From Rheinheimera pacifica (GTDB lineage: Bacteria; Pseudomonadota; Gammaproteobacteria; Enterobacterales; Alteromonadaceae): 64,000 nt of DNA. A program made the translations under genes and the position numbers. Below the pieces are notes generated by a model that searched no databases, had not been told where the DNA came from, and saw only the letters and a list, made by a program, of their open reading frames with translations. Each line of letters opens with the position of its first letter. Positions within the stretch are counted from its first letter, which is position 1. The stretch covers positions 62,001 to 126,000 of the forward strand of contig NZ_FNXF01000007.1 in NCBI RefSeq assembly GCF_900108485.1. Reading direction: 5' to 3'. This document shows positions 1 to 64,000 of this stretch, in pieces.

Positions 1-62
1 GTGGTGGTTAGCCAAACCCCGTCGCCCTCACAAAACGCCACAGTAGCAATTTCTTCTACCAT
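1..62 (-). CDS. rseC: RseC/MucC-like regulator, N-terminal fragment
   Basis: Only the first 20 or so codons are inside the window; the gene continues past base 1. The visible start reads MVEEIATVAFCEGDGVWL, matching the N-terminus typical of RseC, an inner-membrane protein encoded with the sigma-E regulators and linked to SoxR reduction and envelope-stress control. Its ATG overlaps the rseB stop codon (ATGA), indicating translational coupling, and it is the last gene of rpoE-rseA-rseB-rseC. The call rests on position plus this short N-terminus. Confidence 0.7.
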   Translation of the reverse strand, partial: MVEEIATVAFCEGDGVWLTT

Positions 63-991
63 CAGTGTACTGCTGCTGCCAACTGACGGGCAGTTTCAAT
101 ACTTACAGGGCCGATAACGGTAACTTCGAGCTGATTACTGGTTTGCACGTAAATAGTCGTGGCACCATCGCGGTAAGCCTGAGTAGGCAACTGTTGAGAA
201 TTCTGCACAAAAACTGATACCTGATGCAAACCGTCAGTTAGCAGCCAATAGCTTAACAAACTGTTTTCAAGCTGTGGTATGCCAGCCGGGTCAACAATTG
301 GCTGGTAGCCTTGTGGCAACCAGGTCAGTTTGTGCCGGGCTTCGGGGGCGGCTTTGGTTACTGTATCTGCCGGTTGCGGCAACTCTGCTGCCATCAGCGC
401 ATTTAAGTTCTCTGGCAGTTCAGGGCTAATTTGCATATGGGTAACCAGCCAGCGCTCCAGTGCCGTTTGCTGATCGGATAAGGTGTCGATACGCAGCGGA
501 AAACCGGTTTCATCATCCAGCCATAACCAGTAACTGTACCGGCCGGCATCTTTAGCTGTCAGACGCAATAATTGCGCACTGCGGCCAGACATCACCAAAC
601 TGCTGCCGGCAACGGCGTTATATAAACGGCTGATATTATCTTTTGCTTCAAACAGTAATGCCGGTAATTCAGGAATACTGGAGCCCTGAGTGACGAAAGC
701 AGGCCGGTCGGTCAGCAGATAATAAATTTGGTTATCGCGGCGCAGAATATCTACGCCATTGGTATCCAGCGGAATAAGGTGTTCAATTTCATGCTCAGCG
801 GTGCGGCCATGTATCCAGCGGTAAGTGTCTACTTTACTGCCCTTTAACACCACAAAAGAGGTATCAAAATTATACTGTTTTACCGCATTTTGTACTTTGT
901 CGAACAAGGCCCACGCCGATGGCTCGGCCTGAACCAGCCCGGATACTACAACCAACACTATGGCACTACAAAAGCCAGTGAATCGCATCAT
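62..991 (-). CDS. rseB: Sigma-E regulatory protein RseB (MucB)
   Basis: Periplasmic negative regulator of the envelope-stress response. RseB binds the periplasmic part of RseA, shields it from DegS cleavage and is released by mislocalised lipoproteins or LPS intermediates. The 309-residue product has a signal peptide (about residues 1-22, cut after VQA), then the two-domain MucB/RseB layout: a LolA-like N-terminal domain to about 190, a linker and a smaller C-terminal domain from about 215. Length is normal for the family. It overlaps rseA by 4 bp and rseC by an ATGA, so the operon is tightly coupled. Confidence 0.92.
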   Translation of the reverse strand: MMRFTGFCSAIVLVVVSGLVQAEPSAWALFDKVQNAVKQYNFDTSFVVLKGSKVDTYRWIHGRTAEHEIEHLIPLDTNGVDILRRDNQIYYLLTDRPAFVTQGSSIPELPALLFEAKDNISRLYNAVAGSSLVMSGRSAQLLRLTAKDAGRYSYWLWLDDETGFPLRIDTLSDQQTALERWLVTHMQISPELPENLNALMAAELPQPADTVTKAAPEARHKLTWLPQGYQPIVDPAGIPQLENSLLSYWLLTDGLHQVSVFVQNSQQLPTQAYRDGATTIYVQTSNQLEVTVIGPVSIETARQLAAAVH

Positions 992-1617
992 TGTTGCTCG
1001 TTTTGATCTTTTCCATCAGCGTTGTTGCCAGTCTGTTTAGCCTGCTGAGAGTGTTCCATCACCCGTACCTGTTGGCGGTGCGCATTTAACAGCGCCTGCA
1101 GGCGTTTTTGCTGCTCCAGCATTGCCTGCTGTTCCTGCTCGGCAAAACGGTCGTTAACTGTGGTCTGGCTTAAACTTACCGGCGTGGCAAAACCTGCTAT
1201 CGGCTGGGTTTGTAACACCGGCAATGGCGCAAAGGCATCCTGCTGTGGTGACTGCTGATACTGCTGCACACCAAACACGGCCATTAAAGCGACACCCGCC
1301 GCTACCGCACCTTGGGCTACCGGCTGTAACCAGCGGCCATTAGCAGCAACTGACACAGTATTGCGCAGCCGTTTTAGCAGGTTACGATCAGATTGCAACT
1401 GATACACCGGCTCATCAGCCAGCTGGGCAGCAAAGTTGTCTGCAAAATCAGCCGTTATCGGGCTTTGCGGTTCACGACGTAATACAGCACCGATCAAGTG
1501 ATAGCGTTCAAGCTGGTGTTGCAACTGAGCATCATTAAGCAAACTGTCCAGTTGTGCTTTACTCAGTGGCTGGTTATCACTGGCAGCAGAGAGCCAATCC
1601 TGATTTTCTGACGACAT
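988..1617 (-). CDS. rseA: Anti-sigma-E factor RseA (MucA)
   Basis: Single-pass inner-membrane anti-sigma factor that holds RpoE inactive and is destroyed stepwise by DegS and RseP under envelope stress. Residues 1 to about 85 form the cytoplasmic sigma-binding domain, residues about 97-117 are the membrane helix (WLQPVAQGAVAAGVALMAVF), and the remaining 90 residues are periplasmic and Gln-rich, with a predicted coiled coil near 155-195. Position directly after rpoE and before rseB agrees. The periplasmic tail is very rich in Q, common in this lineage. Confidence 0.9.
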   Translation of the reverse strand: MSSENQDWLSAASDNQPLSKAQLDSLLNDAQLQHQLERYHLIGAVLRREPQSPITADFADNFAAQLADEPVYQLQSDRNLLKRLRNTVSVAANGRWLQPVAQGAVAAGVALMAVFGVQQYQQSPQQDAFAPLPVLQTQPIAGFATPVSLSQTTVNDRFAEQEQQAMLEQQKRLQALLNAHRQQVRVMEHSQQAKQTGNNADGKDQNEQQ

Positions 1618-1658
1618 AATGTTTCCTGTCTTAAAATTACTGGTTTTTGCCCTGACTG

Positions 1659-2234
1659 CTAGCTTATTAACGGCTTAAGCTGCAAATCAATTGCCTCACG
1701 CGCCCGGAAGATACGGCTTCTTACGGTGCCTATCGGGCACCCCATTACTTCCGCAATTTCTTCATAGCTTAACCCTTCAAGTTCACGCAGCGTAATAGCA
1801 GTGCGAAGTTCGTCGGGCAATTTTTCAATGGTGCTGAACACCACATTACGAATTTCATCGGACAATAACAACTTTTCCGGTGAATCTTGTTCCTTTAATG
1901 CATCGCTGCCTTCAAAGTATTCAGCATCTTCCGCATCAACATCGGTTGCCGGTGGCTTACGGCCATTAGCAACCAGATAATTCTTTGCACTGTTTACCGC
2001 AATACGGTAAAGCCAGGTATAAAACGCGCTTTCGCCACGAAACCCAGGGATAGCCCTGTACGCTTTAATAAAGGCTTCCTGCGCGACATCTGCTACGTCT
2101 CCGTGGTTAGAGACATAACGGGAAATTAAGTTCGCAATCCGGTGCTGATATTTTCGCACCAATACATTAAACGCCGCTTTATCACCTTGTTGTACACGCT
2201 GGACAATCTGCCAGTCCAATTCTTGCTCGCTCAT
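1659..2234 (-). CDS. rpoE: RNA polymerase sigma factor RpoE (sigma-24)
   Basis: ECF sigma factor directing transcription of envelope-stress genes. The 191-residue product starts at MSEQELDW, which matches the N-terminus of E. coli RpoE. An upstream in-frame start would add 50 residues unlike the family and is rejected. Region 2 is seen in AFNVLVRKYQHRIANLISRY and FRGESAFYTWLYRIAVN, and region 4 in LRELEGLSYEEIAEVMGCP and GTVRSRIFRAREAI. A purine-rich AGGGGAT lies about 10 bases before the ATG. It heads the rse operon and is divergent from nadB, the usual gammaproteobacterial arrangement. Confidence 0.96.
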   Translation of the reverse strand: MSEQELDWQIVQRVQQGDKAAFNVLVRKYQHRIANLISRYVSNHGDVADVAQEAFIKAYRAIPGFRGESAFYTWLYRIAVNSAKNYLVANGRKPPATDVDAEDAEYFEGSDALKEQDSPEKLLLSDEIRNVVFSTIEKLPDELRTAITLRELEGLSYEEIAEVMGCPIGTVRSRIFRAREAIDLQLKPLIS

Positions 2235-2296
2235 ATCCGAGCTAATCCCCTGTAATACTAATCGTTCTATTAACTGGCGCTGGTCTAGCGTGTTGC

Positions 2297-2324
2297 TATG
2301 ACTCGGATGCACAGAAATAGTTCT
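2297..2324 (-). promoter_or_regulatory. Candidate sigma-E-type promoter of rpoE
   Basis: On the minus strand AGAACTA (2324-2318) is followed 16 bases later by TCATA (2301-2297), resembling the sigma-E consensus GGAACTT / TCAAA and lying 63 bp before the rpoE start. Autoregulation of rpoE by sigma-E is established in E. coli; here it is inferred from this weak match. On the plus strand TACAAT at 2345-2350 could be the -10 box of nadB, so the two promoters would nearly touch. Confidence 0.4.
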
Positions 2325-2382
2325 GCTAAGTTTGGCAAAAAAGCTACAATAGCCCGACATTGACTGATGGCAAGTGTATCGC

Positions 2383-3993
2383 ATGACGCAAGCAAAAGAA
2401 TATCTCTGTGATGTATTAATTATCGGCAGCGGTGCTGCCGGATTGTCGCTGGCGCTGCAACTGGCAGATAAAGCCAGTGTGCTGGTACTCAGTAAAGGCC
2501 CGCTTCGTGAAGGCTCTACGCTCTATGCTCAGGGTGGCATAGCTGCTGTGTTTGATGAAAACGACAGTATTGCATCGCATGTTGACGATACCCTGATTGC
2601 CGGTGCCGGCTTGTGTGACGAAGCCGCAGTGCAGTTTACCGCAGGCAATGCCAAAGTCGCGATGGAGTGGCTGATTGCTCAGGGCGTGCCGTTTGATCAG
2701 TATAAAGATGAAGACGGCAGCCTGAAGTATCACCTGACCCGTGAAGGTGGCCACAGCCACCGGCGAATTTTGCATGCTGCCGATGCCACCGGGCAGGCCG
2801 TACAGATCACCCTGGTAGATCAGGTAAAAAACCATCCGAACATTCAGCTGCTGGAAAACTACAACGCCATCGACTTAATTAACGGCCGTAAAATTGGCCG
2901 CGAGCCAAAGCGCTGTTATGGTGCCTATGTCTGGAATAAAGACGCAGCAAAAGTTGAACTGGTGCGGGCCCGCTTTATTGCGCTGGCTACCGGCGGTGCC
3001 AGCAAAGTGTATCTGTATACCAGCAACCCTGATGTTGCCAGCGGTGACGGTATTGCCATGGCCTGGCGCGCCGGTTGCCGGGTAGCTAATATGGAATTTA
3101 ACCAGTTTCACCCCACCAGTTTGTATCATCCGGATGCGCCAAATTTTTTAATTACCGAAGCCATGCGCGGTGAAGGTGCCTATTTAAAACGGCCGGATGG
3201 CAGCCGCTTTATGCCGGATTTTGACGAGCGCGCTGAATTAGCCCCGCGCGATATCGTCGCCCGAGCTATCGACTATGAAATGAAACGCCTTGGCGCCAAC
3301 TGTGTTTATCTGGATATCAGCCATAAACCGAAAGACTTCGTTATTGAGCACTTCCCTACCATTTACGCCAAATGCTTAAGCGTCGGTATTGATATCACCC
3401 GCCAGCCTATCCCGGTAGTACCTGCCGCGCATTACACTTGCGGTGGCGTAATGACTAACTTAAATGGCCAAACCGATATCAGCAACCTGTATGCCATTGG
3501 CGAAGTTGCTTATACCGGCTTACACGGCGCTAATCGTATGGCAAGTAATTCGCTGCTAGAATGCGTGGTGTTTGCGCAGGCTGCGGCCAGCCATATACTG
3601 GCGCAGCTCGATAGCAGCAGCGAGCTGCCGGTATTGCCACCATGGGATGACAGCCGGGTCAGCGATTCAGACGAAGAAGTGGTGATTACCCACAACTGGC
3701 ATGAACTGCGGTTATTTATGTGGGATTACGTTGGCATAGTGCGCACCAACAAACGGCTGGAGCGTGCCCTGCACCGGGTAGAGTTATTGCAGAGGGAAAT
3801 TCAGGAGTATTACAGCCATTTCCGTGTCAGCCATAATTTACTCGAGCTGCGTAATCTGGTGCAGGTAGCCGAGCTGATTATCCGCTGTGCACTACAGCGT
3901 AAAGAAAGCCGTGGCCTGCATTACAACCTGGACTACCCTGACACCCAGCCCGACAGCAAGCCAACTGTACTTACGCCCAAAGCCAGTGTTTAA
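2383..3993 (+). CDS. nadB: L-aspartate oxidase
   Basis: FAD enzyme oxidising L-aspartate to iminoaspartate, the first step of de novo NAD synthesis with NadA. The 536-residue product carries the Rossmann FAD motif [11 protein letters not shown] near residue 18, the flavoprotein active-site segment [13 protein letters not shown], the HPT substrate loop ([13 protein letters not shown]) and the C-terminal helical domain ending in [18 protein letters not shown] nine bases upstream is in frame, but the ATG at 2383 gives the usual N-terminus. Divergent from rpoE, as in enterobacteria. Confidence 0.96.
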
Positions 3994-3999
3994 AGTTAG

Positions 4000-4428
4000 C
4001 TATACGCCAGCGCCAGACTGCCAGTTTTGCTGGCTGATGGCTCTGGCCAGCGCCCGAAACTGCGCCTCAGAACATTGATCGGCAAAAATCCACTTACGGT
4101 AGCAGCGCTGATCGGTATCGGCCTGCCACTGCAGCCGTAACATATGCTGGCTAACTAATCCGCCGGGCAATAACCGGCCGGACGGTAAGTTAGAGTTAAA
4201 CCAGCGCAGTTGGTTATTGTCCGTTATGGTTAGCGCCGCGCTTTGTTGTAACTGTTGCAAAACACCGTACCAGTGCCAGTAAAATAGCGGTAATACCGCA
4301 GCAACCAGGATAACACCGGTTATCTCCAGCGGCGTAACGGCCAATACCAGCACCGGTAGTGCCGCCAGCAGCAACATGCCACGCTGACACAACCGGCTGG
4401 CCGACAAGCTGAGGTTATACGCGGACAC
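4000..4428 (-). CDS. ygfX: YgfX (CptA) family membrane protein
   Basis: Short inner-membrane protein with two adjacent membrane helices (about residues 17-34 and 36-52) followed by a soluble C-terminal domain, the architecture of YgfX. In E. coli YgfX is reported as a membrane toxin-like partner of SdhE/CptB acting on cell-division and cytoskeletal proteins; whether this copy has that role is unknown. It overlaps the 3' end of sdhE by 14 bp, so the two are translationally linked. Identification rests mainly on position and topology. Confidence 0.75.
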   Translation of the reverse strand: MSAYNLSLSASRLCQRGMLLLAALPVLVLAVTPLEITGVILVAAVLPLFYWHWYGVLQQLQQSAALTITDNNQLRWFNSNLPSGRLLPGGLVSQHMLRLQWQADTDQRCYRKWIFADQCSEAQFRALARAISQQNWQSGAGV

Positions 4429-4666
4429 GATCCAGAATAACCTGGATCAACGCCTGAATAGCCGCATCAGACGATTTGGCATGGCCCATAAACCAGGAAA
4501 ATAAGTCTGGATCATCACACGCCAGTAAACGCTCAAAATCCTGTTTTTGCTGCAGTGTCAGCGCATCGTAACCGTCTTCAACAAAAGGTGCCAGCAATAC
4601 ATCAAGCTCCAGCATGCCGCGACGACACGCCCAGCGTAACCTTGGTTTAATCATTAACTCTGCCAT
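4415..4666 (-). CDS. sdhE: FAD assembly factor SdhE (CptB)
   Basis: Small cytosolic chaperone that helps covalent flavinylation of succinate dehydrogenase SdhA (and FrdA). The 83-residue product holds the family signature RRGMLELD (the RGxxE motif), then FVEDGYDAL and LLACDDPDLFSWFMGH, all conserved in SdhE. A good ribosome site (AAGGAAAC) sits just before the ATG at 4666; a second ATG four codons later is possible. It leads ygfX and is divergent from ygfZ, as in E. coli. Confidence 0.92.
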   Translation of the reverse strand: MAELMIKPRLRWACRRGMLELDVLLAPFVEDGYDALTLQQKQDFERLLACDDPDLFSWFMGHAKSSDAAIQALIQVILDRVRV

Positions 4667-4834
4667 ATGTTTCCTTTATAAATAGTTTTGCTTTGCAAAA
4701 GGCGCTTTGGTATACCGAACCCGACAGGACAGCGGCTGATTCTAACAAAAATTAGCAAACGGGGTTGAGCTTTTCCGGCTTTCCCCCAATGATAGCAATA
4801 TTCGTTTTAATACTGAGCTTCGCTACGGCACACT

Positions 4835-5803
4835 ATGCACACATCCTGGTTAACAGCAGAACAATACGCCGCATTATCCACTCAGGTTCAGGGCGCTTTT
4901 ATTTCACCACTGCCGGCATTTGAAAGCCTGCTGATAAGCGGGCCCGACAACCGCAAATATTTGCAGGGCCAAACCACCTGCGATCTGGATCAGCTAAACG
5001 ATGACAATTTTCTGCACGGTGCCCACTGTGACGCTAAAGGTAAAATGTGGTCGCAGTTTTATCTGGTCAGCCATGCGCAGCAGCTGATCAGCATTGCCTT
5101 TCGGGACGAACTTAACGCCTCTGGCGCGCAGTGGAAAAAATTTGGCGTGTTTTCTAAAGTGAGTTTCGAAGCGGGCCAGCAACACTTTGCCGTATTTGGT
5201 CTGGGTGGCGAAAACGTAGCAACACTGGTGTCGCAACTGGGCTTTAAGCTACCGCAACGCGGTGAACTGGCCCGGCATAATGGCGCCTTACTGCTGGCGC
5301 TGGCAATTGATCATTTTATGCTGCTGATGCCGGTAGCAGAAGCCCAACAATTAATGCAGCAAAAACTGCCCTTTGCTGCACCAAACGTCTGGCTGGCTCG
5401 GCATATTCAGCACGGTTTTAGTTACCTGGAGCAGGGCTTAATTGGCGAATTTGTGCCGCAAATGCTTAACTTACAGGCGCTGAACGCCATTAGTTTTACC
5501 AAAGGCTGTTATATCGGCCAGGAAACAGTAGCCCGGCTAAAATACCGGGGCGGCAATAAAAGAGCCGCGTATATTTTAACAGCCGACACAGACGAAGTGC
5601 CAAAAGCAGGCACTGATATAGAAATTCAACTAGGTGAGAACTGGCGCCGGAGCGGCCAGGTTGTCAATGCCGCAAATATACATAACCAATTATGGTTAAT
5701 TGCGGTATTACCTAACGACATAACACCGGCAGACTCATTACGGCTTAGCAGCGACAGTGCCCCGGCACTTCGTATAGTGCCGTTACCTTACTCGTTAAAT
5801 TAA
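4835..5803 (+). CDS. ygfZ: Folate-binding tRNA-modification/Fe-S protein YgfZ
   Basis: GcvT-like, folate-dependent protein that supports Fe-S enzymes such as MiaB and is needed for normal tRNA thiolation. The 322-residue product contains the diagnostic motif KGCYIGQE with its conserved cysteine (codons around 5509-5523), preceded by the N-terminal folate-binding domain with LQGQTTCDL. Length is normal. It is divergent from sdhE-ygfX and is followed 10 bp later by the SlyD-like gene, probably co-transcribed. Confidence 0.93.
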   Translation: MHTSWLTAEQYAALSTQVQGAFISPLPAFESLLISGPDNRKYLQGQTTCDLDQLNDDNFLHGAHCDAKGKMWSQFYLVSHAQQLISIAFRDELNASGAQWKKFGVFSKVSFEAGQQHFAVFGLGGENVATLVSQLGFKLPQRGELARHNGALLLALAIDHFMLLMPVAEAQQLMQQKLPFAAPNVWLARHIQHGFSYLEQGLIGEFVPQMLNLQALNAISFTKGCYIGQETVARLKYRGGNKRAAYILTADTDEVPKAGTDIEIQLGENWRRSGQVVNAANIHNQLWLIAVLPNDITPADSLRLSSDSAPALRIVPLPYSLN

Positions 5804-5813
5804 AGAGGTTTTC

Positions 5814-6299
5814 ATGACCATATCTCAGGACAAAGTTGTCGCCATGCACTACACCGTTACCGATCCACAGGGTAACGAACTGGACTCTTCCGTTGGCGGC
5901 GAGCCTTTAGTCTTCTTATTTGGCCACGGTTCACTTATTCCGGGTTTAGAGCAGGCGTTAACCGGCAAAGCCGCCGGTGACAAATTTAAAGCCGATATTG
6001 CAGCTGCCGAGGCTTATGGCGAACGCCATGATGCACTTACGCAGGCCGTACCAAAATCGATGTTTGAAGGTATGGACGTTGCCGTGGGCATGCGTTTTCG
6101 TGCCGCCGGCCCCGATGGACGTGAGCAATCGGTTATCGTGCTGGAAGTAACCGAAGATGAAGTAGTGGTTGATGGTAACCACCCGTTATCTGGTATCGAT
6201 TTAAGCTTTGATGTTGAAGTACTGCTGGTACGTGATGCCACCGAAGAAGAACTCAGCCACGGCCATGTGCATGGCATAGATGGCCACGCCGGCCACTAA
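5814..6299 (+). CDS. slyD: SlyD-type FKBP peptidyl-prolyl isomerase
   Basis: Cytosolic prolyl isomerase and chaperone of the FKBP family with an inserted-in-flap domain. Residues 1-70 and 125-150 form the FKBP fold (FGHGSLIPGLEQAL; VDGNHPLSGIDLSFDVEVL), with the IF domain between them. The C-terminus reads ATEEELSHGHVHG and then a few His residues. The long Cys/His metal-binding tail of E. coli SlyD is missing (161 versus 196 residues), so nickel handling is probably reduced. A clear ribosome site (AAAGAGG) precedes the ATG. FkpB is an alternative, but the HGHVHG ending favours SlyD. Confidence 0.85.
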   Translation: MTISQDKVVAMHYTVTDPQGNELDSSVGGEPLVFLFGHGSLIPGLEQALTGKAAGDKFKADIAAAEAYGERHDALTQAVPKSMFEGMDVAVGMRFRAAGPDGREQSVIVLEVTEDEVVVDGNHPLSGIDLSFDVEVLLVRDATEEELSHGHVHGIDGHAGH

Positions 6300-6547
6300 C
6301 TAAGCGGCCCCCAAAGCCGGTCTGCAAAGGCCGGCAATTGCTGCCAACAGCGGTTACTTTTTTCTTCAGCATTTACCCTGCTTAAAGGCAAAAAACTTAC
6401 TTCAGATCAAGCCCCAACTTTGGCAAATAGCATTTTGCCGGTTAGTAACAGCACATTAGCACCCGCAGTAAATTCTTGACACTGAGCGCAAAGCCACATA
6501 TTTTTACCGACTGTCAGAATTTTTTCCATTGAGAGCGACCGGCCTGA

Positions 6548-7498
6548 ATGAAAGATCGTATTATCATTTCTGTCTCAACCATCAATGGGACCCGCCATTT
6601 TAATGTCAGCAAGCTGTTTAAACGCAATGCCGTTATTGCTATGTGGGCCATGCTGTTTGGGCTGATCATTACCGCAGCCGTTATAGATTATCTGCTGCGC
6701 ACCGTAGATAAAAGCCAGCACCAGCGCACAGCGCTTACCGAACAGGCCGCCAGCCTGCGCGCAGAGATTGATGCGCTTAATCACAGCAAACAGCAACTTG
6801 AGTTGGAACTGAGTGCTAAGCAGGATGAAATGCAGCTGGTTACCAGCCGGGTTGGCGAAATTGAACTGGCGCTGGGGTTAGAACAGCAATATCCGCAAAA
6901 TTTAGAAAACCGGCTTGATACCGCCAGCGTAAACTCGGCAGCGCGCCAGGCCATGCTGCAACTGGTACCCAATGGCTCGCCACTGGAGTTCAGACGCCGC
7001 TCATCACGCTTTGGTGTGCGCGAACACCCTATTATTGGCAAACAACAGCACCATAAAGGGGTAGACTTATCCGCCAGCCGCGGCACGCCTATTTATGCAC
7101 CGGCTGATGGCGTGGTTGAAGTTGTTCTGTCTAATAAACATGGCTACGGCAACCTGTTAAAAATTCGCCATGCTTTTGGTTTTTCAACCCTTTATGCACA
7201 CCTGGATTCTTTTAAAGTAAAAAGTGGCCACTTTGTACATAAAGGCGAGCTAATCGCCACCTCAGGCAATACCGGTTTATCTACCGCACCGCATTTACAT
7301 TACGAAGTACATTTCCTTGATCGGGCACTTAATCCACAAAGCTTTATGGACTGGGATGCCACTAATTTCGATCTGGTGTTTGAGAAGGAAAGGAGCATTA
7401 AATGGGATTCTTTAGTCAGCATGCTGGAAACCAAAGCAAGCACGCAGTTACAACTGTCGTTGCACAAGGATGCACAGTTAACGGCAGTCTCCGACTAA
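6548..7498 (+). CDS. Membrane-anchored M23 (LytM-type) peptidase
   Basis: Predicted cell-wall endopeptidase anchored in the inner membrane with its catalytic domain in the periplasm. It has one membrane helix (about residues 28-50), a coiled coil (about 55-115) and a C-terminal M23 domain with the full zinc/catalytic set: H169xxxD173, H218 in LYAHLD and HLH at 249-251. The pattern of a helix, a coil and an intact LytM domain resembles shape-determining peptidases such as Helicobacter Csd1. Its last 97 bp are shared in another frame with the bactofilin gene, linking the two functions. The exact bond cut in peptidoglycan cannot be told from sequence. Confidence 0.88.
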   Translation: MKDRIIISVSTINGTRHFNVSKLFKRNAVIAMWAMLFGLIITAAVIDYLLRTVDKSQHQRTALTEQAASLRAEIDALNHSKQQLELELSAKQDEMQLVTSRVGEIELALGLEQQYPQNLENRLDTASVNSAARQAMLQLVPNGSPLEFRRRSSRFGVREHPIIGKQQHHKGVDLSASRGTPIYAPADGVVEVVLSNKHGYGNLLKIRHAFGFSTLYAHLDSFKVKSGHFVHKGELIATSGNTGLSTAPHLHYEVHFLDRALNPQSFMDWDATNFDLVFEKERSIKWDSLVSMLETKASTQLQLSLHKDAQLTAVSD

Positions 7499-7836
7499 GC
7501 TGCGATATGCAGGTAGATGGTTATGTCGAGGGTAAAATTGTCAGCGAAAAAACCTTAGTGATCAGTGGCACCGGCCGCATAAAAGGCGAGCTTACTGCCG
7601 ACAAAGTGATTATTAACGGTTTATTTGAAGGCGATTGCTTTGCCAATACGGTAGAAATACTGCCCCAAGGCAAAGCGCATGGCGTGATCCATTGCGACGA
7701 TTTAAGCATTGAGCGCGGCGGCAGCTTTATTGGTAAAACCATGCCTACCTCTACCGAGCAGATCATTAGCCTGCCTAAAACTGAAGCTGGTGAGCGTAAT
7801 ACCCCATCGCTGGAGAGCAAAACCGAAACCGGTTAA
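7402..7836 (+). CDS. Bactofilin
   Basis: Small cytoskeletal protein that polymerises without nucleotide and usually recruits cell-wall enzymes. Residues about 15-115 form the right-handed beta-helix typical of bactofilins, with short repeats such as VDGYVEGKIVSEKTLVISGTG; the ends are disordered. A strong ribosome site (AAGGAAAGGAG) lies before the ATG at 7402, inside the M23 gene, so the overlap start is credible. Pairing of an M23 peptidase with a bactofilin is known from Helicobacter (csd1-ccmA), suggesting a morphology role here. A terminator follows 7 bp after the stop. Confidence 0.92.
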   Translation: MGFFSQHAGNQSKHAVTTVVAQGCTVNGSLRLSCDMQVDGYVEGKIVSEKTLVISGTGRIKGELTADKVIINGLFEGDCFANTVEILPQGKAHGVIHCDDLSIERGGSFIGKTMPTSTEQIISLPKTEAGERNTPSLESKTETG

Positions 7837-7843
7837 TACCGCT

Positions 7844-7881
7844 CAGCCTTTACCGTTGGTCGCAAAGGCTGGTGTTTTTTT
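7844..7881 (+). terminator. Rho-independent terminator after bactofilin
   Basis: Perfect 8-bp stem CAGCCTTT (7844-7851) / AAAGGCTG (7864-7871), a 12-base loop, then GTGTTTTTTT. It closes the M23-bactofilin unit. Confidence 0.85.
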
Positions 7882-7887
7882 CGTTAC

Positions 7888-7922
7888 GCCGTTAAGTTGA
7901 TAATGTCTTTAAACTTAACGGC
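7888..7922. promoter_or_regulatory. Perfect inverted repeat before the amidohydrolase start
   Basis: Arms GCCGTTAAGTT (7888-7898) and AACTTAACGGC (7912-7922) are perfectly complementary over 11 bp with a 13-base spacer. The right arm ends nine bases before the ATG at 7932 and covers the only plausible ribosome-binding purines. It has no T-tract on the plus strand, so it is not a normal terminator. It could be an operator for a dimeric regulator or an mRNA hairpin limiting translation. Confidence 0.6.
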
Positions 7923-7931
7923 GGTATAACA

Positions 7932-9251
7932 ATGAAAAAAACGCTTCTGGCCAGTTTACTTTGCCTTAGCAGCCTCAGTGCTGCGGCCGCAAACTCCTTA
8001 CCTGAACAAATTCAGCAAGATTACCAGCAACATCTGGGCGCGCTGTTCACCCACTTTCACCAAAATCCTGAACTGTCACATATGGAAACCCAAACCGCTA
8101 AGCGCCTGGCAAAAGAGCTGCGTGATGCCGGGTTTGACGTTACCGAAGGTGTAGGCAAAACCGGTGTGGTAGCCATGCTGAAAAACGGCCCCGGCCCGCT
8201 GGTAATGATGCGTGCCGATATGGATGGCTTGCCGGTAGAAGAAAAATCCGGCCTGGCTTATGCCTCCAAAGCTAAACAAACCGACTGGGACGGCAATGAA
8301 GTATACGTTATGCATGCCTGTGGCCACGACGTACATATTACCAGCCTGGTAGGTACCGCAAGGCGCATGGCAGCGATGAAAGATCAATGGTCAGGCACCC
8401 TGATGCTGGTGGGCCAACCGGCAGAAGAACGGGTTGGCGGCGCCAAAGGCATGATGCAGGACAATATCTGGGGCCGCTTTGGCCAGCCCGATTATGCGCT
8501 GGCGTTTCATGTTTCCTCTGAAATTGAAACCGGCAAAATTGTCGCAGTAGAAGGCTCGCCCTACTCTGGCGTAGACAGCGTGGACATTATTGTGCACGGC
8601 GTGGGTGCTCATGGCGCCAGCCCGCACCGCGGTAAAGACCCTATAGTGCTGGGCGCGCAAATTGTGCTGGCGCTGCAAACCATCGTCAGCCGTGAAATAG
8701 CCCCGAAGGAGCCGGCATTAATTACCGTAGGCGCCTTTCACAGCGGCACCAAACACAATATTATTTCCGATAAAGCCCACTTACAGCTAACTGTGCGTAA
8801 CGACAACTGGGAGACGCGGGAATATTTAATCGCTGCCATTAAACGGGTAGCCGAAAACCTGGGCCGGGCTGCCGGTTTACCGGAAGATAAACTGCCAGAA
8901 GTACGCATTACCGATGAGCCTACCCCACCCACCGTGAACGATATTCCGCTAACACAACGGCTGAAAAAAGCCTGGGCGGCCAAAATGGGCGAGCCGGTGT
9001 TTGATGAGAACTACAGACGCTTAGGTATGGGTGCAGAAGACTTCCCGTTTTTTACCACTAAGCCGTATATCCCCAGCACTTACTTTGCAGTTGGCGGCAC
9101 ACCGGCTGAAGCTTTTGCTGCCGAGAAAGCCGGTGGCCCGGCAGTACCCAGCCACCATAGCCCGCTGTTTAAAATCAGCCCACAACCTGCGGTAACCAAG
9201 GGCGTGGAAGCCACTGTGATCGCCTTACTGGATTTAATGCCAAAAACCTAA
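7932..9251 (+). CDS. Secreted M20-family amidohydrolase
   Basis: Predicted periplasmic dinuclear metal hydrolase of the M20D group (hippurate hydrolase, N-acyl-amino-acid or carboxypeptidase-like). A signal peptide covers residues 1-20 (cut near AAAA). Metal-binding motifs are MRADMDGLPV near 93-101, HACGHDVH with C130/H132, QPAEE at 162-166 and GAEDF near 365, with the lid domain between about 205 and 325. Family members with signal peptides are common in marine gammaproteobacteria, where they act on N-acyl peptides. The actual substrate is not determined. It appears to be a single-gene unit behind an inverted repeat. Confidence 0.88.
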   Translation: MKKTLLASLLCLSSLSAAAANSLPEQIQQDYQQHLGALFTHFHQNPELSHMETQTAKRLAKELRDAGFDVTEGVGKTGVVAMLKNGPGPLVMMRADMDGLPVEEKSGLAYASKAKQTDWDGNEVYVMHACGHDVHITSLVGTARRMAAMKDQWSGTLMLVGQPAEERVGGAKGMMQDNIWGRFGQPDYALAFHVSSEIETGKIVAVEGSPYSGVDSVDIIVHGVGAHGASPHRGKDPIVLGAQIVLALQTIVSREIAPKEPALITVGAFHSGTKHNIISDKAHLQLTVRNDNWETREYLIAAIKRVAENLGRAAGLPEDKLPEVRITDEPTPPTVNDIPLTQRLKKAWAAKMGEPVFDENYRRLGMGAEDFPFFTTKPYIPSTYFAVGGTPAEAFAAEKAGGPAVPSHHSPLFKISPQPAVTKGVEATVIALLDLMPKT

Positions 9252-9390
9252 CCTCTGTATACCGTGGCAAAGCGTGACCGTCTTGCTGAAATTTTCACCA
9301 TCAAACTAATGCAAAGCCGCACCATTCTGCTACAATGCCGCCCCTTTTGCAGGCCAAGGCCCGCAGTTTTTTATTTTGCGGAGCACCAGC

Positions 9391-10773
9391 ATGAGCAACA
9401 CCTCTTTTTCCAGCCTGAATTTACCCGAGGCGCTAGTCAGTAATCTTAACGATTTAGGCTACAGTGCCATGACAGCCATTCAGGCACAGGCACTGCCGGC
9501 AATTCTGGCCGGGCAGGATGTTATCGGCCAGGCTAAAACCGGCTCAGGCAAAACAGCTGCTTTTGGTTTGGGTCTGCTGGCCAAATTAGATGTTAAGTAT
9601 TTTCGCGTGCAAACGCTGGTATTGTGCCCCACGCGTGAGCTGGCCGATCAGGTCGCAGCAGAGCTGCGTAAACTGGCGCGCAGTATTCACAATATAAAAA
9701 TTCTTACCCTGTGCGGTGGCGTGCCAATTGGCCCACAAATCGGCTCACTGGAGCACGGCGCCCATATTATTGTTGGCACGCCGGGCCGGGTGGTTGATCA
9801 TTTAGACAAAGGCCGGCTAAACCTGGACGATTTAACCACGCTGGTGCTGGACGAAGCCGACCGCATGCTGGAAATGGGCTTCCAGGCAGATTTAGATAAC
9901 GTTATAGCTAAAGCGCCGGCTAAGCGCCAAACACTGTTGTTCAGCGCCACCTACCCTAGCGCTATTGCCAAGCTAAGTGAGCGCCTGCTAAACAACCCGT
10001 TGCAGGTAACAGTAGCCGAGCAGCACAGCACCAGCAGCATACAGCAGCAGTTTTTTCAGGTAGCCGACAACAACGCCCGCTTAAGTGCACTGCGTAGCTT
10101 ATTACTGCAGTATCAGGGCCAAAGCAGCATGGTGTTTTGTAATACCAAGCGCGAAACACAAGACGTTGCCGACGCCCTGCATCAGTTTGGTTTTAGCGTA
10201 CTGGCATTGCATGGCGATATGGAGCAAAAAGATCGTGACCAAACCCTGGTGCAGTTTGCCAATGGCAGCGCCTGTATTTTAGTTGCCACCGATGTCGCCG
10301 CCCGCGGTTTGGATATCAGCAGTGTAGATGCGGTATTTAACTACCAGTTGGCGCACGATGCCGACACCCACACCCACCGTATTGGCCGTACCGGCCGCGC
10401 AGGCCAAAGCGGTATTGCACTAAGTTTATTTACCGCCAGTGATGCCGGCAAACTGCTCCCGCTGGAAGATGGCTTAGGTATTAAAATTGATGCAGCTGAG
10501 CTACCGGCTGTAGATATTGCCGTGTTAAAACCGGCTAAGCCGTTAATGGCCACGCTGCAACTGGATGGCGGTAAAAAGCATAAAATCCGTGCTGGTGACA
10601 TTGTTGGCGCCCTCACAGCCAGCAAACAGCTGACCAATGACGACTTGGGTAAAATTCAGCTGCACGATGTCTGGAGCTTTGTCGCGGTAAAACGTACAGC
10701 CGTAAAGCTGGCACTGCAGCTGATCCAGCAAGGTAAAATTAAAGGCAAAAGTATCCGCGCCCGGGCACTGTAA
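9391..10773 (+). CDS. dbpA: ATP-dependent RNA helicase DbpA
   Basis: DEAD-box helicase activated by hairpin 92 of 23S rRNA, acting in large-subunit assembly. The 460-residue product contains the Q motif, AKTGSGKT (Walker A), PTRELA, DEAD (VLDEADRML), SAT and HRIGRTGRAG. From about residue 385 it has the specific C-terminal RNA-recognition domain (IDGGKK/RAGDIVGALT-like and KIKGKSIR), which separates DbpA from other DEAD proteins. The ATG at 9391 follows a GCGGAG site; an in-frame TTG 15 bases upstream is less likely. It is a single-gene unit. Confidence 0.95.
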   Translation: MSNTSFSSLNLPEALVSNLNDLGYSAMTAIQAQALPAILAGQDVIGQAKTGSGKTAAFGLGLLAKLDVKYFRVQTLVLCPTRELADQVAAELRKLARSIHNIKILTLCGGVPIGPQIGSLEHGAHIIVGTPGRVVDHLDKGRLNLDDLTTLVLDEADRMLEMGFQADLDNVIAKAPAKRQTLLFSATYPSAIAKLSERLLNNPLQVTVAEQHSTSSIQQQFFQVADNNARLSALRSLLLQYQGQSSMVFCNTKRETQDVADALHQFGFSVLALHGDMEQKDRDQTLVQFANGSACILVATDVAARGLDISSVDAVFNYQLAHDADTHTHRIGRTGRAGQSGIALSLFTASDAGKLLPLEDGLGIKIDAAELPAVDIAVLKPAKPLMATLQLDGGKKHKIRAGDIVGALTASKQLTNDDLGKIQLHDVWSFVAVKRTAVKLALQLIQQGKIKGKSIRARAL

Positions 10774-10795
10774 TAATGACGACAATTGCCGCGAA

Positions 10796-10900
10796 GCGAG
10801 AACCGGTTTGCCCTAAGCGAACCGTTGAAGGCATGGATGCCTGAATCGAGCCTACAGGGAAGTATTCACGGCGCGTTTGCGTGGGCAAACCGGTTCGCGC
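10796..10900. repeat. Structured intergenic repeat, copy A
   Basis: An 18-bp inverted repeat (10796-10813 with 10883-10900, one mismatch; inner part GAACCGGTTTGCCC) encloses 69 bp. Inside lie a small palindrome AGGCAT-GG-ATGCCT (about 10829-10842) and a 30-base core (10844-10873, starting AATCGAGCCTACAGGG). The same core, with one base different, recurs at 34232-34261 between arms of different sequence. It sits between convergent dbpA and arfB. It could be a REP/MITE-like element or a structured 3' end. Confidence 0.75.
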
Positions 10901-10925
10901 ATAAACCCCATCACCGTTCTGCACA

Positions 10926-11345
10926 CTAGATCTGCGGCTTCCCCTGGCGCAATGCCTTGGTAGCACCACGCTGCTTTTTATGTTCCAGCCGCCGCTGTTG
11001 GCTGCCATAGGTAGCTTTGGTAGCAACCCGTTTTTTTGCCACCCTGGCGGCTGACTGCACCAGCTCAATAAACTGCGCTAATGCCTGCTCGCGGTTCATC
11101 TCCTGGCTGCGGCTCTGCTGGCATTTAATAATAATTTTGCCGCTTTGCGTAATACGATGGTCTGACTTAGCCAGCAGCTTATCTTTATAAAACTGCGGCA
11201 AGCTGGAGGCGTTAATATCAAAAATAAGCTGCGCCGCAGTAGACACCTTATTAACATGCTGGCCACCGGCGCCGCTGGAGCGAATAAACTGCCACTCCAG
11301 TTCATTGTCATTAAGAACCACACTAGCTGAAATCTGAATTGCCAT
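10926..11345 (-). CDS. arfB: Alternative ribosome-rescue factor ArfB
   Basis: Peptidyl-tRNA hydrolase of the class I release-factor fold that frees ribosomes stalled on mRNA without a stop codon. The 139-residue product has the GGQ motif (residues 27-29, in [10 protein letters not shown]) and a basic C-terminal tail (KKQRGATKALRQGK) that enters the empty mRNA channel, without the codon-recognition domain of RF1/RF2. The start at MAIQISAS matches the family; an in-frame extension of 25 residues is rejected. It is convergent with dbpA across repeat copy A. Confidence 0.93.
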   Translation of the reverse strand: MAIQISASVVLNDNELEWQFIRSSGAGGQHVNKVSTAAQLIFDINASSLPQFYKDKLLAKSDHRITQSGKIIIKCQQSRSQEMNREQALAQFIELVQSAARVAKKRVATKATYGSQQRRLEHKKQRGATKALRQGKPQI

Positions 11346-11542
11346 GCTGTCGCTATAAGTTGCTGCGTTAATACCCCGATCAGACCACAAGCACCGCCGT
11401 GACACAAGTTTAACAGCCAATACCTACAGCACTTTGTGGTATACGCCTAAAGTCTATGCACCTTAAGTCTAAGTTCGTTAACTGCAATTTTTAGCTACAG
11501 TAATGCCATTGTCGTTACCACTACCGACGTAAGGATACCAAC

Positions 11543-13453
11543 ATGGCCAGCACAGCCAACAGCCCATATCACAACGAATACCAACGCGCCATTAACGCCC
11601 CCGAACCGTTCTGGCAGCAGCAGGCAGCAAAGCTTAATTGGTATAAAATGCCACGCAGCATTTTACAGCAACAAGATGCACATCATTATCAATGGTTTAG
11701 CGACGGCGTGCTAAATACTGCCTATCTGGCGCTGGACACCCACATTGAGCAAGGCCGAGGCGAACAAACCGCCCTGATTTACGACTCACCGGTAACCAAC
11801 AGCAAGCAGCAATTTAGCTACCGTGAACTGCGCAATGAAGTGGCCCAATTTGCCGGCGTGTTAAAAGCACTGGGTGTTAGCAAAGGCGATCGCGTAGTTA
11901 TTTATATGCCGATGATCCCCCAAGCTGCCATTGCCATGCTGGCGGTTGCACGGCTAGGTGCCGTGCATTCAGTGGTGTTTGGCGGTTTTTCAGCCCATGA
12001 ACTGGCTATGCGAATAGACGACGCCAAACCCAAAGTAGTGGTAAGTGCATCCTGCGGTATTGAAATCAGCAAACTCATCGCCTACAAACCGCTGCTGGAT
12101 GACGCCATCAGCAAAGCAGAACATAAACCACAGCACTGCATTATTTATCAGCGGCCACAACTGCTGGCAACTATGCAAAGCGGCCGCGATCTGGACTGGC
12201 ACCAGGCCATGGCCGCAGCAGAAAGCGCGCCCTGTGTGCCGGTAAAAGCCACCGATCCGTTGTATGTGTTGTATACGTCTGGCACAACCGGCAAGCCCAA
12301 AGGCGTAGTGCGCGACAACGGCGGCCACGCCGCAGCTCTTAATTACAGTATGCAGGCGGTGTATAACGCCAAACCAGGCGATGTATTTTGGGCTGCGTCT
12401 GATGTCGGCTGGGTAGTCGGCCACTCTTATATTGTGTACGGCCCACTGATTGCCGGCTGCACCAGTATATTATACGAAGGCAAACCGGTGTTTACCCCCG
12501 ATGCCGGTGCCTTCTGGCGCGTATGTGCCGAGTATAAGGTTAATATCTTATTTGCCGCACCAACGGCGTTTCGGGCTATTCGCAAAGAAGACCCCGACGC
12601 AGCACTGCAGCGCTATGATTTATCCGCCCTGCGCGCTGTGTTTGTTGCCGGTGAACGGCTGGACCCGGCCACTTACCAATGGGTAGCCGAAAAACTGCAA
12701 AAACCGGTTATTGATCACTGGTGGCAAACTGAAACCGGCTGGCCCATTGCTGCCAATCCGGCCGGGCTGGAATTAATGAACGCCAAACCCGGTTCAGCTA
12801 CCGTGCCGGTGCCGGGCTTTAACGTGCAAATACTGGACGACAGCGGCAAAGTGCTGCGCGCTAATGAGCAAGGCTTTATCGCCATTGCACTGCCACTGCC
12901 ACCGGGCTGTTTAACCACTATCTGGGGCAACGACGAGCGCTTTATTGCCGGTTATCTGGATAGCTTCCCCGGCTACTACGCCAGCGGTGATGGCGGCTAT
13001 ATTGATGAAGACGGCTATCTGTTTGTTATGGGCCGCACAGATGATGTGATCAACGTTGCCGGGCACCGCTTATCTACCGGCGAAATGGAGCAAATTGTTG
13101 CTAACCATCCGGCCATTGCCGAATGCTGTGTTATTGGTATTCACGAGGCCATTAAAGGCCAGCAACCGCTGGCGCTGGTATTGCTGAAAAACGGCGTAGA
13201 GATTGACGAAACCATACTTGAAGCCGAACTGGTAGCTATGGTGCGGCAGGAAATTGGCGCTCTGGCCTGCTTTAAAAAAGCCATAGTGGTAAAACGCCTG
13301 CCCAAAACCCGCAGCGGCAAAATTTTACGTAAACTGCTGCGGCAAATTGCAGACGGAAGCGAGTACAGCGTACCGTCAACCATAGACGACCCGGCCAGCA
13401 TAGCCGAAATTGCCCAACTAATGACAAGCAAAGGCCTGGTTAATCAACCTTAA
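11543..13453 (+). CDS. prpE: Propionyl-CoA synthetase (AMP-forming)
   Basis: Acyl-CoA synthetase that activates propionate (possibly acetate) through an acyl-AMP intermediate. The 636-residue product resembles E. coli PrpE closely along its length: EYQRAINAPEPFW at the start, the P-loop YTSGTTGKPKG, WWQTETGWPI, the hinge region GRTDDVINVAGHRL and the regulatory/catalytic lysine K593 in KTRSGK, a known acetylation site in this family. The 2-methylcitrate genes prpBCD are not in the window, so it stands alone. Acs is the main alternative; the GWPI context and the length favour PrpE. Confidence 0.85.
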   Translation: MASTANSPYHNEYQRAINAPEPFWQQQAAKLNWYKMPRSILQQQDAHHYQWFSDGVLNTAYLALDTHIEQGRGEQTALIYDSPVTNSKQQFSYRELRNEVAQFAGVLKALGVSKGDRVVIYMPMIPQAAIAMLAVARLGAVHSVVFGGFSAHELAMRIDDAKPKVVVSASCGIEISKLIAYKPLLDDAISKAEHKPQHCIIYQRPQLLATMQSGRDLDWHQAMAAAESAPCVPVKATDPLYVLYTSGTTGKPKGVVRDNGGHAAALNYSMQAVYNAKPGDVFWAASDVGWVVGHSYIVYGPLIAGCTSILYEGKPVFTPDAGAFWRVCAEYKVNILFAAPTAFRAIRKEDPDAALQRYDLSALRAVFVAGERLDPATYQWVAEKLQKPVIDHWWQTETGWPIAANPAGLELMNAKPGSATVPVPGFNVQILDDSGKVLRANEQGFIAIALPLPPGCLTTIWGNDERFIAGYLDSFPGYYASGDGGYIDEDGYLFVMGRTDDVINVAGHRLSTGEMEQIVANHPAIAECCVIGIHEAIKGQQPLALVLLKNGVEIDETILEAELVAMVRQEIGALACFKKAIVVKRLPKTRSGKILRKLLRQIADGSEYSVPSTIDDPASIAEIAQLMTSKGLVNQP

Positions 13454-13477
13454 CTCAGCCGCACGCAGCATCAGGCA

Positions 13478-13503
13478 ATTGCCAGCCAATCTGCGCTGGC
13501 AAT
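13478..13503 (+). terminator. Hairpin after prpE, possible weak terminator
   Basis: Stem ATTGCCAG / CTGGCAAT with a 10-base loop lies 24 bp after the prpE stop. No T-tract follows (AAGGGGG), so it may be an mRNA-stabilising 3' hairpin rather than an intrinsic terminator. Confidence 0.3.
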
Positions 13504-13589
13504 AAGGGGGCTAAACAGCTTATGCTACAGCGCCTGAATGATGTTGTATTTGCGCCGCACCCAGCGGGCAGTATGGAGCTGTTGCCCGA

Positions 13590-14636
13590 ATGATATCGCC
13601 GATAAACCTGATGCACAAAACCATAGCCTTTATGCAGCGCTGGCCAGGCCTGATGGCTGTGCTGGCCTTTGCCGGTGGTGTCGCCAGTTATATTCTGGTA
13701 GAGCGCAAAGAATCACTGGCTCAGCTAATCGCTGTATTTTTATTGCTTAGCTGGTTGTGGTTGTTGCTGGACAACTGGCTGCGCGAGCGCATAGAACAAC
13801 GCTTTGGCATAGTGCTATCACCCATTCTGGTGCGTTTTGCGCTGCAAACGGTACACCAGGAAAGCCTGTTTTTCGCCCTACCGTTTTTTCTTGCTGTGAC
13901 CAGCTGGCACCATGGCCAGGCGGCGTTTACCATCCTGATTATTTTTTGCGCGCTGGTTTCTGTAGTAGATCCGCTGTATTACAAAAAGCTGGCCCCCCAT
14001 CGCACCCTGTTTGTGGTGTTCCATGCTTTTGCTTTGTTTGTTGTACTGTTAATTGTGCTGCCGGTATTAATGCAACTTACCACCAGCCAAAGCATGGCCG
14101 CCGCCCTGGGTATTGCCGTGCTGCTGAGTTTACCCAGCCTGGGCGCCATAATGCCGGGTGGCCGCTGGTGGCGGGTACCCTTTTTACTTTGTTTACTTAC
14201 TATACTTAGCGCCGGTTTATGGCAGCTACGCAGCTGGGTACCCCCAGCAGCTATGCGCCTTAATGCTATAACCCTGTCGCACGAAATGGATTACGAACAA
14301 CGTAAACCCGGCGACAGCATCAGCCAGGTAAACAGCTACGATTTACAGCAACAAGGTTTGTATAGTTTTACCGCAGTAACAGTGCCGCGCGGCCTTAACG
14401 AACAGATATTTCATGTTTGGCTGCACAATGGCAAAGAGGTAGATCGCATTAAACTGAATATCACCGGCGTTAGTTCAAGCGGTTATCGCGCCTGGAGCCA
14501 CAAGCTTAATTTCCCTGCCAATGCAGAAGGCAAATGGCAGGTAGAGGTGGTAACAGAATCAGAGCAGCTTATCGGCCTGGCCCGCTTTACAGTAACGGTT
14601 GCGGCACCGGCGCCACAACTGCAGGCGGATTTTTAA
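13590..14636 (+). CDS. DUF5924/DUF2914-type membrane protein
   Basis: Function unknown. Residues about 17-220 hold six or seven hydrophobic helices (for example MAVLAFAGGVASYILV, LIAVFLLLSWLWLLL, FVVFHAFALFVVLLIVLP). The last 130 residues form a soluble, probably periplasmic, beta-rich domain of the DUF2914 kind (IFHVWLHNGKEVDRIKL; WQVEVVTESEQLIG). The ATG at 13590 is preceded by GGAG at a slightly long spacing. Its 3' end overlaps a convergent small gene by 50 bp. Assignment to these families is from memory of their motifs. Confidence 0.75.
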   Translation: MISPINLMHKTIAFMQRWPGLMAVLAFAGGVASYILVERKESLAQLIAVFLLLSWLWLLLDNWLRERIEQRFGIVLSPILVRFALQTVHQESLFFALPFFLAVTSWHHGQAAFTILIIFCALVSVVDPLYYKKLAPHRTLFVVFHAFALFVVLLIVLPVLMQLTTSQSMAAALGIAVLLSLPSLGAIMPGGRWWRVPFLLCLLTILSAGLWQLRSWVPPAAMRLNAITLSHEMDYEQRKPGDSISQVNSYDLQQQGLYSFTAVTVPRGLNEQIFHVWLHNGKEVDRIKLNITGVSSSGYRAWSHKLNFPANAEGKWQVEVVTESEQLIGLARFTVTVAAPAPQLQADF

Positions 14637-14850
14637 CCGGCTTGCGGCAATGTTGTTTTAGCAACTGCTCAAGCTCTTTTAGCCGCGCCTGCAACTGCTG
14701 GCCATGATCAGGGTTATACGGTTGGCGCAACTGCCTGCGTATCTCAAGCCGCTGCTCATTTAACATCTGGCATTCCGCCTGAGTAAATTGTGGCGTGGCA
14801 TGTGTCAGGCAAGACATCAGGCCTATCAACATACTTAAAATGAAACGCAT
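14587..14850 (-). CDS. Small secreted protein of unknown function
   Basis: 87-residue product with a convincing signal peptide (MRFILSMLIGLMSCLTHA, cut before TPQF), then a charged helical segment with one conserved-looking Cys pair (C28 and C68) and a Pro-rich tail. I do not recognise the family; similar short proteins with an ECQML...LEQLLKQHC pattern are seen in periplasmic proteins. It overlaps the 3' end of the DUF5924 gene by 50 bp on the opposite strand. Support is the signal peptide and coding-like composition only. Confidence 0.5.
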   Translation of the reverse strand: MRFILSMLIGLMSCLTHATPQFTQAECQMLNEQRLEIRRQLRQPYNPDHGQQLQARLKELEQLLKQHCRKPVKNPPAVVAPVPQPLL

Positions 14851-15210
14851 ATAACGCCCTTGATGCTTTTTATATCGGATGTTTTCAGTGTGACAATAAT
14901 GCAGCTAAAAGTATAGTTGCCAACTGTAAACAGCGTTATCACTTATAGCCAGATCCCCTGCAGTGAAGATGCTCAGATAACTGATTATTCCAGAGATGAA
15001 ATAACACAGCCGGTTCAACTTCGAAGCCACGCCAGTTCTGATGAAGCGGCTGCCACAATGAGCACAGGGCAATTGACGTTGAAATAGACAGATTAAATGA
15101 TGAACTAAAATGGCTTTAACGTAACAGGTAATAGAAAAGTATTTTACGGTAGTTGACGGCTGCACCAGCAGTACAGTAACTTAGCGCTCTGCTCTACACG
15201 GTAGTGCACT
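14851..15210. other. Gene-poor stretch before tRNA-Gly
   Basis: 360 bp without a convincing gene. A minus-strand open frame (14905-15165, 86 residues) contains CAHCGSRF, which faintly recalls a zinc-finger or transposase end, but it has no ribosome site or family match and I treat it as noncoding. The right part carries the tRNA promoter. The stretch could be decayed DNA linked to the integration scar downstream. Confidence 0.4.
15153..15182 (+). promoter_or_regulatory. Candidate promoter of tRNA-Gly
   Basis: TTGACG (15153-15158), an 18-bp spacer and TAACTT (15177-15182), followed by a GC-rich stretch GCGCTC as expected for a stringently controlled tRNA promoter. It lies 28 bp before the tRNA 5' end. 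Confidence 0.5.
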
Positions 15211-15284
15211 GCGGGTGTAGTTCAATGGTAGAACGAAAGCTTCCCAAGCTTTAGACACGGGTTCGATTCCCGCCACCCGCTCCA
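15211..15284 (+). tRNA. glyU: tRNA-Gly, anticodon CCC
   Basis: 74-nt cloverleaf with the CCA end encoded. The acceptor stem GCGGGTG pairs with CACCCGC, the D arm is GTTC/GAAC, and the anticodon arm is AAAGC-TTCCCAA-GCTTT with anticodon CCC (reads GGG). The T arm is CGGG-TTCGATT-CCCG with an A-C mismatch at its base. Closely similar to E. coli glyU. Its last 45 bases are duplicated at 15575-15619. Confidence 0.95.
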
Positions 15285-15292
15285 ACTCAGGT

Positions 15293-15505
15293 TTATTCAT
15301 ACTTAGCGCGAATGCTGCTAAACACATCGGTAGATTTAATCGCCAGCCCTTGCTCTAGCTGAGTAACGGACACTTTAATATCATCACTAATGCGCTTTGC
15401 CTGAACAAACTCAGCAAAAGCTCGGGCAACAGATTGTGGGTTGTCACCAAATGCTTGCTTTAGATCTGCTTCCAACACAGGGTTGTCTATCTGTATATTT
15501 AACAT
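15293..15505 (-). CDS. Orphan antitoxin-like small protein
   Basis: 70-residue product (starts MLNIQIDNPVLEADLKQAFG, ends DVFSSIRAKYE). The pattern of a short beta strand, helices and a C-terminal acidic/RAKYE tail resembles antitoxins that pair with ParE/RelE-type toxins; this is recalled similarity, not a search result. No toxin gene follows: its stop is 9 bp from the tRNA 3' end. It lies between the two copies of the tRNA-Gly 3' segment, consistent with a leftover of a small mobile element. Confidence 0.6.
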   Translation of the reverse strand: MLNIQIDNPVLEADLKQAFGDNPQSVARAFAEFVQAKRISDDIKVSVTQLEQGLAIKSTDVFSSIRAKYE

Positions 15506-15574
15506 CTGAATACTCCGCTTTGCTTTACTGCAAGCATACTGCTTATAACAATGTAGCTCAACTGATGCCCGTTA

Positions 15575-15619
15575 CTTCCCAGGCTTTAGACACGGGTTCG
15601 ATTCCCGCCACCCGCTCCA
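15575..15619 (+). repeat. Duplicated 3' half of tRNA-Gly (att-like direct repeat)
   Basis: 45 bases identical to tRNA positions 15240-15284 except one (G at 15582 where the tRNA has A), including anticodon loop, T arm, acceptor 3' strand and CCA. The 5' half is not preserved, although GTAGCTCAACTG just upstream faintly recalls a D arm. Such half-tRNA copies are classic attL/attR marks of tyrosine-recombinase integration; a decayed second tRNA gene is the alternative. Confidence 0.8.
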
Positions 15620-15649
15620 AAGGCCGCCTCCAGCCGGCCATGGCATGGT

Positions 15650-16594
15650 TTAACCTAACTTTTTCAGCCGCAGTATATCCCGCACTACTTCCCACAGCGG
15701 AAACATAGCGGTAATTACCAGACCGGTAACGGCGGCACGTTCCAGTTGCTCTAACTGCAATACACCTTGCCAAACTTCAGGCTCAAGTTTTAATAGCGGG
15801 CTGAAGGTAGCTAACAGCAGTATTACTGCGGCAAAAGCGCCATTCAGTACAATATTGCCCAGCAACATGCTTTGGCTCCAAAATCGCTTACGCAACTGCC
15901 ACAGGCTGCTTGCAATACCAAGCAGTGCAAGCGGGCTGGCCCATTTTAATAGTTGATGCGCATTGTCGGTAAACAAAAAGCGGCTGTTGGCCAACTGCTC
16001 CGTCGACAACCATAGCGGATACCAGATTACGATCAGTAAAAATACATAGGTTGCCAGGTCAGTAAAAATATCCTGCAGTGAAATATGCTGCCAGTGTGGG
16101 CCGGCTTTTGGTAATTGTTCCGGCTGCCAGCTTTGTTCGCACCGGCTGTGCTGTTTGGGTTCATGCCGTGACATCAACCAAAATGCCAGGGTAATGCTGG
16201 TAAAGCCCAGCAGTGAGTCCTGCATAAAGCCGCTGGCTAAGCTTTTCATATAAAGCAAAAAGCTCATCTGGCTACTTAGCCAGGCTGAGGTGCTGTCGAC
16301 CACCTGTAGCAAAAACAAAATACCCAGCACCATAAACAAGGTGTTTTTATACAGCGCCATATAGCCCGGGCTAATCAGCGGCTGTGGCGGTACAAACTGC
16401 TGCGCTACTGTGCGCGGGTGGCCCATTTGCTTTAATACTGCGGCAATATCGGTGTCGGTCAGCCCGCCTTGCTGCTCAGCTAACATATCCAGCTGATCCA
16501 TAATATTGGCGTTTAGCTCGCGGCCAATCTCGTCGCGTTTTGTCTCGGGTAACTCACGCTGCACAGCAGCAATATAACGCTTAACCAGTTCCAT
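15650..16594 (-). CDS. HAAS-domain membrane protein paired with PadR
   Basis: 314-residue protein. The first 70 residues match the HAAS-type domain (AAVQRELPETKRDEIGRELN, then LKQMGHPRTVAQQF) that is typically found in proteins co-encoded with PadR regulators. It is followed by about six to seven membrane helices from residue 85 on. Function unknown; such proteins are thought to transmit membrane signals. Its ATG overlaps the padR stop by one base (TAATG), so it is translated in a coupled way. Confidence 0.8.
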   Translation of the reverse strand: MELVKRYIAAVQRELPETKRDEIGRELNANIMDQLDMLAEQQGGLTDTDIAAVLKQMGHPRTVAQQFVPPQPLISPGYMALYKNTLFMVLGILFLLQVVDSTSAWLSSQMSFLLYMKSLASGFMQDSLLGFTSITLAFWLMSRHEPKQHSRCEQSWQPEQLPKAGPHWQHISLQDIFTDLATYVFLLIVIWYPLWLSTEQLANSRFLFTDNAHQLLKWASPLALLGIASSLWQLRKRFWSQSMLLGNIVLNGAFAAVILLLATFSPLLKLEPEVWQGVLQLEQLERAAVTGLVITAMFPLWEVVRDILRLKKLG

Positions 16595-16941
16595 TATTTA
16601 GTCTCCTGTGATGCTGTGCCCAGTAAATTGCTCAGAGAATTATTAAGATGCTGCCACTCGTCAGTAAGCTGGCTAAGCAACTGTGTGCCCAGCTCTGATA
16701 ACTGATAGTAGCGCCGCTCACGCCCCTCCCCTTGCTGCCATTCGCTGTCGAGCAGGCCTTGCTCGGCCAGACGGCGGATCAGCGGGTATAAGGTGCCTTC
16801 GTCAATATCAATGCCGCCATCCTGCAGTTGCTTGCGCAATGAATAGCCATAATGTGGCTGCTTTAATGATGCCAGCACCGCCAGCACCAGCACACCACGG
16901 CGCAGTTCCAGCCGCATTTTATCCAGTTGTGCAGTTGTCAT
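16594..16941 (-). CDS. PadR-family transcriptional regulator
   Basis: 115-residue winged-helix DNA-binding protein. Residues 10-85 carry the PadR fold (LRRGVLVLAVLASLKQPHYGYSL, then DEGTLYPLIRRLAEQGLLDSEW and GRERRYYQLSELG), followed by a short dimerisation helix. It heads a two-gene unit with the HAAS membrane protein, a common pairing in which the regulator responds to membrane or antimicrobial stress. The region before it holds repeated TACTGTGC boxes that may be its own operator. Confidence 0.92.
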   Translation of the reverse strand: MTTAQLDKMRLELRRGVLVLAVLASLKQPHYGYSLRKQLQDGGIDIDEGTLYPLIRRLAEQGLLDSEWQQGEGRERRYYQLSELGTQLLSQLTDEWQHLNNSLSNLLGTASQETK

Positions 16942-16954
16942 AACCTTTGCTTCC

Positions 16955-17012
16955 TATACTGTGCACCACATACTGTGCGACACACAGCACAATACTAGGT
17001 GGCACACAGTAT
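16955..17012. promoter_or_regulatory. Candidate PadR operator cluster
   Basis: TATACTGTGC (16955-16964) and ATACTGTGCG (16970-16979) are direct copies. CACACAGTATA (17002-17012) is the inverted form. All three lie within 72 bp of the padR start. PadR proteins usually bind ATGT/ACAT-type dyads and repress themselves; autoregulation here is an inference. Confidence 0.5.
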
Positions 17013-17136
17013 AAAAGCAAGCCGTTGCCATAAAGAAAATTGCATAAAAATTAAGCTGTTTAATTTCAAACAGTTACTATGGTGTTTTTAGACAGGCAGG
17101 AATTTTATGTAGTGGCGTATGAGTATTACAGAGGTA

Positions 17137-18213
17137 CTAGCTAACGGTTTTATCGTCCAGCAGTATTAACCAGTTTGGCGCTATATCCAGATGGCCGGCA
17201 ATTATTTTCAGGCATACCAGCAGTGGAATGGCGATCAATACACCGACAGCGCCCCAGATCCAGCCCCAGATAAACATCCAGATCACCACCAGCAGTGGGT
17301 TCATATTAAACCGCTTTCCCAGCACTAGCGGTGTAATAAGCTGTGATTCAATTATATTCAGCAGCAAAAACACGCCTGGCAACAGCAAAATCTGGCTTAG
17401 TTGCTGATACTCAATAAACCCCACACCGGTAAGTAATACAGTTAATAAAAAAGGGCCAAGATAAGGTGCATAATTAAGAATGGCAGCCAACGCGCCCCAC
17501 AACAGAGGGTCTGGCACGTCTAGCAGATAAAACACAACTGCAGTAGTTAAACCCAGCAGAATATTGATGGCGCTAACTACCAGCACATAACGCGAGATAT
17601 CATCACGGATGGTATGAAACATCGACAGCAGATTCTTCTTCGCATTAAGTGAGGGCCGCGCCCGCACCATATTGCGCAGCAGGGTATCGCCAAATACCAG
17701 AAAAAAGTACGTTAGCATCAAAATGGCGGCCAGCTGAAATAACATCGTCGCCGTTGCTGCTGCCATTATCGACAATACCGGTAATAAACCTGAACCCATA
17801 GCATTTTTCAACGACTCTTTGGACGAGCCGCCTGGCAACACATTATCTTTTAATGCATCAAAAGAATCAGTCATACCTTCAACGTGCTCGGCAAGCTTGA
17901 TACCCAGCAGTGGCAGACGTTGCAGCCATTGTGACGCAGGCTCATATAATAAACTGATGCTGTAACCCACCAGCATTACCAATAAAATCAATACCAGTGC
18001 AGCTGACAGCGCTCTGGGTACTTTAAATTTATTGTTTAGGATGCGCACAACCGGGCTGGCAAATAACGCTACAAGGCCAGCCAGTAATAACGGCAAAATA
18101 AGACTTCGGCAAAAGTAAAAGGTGTAGGCAAGTGCTAATGCAGCTAACAGCTTCATTGCATTAGTAGAGGCGTGGTGTCGCAACCTGGTTGGGCTTAACG
18201 GTGCTTCAGCCAT
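17137..18213 (-). CDS. AI-2E family transporter (PerM/YdiK-like)
   Basis: 358-residue inner-membrane protein with about seven to eight helices. The family hallmarks are a long soluble stretch around residues 90-150 and the conserved C-terminal segment (LWGALAAILNYAPYLGPFL; IIESQLITPLVLGKRFNMNPL; WGWIWGAVGVLIAIPLL). Members include the autoinducer-2 exporter TqsA and Na+/H+ antiporter-like proteins; the substrate here is unknown. It is the last gene of a minus-strand run after the YqjD/E/K-like genes, 9 bp from its neighbour. Confidence 0.88.
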   Translation of the reverse strand: MAEAPLSPTRLRHHASTNAMKLLAALALAYTFYFCRSLILPLLLAGLVALFASPVVRILNNKFKVPRALSAALVLILLVMLVGYSISLLYEPASQWLQRLPLLGIKLAEHVEGMTDSFDALKDNVLPGGSSKESLKNAMGSGLLPVLSIMAAATATMLFQLAAILMLTYFFLVFGDTLLRNMVRARPSLNAKKNLLSMFHTIRDDISRYVLVVSAINILLGLTTAVVFYLLDVPDPLLWGALAAILNYAPYLGPFLLTVLLTGVGFIEYQQLSQILLLPGVFLLLNIIESQLITPLVLGKRFNMNPLLVVIWMFIWGWIWGAVGVLIAIPLLVCLKIIAGHLDIAPNWLILLDDKTVS

Positions 18214-18222
18214 AAAATGCTG

Positions 18223-18474
18223 TTAAAACCACTGCGCTACCCAGCGAAAGCCAACAGCACTGCGCAGGAGTTTTACCGCGCTGTTATGTCGCAGTTGAAA
18301 TAAGCACCCTGCACTGAAGCTAAGCATCAGGCCGGGCGCGGAACCGATAAAAGATTTAGCGCGCTGGCCAAGCAGCCAGTTTTCTGCCTGCAGCAGCTTT
18401 TGTTGCTGTCGCCCTTGCTCTGCCAAATCTGCTACTTTCAGCCGCTGCTCTATCAGTAACTGATCAATCAGCAT
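18223..18474 (-). CDS. YqjK-like small protein
   Basis: 83-residue product (start MLIDQLLIEQRLKVADLAEQ) with an N-terminal amphipathic helix and one possible membrane helix near residues 45-60. I recognise it only by position: in E. coli yqjD-yqjE-yqjK are adjacent and YqjK has a similar size and layout. The ATG at 18474 overlaps the end of the YqjE-like gene by 11 bp. Function unknown. Confidence 0.6.
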   Translation of the reverse strand: MLIDQLLIEQRLKVADLAEQGRQQQKLLQAENWLLGQRAKSFIGSAPGLMLSFSAGCLFQLRHNSAVKLLRSAVGFRWVAQWF

Positions 18475-18967
18475 CTTTGTCTTCCTCTTCAGACACAAAA
18501 AATAACCGGCGACATTGCTGCCAGGTATGTGAAAAACCCACCTGAGACAACAGATGGCTCAAACTACGCCAACACCAGAACAACAGGGCAAACTGCAATA
18601 ACAATAACGCCGCTGCGGTAATTAAAATTGAGCTGATAAGTTGAAATAACAAATAACCCAGCAACAGCAAAATGCTGCACCAAAGCAAAATTATGCCAGC
18701 GCCAAAACATACCACCAGTGCTGCAGCAATAGTCAGGCTGCGCGCGGTTAACTGCCATTCAGCTTTAGCCGTTTTACCGGCCAGTTTTACCTGGCCAATA
18801 TAACGCTGCTTCACCGACAAACCCAGCGCTGCCATTTCTGCCAGTTGGTCTAACGTTTGTTCGACGAGCGGCTTTTTCTGCTTAGCTTGCTCTGATGCGG
18901 CCTGCTGTTGCTCAGCAGCTTGGTCTGGCGCCCCTGAAGGCGCCCCAGAAGCTTCGCGATTTTGCAT
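18464..18967 (-). CDS. yqjE: YqjE/phage-holin-family membrane protein
   Basis: 167-residue protein with a disordered Gln/Ala/Lys-rich start (about 1-35), an amphipathic segment and two adjacent membrane helices (about 78-103 and 106-130), followed by a cytoplasmic tail ending EEEDKDAD. This is the YqjE layout. In E. coli the neighbouring YqjD anchors ribosomes at the inner membrane in stationary phase; YqjE's role is not known. It sits between the YqjD-like and YqjK-like genes. Confidence 0.75.
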   Translation of the reverse strand: MQNREASGAPSGAPDQAAEQQQAASEQAKQKKPLVEQTLDQLAEMAALGLSVKQRYIGQVKLAGKTAKAEWQLTARSLTIAAALVVCFGAGIILLWCSILLLLGYLLFQLISSILITAAALLLLQFALLFWCWRSLSHLLSQVGFSHTWQQCRRLFFVSEEEDKDAD

Positions 18968-18976
18968 GCGGCAACC

Positions 18977-19300
18977 TTAAGAGCGACGTAGCAAAACAGT
19001 TACCAGCATACCGGCAACGAAAGCAATACCAGCAGTTGCCAACGGGTTTTGGGCCGCTAACTCATGCGTTTTGCTGTAAGTTGTTTGCAGTTGCTGTTTA
19101 ATCTCTTCTTGCTTATGTGCCAGGGTTTCCTGCGAGCTGGCCGCTGTTTTACGCAGCGTATCTTCTGCCGCTGCCGCTTTTATTGCCATAGCATCGACTG
19201 CATGATGCGCGGCTTCACTGGCTCTTTCTGTCACCGGTGAATTTAAACCACTATTGGTAGTACCTGTAGCCTGGGCTGTTGCATTTTGTGAAATAGCCAT
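18977..19300 (-). CDS. YqjD/ElaB (DUF883) family protein
   Basis: 107-residue tail-anchored protein: a helical, Ala/Gln/Lys-rich soluble part (residues 25-80), then the family-typical end ELAAQNPLATAGIAFVAGML with the final LLRRS. DUF883 proteins of E. coli (YqjD, ElaB, YgaM) bind ribosomes and are induced in stationary phase. A good ribosome site (AAGGAG) precedes the ATG. It is the first gene of the yqjDEK-like run. Confidence 0.85.
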   Translation of the reverse strand: MAISQNATAQATGTTNSGLNSPVTERASEAAHHAVDAMAIKAAAAEDTLRKTAASSQETLAHKQEEIKQQLQTTYSKTHELAAQNPLATAGIAFVAGMLVTVLLRRS

Positions 19301-19503
19301 AATATGTCTCCTTGGTTAACACGAGGAAAGCAGCAAAATGCTGCAATATGCCAGTAAGGTAAATGCAATGGCCATACCAGTATAGAATAGAATAATAAAA
19401 ACAGGTACTTATTAAATTTTTGTTATTTTTATAAGCAGAAAAACAGCAGTACAAACTGTAGAAGTTACCCACTATCAGTAATCTTTACAGGGTATTAGAA
19501 GGT

Positions 19504-19531
19504 AAAAAGCCAGACCGGAGCCTGGCTTTTT
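19504..19531 (-). terminator. Terminator after lysS
   Basis: Stem AAAAAGCCAG (19504-19513) / CTGGCTTTTT (19522-19531), loop of eight bases. It is symmetrical in A/T tracts but lies 13 bp past the lysS stop on the minus strand, so it most likely ends the prfB-lysS transcript. Confidence 0.85.
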
Positions 19532-19544
19532 CAGTAAGGGAGTT

Positions 19545-21065
19545 TTACTTTTCGTGGTGCAAACGCATATGCGGGAACAGGATAACGTCGCGGATTGACG
19601 CAGCGTCGGCCAGTAGCATTACCAGGCGGTCGATACCGATGCCCTGGCCTGCTGTTGGTGGTAAACCGTGCTCCAGCGCGGTAACGAAGTCTTCATCGTA
19701 AAACATGGCTTCATCATCACCGGCGTCTTTTTGTGCTACCTGCTCACGGAAGCGCTCGGCCTGATCTTCAGCATCGTTTAACTCGCTAAAGCCGTTGCCC
19801 AGCTCGCGGCCACCGATAAAGAATTCAAAGCGGTCAGTAATTTCCGGGTTATGGTCATTACGGCGTGCCAGTGGTGACACTTCAGCCGGGTATTCGGTAA
19901 TAAAGGTTGGATGGCGCAGCTTGGTTTCTACCAGCTCGTCAAACACTTCCATTAAAATACGGCCATGGCCATAGTTGGCTTTTACTTCAATACCCAGTGA
20001 TTTAGCCAGCTCGGCTACTGCTTCACGCGTTTCCAGATGCGCTTTGGTCAGGTCCGGGTTGTAATGCAAAATAGACTCAGTCACCGACATTCGCGCAAAC
20101 GGTTTGCCAAAGTCGAACACTTCGCCCTGATACGGCACTTCAGTGCTGCCCAATACATGCTGCGCTAAGCCGCGGAATAACTTTTCGGTTAAGTCCATTA
20201 AGTCGTTGTAATCGGCGTAGGCCCAGTAGAACTCCAGCATGGTAAATTCCGGGTTGTGGCGCGTGGACACGCCCTCGTTACGGAAGTTACGGTTAAGCTC
20301 GAATACTTTTTCAAAGCCGCCAACTACCAGGCGCTTTAAATACAGCTCGGGCGCGATACGCAAAAACATCTGCATATCCAGTGCATTGTGGTGCGTTTCA
20401 AACGGCCGTGCTGAAGCACCGCCGGGAATAGCTTGCAGCATCGGCGTTTCAACTTCCAAAAAGCCTTCGTCGTTAAAAAAGCGACGGATGTAAGCCACAG
20501 TTTTGCTGCGCACTAAAAAGGTATGGCGTGACTGCTCGTTGGAAATAAGGTCCAGATAACGCTGGCGGTAACGCGCTTCGTTATCGGTTAAGCCGTGGAA
20601 TTTATCCGGCAACGGGCGCAGCGCCTTGGTCAGCAGGCGGATATCGCTTAGCCACACCGTTAGCTCGCCGGTCTGGGTTTTAAATAAATGCCCGGTAGCG
20701 CCGATAATGTCGCCTAAATCCCACTTTTTAAACTGGTCGTTGTACACGCCTTCGGCCAGGCTGTCGCGTGCGACGTACAGCTGAATTTTGCCACCCATAT
20801 CGGCAATGGTGGTAAAACTGGCTTTACCCATAATACGGCGTGTCATAATACGGCCGCCCAGGCTTACAGTAATGTTCTGCGCTTCGAGCTCTTCTTTAGT
20901 TAAGTGATCGTACTTGGCAATTACCTCACTTGAGATGCTGTCACGGCGAAAATCGTTCGGAAACATAAAGCCATCTTCACGCAGTGCGGCCAGCTTATGT
21001 TTGCGCTCAGCAATCAGTTTATTTACGTCCTGAATTTCTTCTTGTGGTTGCTGTTGGTCAGACAT
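19545..21065 (-). CDS. lysS: Lysyl-tRNA synthetase, class II
   Basis: Charges tRNA-Lys with lysine. The 506-residue product has the N-terminal OB-fold anticodon-binding domain (about 60-165) and the class II catalytic core with motif 1 ([15 protein letters not shown]), motif 2 ([20 protein letters not shown]) and motif 3 ([10 protein letters not shown]). Length matches E. coli LysS (505). It follows prfB by 39 bp on the same strand, the arrangement known in E. coli. Confidence 0.97.
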
Positions 21066-21104
21066 AGTGCGTTTCCTGATTGAGAGAGAAAGTTAAAGTA
21101 AACA

Positions 21105-22203
21105 TTACAGGCCGGCTTTTAAGCTAGCTTCAATAAATTTGTCCAGATCGCCATCTAACACCGATTGGGTGTTACGGGTTTCGATACCGGTGCGTAAGTC
21201 TTTAATGCGCGAGTCATCCAGCACATAAGAGCGGATCTGGCTGCCCCAGCCAATATCCGACTTGGTATCTTCCAGTGCTTGTTTTTCGGCATTCTGTTTT
21301 TGCAGCTCAAACTCGTACAACTTGGCGCGCAATTGCTTATAAGCATTGTCGCGGTTTTTATGTTGCGAGCGGTCATTCTGACACTGCACCACGATATTGG
21401 TGGGTAAGTGAGTAATACGCACGGCAGAGTCGGTACGGTTAACGTGCTGACCACCGGCACCCGAGGCGCGGTAGGTATCAATACGTAAATCGGCCGGGTT
21501 GATATCAATTTCAATATCGTCGTCAATTTCCGGCGAGACAAACACCGAAGCAAACGAGGTATGGCGGCGGTTGCCGGAATCGAACGGGCTTTTACGTACC
21601 AGGCGGTGTACACCGGTTTCGGTGCGCAGCCAGCCGTAAGCATACTCGCCGGTAAATTTAATGGTACAGCCTTTAATGCCGGCCACATCACCGTCTGTTA
21701 CTTCATACAGCTCAGGTTTAAAGCCTTTATCTTCACCCCAGCGCAGGTACATACGCATTAAAATACTGGCCCAGTCCTGCGCTTCAGTGCCGCCAGAGCC
21801 AGACTGGATATCCAGATAGCAGTGGTTTTGATCGTTTTTGCCGGAGAACATGCGGCGAAATTCCAGCAGGCTCAGCTGTTTGTCTAAATCGGCCAGTTCG
21901 GTTTTGGCTTCTTCAAACGTTTCTTCATCATCGGCCTCTACCGCCAGCTCTACCAGGCCGGCTACGTCTTCCAGGCCGCGATCTAGCTTGTCAATGGTGC
22001 CAACCACCTGTTCCAGTGCCGAACGCTCTTTACCCAGCGCCTGAGCTTTATCCGGCGTATTCCAGATAGCCGAATCTTCCAGCTCGCGTGAGACTTCTTC
22101 TAAGCGTTCTTTTTTGCCATCGTAGTCAAAGATACCCCCGAAGCACGTTAGTGCGTTCAGTAAGATCTTTAATGCTGTTGTACACCGGATTAACTTCAAA
22201 CAT
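21105..22203 (-). CDS. prfB: Peptide chain release factor 2 (programmed +1 frameshift)
   Basis: RF2 recognises UAA and UGA. The reading frame starts at ATG 22203 ([20 protein letters not shown]), runs 25 codons to an in-frame TGA at 22128-22126 and continues in the +1 frame from GAC at 22127, giving 365 residues, the E. coli length. The main part carries the tripeptide anticodon SPF (KSPFDSG) and GGQ in [12 protein letters not shown] longer open frame upstream of the shift in the second frame is not used. Low RF2 promotes the shift, so the gene regulates itself. Confidence 0.97.
22125..22141 (-). promoter_or_regulatory. prfB frameshift signal
   Basis: On the minus strand an SD-like GGGGG lies next to TATCTTTGAC, with the slip at CTT-T. 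This is the same arrangement as the E. coli signal (AGGGGG TAT CTT TGA C), with C in place of the first A. Confidence 0.93.
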
Positions 22204-22398
22204 GCTGTTAGCCGTAACCTTGAATATAGGGAGAAAAAATAGGCGTGGATTGTAGCAAATTTATCGCTGGCAGTGCAGCCATCTGTAGCGGATTTTTCCA
22301 GCGCGGTAAATTCCACCGGAATTTGCCGCGGTTAACTTGCCCGCAACAGAGTTAAGCCGCTATGCTGTTTGGCAAAAGCACTGCAGGGACACGGTATA

Positions 22399-23268
22399 TT
22401 GCGCTCCTACCCCACCATACAGCAGTATCTGTTCTTCATAATGCTGATTAGCGCCCTGCGCTGTGCTGCCGAGCCGGTGATTTACTCCTGGCCTGCTACC
22501 ATGCTGGACGACCCCCGCGGCCATTATCCGATAGCCTTACTGCATTTGGCGCTGGAGAAATCCGCCAGCCATTACAAACCGGAACCAAGTAAACGCGACC
22601 AGGCGCAGTGGCGGACTTTGCGTCAGTTGGAAAACGGTAATGGTATGGATGTGGTATGGACCTTTGCGTCAGCAGAACGTGAGCAAAAGCTGCTGCCGGT
22701 GCGGATCCCGATAGACCGCGGTTTATTGGGCTGGCGTTTGCTGTTGATCCGCCAGCAAGATGCCGGCCGTTTTGCCGGCATTACCACTGCTGAGCAATTA
22801 CAAGCACTGCGCGCTGTACAAGGCCACGACTGGCCTGATCTGCAGATACTGCAGCATAATCAATTTAATGTTATACCAAGCACACATTACGCTGGCATGT
22901 TTACCATGTTGCAGCTGGGTCGGGCAGATTATTTCCCCAGGTCGATAAGCGAAATACAGTCTGAGTTGCAAACAAAGGCCGGGCACCATTTGGCTATCGC
23001 AGACCATCTGGTGCTGTATTACCCGGCACCGCTGTATTATTTTGTTAACCCCAACCGACCGCAGCTGGCCCAGGCGATTGAACAAGGCCTGCGCTCTGCT
23101 CTGCACGATGGCAGCATGCGGCAGTTATTTCTGCAGCATTTCGCCGGCACTATTGCACAGGCTGAGCTAGCCAAACGCCGGGTTATCCGCCTTGATAATC
23201 CGTTTTTGCACCCGGATACGCCACTGCAGGATGACAACCTGTGGTTTAACCCGGAGCTTGGATACTAA
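22399..23268 (+). CDS. Periplasmic solute-binding protein (family 3-like)
   Basis: 289-residue predicted periplasmic protein of the type II binding-protein fold, similar in layout to amino-acid-binding proteins (SBP_bac_3). I chose the TTG at 22399 because AGGGA lies nine bases before it and it yields a signal peptide (FFIMLISALRCAA, cut before EPVIY); an ATG at 22441 is the alternative. The remaining segments (RVIRLDNPFLHP, HYAGMFTML) are not diagnostic. Its stop overlaps the start of the following kinase (TAATG), so it probably senses a ligand for that kinase instead of feeding a transporter. Confidence 0.7.
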   Translation: MRSYPTIQQYLFFIMLISALRCAAEPVIYSWPATMLDDPRGHYPIALLHLALEKSASHYKPEPSKRDQAQWRTLRQLENGNGMDVVWTFASAEREQKLLPVRIPIDRGLLGWRLLLIRQQDAGRFAGITTAEQLQALRAVQGHDWPDLQILQHNQFNVIPSTHYAGMFTMLQLGRADYFPRSISEIQSELQTKAGHHLAIADHLVLYYPAPLYYFVNPNRPQLAQAIEQGLRSALHDGSMRQLFLQHFAGTIAQAELAKRRVIRLDNPFLHPDTPLQDDNLWFNPELGY

Positions 23269-24800
23269 TGCCCTACAGTTTACCCTCCCAGCCGCTACGC
23301 CATCACCTGGCTACCAGAGTGGTGATTACTATGGTGCTGGCAGCTTTGCTGCTGTCGACCTTACTGACAGCCGGTTTAAGTTACAGCCTATACCGCCATG
23401 AAATGACCACCGTACAGCAGCAGTTTGACAATATTGAAAAAAGCTATCTGCCAAGCCTGGCTGCCGGCCTGTGGGAGGTTGATATCCACCGTATTCATAC
23501 CTTGCTGGACGGCATTGCCCAACTGGAGCATGTCGGTGCAGTCAGCCTGAAAGATGAATTACACCAACAGATCAATCGGCAACATCCGCAGTTCAGCGCC
23601 CCACTGGCTAGTAAACATTACCCGATTTACTATCAGATAGATGGTGAGCAACACCCGGTCGGGACACTGCAGGTACAGTTAATGGCCGATGACATTGTGC
23701 AACAACTATGGCAGCAAAGCCGCAATATTGCTCTGGTTACGGTCAGTGCCTTATTACTCAGCACGGGGCTGATGCTACTTATTTTTCGCTTTGCGGTCAG
23801 CCGCCACCTACGCGCTATGGCGCAATTTGCCAGCCACCTGGACCTGAACCGGCTGGAGCAACCGCTGCAATTAAAACGGCCGGTACGGCACGACGAGCTG
23901 GACCAGGTAGTCGACGCCATTAACCGGCTGCAACATCGCATTAAGCATGAACTGGCCAGACGCAATGAAATAGAACTGCAGCTAAACAACAATACCGCTC
24001 AGTTAGAGCAGCAGGTGGCACGGCGTACCACCGATTTGCAGCATAAAAACAGTTTACTGCAACAGCAATCGGCAGAGTTAGCCAGACAAAATGAAGAGCT
24101 TGATGCCTATGCCCATACCGTGGCACACGATTTAAAACATCCGTTAACCAGTCTGATAGGTATGAGCCGCTTGCTCAACGCTACTTTTATCGAGCTGTCC
24201 GAAGAGCAAAAACATGCTGCCCTGACCACCATTGATACCACCTCCCGCAAAATGAATGACATTATCAATGCCCTGTTGTTATTAGCCAGCATGCGCGAAC
24301 AACAAAATGTCACACTGCAACCACTGGATATGGCGCTATTGGTCAGCAACGCGCAGCAGCGCTTAGAAAACTTTGCCCGCCAACATCAGGCCGCTATCGA
24401 AGTGCCCAGCAGTTGGCCGATAGCAACCGGTTATCCGCAGTGGGTAGAAGAAGTCTGGGTAAACTACCTGTCTAACGCAATTAAATACGGCGGCCAGCCA
24501 CCGGTTATCCGGCTAAGTGCTGATACTACGCAGGACGGTATGGTGATCTTCTGGATCCGCGACAACGGCGTGCCGCTCAGTGCACAGCAGCAGGCAGGCT
24601 TGTTCAGTACTTTCCAGCGCTTCTCGCCACAAAGTGCCGATGGCCATGGTTTAGGCTTATCTATCGTAAAACGTATTGTCACCCGTTTGGGTGGCGAGGT
24701 TGGCTACCGTGTAACAGAAGAAGGCGGCAGCCTGTTCTGGTTTAGTTTACCTCAGTCACCTGCTTCAGCTTTGCCTGACCAGAGCGGAAAATCAATATAA
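23268..24800 (+). CDS. Membrane sensor histidine kinase
   Basis: 510-residue kinase: membrane helix at about 18-42, a periplasmic sensor of about 125 residues, a second helix at about 155-175, HAMP (about 178-228), a Gln-rich coiled coil (about 230-280), HisKA with phospho-acceptor H287 in VAHDLKHPLTSL, and an ATPase domain with N box NYLSNAIKYG, DNGV and GHGLGLSIV. No receiver or regulator gene is adjacent. It is coupled to the binding-protein gene upstream, and its last 49 bp overlap the convergent kinase gene. Confidence 0.9.
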   Translation: MPYSLPSQPLRHHLATRVVITMVLAALLLSTLLTAGLSYSLYRHEMTTVQQQFDNIEKSYLPSLAAGLWEVDIHRIHTLLDGIAQLEHVGAVSLKDELHQQINRQHPQFSAPLASKHYPIYYQIDGEQHPVGTLQVQLMADDIVQQLWQQSRNIALVTVSALLLSTGLMLLIFRFAVSRHLRAMAQFASHLDLNRLEQPLQLKRPVRHDELDQVVDAINRLQHRIKHELARRNEIELQLNNNTAQLEQQVARRTTDLQHKNSLLQQQSAELARQNEELDAYAHTVAHDLKHPLTSLIGMSRLLNATFIELSEEQKHAALTTIDTTSRKMNDIINALLLLASMREQQNVTLQPLDMALLVSNAQQRLENFARQHQAAIEVPSSWPIATGYPQWVEEVWVNYLSNAIKYGGQPPVIRLSADTTQDGMVIFWIRDNGVPLSAQQQAGLFSTFQRFSPQSADGHGLGLSIVKRIVTRLGGEVGYRVTEEGGSLFWFSLPQSPASALPDQSGKSI

Positions 24801-26758
24801 AAACAGGCACCTGCGCCTGTGCTGGAGCTAAAACCAATACTGCCTTGCATAGATTCTGTCAGTTGTTTTGACAACGCCAACCCCAGCCCGGTACCACCTT
24901 TTTGCCGGGTATCGCTGCTGTCGGCCTGCGAAAAGCGCTGAAAAATTGCCGCTTTAAAAGCATCAGCTATGCCCGGCCCAATATCCGTAACACTGATCCG
25001 TACCTGCTGCTGATGCTGCTCAATCTTTACCTCTACGGTCGCAGCATCAGGTGAAAACTTAATAGCATTGGATAGTAAATTAGCCATTACCTGAGCAAAA
25101 CGCAGGCTGTCGACATTAATTAACAGCTGCTCATCACAACCGGTACTGTGCAGTTGTAGCTGAATATTCCTGTCCCTACCGTACGGGCTGTTATCAACCA
25201 CACTTTGCTGCACCATGGTCAACACCGGCTGCGGTTGTAGCACAATTTGCATCATACCGGCAGATAACTTTTCGATATCCAGTAAATCGTCTATCAAACT
25301 GGTAAGGCGCTGGCAGTTATTGTTAGCCAGTTGAAGCAACTGCAAGGCCTGAGGAGGTAAGGTGCCGACACAGCCGGAATTAACCAGTGCTAAGGCGCCG
25401 TTAATCGACGTTAAAGGCGTACGCAGCTCATGGCTTACCGTAGAGACAAACTCGTTTTTTATCCGCTCTAACTGCAAACGCTCGGTAATATCCTGCGCCG
25501 AGGCATATAACTTGCCGGTGACAGGGTCGAGCACTGAAGACCACTGCAAGGTGACATAATGGCCATCTTTATGCTGGTAGCGGTTGCAAAAGCCGGACGT
25601 TACTCTGCCTTGTTGTTGCTCTGTCACTTCAGCATCGGTACTGGTTAGATCGTCAGGGTGGATAAAATCAGTAAAAGGCCGGCTTAGCAGTTCAGCCTCG
25701 CTATACCCGGTTATCCGGCTAAAAGCTGTGTTAACCCGTTCAAAATAATTCTGCTGGTTGGCAATACAGAGAATATCGCGTGACAGTAAAAAGAACTGCT
25801 GCAGTTCGCCACTGGTTTGCTGCTGCTGAGTAACATCTTGCACTGAGCCAATCAGCCGCGCGGGTGCGCTGCCCTGCGGCGTAGTCCACTTTGCCACTTC
25901 ATGTACCCAGCGCAAACGACCATCCGGCAGCACTATACGATGTACTACATTCTGTTCACCCAGCAGCTGTGCCTGTTGCTCACTCTGCTGCACCATGGCC
26001 CTGTCATCCGGGTGTACCAACTGATAAAACAGCTCGACGCTGGGAGAAAACAGCTTTGGGTCAACGCCAAAGATGTCATACACCATCGGCGACCACCACA
26101 GCTCACCACTACTGATATTCGCTTCCCAAAAACCAATGCGGGCATTGCGGCTGGCCATCTCTTGCCGCTCCAACACCAACTGATATTCACGCTGCAACTG
26201 CACGTGCCGGCTAAAGGTATGTACGGTGCTGGCCATTGATGCCATAGCAGCAATAAAATGTTGCTCATCTACCGACCAACTGCGTTGTTCGCTCACCTGC
26301 TCGACACAGATCACGCCGCCAAACCCGTATTCAGACTGGATAACAGCATCTAACATTGAACGAATGCCGGTACTTTGCAAGTAGCCGTCGTTAAACTCGG
26401 CCGTCGCGGGATGGCTGGCTGCATCCGGCGCAGCAATCAGCGCATGTTGCTTTAAGGCATTGAAGTACTTCGGGTAGTTACTGCGCTGCAAACACACGCC
26501 GCTGCTGTGGCTGTTAAGCTGGTATTGATATAAGTCAGTGCACTGTAGTACATCGCTTTGGCTAAATAGCCAGATACTGACGCGGTCTGCGTACAATGTC
26601 TTACTGATTTGTTTAGTCAGAAATTGCCATGCCAGGTTGGTGTCACTGGAAAATAACAACGGTGAGGCCAGTATTCTGGCCTGCAGTGCGAGCAATTGCG
26701 GCCCTTGCCGTGCAGCAGTAGCAGCAGAGGTTTGCGTTGCAGCTGAAGTGGAGTCCAT
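24752..26758 (-). CDS. GAF-PAS-PAS sensor histidine kinase
   Basis: 668-residue soluble kinase without membrane helices. Domains in order: GAF (about 25-190), PAS with PAC (about 205-315, FGVDPKLF...VHPDDRAMV), a second PAS (about 320-435, ITGYSEAEL...IHPDDL), HisKA with H443 in VSHELRTPLTSING, and an ATPase domain with NLLSNAIKFSPDA, DIGPGI and GGTGLGLALSK. A cytosolic signal is expected. No partner regulator is adjacent. It lies convergent with the membrane kinase and ends inside its gene, within the block between prfB and recJ. Confidence 0.9.
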   Translation of the reverse strand: MDSTSAATQTSAATAARQGPQLLALQARILASPLLFSSDTNLAWQFLTKQISKTLYADRVSIWLFSQSDVLQCTDLYQYQLNSHSSGVCLQRSNYPKYFNALKQHALIAAPDAASHPATAEFNDGYLQSTGIRSMLDAVIQSEYGFGGVICVEQVSEQRSWSVDEQHFIAAMASMASTVHTFSRHVQLQREYQLVLERQEMASRNARIGFWEANISSGELWWSPMVYDIFGVDPKLFSPSVELFYQLVHPDDRAMVQQSEQQAQLLGEQNVVHRIVLPDGRLRWVHEVAKWTTPQGSAPARLIGSVQDVTQQQQTSGELQQFFLLSRDILCIANQQNYFERVNTAFSRITGYSEAELLSRPFTDFIHPDDLTSTDAEVTEQQQGRVTSGFCNRYQHKDGHYVTLQWSSVLDPVTGKLYASAQDITERLQLERIKNEFVSTVSHELRTPLTSINGALALVNSGCVGTLPPQALQLLQLANNNCQRLTSLIDDLLDIEKLSAGMMQIVLQPQPVLTMVQQSVVDNSPYGRDRNIQLQLHSTGCDEQLLINVDSLRFAQVMANLLSNAIKFSPDAATVEVKIEQHQQQVRISVTDIGPGIADAFKAAIFQRFSQADSSDTRQKGGTGLGLALSKQLTESMQGSIGFSSSTGAGACFYIDFPLWSGKAEAGD

Positions 26759-26842
26759 TACTACGCCCCGAGCAATTTCCTTATATTCAGCTTAAGGTTT
26801 AGCAGGGCGCAGGGGTTACAGCAAGGCTTTTGCTGTAGCCGG

Positions 26843-28579
26843 TCAAACTGCAATCATATGCCGCACGATTAACTGCAAACTTTGCTTGTCACGGTACTCA
26901 TTAATATCCAGCTGATAGGCCAATTGTACTTTTTGCACATTTACATCAGGCCAGGCTTTGTTGTCGGCATTAAACCAGATGGCATCGACCAGCTTGCCAC
27001 CAGCTGTTTGCAGCATCATTTTCAAATGGCGATCCGCCAGCATCTTTTGGCTGATCAGGTTAAATTCGCCATCAAATACCGGCTCGGGAAAGGCCTGGCC
27101 CCAAGGGCCGGCGTTTTGCAGCAATTGGGCAAAGCCAATATCAAAGCAGTCTGCAGGCAGCTCGCCATCGCTATAGATCACTGCTGTAAGCTGCTCTGCT
27201 GTCAGGTGTTTTTTTGCCGTTAAGCTCAGCGCCAGTTTAAACGTATCTAAACGATCTGCACTGATGGTTAAACCTGCCGCCATGGCATGGCCACCAAATT
27301 TTTTAATTAAGCCAGGATAGTGGCTGGAAATTTCTTCCAGCAAATCGCGAATATGCAGGCCGCTTATCGAGCGTGCCGAGCCTTTAAGCTCGCCCTCATC
27401 GCCCTGGGCAAACACTATAGTTGGCCGGTGAAACTGCTCTTTAATGCGCCCGGCTAAAATCCCAATTACGCCCTGATGCCAGTCGTGCCGGTATAAACAC
27501 AGGGCTTCCGGCAGTTCGGCGCCATCAAATGACAGTTGGCTTAAAAACGCCTGCGCTTCCAGTTGCATGCTTTGCTCGATGGCACGGCGCTCTACATTCA
27601 GGCTGTCCAGCTCAGCGGCGTACTGACGTGCCAACCCCAAATCATTTGCCAGCAGGCAGCTTATACCCAGCGACATATCATCCAGCCGGCCAGCAGCATT
27701 TAACCGTGGCGCTAAGGCAAAGCCAAAGTCGCTGGCGGTCAGCTTGGTTGCGCTGCGGTTGGCAACATCAATCAGTGCCTGAATACCGGGGCGGCATTTG
27801 CCGCTGCGAATACGCATTAAGCCCTGATGTACCAAAATACGGTTATTGCTGTCCAGTGGCACCACATCAGCAACTGTGCCCAGCGCGACTAAATCCAGTA
27901 GCTCAGCTAAGTTGGGTTCGCTAAGCTGCCGTTCGGTGAAATAGTTTTGCTCACGCAGTGCAGCACGCAGTGCCAGCAGCAGATAAAAAGCGACACCAAC
28001 GCCCGCCAGCGCTTTGCTGGGAAAACTACAGCCTGGCTGATTCGGGTTTACAATAGCATCAGCATTGGGTAATTCGTTGCCAGCCAGATGATGGTCGGTT
28101 ACCAGCACTTTAACGCCGGCTTTTTTTGCCAGTGCCACGCCTTCAAGGGCGGATATGCCATTATCCACGGTAACTATCAGCTCGGCGCCCTGCGCTACTG
28201 CCAGCTCGGCCATTTCGGGGGTTAAACCGTAGCCGTATTCAAAGCGGTTAGGCACCAGATATTCCAGTGATTTAAAGCCAAAAGCGCGCAAGCCACTGAT
28301 CAGAACCGCAGTGCTGGTGGCGCCGTCGGCATCAAAATCGCCGACAATGACTAAATGTTGCTGTTGTTGCAGGGCTTCAATTAATAACGCTGTGGCTGCA
28401 TCAATACCTTTTAGCTGTTGAAACGGCAATAAGCGGCCGGCGCCACGTTCAAGCTCATTGGAATGCACTACCCCGCGACAGGCATACAGCTGCTTAAGCA
28501 CGGGGTGGGTGTTATCAGGTAAGTCAGGTAATACGCCGGGCATTACCCGGCGTTGAATAAAGCGGTTTACTGCAGACAT
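26843..28579 (-). CDS. recJ: Single-stranded-DNA exonuclease RecJ
   Basis: 5'-3' ssDNA exonuclease used in RecFOR recombination and mismatch repair. The 578-residue product has the DHH-family motifs GDFDADGATS (motif I), VDNGISA (II), TDHHLAG (III, DHH) and the DHHA1-type GGHAMAAGLT, followed by the C-terminal OB fold. Length matches the E. coli protein. It is followed by 9 bp and then dsbC upstream in the transcript order xerD-dsbC-recJ, as in E. coli. Confidence 0.96.
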   Translation of the reverse strand: MSAVNRFIQRRVMPGVLPDLPDNTHPVLKQLYACRGVVHSNELERGAGRLLPFQQLKGIDAATALLIEALQQQQHLVIVGDFDADGATSTAVLISGLRAFGFKSLEYLVPNRFEYGYGLTPEMAELAVAQGAELIVTVDNGISALEGVALAKKAGVKVLVTDHHLAGNELPNADAIVNPNQPGCSFPSKALAGVGVAFYLLLALRAALREQNYFTERQLSEPNLAELLDLVALGTVADVVPLDSNNRILVHQGLMRIRSGKCRPGIQALIDVANRSATKLTASDFGFALAPRLNAAGRLDDMSLGISCLLANDLGLARQYAAELDSLNVERRAIEQSMQLEAQAFLSQLSFDGAELPEALCLYRHDWHQGVIGILAGRIKEQFHRPTIVFAQGDEGELKGSARSISGLHIRDLLEEISSHYPGLIKKFGGHAMAAGLTISADRLDTFKLALSLTAKKHLTAEQLTAVIYSDGELPADCFDIGFAQLLQNAGPWGQAFPEPVFDGEFNLISQKMLADRHLKMMLQTAGGKLVDAIWFNADNKAWPDVNVQKVQLAYQLDINEYRDKQSLQLIVRHMIAV

Positions 28580-28588
28580 AGGCGGTTG

Positions 28589-29302
28589 TTATTCCGCCTG
28601 CAGTTGGGCTAACAGCGCCTTGGCAGGCTGATAGCCCGGAATTAAACGGCCGCTGGGTAAAATAATGGCCGGTGTACCGTTAATGCCAAAAGACTGGCCT
28701 AATTCGTACTGAGTTTTCACCGGATTATTACACATAGCGGGTTTAACATTCTTACCGTCTTTTGCAGCGTTCATCGCGCCCCGGCTGTCTTTTGTACACC
28801 AGATATGCTGCATTTGCAGATAGGTTTCAGATGTCAGGCCGCCCCGCGGAAATGCCATATAACGTACTGTAATACCGGCATCGTTATAATCCTTCATCTC
28901 GTTGTGTAATTTGCGGCAATAGCCACAGCTGGGATCGGTAAATACGTTAATGACGTATTTTTCCTTTTTGGCTTTGTATTCAATAGTGCCGCTTTTATTT
29001 GCCGCCACCTGTTGCTGAATATAAGGCCGCATTTGCTCGTCGTTAACCAGCACTTTGTTGGTTAAGTCATAAATGTTACCTTCAATAAAATACTGGCCAT
29101 CTTTTGAGGTAAAAAACAGGCCTTTATTGGTAAATACCTGCAACAGGCCGTCCAGTGGTGCCTCAGAGATGGCATTTACCGATAAATTCAGCATAGCAAA
29201 CTGCTGCTTCACCTGATTGTGCTGGGCATCAATATCGCTGCTTTGCGCACTGGCTGCTGCAATAAATCCAAGGCTACATAACGCTGATACAAACTTGTTC
29301 AT
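28589..29302 (-). CDS. dsbC: Thiol:disulfide interchange protein DsbC
   Basis: Periplasmic disulfide isomerase. The 237-residue precursor starts at MNKFVSALCSLGF with a signal peptide cut after ASAQ; an in-frame extension of 25 residues upstream is rejected because it would spoil the signal. An N-terminal dimerisation domain covers about 25-85. The thioredoxin domain carries the CGYC active site (C126-C129) and the cis-Pro loop GTPAIIL. Second gene of xerD-dsbC-recJ. Confidence 0.95.
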   Translation of the reverse strand: MNKFVSALCSLGFIAAASAQSSDIDAQHNQVKQQFAMLNLSVNAISEAPLDGLLQVFTNKGLFFTSKDGQYFIEGNIYDLTNKVLVNDEQMRPYIQQQVAANKSGTIEYKAKKEKYVINVFTDPSCGYCRKLHNEMKDYNDAGITVRYMAFPRGGLTSETYLQMQHIWCTKDSRGAMNAAKDGKNVKPAMCNNPVKTQYELGQSFGINGTPAIILPSGRLIPGYQPAKALLAQLQAE

Positions 29303-29321
29303 ACTGTTTCCTGTTCTGCGC

Positions 29322-30260
29322 CTAACCGCGCGGGTGATGTTGCTGATGCAGGCTTTGTAACCTTGCCTGCGCGACATGGGTATAAATTTGTGTGGTAGAT
29401 AAGTCGCTGTGGCCCAGCAACATTTGTACTACACGCAAATCTGCGCCATGGTTCAGTAAATGGGTGGCAAAAGCGTGGCGCAATGTATGCGGCGACAGCT
29501 CGGCCTGAATGTGCGCTACTTTGGCATAAAACTTAATACGGTGCCAGAAGGTTTGCCGCGTCATCTGCTGTGCACGATTGCTTGGAAATACCACATCCAG
29601 CATCTGGCCGCCGAGCAACTGTACCCGCGCTTCGCGTAAATAGCGTGTCAGCCAGTGCGCGGCTTCTTCGCCCATCGGCACCAGCCGCTCTTTCTGGCCT
29701 TTACCCACTACCCTTACCAGACCGTGCTGCAGGTTAAGTTGTTGCATCGACAAGCCCACTAATTCAGAAACCCGCAAACCGCTGGCGTACAACAGCTCGA
29801 GCATGGCTTTATCGCGAAACTGAATAAGGTCAGTTAAATCAGGCGCATTTAGCAGGGCATCTACATCTTGCTCTGACAAACTTTTAGGCAGGCTGCGGCC
29901 CAGTTTCGGGTTTAACAGCTGCGTAAGCGGGTTGTTGGCAATTTTGCCGCTTTGATGCGCATAAGCGTAAAAACGGCGCAAACTGCTCAGCGCGCGTGAG
30001 GTACTGCGCGGGCTGTACTGTTTGTCATAACGCTGCGCCAGATAGCGGTTTACCAACATGCTGTCGGTGCTGAGCAACTGCTGGTTTTGCCCGGCGATAA
30101 AAGCGGCAAACTTTTTTAAATCGGTGCCATAGGCACTAAGCGTATGTTCACTGACGCCTTTATCCAGCCACAGCTGATCAAGAAAGGCACTGATAAGCTG
30201 TAAATCGGCCGCCTGGGGTTGCGCAGTTTCTGACATGGTTTCTGATACTGTTTTTGACAT
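29322..30260 (-). CDS. xerD: Site-specific tyrosine recombinase XerD
   Basis: Resolves chromosome dimers at dif with XerC under FtsK control. The 312-residue product has the N-terminal SAM-like core-binding domain and the catalytic set R163 (ASGLRVSEL), K187, H258-R261 (HTLRHAFATH), H284 (LLGHSDLS) and Y293 (TQIYTHV), ending LHQQHHPRG as in E. coli. A start eight codons later (MSETAQ) is also possible. It leads the xerD-dsbC-recJ operon, divergent from fldB. Confidence 0.96.
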   Translation of the reverse strand: MSKTVSETMSETAQPQAADLQLISAFLDQLWLDKGVSEHTLSAYGTDLKKFAAFIAGQNQQLLSTDSMLVNRYLAQRYDKQYSPRSTSRALSSLRRFYAYAHQSGKIANNPLTQLLNPKLGRSLPKSLSEQDVDALLNAPDLTDLIQFRDKAMLELLYASGLRVSELVGLSMQQLNLQHGLVRVVGKGQKERLVPMGEEAAHWLTRYLREARVQLLGGQMLDVVFPSNRAQQMTRQTFWHRIKFYAKVAHIQAELSPHTLRHAFATHLLNHGADLRVVQMLLGHSDLSTTQIYTHVAQARLQSLHQQHHPRG

Positions 30261-30392
30261 GGCATTCCGCCTGTAATACTGCCGTTATGTTAGCGCATAG
30301 CACAGTGCAGGCAAAGCCGGGATTTTGCCGGTGCTGCTATTCTGCTACACTGCGCGTCTTTACTGTTGGCGTTATGGTGTAATAAGACAGAC

Positions 30393-30911
30393 ATGAAAAT
30401 CGGTTTATTTTATGGCTCTACCACCTGCTATACCGAAATGGTTGCAGAGAAAATTCAGGCATTAATTGGTGCCGACACAATAGATCTGCACAATATCAAG
30501 CAGGTGCCATTAAGCAAAATGGCCGACTACGATATTTTAATTCTTGGCTTATCGACCTGGGATTTTGGCGAAATTCAGGAAGACTGGGAAGCGCACTGGG
30601 ACGACATCAGCGGCGTAGATTTAAGCGGCAAAATTGTGGCCATTTACGGCATGGGCGACCAACTGGGCTACGCCGAATGGTTTATTGATGCCGTGGGTAT
30701 GCTGCACGACGCCATAGCGCCACAAAACCCGCAGCGCATTGGTTACTGGCCCACCGCCGGTTACGACTTTATTGCCTCTAAAGCGCTAACAGCAGACGGT
30801 GAGCTGTTTTATGGCCTGGCGCTGGACGATGAAAACCAGTACGACTTAACCGACGCCCGTTTAAATGACTGGGTAAGCCAGATTTTGCAGGAAATTGCCA
30901 GCCAGCTTTAG
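30393..30911 (+). CDS. fldB: Flavodoxin FldB
   Basis: 172-residue FMN electron carrier. The phosphate-binding loop is seen in FYGSTTCYTEMV, and the flavin-stacking regions in STWDFGEIQEDWE and MGDQLGYAEWF. The start at MKIGLFYG is the family start; an upstream in-frame ATG is rejected. The position divergent from xerD is the E. coli fldB location. Confidence 0.94.
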   Translation: MKIGLFYGSTTCYTEMVAEKIQALIGADTIDLHNIKQVPLSKMADYDILILGLSTWDFGEIQEDWEAHWDDISGVDLSGKIVAIYGMGDQLGYAEWFIDAVGMLHDAIAPQNPQRIGYWPTAGYDFIASKALTADGELFYGLALDDENQYDLTDARLNDWVSQILQEIASQL

Positions 30912-30921
30912 ATAAACGCGG

Positions 30922-31653
30922 CTAAAACTTCAGATAAAAATCTTTTAATAATGCTTTGTATTGTGCGCTGTAACCACCATCGGCCTGATGACCTGACTGA
31001 TGACCCGACTGACGAATAGTCAGGCTGCTGTATTCAGTATCTGCCGGGTAACGGCTTAAGCACAACAGCACCCGCTGCACCGGCTTAGTGTCGTTGCTGC
31101 GCACCGCACAATATTGCGGCACAAACCAGCCTTGCGCCTGTGCCAGTGCTAACAGGCTTTGTGCACTACTAAGCGGTAAGATAAGCGCAAAAACACCTTC
31201 GCTGTGCAACAACTCAGCCGCCTTTTGCAATAAAGCGCCAAAGGGCAAACTGTCGGTATGCCGTGCCTGATGCCGTTTGGCATCCTTAGCGCCCAGCGCC
31301 TGCTGAAAAAAAGGTGGGTTAGACACAATTAAACGGTAACGTTCACCGGGCTGATACGTTAGAATATCGCCCTTTATCAGCCGTATAGTGTCGGGCCAGC
31401 AGCTAAGTGCCACATTTTCGCAGGCTTGCTCTGCGGCGTCGGGGTCCAGTTCAATTGCGGTAATGGGTAAAGCCCCGTTGCTGCGCTGTGCCAGCATCAG
31501 GCTGATAAGGCCACTGCCGCTGCCAATATCCAGAATATTGCCCGCTGCAGGCACAGGTGCCCAGGCGCCAAGCAATAAACCGTCGGTGCCTACTTTCATC
31601 GCGCACCGATCATGAGCTACATAGAATTTTTTACATTGAAATCCGGCCGACAT
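30922..31653 (-). CDS. trmN6: tRNA1(Val) A37 N6-methyltransferase
   Basis: Methylates adenine 37 of tRNA-Val using AdoMet (YfiC). The 243-residue product has the AdoMet motif DIGSGSGLISLML and the N6-adenine catalytic motif NPPFF. The start MSAGFQCKKFYVAHDRCAM resembles the usual N-terminus; a 32-residue upstream extension is rejected. It is divergent from srmB, as in E. coli. Confidence 0.92.
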   Translation of the reverse strand: MSAGFQCKKFYVAHDRCAMKVGTDGLLLGAWAPVPAAGNILDIGSGSGLISLMLAQRSNGALPITAIELDPDAAEQACENVALSCWPDTIRLIKGDILTYQPGERYRLIVSNPPFFQQALGAKDAKRHQARHTDSLPFGALLQKAAELLHSEGVFALILPLSSAQSLLALAQAQGWFVPQYCAVRSNDTKPVQRVLLCLSRYPADTEYSSLTIRQSGHQSGHQADGGYSAQYKALLKDFYLKF

Positions 31654-31725
31654 CAGCACCTCCGCCGCCAGTTTACGGCGAATCGGGCGCAGTGTCACCG
31701 GGCAGGCAACAATGCTGAGGACAAG

Positions 31726-32949
31726 ATGACAACATTCGCAGATTTTCAACTGGACGATGATATTAACCGCGCCATCAGTATGCGCGGTTTCGAGGCGCCC
31801 ACGCTGATCCAGGAAATGGCGATCCCATTGGCACTGGAAGGTAAAGACTTACTGGCCAGCGCCCCTACCGGCACCGGTAAAACGCTGGCGTTTGTGTTGC
31901 CTGCCATTCAGTACCTGCTCGACTTTGGCCGCAAAGACCCTGGCTTTGCCCGCGTGCTGGTTATGACACCAACCCGCGAGCTGGCGTATCAGGTATACGA
32001 CGAGTTTAAGCATTTTACCCAGTTTACCGAGCTTAATGTCGGTGTAATCACCGGTGGTATTAACTACGGCAGCCATAAAGATACGCTGGAAAAAAACAAC
32101 GATATTCTTATCGCCACGCCCGGCCGGTTAACTGAATACCTGGACGAAGAAAGCTTTCAGGCCGATGAAGTAGAACTGCTGATTCTGGATGAAGCCGACC
32201 GCATGCTGGATATGGGCTTTATCGGCGAGATGAACCGCATAGTGCTGGAGGCGCGCCGCCGCAGGCAGACGTTTTTATTCTCTGCCACGCTGGAAGGCGT
32301 TAATTTAGAACGTTTTGCCGCACGTGCGTTAAAAGAGCCCGAGCGGGTTGAAGCCATACCATCGCGTAAAGAAAACGCTAAAATTCTGCAATGGGTACAT
32401 TTAGCTGATGACGCCCAGCATAAACTGGCACTGCTTATTCATCTGCTAAAACAGCCGGATGTGACCAAAACCATCGTATTTATTAAAACCCGTGAGCGCC
32501 TGGCCAGCTTAACCGGCCAGCTGGAAACCGCCGGTTTGCGCTGCGGCTGGTTACAGGGCGAAATGCCACAGGATAAACGCATGCAGGCAGTTGAGCGTTT
32601 CAGCTCTGGCCGGGTTAATATTTTACTGGCAACCGATATTGCCGCCCGCGGCCTGGATATTGACGATGTAAGCCATGTAATTAACTTTGATATGCCGCGC
32701 AGTGCCGACGTATACCTGCACCGCATTGGCCGCACCGGCCGCGCCGGTAAAAAAGGCACGGCGATATCGCTGATTGAAGCGCACGATATGGCCATATTGG
32801 CCAAAGTAGAACGCTATGTAGAGCAAAAACTAAAGCGCCGCGTGATAGAAGCGCTGCGGCCGAAAAACAAAGAAGCCAAAGTGCCGGTGAAAAAGAAAAA
32901 GCCCACCAAGGCCGCAGCGAAAAAAGCCGCTAAAAACACGAAAAAATAA
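31726..32949 (+). CDS. srmB: ATP-dependent RNA helicase SrmB
   Basis: DEAD-box helicase acting early in 50S ribosome assembly. The 407-residue product has the Q motif (GFEAPTLIQ), Walker A APTGTGKT, PTRELA, DEAD in ILDEADRML, SAT, ARGLDIDDVSH and HRIGRTGRAG, with a short Lys/Ala-rich tail (KKKKPTKAAAKKAAK). The ATG at 31726 starts the conserved sequence MTTFADFQLD; a longer in-frame open stretch before it is not used. A hairpin follows the stop. Confidence 0.95.
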   Translation: MTTFADFQLDDDINRAISMRGFEAPTLIQEMAIPLALEGKDLLASAPTGTGKTLAFVLPAIQYLLDFGRKDPGFARVLVMTPTRELAYQVYDEFKHFTQFTELNVGVITGGINYGSHKDTLEKNNDILIATPGRLTEYLDEESFQADEVELLILDEADRMLDMGFIGEMNRIVLEARRRRQTFLFSATLEGVNLERFAARALKEPERVEAIPSRKENAKILQWVHLADDAQHKLALLIHLLKQPDVTKTIVFIKTRERLASLTGQLETAGLRCGWLQGEMPQDKRMQAVERFSSGRVNILLATDIAARGLDIDDVSHVINFDMPRSADVYLHRIGRTGRAGKKGTAISLIEAHDMAILAKVERYVEQKLKRRVIEALRPKNKEAKVPVKKKKPTKAAAKKAAKNTKK

Positions 32950-32965
32950 GCTTAACCACCGGCAA

Positions 32966-33003
32966 CCGCCGCTCGCAAAAACAGCGGCGGCTATCGCATT
33001 TTT
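32966..33003 (+). terminator. Terminator after srmB
   Basis: Perfect 8-bp stem CCGCCGCT (32966-32973) / AGCGGCGG (32983-32990) with a 9-base loop. A T-rich stretch comes only 8-13 bases later, so efficiency is uncertain. Confidence 0.55.
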
Positions 33004-33095
33004 GCTGTGCAATCTTGGAATTATTTAGTTAAGCTGCTATTGGTAGTTTGAATAAATTATTAGCCCAGTGAATTGATAGCCAGTGGAGTTGCTTA

Positions 33096-34148
33096 ATGGA
33101 CAAAAGACAATTTATAAAAAGCTGTGCCCTGACCGCCGCCCTGTTACCGCTGGCCGGTTGCAGCAGCGTAATGGCCGCCCCTGCAGGCGGTAATAACAAA
33201 CGCCTGTTACCACTGGCATTAAACAAAGGCGATACCGTCGCCCTGGTTAGCCCCTCTAAAGCCACCGATGAAGCCCTGGATTTACAAATTGCCCAAGAGG
33301 TGATGCAGGCGCTTGGTTTTAAGGTAAAAACCGGCAAACACCTTGCCGCGCGCCGTGGCCATTTGGCCGGTACCGACGCTGAGCGCGCCAGCGATATTAA
33401 CGCCATGTTTGCCGACAAAGAAGTAAAAGCTATTATTTGCCTGCGCGGTGGCTCGGGTGCCGCACGGTTATTGCCCCTGCTGGATTACAAGCTTATTCGC
33501 AACAACCCCAAGGTTTTACTGGGTTATTCAGACATTACCGCGCTGCACAATGCCATTCATGCCCAGACCGGTTTAATCAGTTTCCATGGCCCGAACGGCA
33601 CCGGCAGCTGGAACAGCTTTAATGCCGATCAGTTTCAGCGGGTATTTTTCGATCGCGAATTAATGCAGTACCAAAATGTGCTGGACGCCAAAGACGAGCT
33701 GGTAGCACGGCAAAACCGCACCGTAACCATTACCGGTGGTAAAGTTCAGGGCGAGCTGGTTGGGGGGAATCTTACGGTACTAACCGCACTGGCAGGCTCG
33801 CCTTATTTACCTGATTTCACCGGTAAAATTTTATTTTTAGAAGATGTAGAAGAAGCCCCCTACCGCATCGACCGTATGCTTAGCACACTAAAACTGATGG
33901 GCGCGCTGGATAAAATAGCCGGTTTTATTTTCGGGGAATGCACTGCATGCCGCCCCAGCGGTGGTTATGGCTGGCTAACGATGGACCAGATTTTTGAAGA
34001 CCATATTAAACCGCTGAATATACCGGCATACCGCGGCGCCATGATTGGCCACATCCGCCAGCAGTTTATTGTGCCGGTGGGTGGCCGCGTTGAGCTGGAT
34101 GCCGATGCCGGTACCTTCCGTTTGCTGGAAAGTGTGTTTCAAAGTTAA
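33096..34148 (+). CDS. LD-carboxypeptidase (S66 family), lipoprotein
   Basis: Peptidase of the LdcA family that trims muropeptide tetrapeptides, or a related microcin-resistance protein. The lipobox LAGC ends at C22, so it is predicted to be a lipoprotein at the inner or outer membrane, unlike cytosolic E. coli LdcA. The nucleophile S145 (LLGYSDIT), the glutamate in FLEDVEEAPYRIDRML and the histidine in IGHIRQQF form the family triad. The N-terminus MDKRQFIKSCALTAAL is slightly Tat-like but lacks RR. 350 residues, normal for secreted members. Confidence 0.87.
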   Translation: MDKRQFIKSCALTAALLPLAGCSSVMAAPAGGNNKRLLPLALNKGDTVALVSPSKATDEALDLQIAQEVMQALGFKVKTGKHLAARRGHLAGTDAERASDINAMFADKEVKAIICLRGGSGAARLLPLLDYKLIRNNPKVLLGYSDITALHNAIHAQTGLISFHGPNGTGSWNSFNADQFQRVFFDRELMQYQNVLDAKDELVARQNRTVTITGGKVQGELVGGNLTVLTALAGSPYLPDFTGKILFLEDVEEAPYRIDRMLSTLKLMGALDKIAGFIFGECTACRPSGGYGWLTMDQIFEDHIKPLNIPAYRGAMIGHIRQQFIVPVGGRVELDADAGTFRLLESVFQS

Positions 34149-34159
34149 TGCTGACCAGT

Positions 34160-34288
34160 AGAGGATTCGGATTACTCTAAGCCGACCGTTGCAGGCCAGC
34201 ACAGCTGTTCCCCAGCAAGGATGAAGTTTATAATCGAGCCTACAGGGAAGTATTTACGGCGTGTCGGTGTGAGTAATGCGGATCCTCT
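34160..34288. repeat. Structured intergenic repeat, copy B
   Basis: Arms 34160-34177 and 34271-34288 pair at 16 of 18 positions (AGAGGATTCGGATTACTC against the reverse complement). They enclose 93 bp with the core 34232-34261, which equals the core of copy A (10844-10873) but for one base. The bases just inside the left arm (TAAGC, then GACCGTTG) also match copy A (TAAGCGAACCGTTG). The arms themselves differ completely from copy A. It lies between convergent genes. Confidence 0.75.
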
Positions 34289-34301
34289 TACTACTGAACT
34301 T

Positions 34302-34399
34302 CTAAGCTGGAAATCCCGCTATGCTCGCCACAGCAACTCGCAAGCCATCCATGGCTTGCTCAGACACTCTGTGGCTGCGCTATCGGGACACCAGCTTAG
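34302..34399. repeat. 98-bp nested hairpin between convergent genes
   Basis: Successive arms fold about a centre at 34349-34350: CTAAGCTGG/CCAGCTTAG, TCCCG/CGGGA, GCCACAG/CTGTGGC and GCAAGCCAT/ATGGCTTGC with a two-base tip. It starts 13 bp after copy B and ends 18 bp before the gsk stop. It could act as a bidirectional transcription barrier or be a second repeat family; I see no other copy in the window. Confidence 0.8.
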
Positions 34400-34417
34400 C
34401 GCGTTGCGCACCAGCTA

Positions 34418-35716
34418 TCATCTCTCCCAGTAAGCTTCTTCCAGGCTATCTTCACGCTCCGGCAGGCCCTTGGACAAGCGCGGCGCGTTTTGCACCAGAA
34501 TTTCATAACTTACCCGGTTAGCATACTTACAAATTTGTGCGAAAGATGAATACGCCAGATACGGCTGCTCATGCTTGCCGGATAACGGCTGCACCTGCTT
34601 ATGAAAATGATTCGCCGCCATATCATGCAAAATAGCTGACAGCGCGCCATCACCGGCGCCGTTAGTGTTTTTAATCCGCTCCGGCCCGCCTAAATACGGA
34701 TCAATATGCGAATACACTTTCAGTGGCTTGTCACAGTTCGCATGCAACATCGGCCGGCTGAATTCATACTGGTTAAAATCGGCCAGGCTGGCCGATTTTA
34801 TCGGGTTACTGCTTTCACGCTTTACATTATCGTCGGTGTGGCCACACAGGTATAACCCTTCCGGCCCGGCGGTGATCAGCACCATATCAGTGTGATCCAA
34901 TATCGCTTCGGCGGCTTTCAGCGGATCGGCACAGCCGGTTAAGGCTTCAGCTTCCAGTTCGTTCATTGCCAGCACATTAACGTAATCTTTAATAGTGCTA
35001 AGAATTTGCTCGCGATTTTCTTCTACCAAATGCCGGGTGCCCAGGCTCATCACCACCGGCACATTATGCGCTTTGGCATCCTGCAGGGCTTTAAACATCG
35101 CCTGCTGAATCGGCTGATCTGTGGCACGCAGCGGGTAAGCACTCACCACAAAAGCCGCGGCTCCGGCGATAATATCAGTAGGAATGTAATCCGGGCTTAG
35201 CTCATCCATATCGCTGGGGTCGATAACAAAGGTACGCTCGCCGTCCGGCGTTATCATGGTAATACCCCGACCAATATCACCGGCCACGCCCTGTAAATGG
35301 TTCATATCCACTTTCGAGCTGGTATGACAAACATAGTGATATGCCGGAGATCCCAGCGCAATATTGGCTGACATGACGCCCAGCAACACCGATTTATCAT
35401 CAGCCAGTACGGAATAATTGTGGATGGTATTGCCAATAGTACCGCCAGCGAAATGATCCGATATGGCCTGCTGCGCCACCAACTCCTGATAAATTAAATT
35501 AGCTTTGCCGTGTTCTACCAGATTAGATAAGCCTTTGCGGATATTATACTTTTGCAGAAATTCATCGCTAACGCTGGCGACCACATCCACAATGGTTTGA
35601 TCCAGGCCAACGATATAGGTATCCAGCTCTGGCCGTACTTCAAAGCTGGGCAACTGAGGCTTGGGCTGGGATACCGGGAAATAATGTTTAATTTTACGCA
35701 GGCCGGGAAATTTCAT
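34418..35716 (-). CDS. gsk: Inosine-guanosine kinase
   Basis: PfkB-family kinase that phosphorylates inosine and guanosine in purine salvage. The 432-residue product aligns with E. coli Gsk along its length: MKFPGLRKIKHYFPV, FAGGTIGNTIHNYSVLADD, VLAMNELEAEALTG and NTNGAGDGALSA (catalytic-base signature), ending LPEREDSLEEAYWER. Single-gene unit; yaaA lies upstream on the same strand at 111 bp. Confidence 0.95.
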   Translation of the reverse strand: MKFPGLRKIKHYFPVSQPKPQLPSFEVRPELDTYIVGLDQTIVDVVASVSDEFLQKYNIRKGLSNLVEHGKANLIYQELVAQQAISDHFAGGTIGNTIHNYSVLADDKSVLLGVMSANIALGSPAYHYVCHTSSKVDMNHLQGVAGDIGRGITMITPDGERTFVIDPSDMDELSPDYIPTDIIAGAAAFVVSAYPLRATDQPIQQAMFKALQDAKAHNVPVVMSLGTRHLVEENREQILSTIKDYVNVLAMNELEAEALTGCADPLKAAEAILDHTDMVLITAGPEGLYLCGHTDDNVKRESSNPIKSASLADFNQYEFSRPMLHANCDKPLKVYSHIDPYLGGPERIKNTNGAGDGALSAILHDMAANHFHKQVQPLSGKHEQPYLAYSSFAQICKYANRVSYEILVQNAPRLSKGLPEREDSLEEAYWER

Positions 35717-35826
35717 CTGTTACACCACTGCAAAGCCGCTACCGGCAAAGAGCGGCATTGTAACAAAAAAACGGCTGAAGGTAATGTTGAATCAGTCAGC
35801 AGAACCGGCTGGTTGCGCAGATAAAA

Positions 35827-36603
35827 CTATTCTGCGCTATGACGTAAAAATACCAGTTCGTTGGCCGTAGAGTGTTCAGCGCTGTAACCATAGCCTGCCA
35901 GATTAAAGCCTTTTAACTGCTCTGCCGCGGTTAAACGCTGCTGAATAATATAACGCGCCATTAAGCCGCGGGCTTTTTTGGCAAAAAAGCTGATAATTTT
36001 GTACTGGCCGTTTTTAAAATCTTTAAATACCGGCGTAATTAAACAGCCCTGCAGCAACTTAGGTTTTACTGCCTTAAAGTATTCCTGCGACGCCAGGTTT
36101 ACCACTACATCGCTTTGCAGTTTATCTAACTGCTGGTTTAGCTGCTCTGTAATGCTGTTTTGCCAAAACGCATATAAGTCTTTACCGTTTGGATTGGCCA
36201 GTTTGGTGCCCATTTCCAGCCGGTAAGGCTGCATTAAATCCAGCGGCCTGAGCACGCCATACAAGCCACTTAAAATGCGCAGGTGCTGCTGGGCAAAGGC
36301 AATATCGTCTGCCGTTAAGCTGGCAGCGTCCAGCCCCTGATACACATCACCGTTAAAGGCGAATAAGGCTGCTTTGGCATTTTTTTCTGTAAAAGGCAAT
36401 TGCCACTGCGCAAAACGGGCAGCGTTTAACCCCGCCAGTTTATCGCTGATATGCATTAACGACGATAAATCAGCCGGCGTCAGGGTTTTACAGATCTCTG
36501 CCAGTTGCTGGCTTTGCGCCAACATGTCTGGCTGGGTAACCGGCAGTGGCTCTGCCAATGGCTGAAAATCAAGATCCTTTGCAGGAGATACAAGCAACAA
36601 CAT
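35827..36603 (-). CDS. yaaA: Peroxide-stress protein YaaA
   Basis: DUF328/UPF0246 DNA-binding protein that lowers free iron and limits oxidative DNA damage in E. coli under OxyR. The 258-residue product shows the family blocks [46 protein letters not shown] and [15 protein letters not shown]. No OxyR site was recognised. It stands between gsk and the receiver-TPR gene. Confidence 0.94.
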
Positions 36604-36646
36604 AGATAATTCCGATATTATTCAAGCACTATTAATAGAACCTTTG

Positions 36647-38263
36647 TTAATCAACGTACAGCTCCGGCAACTGCGGCAGTAGCTGAGCCAGCCGCTGCTG
36701 GTTTGCACTGGTTAATGCGGTGTTTTCCAGCGCACTGAGCACGGCTTTAGCCAACGGCAACAAGGCTTTGTGCGCTGGCAGCTGGCTTAATACCTGCAGC
36801 AGGTTAAGTGCCAGCCCGGCGTTACAGGGCATCAGTAAAAACGCCTGGCGTAATTTAACCAGTGCCACTTTTACATTGCCTTTTTGCGCAGCGTCCATAC
36901 CAGTCTGGTTTAAATCACGCAGTTGCGCTTTAAGTTCTGTTTCACGCAGTAGAGCTTGTTTGGCTAATAAACGCTGACAACAACCCGACAGATCATCAGC
37001 AGCAAAATCGGCACTTTTTAACAGCGCAAGATGCGCTTCAGCCTGTTTAGTATCGCCCAGAGCAAAAGCCAGACGGGCTTTGTCCAGCTCGGCGGCAACA
37101 TGTACCGGTTTGCTGGCAACGGTAACAAGGTTTAATTGCTGTTTGGCATCAGCCACATTGCCTTGCAATAAACTAATGCGCGCACGCAGTACTGCCACTT
37201 CGGGTTCTATAATATCTGTGGCCAGCTTTTGCGGCATATTAGCCAGTGCTTCACTGCTTTTTTTCAGTGCAGCACTAAAGGCACCCAACTCAGTGAACTG
37301 CGCCTGTTCCAGCAATAAGCGGCTTAATTGTAAATAGCACTCGGGCGCGTCGAAAGCTGAAAAACGAAACTGCTGAATTAATTTTTGTAAATATCTGCTG
37401 CTATCTTCCTGCTGGCCATTAAGCTGTAATACATCTGCCAGGGCGTAATGTGCAGCCATATTGGTAGGTTGTAGTTTCAGCAACTCGGTTAATTGTTCCT
37501 GTGCTTTGGCTAAGTCGGCCTGCAATAAATAACACCGTGCCAGCCACTCTACAGCCTCCGGGCGAATATCGTCCTGCTCCGCCAGTTGTAGCAATAACTG
37601 CTCAGCATTGTCCCATTGCTGCAGTTTTACCATGGTGGCGGCAGCACCAAGCCTGGCCCAGCTAAAATCGCGTTGTTGCTGAATTTTACTGTACAGCTGT
37701 GCTGCGGCGTTATATTCGCCTTGTGCCAGCAGCAGTTCGCCTTTTAAGCGCAAGGCCTGCAAGGGGTTCGCAGAACCGGCTTTTATCGCCTCATCCAGCT
37801 CCAGCAAGGCGTTAGCCAGATCGGCCTGCTTGATGGCCTGGTACACTTTGCGCAGTGCGGTGCGGTTTTGCCAGGCTTTGGCCAGCCGTTTTTCCAGCTC
37901 TAGATAGGAGAACGGCTTTAACACAAAGTGATCCGGTGTGCCTTGCAGTACGCCAAACACCGGTAAACGTTGAGGTTCAGAGCTCATCAGGACAAAACAA
38001 CAGGCGGTTTTAATAGCCCCCAGTGCAGAAAGTTCGTTAAACAGTTGCAGCGCGTCTTTACCGTCGCCCAGATTAAAATCAGCCAGAACAAAGTCGAAGC
38101 TGTGCCGTCTGGCCGGAGAAATAGCCTGCATAGCATCAGCAACAGCGGTAATATCGTCGAAACCTATTTGCTGTAACATGCCCTTAATAGAGGCACGCAC
38201 AGGCTCACAGTCTTCGATTAACAGAAGTTTTTTACTTTTATAAAAGCTGGCTTGGAAGATCAT
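36647..38263 (-). CDS. Response regulator with TPR output
   Basis: 538-residue protein: an N-terminal receiver with the phospho-acceptor D62 (FVLADFNLGDG) and conserved lysine K116 (HFVLKPFSY), then about 400 residues of helical tetratricopeptide-like repeats (for example GEYNAAAQLYSKIQQQ; PTNMAAHYALADVLQLNGQ). No DNA-binding or enzymatic domain is visible, so output should be through protein contacts. Related receiver-TPR proteins are common in Vibrio and Alteromonadales but poorly studied. No kinase is adjacent. Confidence 0.85.
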   Translation of the reverse strand: MIFQASFYKSKKLLLIEDCEPVRASIKGMLQQIGFDDITAVADAMQAISPARRHSFDFVLADFNLGDGKDALQLFNELSALGAIKTACCFVLMSSEPQRLPVFGVLQGTPDHFVLKPFSYLELEKRLAKAWQNRTALRKVYQAIKQADLANALLELDEAIKAGSANPLQALRLKGELLLAQGEYNAAAQLYSKIQQQRDFSWARLGAAATMVKLQQWDNAEQLLLQLAEQDDIRPEAVEWLARCYLLQADLAKAQEQLTELLKLQPTNMAAHYALADVLQLNGQQEDSSRYLQKLIQQFRFSAFDAPECYLQLSRLLLEQAQFTELGAFSAALKKSSEALANMPQKLATDIIEPEVAVLRARISLLQGNVADAKQQLNLVTVASKPVHVAAELDKARLAFALGDTKQAEAHLALLKSADFAADDLSGCCQRLLAKQALLRETELKAQLRDLNQTGMDAAQKGNVKVALVKLRQAFLLMPCNAGLALNLLQVLSQLPAHKALLPLAKAVLSALENTALTSANQQRLAQLLPQLPELYVD

Positions 38264-38394
38264 TGAGATCCTGTGCTAATTTACACTGAAACAAAATATG
38301 GCCTTTTAAGCCCGACAAAAACAGGCAATATAGTAACTTACTTTACGTCACGCAACGCTAATGTAGTTAAAATCCGGTTAGCACCGAACTTTGT

Positions 38395-38409
38395 TGTAAT
38401 ATTCCTACA
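38395..38409. promoter_or_regulatory. Candidate HexR site before tal
   Basis: TGTAATATTCCTACA matches the HexR consensus TGTARTWWWATYACA at 13 of 15 positions, 62 bp before the tal start. A weaker half copy TGTAGTTAAAAT begins at 38362. HexR controls central sugar metabolism genes including tal in Shewanella; the link here is an inference. Confidence 0.4.
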
Positions 38410-38470
38410 TTAATTGCTTATTAAACGCTACATCACTAGAATGTGATCAAAAATACGGTAATAAAACAAT

Positions 38471-39421
38471 ATGAGCGACTTACTTACCCAGTTAAAAGCG
38501 GTTACCACTGTAGTTGTAGACAGCGGCGACCTGACAGCCATTGAGCAGTTCCGTCCGGTAGATGCTACCACTAATCCCAGCTTATTGTTAAATGCCAGTC
38601 AGCTGGAGTTTGCCAAACCTGTATTAGCCGGTGCTGTAGCCTACGCCAAAAGCAAAACCAGCTCAGCTGAAGCGCAGCTTAGCCTGGCATCAGACAAATT
38701 TGCCGTCGATATCGGTACTGCTATCAGTAAGCTGGTGCCAGGCCGGGTATCGACCGAAGTGGATGCTCGTTTGTCTTTTGATACTGATGCTACCATAGCC
38801 AAAGCCCGCCAATTGGTTGCGCTGTACAAAGAAAACGGCATAGGCACTGATCGCATTCTGATAAAAATTGCCTCTACCTGGGAAGGTATTCAGGCTGCAC
38901 GCCAGTTAGAGCAGGAAGGTATTCAATGTAACCTGACACTGCTGTTTCATATGGCTCAGGCCCGCGCCTGCGCTGAAGCCGGTGTCTATTTAATTTCGCC
39001 TTTTGTTGGCCGCATTCTGGATTGGTACAAAGCCAGCACCGGACAGGATTACACTGCTGAAACCGATCCGGGCGTAGTATCAGTACGGGAAATTTACCGC
39101 TTCTATAAACAGCATGGTTTTAAAACTGTGGTGATGGGCGCCAGTTTCCGTAACGTGGGTGAAGTATTAGCCCTGGCCGGTTGTGACCGCTTAACCATTA
39201 GCCCCGGCTTACTGGCCGAACTGAGCCAACAACAAGGCGAGCTGACCGTGCATTTAACCGATACCGGTGCCACCCGCTCTGCACCGGAGCAACTGAGCCA
39301 AAGCCAGTTCCGCTGGGCATTGAATGAAGATGCTATGGCGACAGAAAAGCTGGCAGAAGGTATCCGTAAATTTGCTATTGACCAACGTAAGCTGGAGCAA
39401 CTGATCCAGCAGGCACTTTAA
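38471..39421 (+). CDS. tal: Transaldolase
   Basis: Transfers a dihydroxyacetone unit between sedoheptulose-7-phosphate and glyceraldehyde-3-phosphate in the pentose phosphate pathway. The 316-residue product is a class I aldolase barrel with the Schiff-base lysine K132 in [11 protein letters not shown] and the early motif DATTNPSLL. It is 26 bp from pgi, which probably shares its transcript. Confidence 0.97.
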
Positions 39422-39447
39422 TCACATAATTTTCAGGGGAGTAGAGT

Positions 39448-41067
39448 ATGTCAGGTTCCGCATTGTCTGGTCTTAAACAGCTGGCAGCAAAACACATTTC
39501 GTTACGGCAGGCGTTTAATACCGATCCCGGCCGGGCCAGCCGCTTTAGCACCAAAGCTTGTGGCATTACCCTGGATTACTCGAAAAACCTGATTGATGAC
39601 CAAAGCTGGCAGGCGCTGCAGCAACTGGCCGCACAAAGTAATATTAATGCGGTGCTGCAGGCGATGCTGGCCGGCGACAAAATTAACAACACCGAGCAAC
39701 GCACGGTATGGCATACCATGCTACGCAAAACGGATGTGCAAGGGCTTGAGCTTGATGGCGAAGATATCGGCGCCGCCATCGCCGATTGCCGCGCCAGAAT
39801 GACAGCGCTGGTCAGCCAGTTACACCAGGGTGAATACAAAGGTTACAGCGGCAAAGCCATAACCGATTTGATTTGGGTTGGCATTGGCGGTTCATTACTT
39901 GGCCCGCAAATGGCAGTAGAGGCATTAACGCCTTATCATTGCAGCCCGGTTAAACTGCATTTCGCCGGTAATATCGATGGCGCAGTGGTATCGGATGTGG
40001 TGAAAAACCTCGACCCGGCCACTACCCTGGTGTTTGTTGCGTCTAAATCCTTTGGTACTGAAGAAACCAAACAAAATGCGCTGGCTGTACGCCAATGGTT
40101 TAAAGACAATGGCGCAGATGCCGCAGCTATTGCCCGGCATTTCTGGGCGACGTCGTCTAACATTGCCGCTGCAGCAGAGTTTGGTATTGTCGAGCAAAAT
40201 ATTCTGCCGATGTGGGATTGGGTAGGCGGACGTTACTCGCTGTGGTCGGCTATAGGCTTGCCGGTAGCACTGATGATTGGCAACGAGCATTTTGCTCAGT
40301 TGCTTAAAGGCGCTGAAGCAATGGACGAGCATTTTATCAACGCCCCGCAGGCCGAGAATATGCCGCTGACGCTGGCACTGCTGGGCATTTGGTATATCAA
40401 TGGCTTTGGTTGTCAGGCACAGGCTTTACTGCCGTACAGCCATTATCTGCGCTTACTGCCCTCTTATGTGCAACAGCTGGACATGGAATCTAATGGCAAG
40501 AGCGTTGATATTAACGGCCAGCCATTAACTGACGCTACCGCGCCGGTAATTTGGGGCGATGCCGGTACCAATGGTCAGCATGCGTACCATCAGTTATTGC
40601 ACCAAAGCGCGTTAGCTGTGCCTGCCGATTTTATTTTGCCACTGAAACCGGCGCATAGTTTAACCGATCATCACCAGCGTTTGGCGGCGCATTGTTTTGC
40701 CCAGACGCAGGCATTAATGCAGGGTAAAACACTGCAGGAAGCCACAGACGAATGCCTGGCAGCAGGTATGACTGCCCAACAGGCTGCAGAGTTAGCGCCG
40801 CATAAAGTATCGCCTGGCAATAAACCCAGCAATACCCTGCTGCTGCCGGAATTATCGCCATATTATGTTGGCGCTTTAATCGCGTTGTATGAACATAAAG
40901 TATTCTGTCAGGGTGTAATATGGCGCCTTAATTCGTTTGATCAGTGGGGCGTGGAACTGGGTAAACAGCTGTCCGGCCCTATTTATCAGGCGTTAAGCGG
41001 CTCTGATGCCAGTAAACTGGACAGTTCAACCCAGGCGTTAATAGCGGCATTCTCTCAACATAAGTAA
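39448..41067 (+). CDS. pgi: Glucose-6-phosphate isomerase
   Basis: Interconverts glucose-6-phosphate and fructose-6-phosphate. The 539-residue product has the SIS-type sugar-phosphate fold, with WVGIGGSLLGP, VASKSFGTEETKQNA, WDWVGGRYSLWSAIGL and ESNGKSVD as family blocks. A ribosome site AGGGGA precedes the ATG. Co-transcription with tal joins the two pathways' sugar-phosphate steps. Confidence 0.97.
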   Translation: MSGSALSGLKQLAAKHISLRQAFNTDPGRASRFSTKACGITLDYSKNLIDDQSWQALQQLAAQSNINAVLQAMLAGDKINNTEQRTVWHTMLRKTDVQGLELDGEDIGAAIADCRARMTALVSQLHQGEYKGYSGKAITDLIWVGIGGSLLGPQMAVEALTPYHCSPVKLHFAGNIDGAVVSDVVKNLDPATTLVFVASKSFGTEETKQNALAVRQWFKDNGADAAAIARHFWATSSNIAAAAEFGIVEQNILPMWDWVGGRYSLWSAIGLPVALMIGNEHFAQLLKGAEAMDEHFINAPQAENMPLTLALLGIWYINGFGCQAQALLPYSHYLRLLPSYVQQLDMESNGKSVDINGQPLTDATAPVIWGDAGTNGQHAYHQLLHQSALAVPADFILPLKPAHSLTDHHQRLAAHCFAQTQALMQGKTLQEATDECLAAGMTAQQAAELAPHKVSPGNKPSNTLLLPELSPYYVGALIALYEHKVFCQGVIWRLNSFDQWGVELGKQLSGPIYQALSGSDASKLDSSTQALIAAFSQHK

Positions 41068-41191
41068 GGTAAATAGTGCGGGCCTGTCATAGTCTTGTCA
41101 CTTAGTTGTTTTATTTTGATGCAAAATGTGGTAAATCATTTGTTGAAAATAACAACAACTATTGAACAACAACTATCAGAGAGGCCAAACT

Positions 41192-41365
41192 ATGGAAAGC
41201 TTCGAAGACTTACTGAATATGTTGGAGCGCCCAGCTGCTAAACCGCGTGCAGTAAAGCGTAAATGGCGTGAAATTGAACAGCTCAAAGAGCGCCAGCGCC
41301 TGAAAAGGGAGCTGAGCGATATTGACTGGACCATTGAACCTGAACTGGCTGATATCGAATTGTAA
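41192..41365 (+). CDS. DUF3545 family small protein
   Basis: 57-residue, highly charged cytosolic protein (KPRAVKRKWREIEQLKERQR, then LKRELSDIDWTIEPELADIEL). This helix-rich pattern matches DUF3545, known in Vibrio, Shewanella and relatives; function unknown. The AGAGAGG ribosome site at 41179-41185 supports the ATG at 41192 over an upstream in-frame codon. A strong terminator begins at its stop. Confidence 0.8.
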   Translation: MESFEDLLNMLERPAAKPRAVKRKWREIEQLKERQRLKRELSDIDWTIEPELADIEL

Positions 41366-41399
41366 AAAAACGCCCGCTGGCAGCAGCGGGCGTTTTTTG
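41364..41399. terminator. Bidirectional terminator between DUF3545 gene and ung
   Basis: Perfect 9-bp stem CGCCCGCTG / CAGCGGGCG with a GCAG loop, flanked by seven A and six T. It serves the plus-strand small gene and the minus-strand thr-ung transcript. Confidence 0.95.
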
Positions 41400-41412
41400 C
41401 TTTTGGGCCAGG

Positions 41413-42069
41413 TTACACCTGCCAGTTAATTGGGGTTTTACCCTGCTTAACCAATAGCTCATTTGCCTGTTTGAAGTGGCCACAGCCAAGAAAGCCGCGA
41501 TGAGCAGACAGCGGTGACGGATGCGGTGCTTCCAGCACAAAATGGCGTTGCCGGTCGATCAGGCGGCCCTTTTTCTGCGCATGCGAGCCCCAAAGCAGAA
41601 ATACGATACCCTGACACTGTGCGCTGATTTGGGCAATAACCTTATCGGTAAATTGCTCCCAGCCTAAATGGCGGTGTGAATTAGGCTGAGTTGCCACTAC
41701 AGTCAGCACAGTATTAAGCAACAATACTCCCTGGCGGGCCCAGCTTTCCAGACAGCCATGCTGCGGGATCTGAAAATCGGCATACTCCAGTGCCAGTTCT
41801 TTATACATATTTTGCAGTGATGGTGGCACCCGCACGCCCTGGCGTACAGAAAATGCCAGACCATGCGCCTGATTCGGCCCGTGATAAGGATCCTGCCCCA
41901 GGATCACCACTTTCAGGTTGTCCAACCCGGTTAACTTAAAGGCATTAAACACATCACTTTCAGGCGGATATATTACCTGCCCGGCCTGACGCGCCAGCTT
42001 TACCTGCTCCAGCGTCTCTATAAAATAGGGCTGGGTTTTCTCCTGCCCCAATAACTGCTGCCACGGCAT
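41413..42069 (-). CDS. ung: Uracil-DNA glycosylase
   Basis: Removes uracil from DNA to start base-excision repair. The 218-residue product has the water-activating motif GQDPYHG with D60, LLLNTVLTV, and the leucine-loop motif [10 protein letters not shown] with H183. Its ATG overlaps the thrC stop (ATGA), so it is translated from the thr transcript. That grouping is unusual relative to E. coli. Confidence 0.96.
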
Positions 42070-43352
42070 CAGGCTTGCTCCAGTTTTAACAGCTCTTGCT
42101 GCAGCACGGCAAAATCTGCCGGAATGTCTTTGCTCAGCCCCTGCTCTGAGGCACAGCGCGCCAGCACTTCCGGTAACGCTATAGGAGTACCGAGAATATT
42201 CTCTACCTGTTCTTTAAACTTAGCCGGGTGAGCAGTACCGAGGAAAATACCGTACTCGCCTGCCTGCAAGCTGCGCTTTAGCGCCTTAAAAGCCACCGCA
42301 GCATGCGGCTCGCTTAAATAGCCAAGCTGTGACAACTGCCGTACACCAAACACGGTGTCGTCTTCATCTACCATTACCGCTTCAATATCTGTGCGGTTAA
42401 TTACGCCTTGTGCCAGTAACGCCTCTACCCTTGGCCAGTTATTCGGTGCGGCTACATCCATTGCATTTGACAGTGTGGCAACGGTCGTTTTCGGCTGCCA
42501 GTTACCACTGCGCCAATAGCGCGGTACTGTGTCATTAGCATTAGTCGCTGCAACCATACGCTTAATGGGCAAACCCAGCGTCTTGGCAATTAAACCGGCG
42601 GTTAAATTACCAAAGTTACCACTGGGCACAGCAATAACTATCTGGTCACGTTTATCGGCAGGCACCTGTGCTACCGCTTCAAAGTAGTAACAGATTTGGG
42701 CGAATAAGCGGCTGATATTAATCGAGTTAGCCGAATTAATACTGAGTTTTTCTACCAATGCCTGGTGATCAAACACCTGTTTTACCAGTGCCTGACACTG
42801 ATCAAAATCGCCCTCTACCGCCAGCGTGGTAATATTTTCACCCAGGGTGGTAAACAGCTTTTCCTGTAACGGGCTGATTTTGCCTTTGGGGAATAAAATC
42901 ACCACCTGCACCCCGGGTTGACGATAAAATGCATGCGCCACGGCAGCACCGGTGTCACCTGACGTTGCGGTAACAATGGTGGTTTTCTTGCCGCCTTGCG
43001 CCTTTGCCAGTGCCTGAGCCATAAAACGGCCGCCAAAATCTTTAAATGCCAGAGTCGGGCCGTGAAATAGCTCCAGGCAACTTACATCGTCGGTTACCGG
43101 CACCAGTGGCGCAGGAAAGGTAAAAGCACTGCTAACCATCTGCGTGACTTCTGCCTGGCTTAGCTCGTCACCAATTAACGCCTGCAAAATAGCACTGCTG
43201 CGCTCTACCAGTGACATGCCAAGCAGTTTATCAATATCCAGTTTAGGCCAGCTGGTAGGGAAAAATAAGCCTTGCTGCTGCCCCAACCCCTGGCGTACTG
43301 CCTGTAAAAAACTCACCTGCTCGGCAGGTATCTTAATATTCGTTAACATCAT
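42069..43352 (-). CDS. thrC: Threonine synthase
   Basis: PLP enzyme converting O-phospho-homoserine to threonine, the last pathway step. The 427-residue product has the PLP lysine in [26 protein letters not shown] and [13 protein letters not shown] (phosphate-binding loop). It follows thrB by 9 bp in the attenuated thrABC operon. Confidence 0.97.
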
Positions 43353-43361
43353 TATTCTTTC

Positions 43362-44312
43362 CTACAGCGTCCGTGCGCCAGCCAATGATAAGCGACAAAT
43401 TTGCGTGGTCGCGTCCTGATTCTTTTCATAATGCCGTGATAAATAGTCAGCGGCAAGCTGAGCCTGCGCTTCATTGCGGCACAATGCAAATAAGGTGGGG
43501 CCAGCCCCTGAGATACCCACATGCAAAATCCCTTTTGCCATTAAAGCGGCTCTGAGCGGGGGCAGCTCTGGTATAAGCGGTGTGCGGGCCGGTTCTGCTA
43601 CCAGATCTTGCAGCGCCGCAGCAGCGTCAGCTTCATCACCGGCATACAGCGCACTGACGAAACGGCCTAACATACCGGCAAAAGCAATACTGTGCGACAA
43701 ACTTAACTGCTGCGGCAACACCGCGCGCGCCGCTTTGGTCGATAACACCGTGCCGGGGTAACTCAGTACCACCCGCCAATGCTCAAACCAGGGCAAAGTA
43801 CGGCAAATATGCGGACTTTGCGGCAACATCAGTTGCAGGCCCCCAAAATAAGATGGCGCGACATTATCATAATGCACACTGCCACTGACACCGCCTTCAG
43901 CTTGCGCCATCAGCTGCAGCAATTCGGCCTCAGATAGTGGTTTACCAAAGTAATCATTAAAGGCATAACACGCCACCACTATCGAACAGGCGCTGGAGCC
44001 CAGGCCACTGCCCACCGGCAGGTTTTTATGCAACCGCAGCGCCAGGCGCGGCAAGGTGCGGCCCAGCTTTTGTTCAAAAGCATAAAAGCAGCTGAGTACC
44101 AGATTATCTGTACTATTTGCCGGTAACTGATGCAGATAACGGCCAACAATTTCTAAGCTCAGCTCTGCCTGCTCAGCGCAGATATCCAGTACATCGCCAA
44201 ACAATTCGCCGTTTACCGGCTCAAAAGCCGCACCTAACAAGTCAAAACCCACCGAGAAATTACCGGTAGAGGCCGGGGCGTAATAACGCTTTAAATAAGA
44301 AAACTGCTGCAT
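43362..44312 (-). CDS. thrB: Homoserine kinase
   Basis: GHMP-family kinase phosphorylating homoserine. The 316-residue product has the ATP loop LPVGSGLGSSACSIVVA, the N-terminal substrate segment YAPASTGNFSVGFDLLG and the C-terminal GHMP motif GISGAGPTLFAL. It is separated from thrA by 5 bp and from thrC by 9 bp. Confidence 0.97.
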   Translation of the reverse strand: MQQFSYLKRYYAPASTGNFSVGFDLLGAAFEPVNGELFGDVLDICAEQAELSLEIVGRYLHQLPANSTDNLVLSCFYAFEQKLGRTLPRLALRLHKNLPVGSGLGSSACSIVVACYAFNDYFGKPLSEAELLQLMAQAEGGVSGSVHYDNVAPSYFGGLQLMLPQSPHICRTLPWFEHWRVVLSYPGTVLSTKAARAVLPQQLSLSHSIAFAGMLGRFVSALYAGDEADAAAALQDLVAEPARTPLIPELPPLRAALMAKGILHVGISGAGPTLFALCRNEAQAQLAADYLSRHYEKNQDATTQICRLSLAGARTL

Positions 44313-44317
44313 CGTTA

Positions 44318-46777
44318 TTACACCTGTTGTTGCCAGCCGAGGGTGCGCATAATATCGCTGAATACGCCTGCCGATGTTACCGCCGCACCTGCGCCATAAC
44401 CACGCAGTACAAACGGAATAGGCTGGTAATAGCGGGTATGAATAGCCAGCGCATTTTCGCCATCCTTTACCTTAGCCAACGGATGATCTGCCACCAACGC
44501 TTTAATGGCTACCCGGCACTTGCCGTCTGCAATTTCACCAATATACCTGAGCACTTTACCCTCGGCTTTAGCAGCCTCAATACGTTTGGCAAAGCTGTCA
44601 TCAAGCTGCGGTAAGCTGGCGATAAAATCATCTGTGCAGGCCCCGGCAGCGAAATCTGCCGGCAATACCGATTCTACCTCAACATCGCTCAGCTCCAGCG
44701 CCATACCGGCTTCACGCGCCAGAATTAACAGCTTGCGCGCGACATCCATGCCGGATAGATCATCGCGTGGATCCGGCTCGGTGAAGCCCATTGAACGGGC
44801 TTTTTTAGTAACCTCAGACAGGCTGACGCCGGCTTCCAATTCACCAAAAATGTAAGATAACGACCCTGACAAAATACCTTCAAAGGCGAGTAATTCGTCA
44901 CCGGCATTAAGCAACCCCTGTAAGGTATCAATAACCGGTAAACCGGCGCCCACTGTAGTTTCATACAAAAACCGGCGCCGATGTTGCTGCGCCAGCTGTC
45001 GCAGTTGCTGGTAATAAGCATAAGAGGCGGTGTTGGCTTTTTTATTCGGTGTGACCACATGAAAGCCCGCGGCAATAAAATCGGCATATTGCGCCGCAAC
45101 CTGCTCTGAGCTGGTGCAATCTACCAGTACCGGATTTGTCAGATGATGTTGCTGGGCAAACTGGTTTAGCGTATCCAGAGAAAACGCCTGTTTAGCCTCA
45201 GCCAGCTGAGGTTGCCACTGCGATAAATCAATGCCGTCACTGTGCAACAATACCGCCTTGCTATTGGCAATACCGTACACCGTTACCTTAACCTGGCGAC
45301 TATGTAAAAAGGCTTGTTGGCGCTGAATTTGTTGCAGCAGTTCGCTACCCACCACACCACAGCCGACCAGAAACACATCAATACTGGGGATATGGCTGAA
45401 AAAGTTTTCATGGCACACTTTTACGGCATTTTTGCAGGCGGCCTGCTCAATAACCGCAGAAATAGAACGTTCGCTGCTGTCCTGTGCTATGGCCACTACA
45501 TTAACCCGCGCCTGCGCCAAGGAAGCAAAAAACTTCGCTGCTACACCGCGGTGCTGGCGCATACCATCACCTACCAGGCTAACAATTGCCATATCAGACA
45601 AAATACTCAGCGGGCGCAGTAAACCGGTTTGCAGTTCTAATTCAAATTCCTGTTGCAGGGCATTTTTTGCCGCCGTTAAATGTAACTGCGGGACACAAAA
45701 GCTGATACTAAATTCTGATGATGACTGGGTGATCAGGCTGACAGAAATCTGTGCCCGCGCCATAGAGGCAAATACCCGGCTGGCCATCCCCACCACGCCT
45801 TTTAAACCCGGGCCGGATACCGTGACCAGTGCCAGATGCTCAAGGCTGGAAATGCCTTTAACCAGGGCGTCACCTTCGCCGTTATTATCAATGCAGGTGC
45901 CAGGAGCTGACGGATTAAGGGTGTTTTTGATAAAACAGGCAATATTGTACCGTGCCAGCGGGCCTATGGTTTTCGGATGCAGTACCTTGGCGCCGAAGTA
46001 CGATAGTTCCATGGCTTCGTCGTAAGACAATTTATCAATTAACTTGGCATTTTTAACCTGGCGTGGATCGGCGCTGTATACACCATCTACGTCGGTCCAA
46101 ATCTCGCAGGCGCTGGCGCGGATACTGGCAGCAACAATAGCGCCGGAGTAATCTGAGCCGTTGCGCCCCAGCAAACAGGTTTCGCCCTGGGCATTACTGG
46201 ATACAAAACCGGCAATCACATACACCTGTGCGCTCTGGCTGGCGATAGCGTGCTGTAACGTCAGCTCTGATGCGGCAATATCTGCCGTGGCATTTAAATA
46301 ATCACCACTGCTTTTAACCAGTTTCACGCCATCCAGTGCAACCGTTTGCACCTGCTTAGCAGTGAGTAACGCTGTCATCAGAGCAACGCTGAATTGCTCA
46401 CCCAGCCCCAGAATTTGCGCCTTAATATGGTCCGGACAATGCCTGAGTAACTGAATACCGGTAAGCTGAGCCTGCAGCTGTTCGTGCTGCCGGCTAATAA
46501 CATCATTTAAACCGCTTAGCTCTGCTGTTGGAAATAACGCCAGTGCTTCATTGGCCAGCGTTTGATAACGCTGTTGCAATTGTTGTAACAGCGGGCTGAA
46601 ATCCGATCCCAGATAAGCCAAATCGGTCAGCTCAACCAGCGTATTGGTTACGCCTTGTGGCGCCGATAACACCAGACAAATACTGTCTATTGTTGTTTGC
46701 TGCTGCACTATCTGTGCGACTCCGGCAAAACGGCTTACTGACGCCAGTGACGATCCGCCAAACTTGAGCACCCTCAT
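44318..46777 (-). CDS. thrA: Bifunctional aspartokinase I / homoserine dehydrogenase I
   Basis: Catalyses the first and third steps towards threonine and is feedback-inhibited by threonine. The 819-residue product (E. coli 820) has the aspartokinase start [13 protein letters not shown], two ACT regulatory domains (about 310-460) and the homoserine-dehydrogenase part with the NAD motif [17 protein letters not shown] and [21 protein letters not shown] precedes the ATG. The leader and attenuator lie 85-210 bp upstream. Confidence 0.97.
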
Positions 46778-46861
46778 TTTAAACTCCTTCGCTTAATTTA
46801 CTGTTATTGTCAGTTATCGCGATACTTGGTTTATTCGGTAACAGCCCTGCACAACAGAGCC

Positions 46862-46900
46862 AAAAAAAAGACCCGTGACATTTGAGGTCACGGGTCTTTT
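46862..46900 (-). terminator. thr operon attenuator (terminator)
   Basis: 14-bp perfect stem AAAAGACCCGTGAC / GTCACGGGTCTTTT, seven-base loop, with eight T in a row on the minus strand. It lies between the leader peptide and thrA, as in the E. coli thr attenuator. Confidence 0.93.
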
Positions 46901-46925
46901 CTACAGACAACACACCGCCGACCTC

Positions 46926-46985
46926 CTACCCCGAAGGGTTGGTGGTAATAATAATGGTGGTGAGTGTAGTGGTTTTTATTTTCAT
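46926..46985 (-). CDS. thrL: thr operon leader peptide
   Basis: 19-codon peptide MKIKTTTLTTIIITTNPSG with seven Thr and four Ile, the composition that senses charged tRNA-Thr and tRNA-Ile by ribosome stalling. The stop (TAG) is 26 bp before the attenuator stem. A small CCC-TTCG-GGG hairpin at its end could be the pause structure. Ribosome-site purines before the ATG are weak. Confidence 0.92.
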   Translation of the reverse strand: MKIKTTTLTTIIITTNPSG

Positions 46986-46991
46986 GGCTTC

Positions 46992-47021
46992 ACTATGCAC
47001 AGACTTGTAGACGTCTGTCAA
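46992..47021 (-). promoter_or_regulatory. Candidate thr operon promoter
   Basis: Minus-strand TTGACA (47021-47016), 18-bp spacer and CATAGT (46997-46992). Transcription would begin at or within a base or two of the leader ATG (46985), which would make the leader mRNA almost leaderless. Confidence 0.5.
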
Positions 47022-47041
47022 CGGCTAATTTTTAACACCGG

Positions 47042-48004
47042 CTATTTTACCTTTTTCAGGTAACCTTCAAGCTCTGGCTGGTAGGCAACAGCCCTGTTGC
47101 GCCCCTGTCGTTTGGCGCAATACAGCGCGGTATCGGCGCGCTGGATCAGCTCATCAACACTCTGTGCAAAATAACACGCCACACCAATACTGATAGTGGC
47201 TTTGAGTGTCTGCTGGTTATACAGCATTTTATGCCGGGCAACGGTGTCGCAAATGCGGTTAGCCACCTGCAATGCACCAGTCATGCCTGTCTCGGGCAAT
47301 ATAATGCCAAATTCCTCGCCGCCATAACGGCCAAATAGGTCGGTATCCCGTAGCAATGAACCAATCAGTCGTGATAACTCGACCAGCACAAAATCGCCGC
47401 CCTGATGGCCATATTGATCATTAAGATCTTTAAATTTATCCAGATCGAATAACAACAAAGATAACGGATGCTGATAACGCCCGGCACGCTGAATTTCATA
47501 CCCCAGCTGCTGCTGCCAGTAACGACGGTTATACACGCCGGTTAAACCATCGGTGCGATTGGCATGTTCGAGCTGTATTACGCTTTGCTGTAATTGCTGC
47601 TGATATACATAAGCGTCGGTGGCATCCTCAATAAGCAAGCAAATGTAGCGCGATACGCCATCCGGTGCAGTCAGAGGTAACATGCTGCAGTTCTGCGCCA
47701 TGTACTGGCTGTCGCTGCTAAGAGGGCGCAGATGGGCTAATTTAATAATGTACTGCCGCTGCTCCCAACTACTGAACGCCGGAACCTGCAAATGCAATAC
47801 GCTATCCAGTTTGCGCCGCAGCCAGGCCAGAGGTAAATCAGCAAAAACATCTTCCAGCAAGTTGCCCTGCACTTTAGCCAAATCTACGTCGGCACGGCGG
47901 GCAATAAACTGATTAAAAAATACTACCCGGTATTGCGCATCCAATACCAGCACACCGGTATTAAGCTGAGTCAGTAAAGGTTGCAGTAGCCAGTCCAGTT
48001 GCAT
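47042..48004 (-). CDS. PAS-GGDEF diguanylate cyclase
   Basis: Makes cyclic di-GMP. The 320-residue protein has a PAS-like domain (about 8-125), a short linker helix and a GGDEF domain with the active motif GGEEF at 228-232 and an inhibitory I site RDTD at 219-222, five residues ahead of it. No membrane helix is seen. Its start overlaps the CheC-like gene's stop by one base, so it belongs to the receiver-CheC-cyclase operon. Confidence 0.9.
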   Translation of the reverse strand: MQLDWLLQPLLTQLNTGVLVLDAQYRVVFFNQFIARRADVDLAKVQGNLLEDVFADLPLAWLRRKLDSVLHLQVPAFSSWEQRQYIIKLAHLRPLSSDSQYMAQNCSMLPLTAPDGVSRYICLLIEDATDAYVYQQQLQQSVIQLEHANRTDGLTGVYNRRYWQQQLGYEIQRAGRYQHPLSLLLFDLDKFKDLNDQYGHQGGDFVLVELSRLIGSLLRDTDLFGRYGGEEFGIILPETGMTGALQVANRICDTVARHKMLYNQQTLKATISIGVACYFAQSVDELIQRADTALYCAKRQGRNRAVAYQPELEGYLKKVK

Positions 48005-48618
48005 CAGAAATCTGCCAGAATGTTATCCAGCGTCTGGCGCAACCGCAGTACCGCTTCTCCGGGAATAAGCAGAATCATGTCGCAGTTAAAACTGTAGTCG
48101 GTTAACTGATAGCGGATATCTACCTGCAGCGCCAGTTGCCACTGCTCAGCAGTGTAAGCCAGTTTGTCAGCAAAATACTGATCGCGGCTGGATAAAATAC
48201 GCGGGGCGGCATAAGAAAAACTGTTTTCCAGTTGCTCTGCGAGCCCGCTTAGAAAGGTGGTTGTCAGCACCGAGCTGATATCGGTCAGCATTTCTGCCTC
48301 AGAAACCGCGTCATCGCTGTAACCCAGCAACTGGGCAATAACCCCGACATTCGCCAGCTGGTACAGCATAATGGTTTCACCGCGCAGGCCCTGATCACCA
48401 AAAAACCCCAGGCTCACCAGTGTTGCGCTTTGCTGCTGATAGCGGCTGGCAAAATGCTGTGATAACAGGGCGGCTTCTACCAGAGCAATAGCCGGCACCT
48501 GCAAATGTACAAAAGTGCCCAGGTAGCGCGCCAGCTTGTCACTGGCCTGCCCCATGGCAACATTAACTAACTCCTGTAGGCAATCACGCTGCACATCGGT
48601 GAAATGCAGTTCTGTCAT
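48004..48618 (-). CDS. CheC-like phosphatase
   Basis: 204-residue member of the CheC/CheX/FliY group, which dephosphorylates phospho-CheY-type receivers. The first ExxN active site is present (QELVNVAMGQASDKLA, E16 and N19). The second site is degenerate: the aligned position reads D113-I-S-S116 in place of ExxN. It lies in frame overlap between the lone receiver and the cyclase, so the receiver is its likely substrate. Family assignment is by motif, not by search. Confidence 0.75.
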   Translation of the reverse strand: MTELHFTDVQRDCLQELVNVAMGQASDKLARYLGTFVHLQVPAIALVEAALLSQHFASRYQQQSATLVSLGFFGDQGLRGETIMLYQLANVGVIAQLLGYSDDAVSEAEMLTDISSVLTTTFLSGLAEQLENSFSYAAPRILSSRDQYFADKLAYTAEQWQLALQVDIRYQLTDYSFNCDMILLIPGEAVLRLRQTLDNILADF

Positions 48619-48980
48619 ATCAAACCGTACTTGTGCATAACATCAGCAAGTTTATCGGCGGTAGCAGGCTTTTGTACAAACGCCAGCGCGCCAAGTTCCA
48701 TGACACGCTTTTGCATTTCCGGCTGAATATCGGCAGATACCACAATAACCAGGCAGTCCATTGCATCAGCTTTGATAGCTTCAAGCACCCCTACACCGTC
48801 AAGCTCCGGCATCGTCAAATCAAGAAATACCAGCCCGACTTCGCGTGCTCTGAGAATAGAAAGTGCTTCTACCCCGTTACTGGCGGTAATAATGTCGGCA
48901 TCAAAAACCGATGGCAGAGATTTCTTCAGCTGATTCCGGGCAAGCAGGGAATCATCACAAATAAGTGCAGTTAAAGCCAT
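48615..48980 (-). CDS. Single-domain response regulator (CheY-like)
   Basis: 121-residue receiver domain without output. The acidic pair D9-D10, phospho-acceptor D54 (VFLDLTMPELDG), S82/A83 near the switch and K104 (FVQKPA) are all in place. It is the first gene of a three-gene operon (receiver, CheC-like, cyclase), overlapping the next gene by 4 bp. The divergent kinase at 49193 is the probable phosphodonor. Confidence 0.92.
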   Translation of the reverse strand: MALTALICDDSLLARNQLKKSLPSVFDADIITASNGVEALSILRAREVGLVFLDLTMPELDGVGVLEAIKADAMDCLVIVVSADIQPEMQKRVMELGALAFVQKPATADKLADVMHKYGLI

Positions 48981-49192
48981 TTACAGCAGCCTGTATTATT
49001 ATAATGAATTTGGCGTAAACAGGTTAAAAAATATATACAGGGTGCCGCTATAAAGCAATATCTGAGCTATAAATAGCTGACACAAGCTGTAACAACTAAC
49101 CGTATCCCACAGTAATGCTATTTTCAAAGTTCAGGTTATTGGTTATGGTAGCGGTATAATACTAATAATGTTTCGTTACTCAAGGTTAATTC

Positions 49193-50941
49193 ATGCAACA
49201 TAAAAGCTTATCCCGTAAGCTCCTGACTAAGGTGTTGTCAGTTTATTTTATCCTGACATTTGTAGTAACACTGGGACAAATTGTTGCGGAGTATTTTAAT
49301 ACTAAGAATCATATCAACGGCGAACTTGAAACCTTGCAACAAACCTTCTCGGGTAGCCTTACACGCGCAATATGGGAGCTGAATACCCAGCAGGCACTGA
49401 TTATTGCCGATGGTTTACTGGCCATACCGGCAATAGAAGGCATTATAGTGCGCGATGACAGCGGCGCAGTAATCACCCAACTGGGCCGTTATATTGATAT
49501 ACAGGAGCGTTTCAGCACCCAGCTGGTCAGGGAGGGCGTGCGCCTTACCGAACAACAATCCGGTATTTTTGGCTATACTTTCCCGCTTATTTTTGAGTTT
49601 TCCGGCCGGGCAACCCAGGTAGGCGACGTCACGCTATTCTCAAGCCGGGCCGTGGTGATAGACAGGATAAAAGTGGGTATTTATTTCCTGATTGGCAATG
49701 CCATGCTCAAAACCACTTTCCTTATTATCTTGTTTTTACTGGCGTTTCGCCGGCAGCTCACCGTGCCTCTGACAGAGTTGACTCAACAAATTGAAGATTT
49801 AGAGCTGGATCAGCTCGATGGCGCCAAAGTCGAAATACAACATGGCGACACTTCAGAATTAAGTGTCATGGCCGATGCCTTTAACCGCTTAATTGGCCGG
49901 GTACAAGACTACAAACATCAGTTGGAAACCACGCAAAAACAGCTGATGCTGTCAAATGAAAAGCTGGATCAGCAAAACCTGATGTTAGAGCAGGAAGTTG
50001 CGCGTAAAACCTCTGGCCTGAGCCAGGCTATGATGGATTTGCAGCAACAAAAACAAGAGCTTGAAGTAAAGCAACAAAGCCTGCGTGAAGAAATAGAACG
50101 TCGCCGTCATACTGAAGATGCGCTACGCGGTAAGCAAACCGAGCTGGAAAAAATTGTTGATGATTTAAAACAGGCGCAGGATAGGCTGGTGCAATCGGAG
50201 AAAATGGCCGCACTCGGTGGCCTGGTTGCCGGCATTACCCATGAAGTGAATACCCCTGTTGGCATTGGTGTTACCGCAACCAGCTTTCTGGCTGAGAAAA
50301 TTCATGCGCTGGAGCAGGCCTATCATGATAAAACCTTGTCGCCCAAAGCGCTGGAGCATTTTATTGAAGAAGCCAAGCAAGGCTCTGAACTGCTGCAATC
50401 AAACCTGATCCGCGCATCTGAGCTGATTGCCAGCTTTAAGCAAATTGCCGTAGATCAAACCAGCGAAGCCATTCGGACGATAAATCTGGCCGAATATCTG
50501 CACGAAGTTATCCGCTCTTTGCAGCCTAATTTTAAAAAGACCCATCACCATATTGAAGTAAACTGCCCGGACAATATTATGCTCAATTGTCCGGCGGGTG
50601 CTATTTCGCAAATTTTTACCAACTTGCTGATGAATTCACTGATCCATGGCTTTGAAGATATGGACAATGGCCTGATCCGTATTACCGTGCTGGACGAAGA
50701 CGACAACGTAGACATTAAGTACAGCGACGACGGTAAAGGCCTGGCCCCGGAGCAACTGGAAAAACTGTTTCATCCTTTCTTTACCACCAAACGTGATCAA
50801 GGCGGCAGCGGCCTTGGCACCCATATCACTTATAACCTGGTACGCCAGACGTTAGGCGGAAGTATTCAGGTCAGCAGTGAGCCAGGCAAAGGTTTGCACT
50901 ACCATATCTGCTTTCCAAAAAACCTGAAAATGTCAGGCTGA
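49193..50941 (+). CDS. Membrane sensor histidine kinase
   Basis: 582-residue kinase: helix at about 13-33, periplasmic sensor of about 125 residues, second helix at about 158-182, HAMP (about 183-235), a long coiled coil (about 236-335), a phospho-acceptor H350 in ITHEVNTPVGIGVT and an ATPase domain with NLLMNSLIHGFED, DDGKGL and GGSGLGTHI. The HEVNTP acceptor is characteristic of the family related to large chemosensory-like kinases. Divergent from the receiver-CheC-cyclase operon across 212 bp, so likely the partner kinase. Confidence 0.9.
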   Translation: MQHKSLSRKLLTKVLSVYFILTFVVTLGQIVAEYFNTKNHINGELETLQQTFSGSLTRAIWELNTQQALIIADGLLAIPAIEGIIVRDDSGAVITQLGRYIDIQERFSTQLVREGVRLTEQQSGIFGYTFPLIFEFSGRATQVGDVTLFSSRAVVIDRIKVGIYFLIGNAMLKTTFLIILFLLAFRRQLTVPLTELTQQIEDLELDQLDGAKVEIQHGDTSELSVMADAFNRLIGRVQDYKHQLETTQKQLMLSNEKLDQQNLMLEQEVARKTSGLSQAMMDLQQQKQELEVKQQSLREEIERRRHTEDALRGKQTELEKIVDDLKQAQDRLVQSEKMAALGGLVAGITHEVNTPVGIGVTATSFLAEKIHALEQAYHDKTLSPKALEHFIEEAKQGSELLQSNLIRASELIASFKQIAVDQTSEAIRTINLAEYLHEVIRSLQPNFKKTHHHIEVNCPDNIMLNCPAGAISQIFTNLLMNSLIHGFEDMDNGLIRITVLDEDDNVDIKYSDDGKGLAPEQLEKLFHPFFTTKRDQGGSGLGTHITYNLVRQTLGGSIQVSSEPGKGLHYHICFPKNLKMSG

Positions 50942-50985
50942 TCCACGTTATACTGCCGCTCCGGATTTATTGTTTAGAGTGAATT

Positions 50986-51885
50986 ATGTGGTTTAAGAAT
51001 GTTCGTGTTTATAAGCTAAGTGCACCACTCAGTACTGATGTTGCTGAGTGGGAGCAAGCCCTTACTGAATTCAAATTTACCCCGCTAACCGCGCAGGAAG
51101 CGGTCAGAACAGGGTTTAGTTTTCCATTGCACCATAGTATTAAACAATACTGCCATCAGTGTGATCACTTAGTGTTTTTTGCGGTAAAACGGCAGGAGAA
51201 AATACTGCCGGCAGCTGTAATTAATGAAGAAATGCAACCTAAGCTGGAAGCTATGGAGCAGGAAAAAGGCCGGCCACTCAGCCGTAAAGAAAAACAAAGC
51301 CTGAAAGAAGAATTGCAACTAAGCTTGTTGCCAAGAGCGTTTAGCCGCTCATCTTTAACTCAGGGCTATTATGATCCGCAAAATCAGTGGCTGGTGATCA
51401 ACACCAGCAGTGCCAGCAAAGCAGAAGATGTGCTGGCTTTACTGCGTAAAGCACTGGGCTCACTGCCTGCACTACCCTGGCTTGATAACCATAAACTAAA
51501 TGCTAGTTTACAGCTGTGGCTGCAAAATCAGGCATTGCCACAAGGTTTTGTCCAGGGCAGTGATGCTGAGCTAAAAGCGCCCGATGAAGAAGGTGCCAAG
51601 GTAAAATTCAGCAACCATCTGCTAACTGCTGATGAAGTGCAAAGCCACTTACAGGATAAACTGGTAACCAGTATCAGCCTGGAACAAAGCGAAGGTTTGT
51701 CGGTGCAGATAACTGATGACGGTGCAATAAAACGGATTAAATTCCATGATTTGCTAACCAGCCAGAACGACGAACTGGGCTGGGAAGATCTGACAGCAAG
51801 GCTGGATGCCGACCTTATGTTAATGGCTGCTGCGCTGAATAAGGCCTTACTGAGTATCAGCCAACAACTTGGCACGGCTGAATAA
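50986..51885 (+). CDS. rdgC: Recombination-associated protein RdgC
   Basis: Ring-shaped DNA-binding protein that limits RecA filament activity. The 299-residue product matches E. coli RdgC in blocks WFKNVRVYKLS, KQEKILPAAVI-like (RQEKILPAAVI), LSLLPRAFSRSS and ALLRKALGSLPALPW. Convergent with the HDOD gene, 11 bp apart. Confidence 0.95.
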   Translation: MWFKNVRVYKLSAPLSTDVAEWEQALTEFKFTPLTAQEAVRTGFSFPLHHSIKQYCHQCDHLVFFAVKRQEKILPAAVINEEMQPKLEAMEQEKGRPLSRKEKQSLKEELQLSLLPRAFSRSSLTQGYYDPQNQWLVINTSSASKAEDVLALLRKALGSLPALPWLDNHKLNASLQLWLQNQALPQGFVQGSDAELKAPDEEGAKVKFSNHLLTADEVQSHLQDKLVTSISLEQSEGLSVQITDDGAIKRIKFHDLLTSQNDELGWEDLTARLDADLMLMAAALNKALLSISQQLGTAE

Positions 51886-51896
51886 GCAAACTCAGC

Positions 51897-52739
51897 TTAA
51901 CTGAAAACAGCACGCACATCCTGGTATACCGCTTGTATATCAGGGTGTTGCATAAAATCTTGCTGTGGCACCATCTGCATCGTCATGTAATAACGCAATA
52001 AACGCTGCTGTAGTTCTTTATCTGCATAGCCATCTCTGGCAATTACTGCTAAACGGATAAAATCGGTATAGCCCGGCCCTGGTTTATCCGGCTGCAATTT
52101 CTGCCAGCTTGATGCCACCTGCTGAAATGGTTCAGCAAAAGCCCAGGCATACATGATCCTAAGGCTGACCTCTGTAGATAAACTGGTTGCAAGGTGCAGT
52201 AAAAAACGCGGATCGCCGAGTAATGCTTCCTGCCGCTCTGCCTCGGCAACTATAGGCAAAGCGCCAATATTGTGCACCAATGCCATTAATGTCAGTACGT
52301 CTTTATTTAAACCGGTACGCGCCTCACGGCTATTGTAGTACGACAAACAGGCTACAGCGATGCTAGCCACCTGCACACTGCTTTGCCACAATGCATCCAG
52401 TTGTTGCTGCACTTGTTTATGTTTAGACACAAACACCTGCTCTAGTGCCATGGCAATAGCAATATTGCGGATTTGGCTTAGGCCAATTCGCGTTACTGCC
52501 TGATTCAGCGTAGAAACTTTGATCGAGCGGCCCATAAAGGCACTATTCGCAACTTTGATCATCCGGGCGGCCAATGCCGGGTCCTGCGCAATAACATCTG
52601 CCATCTCCTGCAGGCTGACATTTGGCTCATTGGCCCTGCGCCGTACCGTCAACGCCACATCCGGTAATGTCGGCAATATCAGCTGGTCTTGCTGTATTTT
52701 ACGTTCGAGGATCTGAAGCAACTGCTGCTGTGCTGGCAT
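51897..52739 (-). CDS. HDOD domain protein
   Basis: 280-residue protein with an HDOD domain over residues 15-215 (QDPALAARMIKVANSAFMG; RIGLSQIRNIAIAMAL; DVLTLMALVHNIG). HDOD resembles a phosphohydrolase but lacks the full HD metal set; members work in signalling with kinases or in gene control. It lies downstream of the large hybrid kinase on the same strand (153-bp gap) and may be linked to it. Confidence 0.88.
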   Translation of the reverse strand: MPAQQQLLQILERKIQQDQLILPTLPDVALTVRRRANEPNVSLQEMADVIAQDPALAARMIKVANSAFMGRSIKVSTLNQAVTRIGLSQIRNIAIAMALEQVFVSKHKQVQQQLDALWQSSVQVASIAVACLSYYNSREARTGLNKDVLTLMALVHNIGALPIVAEAERQEALLGDPRFLLHLATSLSTEVSLRIMYAWAFAEPFQQVASSWQKLQPDKPGPGYTDFIRLAVIARDGYADKELQQRLLRYYMTMQMVPQQDFMQHPDIQAVYQDVRAVFS

Positions 52740-52892
52740 AAAAAGGCTCCGGATTAGGATGCAAAGGCAGAATTAACTGCCCAATCAATATGTTGTACTA
52801 CCTGTTCAGTATAGGCGCAGCGGCTTACTTTGCACTCTATAAACGCTGGCAGGTGGTTATTCTGCGCCAACTGCGGGGTATATGTAAAATTA

Positions 52893-55553
52893 TCAGACAT
52901 CAGAAACAGTCTTATCTTCATTATCTGCCTGAATATTCACCTGTATTTGTGTCAGCAACTGTAAGCATTCGTCCCGTTGCTGTGTATTAGCCGCCACTTC
53001 AAGCTCACCTGCCAGCCGGGTAAGTTGCGGATACCCCATGCTGCCGGCGCTGCCTTTAAGACTATGGGCGGCAAATGCCAGCTCCCGCCACTGCGCAGCA
53101 CTACAGTACTGTTTCAGTTCCTGATACAACTGTGGCAACTGGGCAGCAAACTGGCGCTTTAACGCCTGCATTTGCGGATCTTGCGCCAATTGCTGCTCCA
53201 GGCTGCTTAAAGCTGGTATCGTTTGGTTGGTGTACTTTGCCAATAGCGTAATCAGTTCTTTCTGGTTAACCGGTTTGGCCAGTAAGCTCTGGCAACCAGC
53301 ACGTTTGTAGCGTTCAAGATCTTCGGTCATAACATTTGCCGTTACGGCAATGACCGGCGTATCAATACCGGCATGGCGGATTAACTGCGTTGCCTCTTCG
53401 CCGCCCATTAGCGGCATTTGCATATCCATAAAAATCAGATCAAAATCTTCCGCCAATGCCCGCTCTACCGCCTTATGGCCATTATCTACCAGTACGCAGC
53501 TGGTGTTGGCTTTTTCCAGCATTAACTGCAGCAATAGCTGATTATCCGGGTTATCTTCTGCCACCAATATATGCAGCTGTTGCACCGCAACGGTTTGGGC
53601 ATTTTGCGAAGCCGCCTGAGCCTCTCTTGAAAAAGCGTGTACCAGCTCAGTTAGCTGGCCTGAACAATCAAATTGCAGTTCAAAACAACTACCAATGCCT
53701 TTTACACTTTCAACCTGAATATCACCACGCATCTGCTGCATTAGCTTCTTTGAAATACACAAGCCAAGCCCGGTGCCACCGAAATGGCGGGTTACCGTGG
53801 CATCTGCCTGCACAAAGGGCTGGAAAATACGGCCCAGCTCTTCCGCCGACATCCCTATACCCGTGTCTTTTACTTTAATAGACAGCTGTTGCTGGATAGC
53901 GTCGAAAGACACACTGATAACTATTTTGCCTTTTTGGGTAAACTTGACGGCATTACTGGTCAGGTTTAGCAACACCTGCCGAAAGCGTAATACGTCGTTA
54001 TACAGCATCAGCGGTAACGGAAATTGCAAGTCTAACTGGCAGGTCAGGCCTTTGGCTTCCCCCTGACTGCGGGTTAACTGAAACACATCATCAATTAATG
54101 CTAAGCAGTTAAAATGCTCGTGCAGCAGTTCCAGTTTTTCAGCTTCAATTTTAGATAAATCCAGAATATCGTTAATTAACCCGAGTAAGTGGTCGCCACT
54201 TTTTAATACACGCTGCAGATAGTTTTGCCGCTTATCGTTGTCGGGCTCTGTTTGCGCTTGCTCTGAAAAGCCAATAATGGCAGTAAGTGGAGTGCGGATT
54301 TCGTGGCTCATATTGGCCAGAAACACACTTTTTAGCCGGTTAGCCTGCTCGGCGGTTTCACGGGCGAGGATCAATTCCTGGTTCGCCGCAGCTAAGTCAT
54401 CATTGGCACGGGCTAAGTCCTGGGTGCGGCGTAGTACTTTGTCTTCAAGCTGTTGTTTATAAGCGCGTTCACGCTCGCGGTATACCCGCAGCTGGCGTAC
54501 CATAACATTAAACGCAGCAAACATATCGCCCAGTTCATCCTGCTTGGTCACTTCCAGTAGAGTAGACAAGTCTCCCCGCCCTACTGCTGTCTTCGCCGCT
54601 GTCAGCTGTTTAATCGGTTCAAATACATTGCGGATAAGTAGCCAGTACACCAGTAAGGGCAACATCAAACACACCAGCAACGTCATCAGCACCAGCACCA
54701 GCGATAGCATTTTCTGTTGGCGGTACAGTTCGCTCTCATCCAGGCCATATAACAGCTGAAAAGAACCCGGCAGGCTTTTACCCAGCAATAGCCGTGTTTG
54801 CCCGAGCAATATTACTGGCTTGAATTTATCGGCATCAATACTTTGCTGGATAGCACGAAAATTAGTTGGCGCAAAAGCGCTGCCAATTAATGCCGGTGTG
54901 CTGGCAAACGTCACGGTGTCGGCTTTGCTGATCAATAAGGTAACGCTATTAGGCGTATGTTGATAATTAACAATGTCAGACAGCAGTTGTGGCCTGACCA
55001 CTACTACCAGATAGCCCCATAACCGGCGGGACTCACTAACCGAACCGGCGTACAGCTTATGCGCAAAAAACAGCTGTAGATCTTTGCTGTCGTTGTCACG
55101 GGCTAAAAAGTAACCCGACTCATCTACCATGGCCTGCAATGAAGAGAAATATTCGTTACGAAAACGGTTGGGAATGCCAGACACTTCGGCTTTGGCTGGC
55201 AACTGGGTTTCATATTCACCGTTCAGATTAACCAGCTTCAGCGCAACAATATGCTGATCAGCCATAACATACTGATTAAGCTGCAGCTCTAACGCTGTCA
55301 GTGTCGTGCTGTTACGTTGCACTATATGCTGTTGCAGCAAGGGGCTTTGTGCCAGCATGCCAAGCCGGGTTTGTTGCAGCAGCAAAAAGTTAGTCAGCTC
55401 GGTTTGTTGCCGGAACAAGCTTTGCTCTGCCTTAAAGTAAGCTTCCTGCTGTAAATGTTGCTTGCTGAACTGGTACGCCAGATAGCCAAACGCCATTACC
55501 GGCAATACCAGCAATGGCAGCATATAAGCAACGAGCGTTTCGCGTAACCTCAT
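52893..55553 (-). CDS. Hybrid sensor kinase with receiver and HPt
   Basis: 886-residue membrane kinase: helix at about 10-28, a periplasmic sensor of about 250 residues (Cache-like), helix at about 285-308, HAMP to about 360, coiled coil, HisKA with H417 (MSHEIRTPLTAI), ATPase domain (NLTSNAVKFTQKG; GGTGLGLCISK), receiver with D710 (LIFMDMQMP) and HPt with H830 (AAHSLKGSAGSMG). This is a BarA/ArcB-like phosphorelay layout. No target regulator is adjacent, so the final output is unknown. Confidence 0.92.
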   Translation of the reverse strand: MRLRETLVAYMLPLLVLPVMAFGYLAYQFSKQHLQQEAYFKAEQSLFRQQTELTNFLLLQQTRLGMLAQSPLLQQHIVQRNSTTLTALELQLNQYVMADQHIVALKLVNLNGEYETQLPAKAEVSGIPNRFRNEYFSSLQAMVDESGYFLARDNDSKDLQLFFAHKLYAGSVSESRRLWGYLVVVVRPQLLSDIVNYQHTPNSVTLLISKADTVTFASTPALIGSAFAPTNFRAIQQSIDADKFKPVILLGQTRLLLGKSLPGSFQLLYGLDESELYRQQKMLSLVLVLMTLLVCLMLPLLVYWLLIRNVFEPIKQLTAAKTAVGRGDLSTLLEVTKQDELGDMFAAFNVMVRQLRVYRERERAYKQQLEDKVLRRTQDLARANDDLAAANQELILARETAEQANRLKSVFLANMSHEIRTPLTAIIGFSEQAQTEPDNDKRQNYLQRVLKSGDHLLGLINDILDLSKIEAEKLELLHEHFNCLALIDDVFQLTRSQGEAKGLTCQLDLQFPLPLMLYNDVLRFRQVLLNLTSNAVKFTQKGKIVISVSFDAIQQQLSIKVKDTGIGMSAEELGRIFQPFVQADATVTRHFGGTGLGLCISKKLMQQMRGDIQVESVKGIGSCFELQFDCSGQLTELVHAFSREAQAASQNAQTVAVQQLHILVAEDNPDNQLLLQLMLEKANTSCVLVDNGHKAVERALAEDFDLIFMDMQMPLMGGEEATQLIRHAGIDTPVIAVTANVMTEDLERYKRAGCQSLLAKPVNQKELITLLAKYTNQTIPALSSLEQQLAQDPQMQALKRQFAAQLPQLYQELKQYCSAAQWRELAFAAHSLKGSAGSMGYPQLTRLAGELEVAANTQQRDECLQLLTQIQVNIQADNEDKTVSDV

Positions 55554-55641
55554 CCTTGTCCTGGCTCACAGACAAAGCCTTACCGGCTTTGCATATTTTA
55601 CATCGCTACAGCATAACCAGCATACGACAACGCCACAAGCG

Positions 55642-56511
55642 CTAGTTTACATCGGCACTTACGTCGGCATGATACAAGGTTTTAATCCAGCGCTCTTCGG
55701 TAATAAAGTTCCAGTGCCAGCTCTGCCATTGCTGCCCCAAACCCTTATCTACGGCTTGCTGCTCAGTCATGCCGGCGGCTTTATAGCCTTGCACCACAGC
55801 CAGCGTGGCCTCCATCATATCCAGAGACCGTTGCACACCGGCTTTATCCGTTAACTGGCCATGGCCAGGGATCACTTTAGTCTGCTCGTTTAGCATGCCA
55901 ATAAGGGTGCGGGTATTGTCGATATAACCTTTAACCGAGCCGCCATTACTGACATCAATAAACGGAAACCGGCCTTCAAACAACAAATCACCAAAATGTA
56001 CGGCATTGGCCTGTTCAAACCAGACCACAATATCACCGTCAGTATGGCTTGGTGGCATATAATCCAGCCTTACTGTCTGGCCGTTTAAATGCAAGCTAAG
56101 CTGGTCAGTGAAGGTGGTTTTTGGTAAGCCATTACGCGGAAATTTTGCATCCTGGGTTAAGCGGCTTAACACGTTGTTGTGGGCAATAATGTCGATGTTG
56201 GCTGCAAGTGCGCTGTTACCGCCGACATGATCACCATGCAGATGAGTATTGATCAGGGTAGTCAGGGGTCTATTTGCACTTAACTGCTGTAACTTGGTTT
56301 TAATTTTACCCGCTAATTCAGCATATTGTGTATCAACCAGCAACACCTTATCACCGGCAATTAAGGTCGCCATATTGCCGCCGGCACCAGACAGCATATA
56401 CAGGTTGTCTGCCAGCTTCGTTTCCTCTACCTGTACATCTTTAAAGCGGTCTGCCTGTAACGGTGCGGCAGCGAGCAGCAATACCAGTGCAGTAGCTAAA
56501 CTAAGTTTCAT
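55642..56511 (-). CDS. Secreted MBL-fold metallohydrolase
   Basis: 289-residue precursor with a signal peptide (residues 1-20). The metallo-beta-lactamase zinc motif is complete in H90-L-H92-G-D94-H95 (THLHGDHVGG), with the later ligands in PPSHTDGD, HFGDLLF and VIPGHGQL. Substrate unknown; related periplasmic enzymes include hydrolases of beta-lactams and thiol esters. It follows the purine permease gene by 6 bp on the same strand. Confidence 0.87.
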   Translation of the reverse strand: MKLSLATALVLLLAAAPLQADRFKDVQVEETKLADNLYMLSGAGGNMATLIAGDKVLLVDTQYAELAGKIKTKLQQLSANRPLTTLINTHLHGDHVGGNSALAANIDIIAHNNVLSRLTQDAKFPRNGLPKTTFTDQLSLHLNGQTVRLDYMPPSHTDGDIVVWFEQANAVHFGDLLFEGRFPFIDVSNGGSVKGYIDNTRTLIGMLNEQTKVIPGHGQLTDKAGVQRSLDMMEATLAVVQGYKAAGMTEQQAVDKGLGQQWQSWHWNFITEERWIKTLYHADVSADVN

Positions 56512-56517
56512 TGCTTA

Positions 56518-57807
56518 TTATCCCCAGATAAATTTGGCCAGAAATATCAGCGCCAGTAACCAGACACTGAGTGTGGTTTGCTGTAGCTTACCCGTGACTA
56601 AACATAACACAGCATAACTGATAAACCCCATACCAATACCGTCTGAAATAGAGAACGTCAGCGGCATCATAATCAACACAACGCATACCGGCACTGCATG
56701 GATCACATCATCCCACTCTACATGTTTTAGACTGCTAAGCATTAAAGTCGCCACGTATAGCAAGGCCCCGGCTGTAGCATAAGATGGCACCATAGCCGCC
56801 AGCGGTGAAAACCACAATGCTGCCAGAAATAGCAAACCAGTCACCACGGCCATCAATCCGGTACGCCCGCCTGCTGCCACGCCACTGGTGCTTTCTACAT
56901 AGCTGGTGGTAGTGGACGTGCCAAACAACGCACCTGCAATAGTAGCGCTGCTGTCGGCAATCAGCGCTTTATTCAAATCCGGTACTGTGCCGTTTTGTTG
57001 CATTAAACCCGCTTTATGGCTTACCGCTACTAAAGTGCCGGAGGTATCAAATAAATCCAGAAACAGCAGGCTTAAAATAACCGGCAACATGCTCAAGCTA
57101 AGTGCAGCGGCAAAATCCAGTTGCATAAAAGTAGGTGCTATGGACGGCGGTAGCGCGACTACACTGTTAAACTGAGTATCGCCCAGCCACCAGGCTACCG
57201 CGGTTATCAGCAAAATGCTGATTAACACGGCGCTGTGCCAGCCCCGGTGCGCCAGAGCAAAAATAATAAAAAAACCTGCCACCGCCAATAACACTTGCGG
57301 GCTATGCAAATCGCCCAGCGTCACCAGTGTAGCCGGGCTGGCCACAATAATATTGGCGGTTTTAAGAGCAATAAGCGCCAGAAACATACCAATACCGGCG
57401 GCTATGCCCATCTTTAGCGGCAGCGGTATGCTGTTGATAATCCACTCACGGATTTTAAAAATACTCAGCAGCAAAAACAAACAACCGGAGAAAAATACGC
57501 ACGCCAGCGCGGTTTGCCAGCTATGCCCTTGCTCTACCACTATAACGTAAGTGAAAAAAGCATTCAGGCCCATACCTGGCGCCAGCGCTACCGGCAAATT
57601 GGCCAGCAGCCCCATTAACAGGCAACCTAAAGCAGCAGCCAGACAAGTAGCCACGAATACCGCGCCCTGCTCCATACCGGTTTGCGCCAGCATAGCGGGG
57701 TTTACAAACAACACATAAGACATGGCCATAAAGGTTGTCAGGCCTGCTATAGCTTCACGTTTAACCGATGTACCGCGGGCATTAAGGGCAAATAGTCTGT
57801 CCAGCAA
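56518..57807 (-). CDS. NCS2 (AzgA-type) purine permease
   Basis: 429-residue inner-membrane transporter of the nucleobase family that imports adenine, guanine or hypoxanthine with protons. About 12-14 hydrophobic helices are seen, plus the family sequences TFMAMSYVLFVNPAML, VALAPGMGLNAFFTY and SSATIAGALFGTSTTTSYVES. I looked for a purine riboswitch upstream and saw none. Specificity (AdeP versus GhxP) cannot be decided. Confidence 0.9.
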   Translation of the reverse strand: MLDRLFALNARGTSVKREAIAGLTTFMAMSYVLFVNPAMLAQTGMEQGAVFVATCLAAALGCLLMGLLANLPVALAPGMGLNAFFTYVIVVEQGHSWQTALACVFFSGCLFLLLSIFKIREWIINSIPLPLKMGIAAGIGMFLALIALKTANIIVASPATLVTLGDLHSPQVLLAVAGFFIIFALAHRGWHSAVLISILLITAVAWWLGDTQFNSVVALPPSIAPTFMQLDFAAALSLSMLPVILSLLFLDLFDTSGTLVAVSHKAGLMQQNGTVPDLNKALIADSSATIAGALFGTSTTTSYVESTSGVAAGGRTGLMAVVTGLLFLAALWFSPLAAMVPSYATAGALLYVATLMLSSLKHVEWDDVIHAVPVCVVLIMMPLTFSISDGIGMGFISYAVLCLVTGKLQQTTLSVWLLALIFLAKFIWG

Positions 57808-57824
57808 GATGGTATTCCTCTAAT

Positions 57825-57851
57825 GTAAAAAGCTGGCTTGAAGCCAGCTTT
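57825..57851 (-). terminator. Terminator after nqrM
   Basis: Minus-strand stem AAAGCTGGC / GCCAGCTTT with a short TTCAA-type loop followed by TTTTT. It ends the nqr-apbE-nqrM transcript before the permease gene. Confidence 0.8.
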
Positions 57852-57877
57852 AGTGATAACCCGATAAAATAATCTGC

Positions 57878-58096
57878 TTAGATAATTTTATTCTGCTGCC
57901 AGAATTTTTCTTTATCCAGCCGCTGTTGGCGCTTTTCACAGGGTTTATCGCAGTCGCAGGCTTTTTCTATACCTACTGCGCCCAAGCCACCACAGCTACC
58001 GGCAATTGTTTTACGCTGTACCAGATAACCAATAGCCATTGCGACCATCACCAGCAAGAACAAACCAAAAGTTAATAAAAAAATAGTCATAACCAC
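57878..58096 (-). CDS. nqrM: Na+-NQR maturation protein NqrM
   Basis: 72-residue single-pass membrane protein (helix about 4-26) with four conserved cysteines C35, C47, C49 and C53 (AGSCGGLG, ACDCDKPCE), the DUF539/NqrM pattern. NqrM is needed to place the iron centre between NqrD and NqrE in Vibrio. It directly follows apbE by 4 bp. Confidence 0.93.
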   Translation of the reverse strand: MVMTIFLLTFGLFLLVMVAMAIGYLVQRKTIAGSCGGLGAVGIEKACDCDKPCEKRQQRLDKEKFWQQNKII

Positions 58097-58100
58097 TCCG

Positions 58101-59126
58101 CTATTGCGTTAAATAAGGCTCAAAAGCTTCAGAGCTAAGCTCTGTATAACCATCGTCTGTTTTAACCACCAGTAAAACCGCAATACCATGCTGGTTGGCA
58201 AATGCCAGTGCCTCTTGCGAATCCATCACATTAAGTGCTGTAGCATAACCGTCTGCCGTCATGCAGGACGGGTGCAATACTGTTACCGATACCGTACGGT
58301 TATTAATCGGCTTGCCGGTACGCGGGTCGAGTAAATGCGAATAGCGTATACCGTTCTCTTCAAAATAGTTACGGTAATCACCCGAGGTTGCCACACCGAT
58401 ATCGCCCGGCACTAAAATACGCTGTACGGCACGTTCGTTATTAACAGGCTTTTCAATAGCAATTTTCCATGGCTGTTGCTCAGGTTTTACACCTTTTAAC
58501 CGCATTTCGCCGCCAATTTCTACCAGATAATTAGTGATACCGTTTTGTTCCAGTATCGCCGCTACCTGATCGACGCCAAAGCCTTTTGCTATAGGTGATA
58601 AATCAACTGCAAGTTCCGGGTTGGCTTTTTGCAGGCCTTGCGCCGTAAGCGCTAACTTATCAAAGCCTACCACAGCCCGGGTTTGTTGTATTATTGCATC
58701 ATCAGGGGCATGTTCAATACGGCCCCTGGCACCAAAGCCCCATAGCTCTACCAGCGGGCCAACTGTAACATCCAGCACCCCCTGAGTTTGCCCGGCAATG
58801 CGCAGTGCTTCTGCCACCACAGTATGAGTTTGTGGCGACAACGGAAAAACACTGCCATCGCTGTGGCGGTTAAAGCGCATCAGTTCCGACTCAGGCCGGT
58901 AGGTCGACATTAAGTCGTTTACCAGTTCCAGTTCAGTATCAATCTGGTGCTGCAACGCAGTTTTATCAACTACAGCATCGGTATAAAATTTAACCACATA
59001 GTAAGTTCCCATCGTATTACCGTTTAACTGATACTGCTCAGTCGGCGGTGTTGACGGGCTGCATGAAACTAAAATGGCCAGCCCGATAAGAGCCAGCCAG
59101 TTTTTCAGGAAAGAAACACGAGACAT
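58101..59126 (-). CDS. apbE: FMN transferase ApbE
   Basis: Periplasmic flavin transferase that attaches FMN to threonine in NqrB and NqrC. The 341-residue lipoprotein (lipobox LVSC, C22) has the ApbE pattern: NTMGTYYVVKF near residue 39, SPIAKGFGVDQVA, IGGEMRLKG, SGDYRNYFEENG and HLLDPRTGKPI with metal-binding acids. Its place between nqrF and nqrM is the usual one. Confidence 0.95.
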   Translation of the reverse strand: MSRVSFLKNWLALIGLAILVSCSPSTPPTEQYQLNGNTMGTYYVVKFYTDAVVDKTALQHQIDTELELVNDLMSTYRPESELMRFNRHSDGSVFPLSPQTHTVVAEALRIAGQTQGVLDVTVGPLVELWGFGARGRIEHAPDDAIIQQTRAVVGFDKLALTAQGLQKANPELAVDLSPIAKGFGVDQVAAILEQNGITNYLVEIGGEMRLKGVKPEQQPWKIAIEKPVNNERAVQRILVPGDIGVATSGDYRNYFEENGIRYSHLLDPRTGKPINNRTVSVTVLHPSCMTADGYATALNVMDSQEALAFANQHGIAVLLVVKTDDGYTELSSEAFEPYLTQ

Positions 59127-59188
59127 AAAGGTTCCTGATAGCAGAAGGGGCAGCCTGTTACGGTGCCCCTGCCGGTTTTACTTAACTG

Positions 59189-60421
59189 TTAACCACCGAA
59201 GTCGTCTAACAGAATGTTTTCATCTTCTACGCCGAGATCTTTAAGCATATTGATAACAGCTTTATTCATCATCGGCGGGCCGCACATATAAAACTCACAA
59301 TCTTCCGGCGCTTTATGGTTTTTCAGGTAGTTTTCATAAATTACGTTATGAATAAAACCTGTATAACCGGTCCAGTTATCTTCCGGTTGTGGATCTGACA
59401 ACGCAACATGCCACTCGAAGTTGTCATTTTCTGCAGCCAGCATATCGAAATCTTCTACGTAGAACATTTCACGCTTAGAGCGGGCACCGTACCAGAAAGT
59501 AATTTTACGCTTCGATTTTAACCGGCGTAGCTGGTCGAAAATATGTGAACGCATCGGAGCCATACCGGCACCACCACCGATAAACACCATTTCGGCTTCC
59601 GTTTCTTTGGCAAAGAACTCACCAAACGGACCAGAGATAGTCACTTTATCGCCCTCTTTCAGGCTCCAGATATAAGATGACATCTTACCGCAAGGCAGGG
59701 TCAGATTATTTGGCGGCGGCGTAGCGATACGCACGTTCAGCATAATGATGCCTTCTTCTTCCGGATAGTTCGCCATCGAGTAGGCACGAATAGTTTCGTC
59801 GTCTACTTTTGACTCCAGGCTGAAGAACTTAAAGCGCTCCCAGTCACCACGGTATTGCTCAGGAATTTCAAAATCCTTGTACTTTACATGGTGGGCTGGC
59901 GCTTCGATCTGAATATAACCACCGGCACGGAACGGCACAGACTCGCCATCCGGGATCTGTAGTTTCAGTTCTTTAATAAAAGTGGCTTTGTTATCATTAG
60001 AAATAACAGTACAGTCCCATTTTTTGATGCCGAAGATTTCCTCTTCAACTTCAATTTCCATGTCAGATTTTACATTCACCTGACAGGACAAACGGCAACC
60101 TTCGCGTGCTTCACCTTTAGTAATGTGGCCAAGTTCCGTAGGCAGAATTTCACCGCCACCTGATTTAACATGTACCCGGCACTGGCCACAAGAACCACCA
60201 CCACCACAAGCTGATGATAAGAAAATACCTTTATCGGCTAATGCGCCCAGCAGTTTGCCACCGGCTTTGGTTTTAATTGCCTTGTCCGGATCACCGTTAA
60301 TGCTGATGGTAATGTCACCTGAAGCTACCAGCTTGGATTTCGCCGCTAAAATAATAACGACTAATGCCAGTACCACCAGGGTAAACATGCCAACGCCAAG
60401 AAATATGTCTACATTTTCCAT
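59189..60421 (-). CDS. nqrF: Na+-NQR subunit F (NADH dehydrogenase)
   Basis: Entry point for NADH electrons. The 410-residue protein has an N-terminal membrane helix (about 5-27), a ferredoxin domain with 2Fe-2S ligands C72, C78, C81 and C113, an FAD domain ([12 protein letters not shown]) and an NADH domain ([26 protein letters not shown]). Length and motifs match Vibrio NqrF. Confidence 0.97.
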
Positions 60422-60439
60422 ATTGCGTTCCCTTACCCC

Positions 60440-61048
60440 TTACAGTGAAACACCGGAGAAAGACATAAAGCCCAACCCCATTAAACCAACCATTAAGAAG
60501 GTAATACCCAGGCCACGTAAACCGTGTGGAATATCTGCGTATTTCAGCTTCTCACGAATACCGGCCAGCAGAGTAATTGCCAAAGCCCAGCCTACGCCGC
60601 TGCCCAAGCCAAATACTACGCTTTCACCGAAGTTGTAATCACGTTCAACCATAAAGGCCACTGCACCGAAAATGGCACAGTTCACCGTGATTAACGGCAG
60701 GAAAATACCCAGAGCGTTGTACAACGCCGGAAAGAACTTATCTAACGTCATTTCCAGAATTTGTACTAATGCAGCGATAACACCAATGTAAGTTAAGAAA
60801 CCCAGGAAGCTTAAGTCAGCCTCAGGGAAACCTGCCCAGCTTAAAGCGCCAGGCGCCAGCAGGTTTTGATACACCAGGTTATTTACCGGTACTGAAATAC
60901 CCAGTACAACGATAACAGCAACCCCCAGGCCAAAGGCTGTCGTAATTTTCTTTGATACGGCAATAAAAGTACACATACCAAGGAAGAAGGTCAGCGCCAG
61001 GTTCTCAATAAACACTGCGCGAACAAATAAGCTTATATAATGTTCCAT
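60440..61048 (-). CDS. nqrE: Na+-NQR subunit E
   Basis: 202-residue integral membrane subunit with six helices; with NqrD it holds the intramembrane iron centre. Conserved cysteines appear in [10 protein letters not shown] and NCAIFGAV. It is 18 bp before nqrF, 10 bp after nqrD. Confidence 0.96.
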
Positions 61049-61058
61049 CTACAGCTCC

Positions 61059-61688
61059 TTATGCCTTCTCGACTTGTTCAGTACGGTAAGTACGCAGTAA
61101 CCAAATCAGGCCGGCAATAATGATAAAGGCGCTTGGTGGCATTAGCAGCAAGCCCATCGGCTGATACCAGCCGCCATCTTTTACCAGTGGCATAATTTCA
61201 ATACCAAACAGAGTACCTGAACCGCCTAATTCACGAATAAAGGCAACGGTCATCAGTACTACGCTATAACCTAAACCATTACCGATACCATCAAGGAAGC
61301 TGATACCTGGCGCGCTTTTCATCGCGAACGCTTCAGCACGGCCCATTACGATACAGTTAGTGATAATCAGGCCAACAAATACCGATAACTCTTTGGCTAC
61401 ATCGTAGGCGAAGGCTTTCAGTAATTGGTCTACCAAAATTACCAGAGAGGCGATGATCGTCATCTGCACGATAATACGCACGCTGGACGGTATATGGTTA
61501 CGAATTAACGAGATAAAAAAGTTAGAGAAAGCCGTTACCAGAGTTAGTGCAATACACATAACCAGGGCTTTATCCATCTTAGTGGTTACCGCCAGCGCAG
61601 AACAGATACCCAGTACCTGCAAAGCAATAGGGTTATTGGCAAATACCGGGCCAAACAGAACCGTTTTAATTTCTTTTGCATTAGCCAT
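61059..61688 (-). CDS. nqrD: Na+-NQR subunit D
   Basis: 209-residue integral membrane subunit with about six helices, homologous to NqrE; includes [11 protein letters not shown] and [16 protein letters not shown] with the conserved cysteines for the iron centre. Overlaps the end of nqrC by 8 bp. Confidence 0.96.
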
Positions 61689-62466
61689 TATTCAATGCTC
61701 CGTCGCGAACTTTAGCCAGGAACGGGGCAAACCCCTTAGCACCTGCCCAGAAATCGAAAGTGTACTGTACGCCATTGCTGGTTAACGTCGCACCAGACAA
61801 GCCGTCAACTTCAAAGGCAGAATCAGCGCTGGCATTACCCGGCTTCACCACTTTAATAGCAGGGGCACCAGATTGATCAAGCAGCTTTTTACCTTCGAAT
61901 TGCGCCACCCATCTTGGATTTTGCACTTCACCACCTAAGCCGGCTGTTTCGCCCTGCTCATAGTAGTTAAGGCCTTTGATGGTAGAGCCATCAGCACCCA
62001 GAGCTAAAAAGGCATGCATCGTAGACCATAAACCGTAGCCATGAATTGGCAACACTATGGCTGATAACTCACCTGACTCCACACCATCGTTGTACGCCAG
62101 ATAAACCGGAGCAATATTAGCGCGGCTTTTAATTGACGCGACATCTTCGTCACCTGACAAGCGAATACTCTCTTCCGGATTTTTCATAAACTTCCGGTAA
62201 TCGTAGTTAGCAGGCTTTTCAACAAAATCGCCGGTGTTTAAGTCAACAAAGCGCTCTTCAATATGCTTGTTGTACAGCGCATTAATATCGCTACCAGACA
62301 GTAACCCAGTTACTGCCAATACGTTTTTCTGCGAGTCCAGCAGCTTGTTTGCTGTTTGTTGCGGACGTAACTGCACTGCGGCAGTAGATACAATCACCGC
62401 ACAAACTAAACATAAAGAGATGACTACGATCAGCGTTTTGCTGATGCTATCGTTATTACTAGACAT
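61681..62466 (-). CDS. nqrC: Na+-NQR subunit C
   Basis: 261-residue subunit with one membrane helix (about 10-30) and a periplasmic domain carrying covalent FMN on T227 ([10 protein letters not shown]). The start [10 protein letters not shown] fits the family; an upstream extension of 20 residues is rejected. Overlaps nqrB by 8 bp and nqrD by 8 bp. Confidence 0.96.
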
Positions 62467-63664
62467 TACGTGCCAGCCTCCGTTTGATATTGGCCTGAGC
62501 CACGAAGAAATCGAACAATGGCGCAAACAGGTTAGCGAACAGTATGGCTAACATCATACCTTCAGGGTATGCCGGGTTAACGACACGGATCATCACAACC
62601 ATAAAGCCAATCAGAATACCGTATGCCCACTTACCTTTATCAGTAAAGGACGCTGAAACCGGGTCAGTTGCCATAAATAACATACCAATGGCAAAGCCGC
62701 CCAATACCAGGTGCCAGTGCCAGGGCATGGCAAACATAGTGTTACTTTCTGAGCCGATGGCGTTAAACAGGTAAGCAGACAGCACCATACCCACCATAAC
62801 ACCGGCCACTATGCGCCAGGAGGCTATACGGAAGTAAATCAGAGCTAAACCACCGATTAATAGTGCTAATACTGAGGTTTCACCGACAGAACCCGGAATA
62901 AAGCCCAGGAAGGCATCCCACCACAGTTCCATGTTAGCTGCATAATCAAGCTCGCCTGCTGCAGCCTTGCTTAGCCAGGTCGCCCCTGAATAACCATCGG
63001 CTACTGTCCATACTGCATCACCGGAAATTTGTGCCGGATAAGCAAAAAACAGAAACGCACGGCCAGCCAGCGCCGGGTTTAAGAAGTTACGGCCGGTACC
63101 ACCAAACACTTCTTTGGCAATAACGATACCGAAAGTAATACCCAGTGCTACCTGCCACAGCGGAATAGTCGCCGGCAGAATTAACGCAAACAGGATAGAA
63201 CTAACAAAGAAGCCTTCGTTAACTTCGTGCTTACGCACTGAGGCAAACAATACTTCCCAAAAGCCACCAACAATAAAGGTTACAGCGTAAATTGGCAGAA
63301 ACCAAACGGCGCCGTACCACATTTTACTGCCCCAGCCGGATTGGGCGGTCAGTTCACCACCTAAGGCCTGATAAACAGCAACCTGCCAGGTATCTGGCGT
63401 GCCAAAACCAGCCTGCAGGGCAATAACCGCCTGATGACCAATATTGTACATACCAAAGAATAGCGCCGGGAACAATGCCAGCCAAACAAAGATCATGATA
63501 CGTTTTAAATCGATACTATCACGTACGTGAGTACCGTTTTTCGTCACCAGACCTGGGGTATAAAGGACAGTAGCAATAGCTTCATACAGCGCATACCACT
63601 TTTCATATTTACCGCCTTTCTCAAAAGACGGCTCAATGCGCTCTAAAAAATGCTTCAAACTCAT
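62459..63664 (-). CDS. nqrB: Na+-NQR subunit B
   Basis: 401-residue membrane subunit with ten or so helices, Na+ path and riboflavin/FMN sites. The covalent FMN threonine is T229 in [30 protein letters not shown] is another family block. The start [12 protein letters not shown] is standard; an 11-residue extension is rejected. Follows nqrA by 2 bp. Confidence 0.97.
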
Positions 63665-63666
63665 GA

Positions 63667-64000
<334 letters not shown>

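Follow-up and report, generated by a model that had tools for sequence, protein, structure and literature searches.

The window analyzed here, a stretch of 64,000 nucleotides from Rheinheimera pacifica, holds two copies (A and B) of a short sequence in which a shared core lies between complementary arms, and the question is what kind of element they represent. An earlier note, made from the letters of the window, had described the arms of copy A, a 30-base core common to the two copies and a second pair of complementary arms around copy B. Recomputation confirmed each of these descriptions, with the core at 10844-10873 in copy A and a best pair of arms for copy B (Table 1). The first 16 bases of the core occur exactly twice in the window, with one further place at 3 mismatches, and none of 100 shuffles gave three matches at up to 3 mismatches. 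The predicted fold of copy A has an energy of -54.5 kcal/mol (z -5.75), whereas shuffled sequences average -33.99 and none of 200 was as good. What the earlier note did not describe was the inner anatomy, two hairpins (P2 and P3) with A-N-GGA-N loops inside the outer stem (P1).

Table 1. Positions in the window of the parts of copies A and B.
Feature	Position	Strand	Remarks
Copy A, outer stem P1, 5' arm	10796-10813	+	pairs at 17 of 18 positions with 10883-10900; covaries in set A2
Copy A, outer stem P1, 3' arm	10883-10900	+	pairs at 17 of 18 positions with the 5' arm; covaries in set A2
Copy A, inner P1, 5' side	10817-10822	+	beyond a TAA / GT bulge; pairs with 10875-10880
Copy A, inner P1, 3' side	10875-10880	+	pairs with 10817-10822
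Copy A, hairpin P2	10823-10848	+	loop ATGGAT at 10833-10838
Copy A, hairpin P3	10850-10872	+	TAC-AGGGAA-GTA (10853-10864), lengthened by GCC/GGC
Copy B, outer stem P1, 5' arm	34159-34177	+	16 Watson-Crick pairs and one G-T among 19 with 34271-34289
Copy B, outer stem P1, 3' arm	34271-34289	+	pairs with 34159-34177
Copy B, long-form P2 remnant	34190-34231	+	shortened; low score with model R2; fuller form elsewhere
Copy B, shared core containing hairpin P3 (34241-34252)	34232-34261	+	one difference from copy A

Both copies sit between convergent genes. Copy A is flanked by a gene (9376-10773, plus strand) for a DEAD-box helicase carrying a DbpA domain and an RF-1-domain gene (10926-11420, minus strand), and copy B by a Peptidase_S66 gene (33096-34148, plus strand) and a PfkB-family gene (34418-35716, minus strand). 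At Rfam gathering scores only a single tRNA was found in the whole window, and no family in 12 related loci. A blastn search of copy A against phage and plasmid sequences gave no match at E 0.01, and a promoter scan called no sigma-70-like promoter near either copy.

The genome holds many more copies than these two. A 23-base core pattern allowing up to 3 mismatches was found at 14 places, and the same pattern written backward, used as control, at none; the 30-base version of the core was found at 15 places, and at least twice in each of 31 Rheinheimera genomes. A covariance model built from 24 copies (R1) gave 48 matches in the R. pacifica genome at E ≤0.01, and 31 of the 31 genus genomes were positive, with 11 to 62 matches each at E 0.001. 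These counts rule out that the genome has only two copies, the outcome that would have refuted the earlier note.

The element also extends beyond the genus. An exact core scan of GTDB genomes returned at least 119 stretches; among the 80 listed, the source titles are gammaproteobacterial or unresolved, except for one Rhodobacteraceae MAG. The listed carriers include Rheinheimera, Arsukibacterium, Marinobacter, Microbulbifer, Halopseudomonas, Stenotrophomonas, Luteimonas, Lysobacter, Arenimonas, Thermomonas, Aquisalimonas, Cellvibrio and Oceanimonas, among others. Of 369 genomes of the class, 74 had matches to model R2 at E ≤1e-4; these E-values are rough, and the best E in seven of the 74 was 9e-6 or worse. 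The exact core pattern by itself was found in nine of the same 369. Copies were also seen in contigs labelled as Klebsiella pneumoniae and Rhodobacteraceae MAGs (L181, L184), which are possibly misbinned, and a viral contig collection gave a single match to the core pattern (L257, 6229-6250).

The earlier note had called the arms of the two copies unrelated, and this was half right. The comparison of arms used 30 ungapped, non-redundant copies, which had been picked out by the core together with an ACCG-type anchor at a set distance. Over the first 15 arm positions 85.1% of cells were paired in register, and at most 48.2% when the arms were slid by one to three positions. Each copy had on average 12.8 of 15 positions paired, compared with 9.9 when right arms were swapped between copies (maximum 10.8 in 1000 shuffles), and the pairing persists for about 14 positions and then drops. 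Since one consensus fits most of the arms and the two sides vary together, they are homologous parts of one element, and the suggestion that a hairpin acquires its ends from elsewhere is not supported for the main subfamily. A second subfamily does have other outer arms (L012-L014, L027, L053, L081); some of its copies are flanked by GTACATCCG / CGGATGTAC, and L014 has another element nearby on the opposite strand.

Long forms also occur (L004, L006, L008, L046, L060), with extra inverted repeats after P2 of the types AAATTCG-nnGGA-CGAATTT and AACTTC-ATGGAT-GAAGTT. Read by eye in R. pacifica and in the genus genomes, such forms have additional inverted repeats with GGA in the interval from P2 to P3. 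Loci L019 and L006 have the same flanks, with the short form in one species and the long form in another. In copy B a long form has been shortened and its P2 has decayed: the copy scores 28.9 bits with model R2, compared with 65.6 bits for copy A, and a fuller long form sharing its right flank was found by eye in another genus genome (G004, L062). A variant in L015 and L083 has C changed to G at the base of P3 and its proposed partner G changed to A (CAAGCG...ACAGCG), with loss of the standard pair.

The inner folding was addressed with two sets of copies. The cross-genus set, A3, holds 25 sequences out of 57 non-redundant copies (of 84 covering the full interval), namely the 28 copies in which 8 or more of the 11 P1 pairs were in register, minus L145, L174 and L200. 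P1 pairing was thus selected in A3 and the letters of P3 were set by the search pattern, so that their invariance proves nothing, while P2 was subject to neither. In this set 95.7% of cells were paired against 71.6% in shuffles, and 148 cells had changes on both sides against 40.7, each value being reached in 0 of 500 shuffles. Both-side changes were found at 18 pairs (matched by 2 of 500 shuffles), including 9 of the 10 pairs of P2, and slid registers paired at most 42.1%. RNAalifold, run on A3 with no structure given, returned the identical junction minus one pair. Across all 57 copies without selection, read ungapped, 612 of 912 P1 cells and 400 of 570 P2 cells were paired. Outside the genus the typical form is a plain three-way junction, with the P1 arms, a P2 of up to 10 pairs with an A-N-GGA-N loop, and then P3.

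The genus set, A2, consists of 24 of the 30 non-redundant ungapped copies, themselves drawn from 50 of 94 core copies; the six with other arms were left out. With the structure originally drawn for A2, in which CGTTG pairs with CGGCG, 96.0% of cells are paired and both-side changes occur at 18 pairs, compared with 7.8 in shuffles (equalled in 0 of 500). That structure was replaced by the cross-genus junction, with which 88.5% of A2 cells are paired, fewer than before. Inner P1 was paired in 100% of A2 cells, with both-side changes in 4 of 6 pairs. Against the junction, P2 was paired in just 67.1% of A2 cells, and RNAalifold on the genus set chose a different partner for the 5' side of P2. For Rheinheimera itself, the junction is therefore one of two candidate inner foldings. 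For the element as a whole, these data show a dispersed structured repeat with the form of a three-way junction, in which a variable P1 encloses hairpins P2 and P3 with A-N-GGA-N loops. The earlier note's proposal of selection on a folded structure, whether of DNA or of RNA, finds support in the many copies with varied but paired arms, in covariation far above shuffles and in an excess of G-U over A-C cells on one strand.

That excess bears on which strand folds. If it is the GGA strand, G-U cells should exceed A-C cells when read on that strand, as was seen in A3 (15 against 4) and in A2 (38 against 15); P2 of A2 taken alone, with 6 G-U and 7 A-C, goes against it. One of the two closest known families in Rfam lies on the other strand. 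Ysr224 (RF02770, Yersinia sRNA 224) is the same element in reverse: at locus L082 the reverse complement of its consensus aligns over both P2 and P3, all four of its matches in the R. pacifica genome lie opposite R1 matches, and its family model differs in being drawn on the strand other than the GGA strand. Its gathering score of 70 bits was not reached in the 8 genomes tried, where the best was 47 bits. Ysr224 is tabulated among the 20 most prevalent sRNAs (PMC9029176) and is multicopy in Yersinia ruckeri, with copies that are differently expressed (PMC12112432); the available passages of these two reports state no link to CsrA.

TwoAYGGAY (RF01731) has two AYGGAY-loop hairpins within a poorly conserved outer stem, and belongs to Rfam clan CL00106 together with CsrB. 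It has been proposed to bind CsrA (PMC4333381) and is listed for human gut, gammaproteobacteria and Clostridiales (PMC2864571), and the relevant passages of both papers describe no dispersed repeat. Our element, too, has two GGA-loop hairpins in one stem, but with N and not Y as the second loop base, so that it fits the AYGGAY pattern in part. On the element's own strand at L082, TwoAYGGAY scored 18.9 bits (E 1.3) against a gathering score of 43, and it gave no match at the copy A stretch of the window up to E 5 or in 10 loci up to E 10. We place the element in neither Ysr224 nor TwoAYGGAY; by its anatomy it would work like the latter. A statement linking Ysr224, TwoAYGGAY and CsrA was not found in our literature searches, several of which covered the top of long result lists.

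CsrA is a global regulator, and A-N-GGA-N is the recognition motif of CsrA/RsmA. The CsrB, CsrC and Rsm sRNAs (RF00018 and kin) bind CsrA with GGA hairpins; they are single loci with many GGA sites, whereas the element has many copies with two sites each, or more in long forms. CsrB (RF00018) gave no match at 10700-11000 of the window up to E 5. The SELEX consensus for CsrA is RUACARGGAUGU, best bound when GGA sits in a hairpin loop (PMC4347634). P3 (CUAC-ANGGAY-GUA) matches this consensus except for C at the first R, and P3 of copy A agrees in 10 of the 12 bases, with C in place of R and A in place of U. In P2, the loop A-N-GGA was present in 25 of the 25 A3 sequences while the stem varies, and A-N-GGA presented on a hairpin of variable stem is the mark by which CsrA/RsmA-binding RNAs are recognized. 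GGA lay inside the folded P2 loop in 79 of 84 copies, compared with 229 of 1680 shuffles.

The 30 best matches in the R. pacifica genome agree with this in part. ANGGAN was found in P3 of all 30, in letters that the model favors, on stems of CCC/GGG (14 copies), TAC/GTA (11), TAT/ATA (1) or two pairs only (4). A script found GGA in P2 of 29 of them, and the exception (L135) has it by eye. Several folding results count against the CsrA reading: the full A-N-GGA was unpaired in the folded P2 loop in only 16 of 84 copies (27 of 1680 shuffles) because its A often pairs, the minimum-energy fold of copy A contains P2 and lacks P3, and minimum-energy folds of the 30 copies showed at least one GGA loop in 26 and two in just 12.

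Within the R. pacifica genome, csrA had one match and CsrB-like RNAs had two, at 38.8 and 25.9 bits, both under the Rfam gathering score. The latter are located at L106 (1428-1763) and L107 (about 1501-1793), the two sharing this pair of scores, contain repeated CAGGATG motifs and are probably the genus's own CsrB/CsrC. Across the class, csrA was present in 69 of the 74 element-bearing genomes and 244 of the 295 others (Fisher p 0.028, tables joined by eye), and among good genomes in 61 of 62 and 219 of 252, respectively (p 0.0056). This association gives weak support, since reduced genomes can lack both. Four of the five element-bearing genomes without csrA are 67-88% complete; the fifth, a draft that is 98% complete (G226), has 9 element matches and no csrA found, which counts against the CsrA reading. 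In other work, two CsrA-related sRNAs were described in Alcanivorax (PMC9788540), and other intergenic repeats were judged unlikely CsrA targets (PMC4679880). Taken together, sequence and predicted fold suggest that the hairpins bind CsrA, and we give a structured element with CsrA-binding hairpins a probability of about 0.6.

The position of the element relative to genes and its turnover bear on the alternatives. Context was counted after excluding 25 of 75 cross-taxa loci in which the element overlaps a long open frame, one more that did not have a neighbor on each side, and 4 of 30 loci in R. pacifica. The 26 clean R. pacifica copies comprised 10 convergent, 9 antisense, 6 sense and 1 divergent, the 49 cross-taxa loci 20, 17, 11 and 1, and an earlier count of 44 loci with orthologues kept 17, 12, 11 and 4, respectively. 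Elements lie near the 3' ends of genes and point either way. The lack of a sense bias speaks against a simple 3'-UTR role; it also counts against the CsrA reading, as do the absence of a promoter call near copies A and B and the decayed P2 of copy B. In 28 of the 31 genus genomes the gene upstream of copy A could be located. By eye, an element in the same orientation follows its 3' side in six of them (G000, G005, G015, G018, G027 and, with P3 changed, G004), while the locus holds a long form in G010, an inverted element in G016 and G024, a deletion derivative in G021 and no element in, for example, G012, G013 and G028. Variation at this locus is turnover of the kind seen in repeats, and the element may be mobile.

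Such differences between species at a single locus, from presence or absence to inversion and deletion, would also be expected of a mobile DNA repeat of the REP or MITE kind, whose hairpins serve as single-stranded DNA signals for a transposase (e.g., RAYT, of the Y1 type), with the GGA loops as the recognition bases of that enzyme and CsrA irrelevant. The element is a dispersed, multicopy repeat that adjoins gene 3' ends in both orientations and is rare in divergent regions, the genome has two Y1_Tnp matches, and the G-T excess over A-C would also fit single-stranded DNA. REP repeats (GTAG and CGTC families) are likewise short, palindromic and mostly downstream of coding regions (PMC3733652), but a REP is a palindrome of 20-40 bp, whereas the element has about 75-105 bases with two internal hairpins. 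It is also not beside either Y1_Tnp match, the loci around them (L286, L287) having no R1 or R2 matches. In the loci found without the element (L269, L270, L274) the flanks are too diverged to reveal a target site duplication or a clean empty site. Under this explanation the fit to the CsrA consensus and the GGA of the second hairpin would be coincidence, and we consider the explanation unlikely.

The same placement could reflect a 3'-end element, a terminator or mRNA stabilizer whose long outer stem acts from both sides between convergent genes. Copies often lie a few to tens of bases past a stop codon, more of them fall between convergent genes than in any other setting, and the fold of copy A is stable. 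Yet TTTT within 12 nt of an arm was found in one of 30 copies on each strand, so the T-run of an intrinsic terminator is lacking, a terminator scan limited to loops of 3-8 made no call at copy A or B, and the constant GGA loop of P2 is left unexplained; this makes a 3'-end function improbable. We regard as very improbable that the working RNA is the opposite strand, acting as an ordinary base-pairing sRNA. That is the strand of the Ysr224 model, with matches at E down to 1.5e-9, and transcripts under the name Ysr224, in several copies, are reported from Yersinia ruckeri (PMC12112432, in a passage that gives no strand); but A-C cells, which are G-U on the opposite strand, are in the minority in both sets, and the loops would there read UCC.

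Returning to CsrA binding, the element, if transcribed from the GGA strand, would form a P1 enclosing P2 and P3, each showing A-N-GGA-N. Each putative RNA could then bind one CsrA dimer via its two GGA sites, about 23 nt apart, and tens of copies might constitute a distributed CsrA sink or provide local CsrA sites near gene ends. A sponge role for CsrA, taken alone, is a tentative proposal. More speculative is the full picture of a self-spreading RNA repeat that scatters paired CsrA sites in tens of copies, so that CsrA titration would rest partly on mobile repeats near gene ends and not on CsrB-type genes, and in which Ysr224 would be this element read from the wrong strand.

The novelty appears to lie in the scale of the family, in a structure assigned to the GGA strand and in connecting Ysr224 and TwoAYGGAY with CsrA. 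Binding of CsrA by the repeats would bring a large group of gammaproteobacterial intergenic repeats that seem silent into a global regulatory circuit, and the copy number of the element could tune CsrA activity between species. The strand and function of the abundant Rfam family Ysr224 would then need revision, and the element would be an example of a repeat that spreads binding sites for a global regulator.
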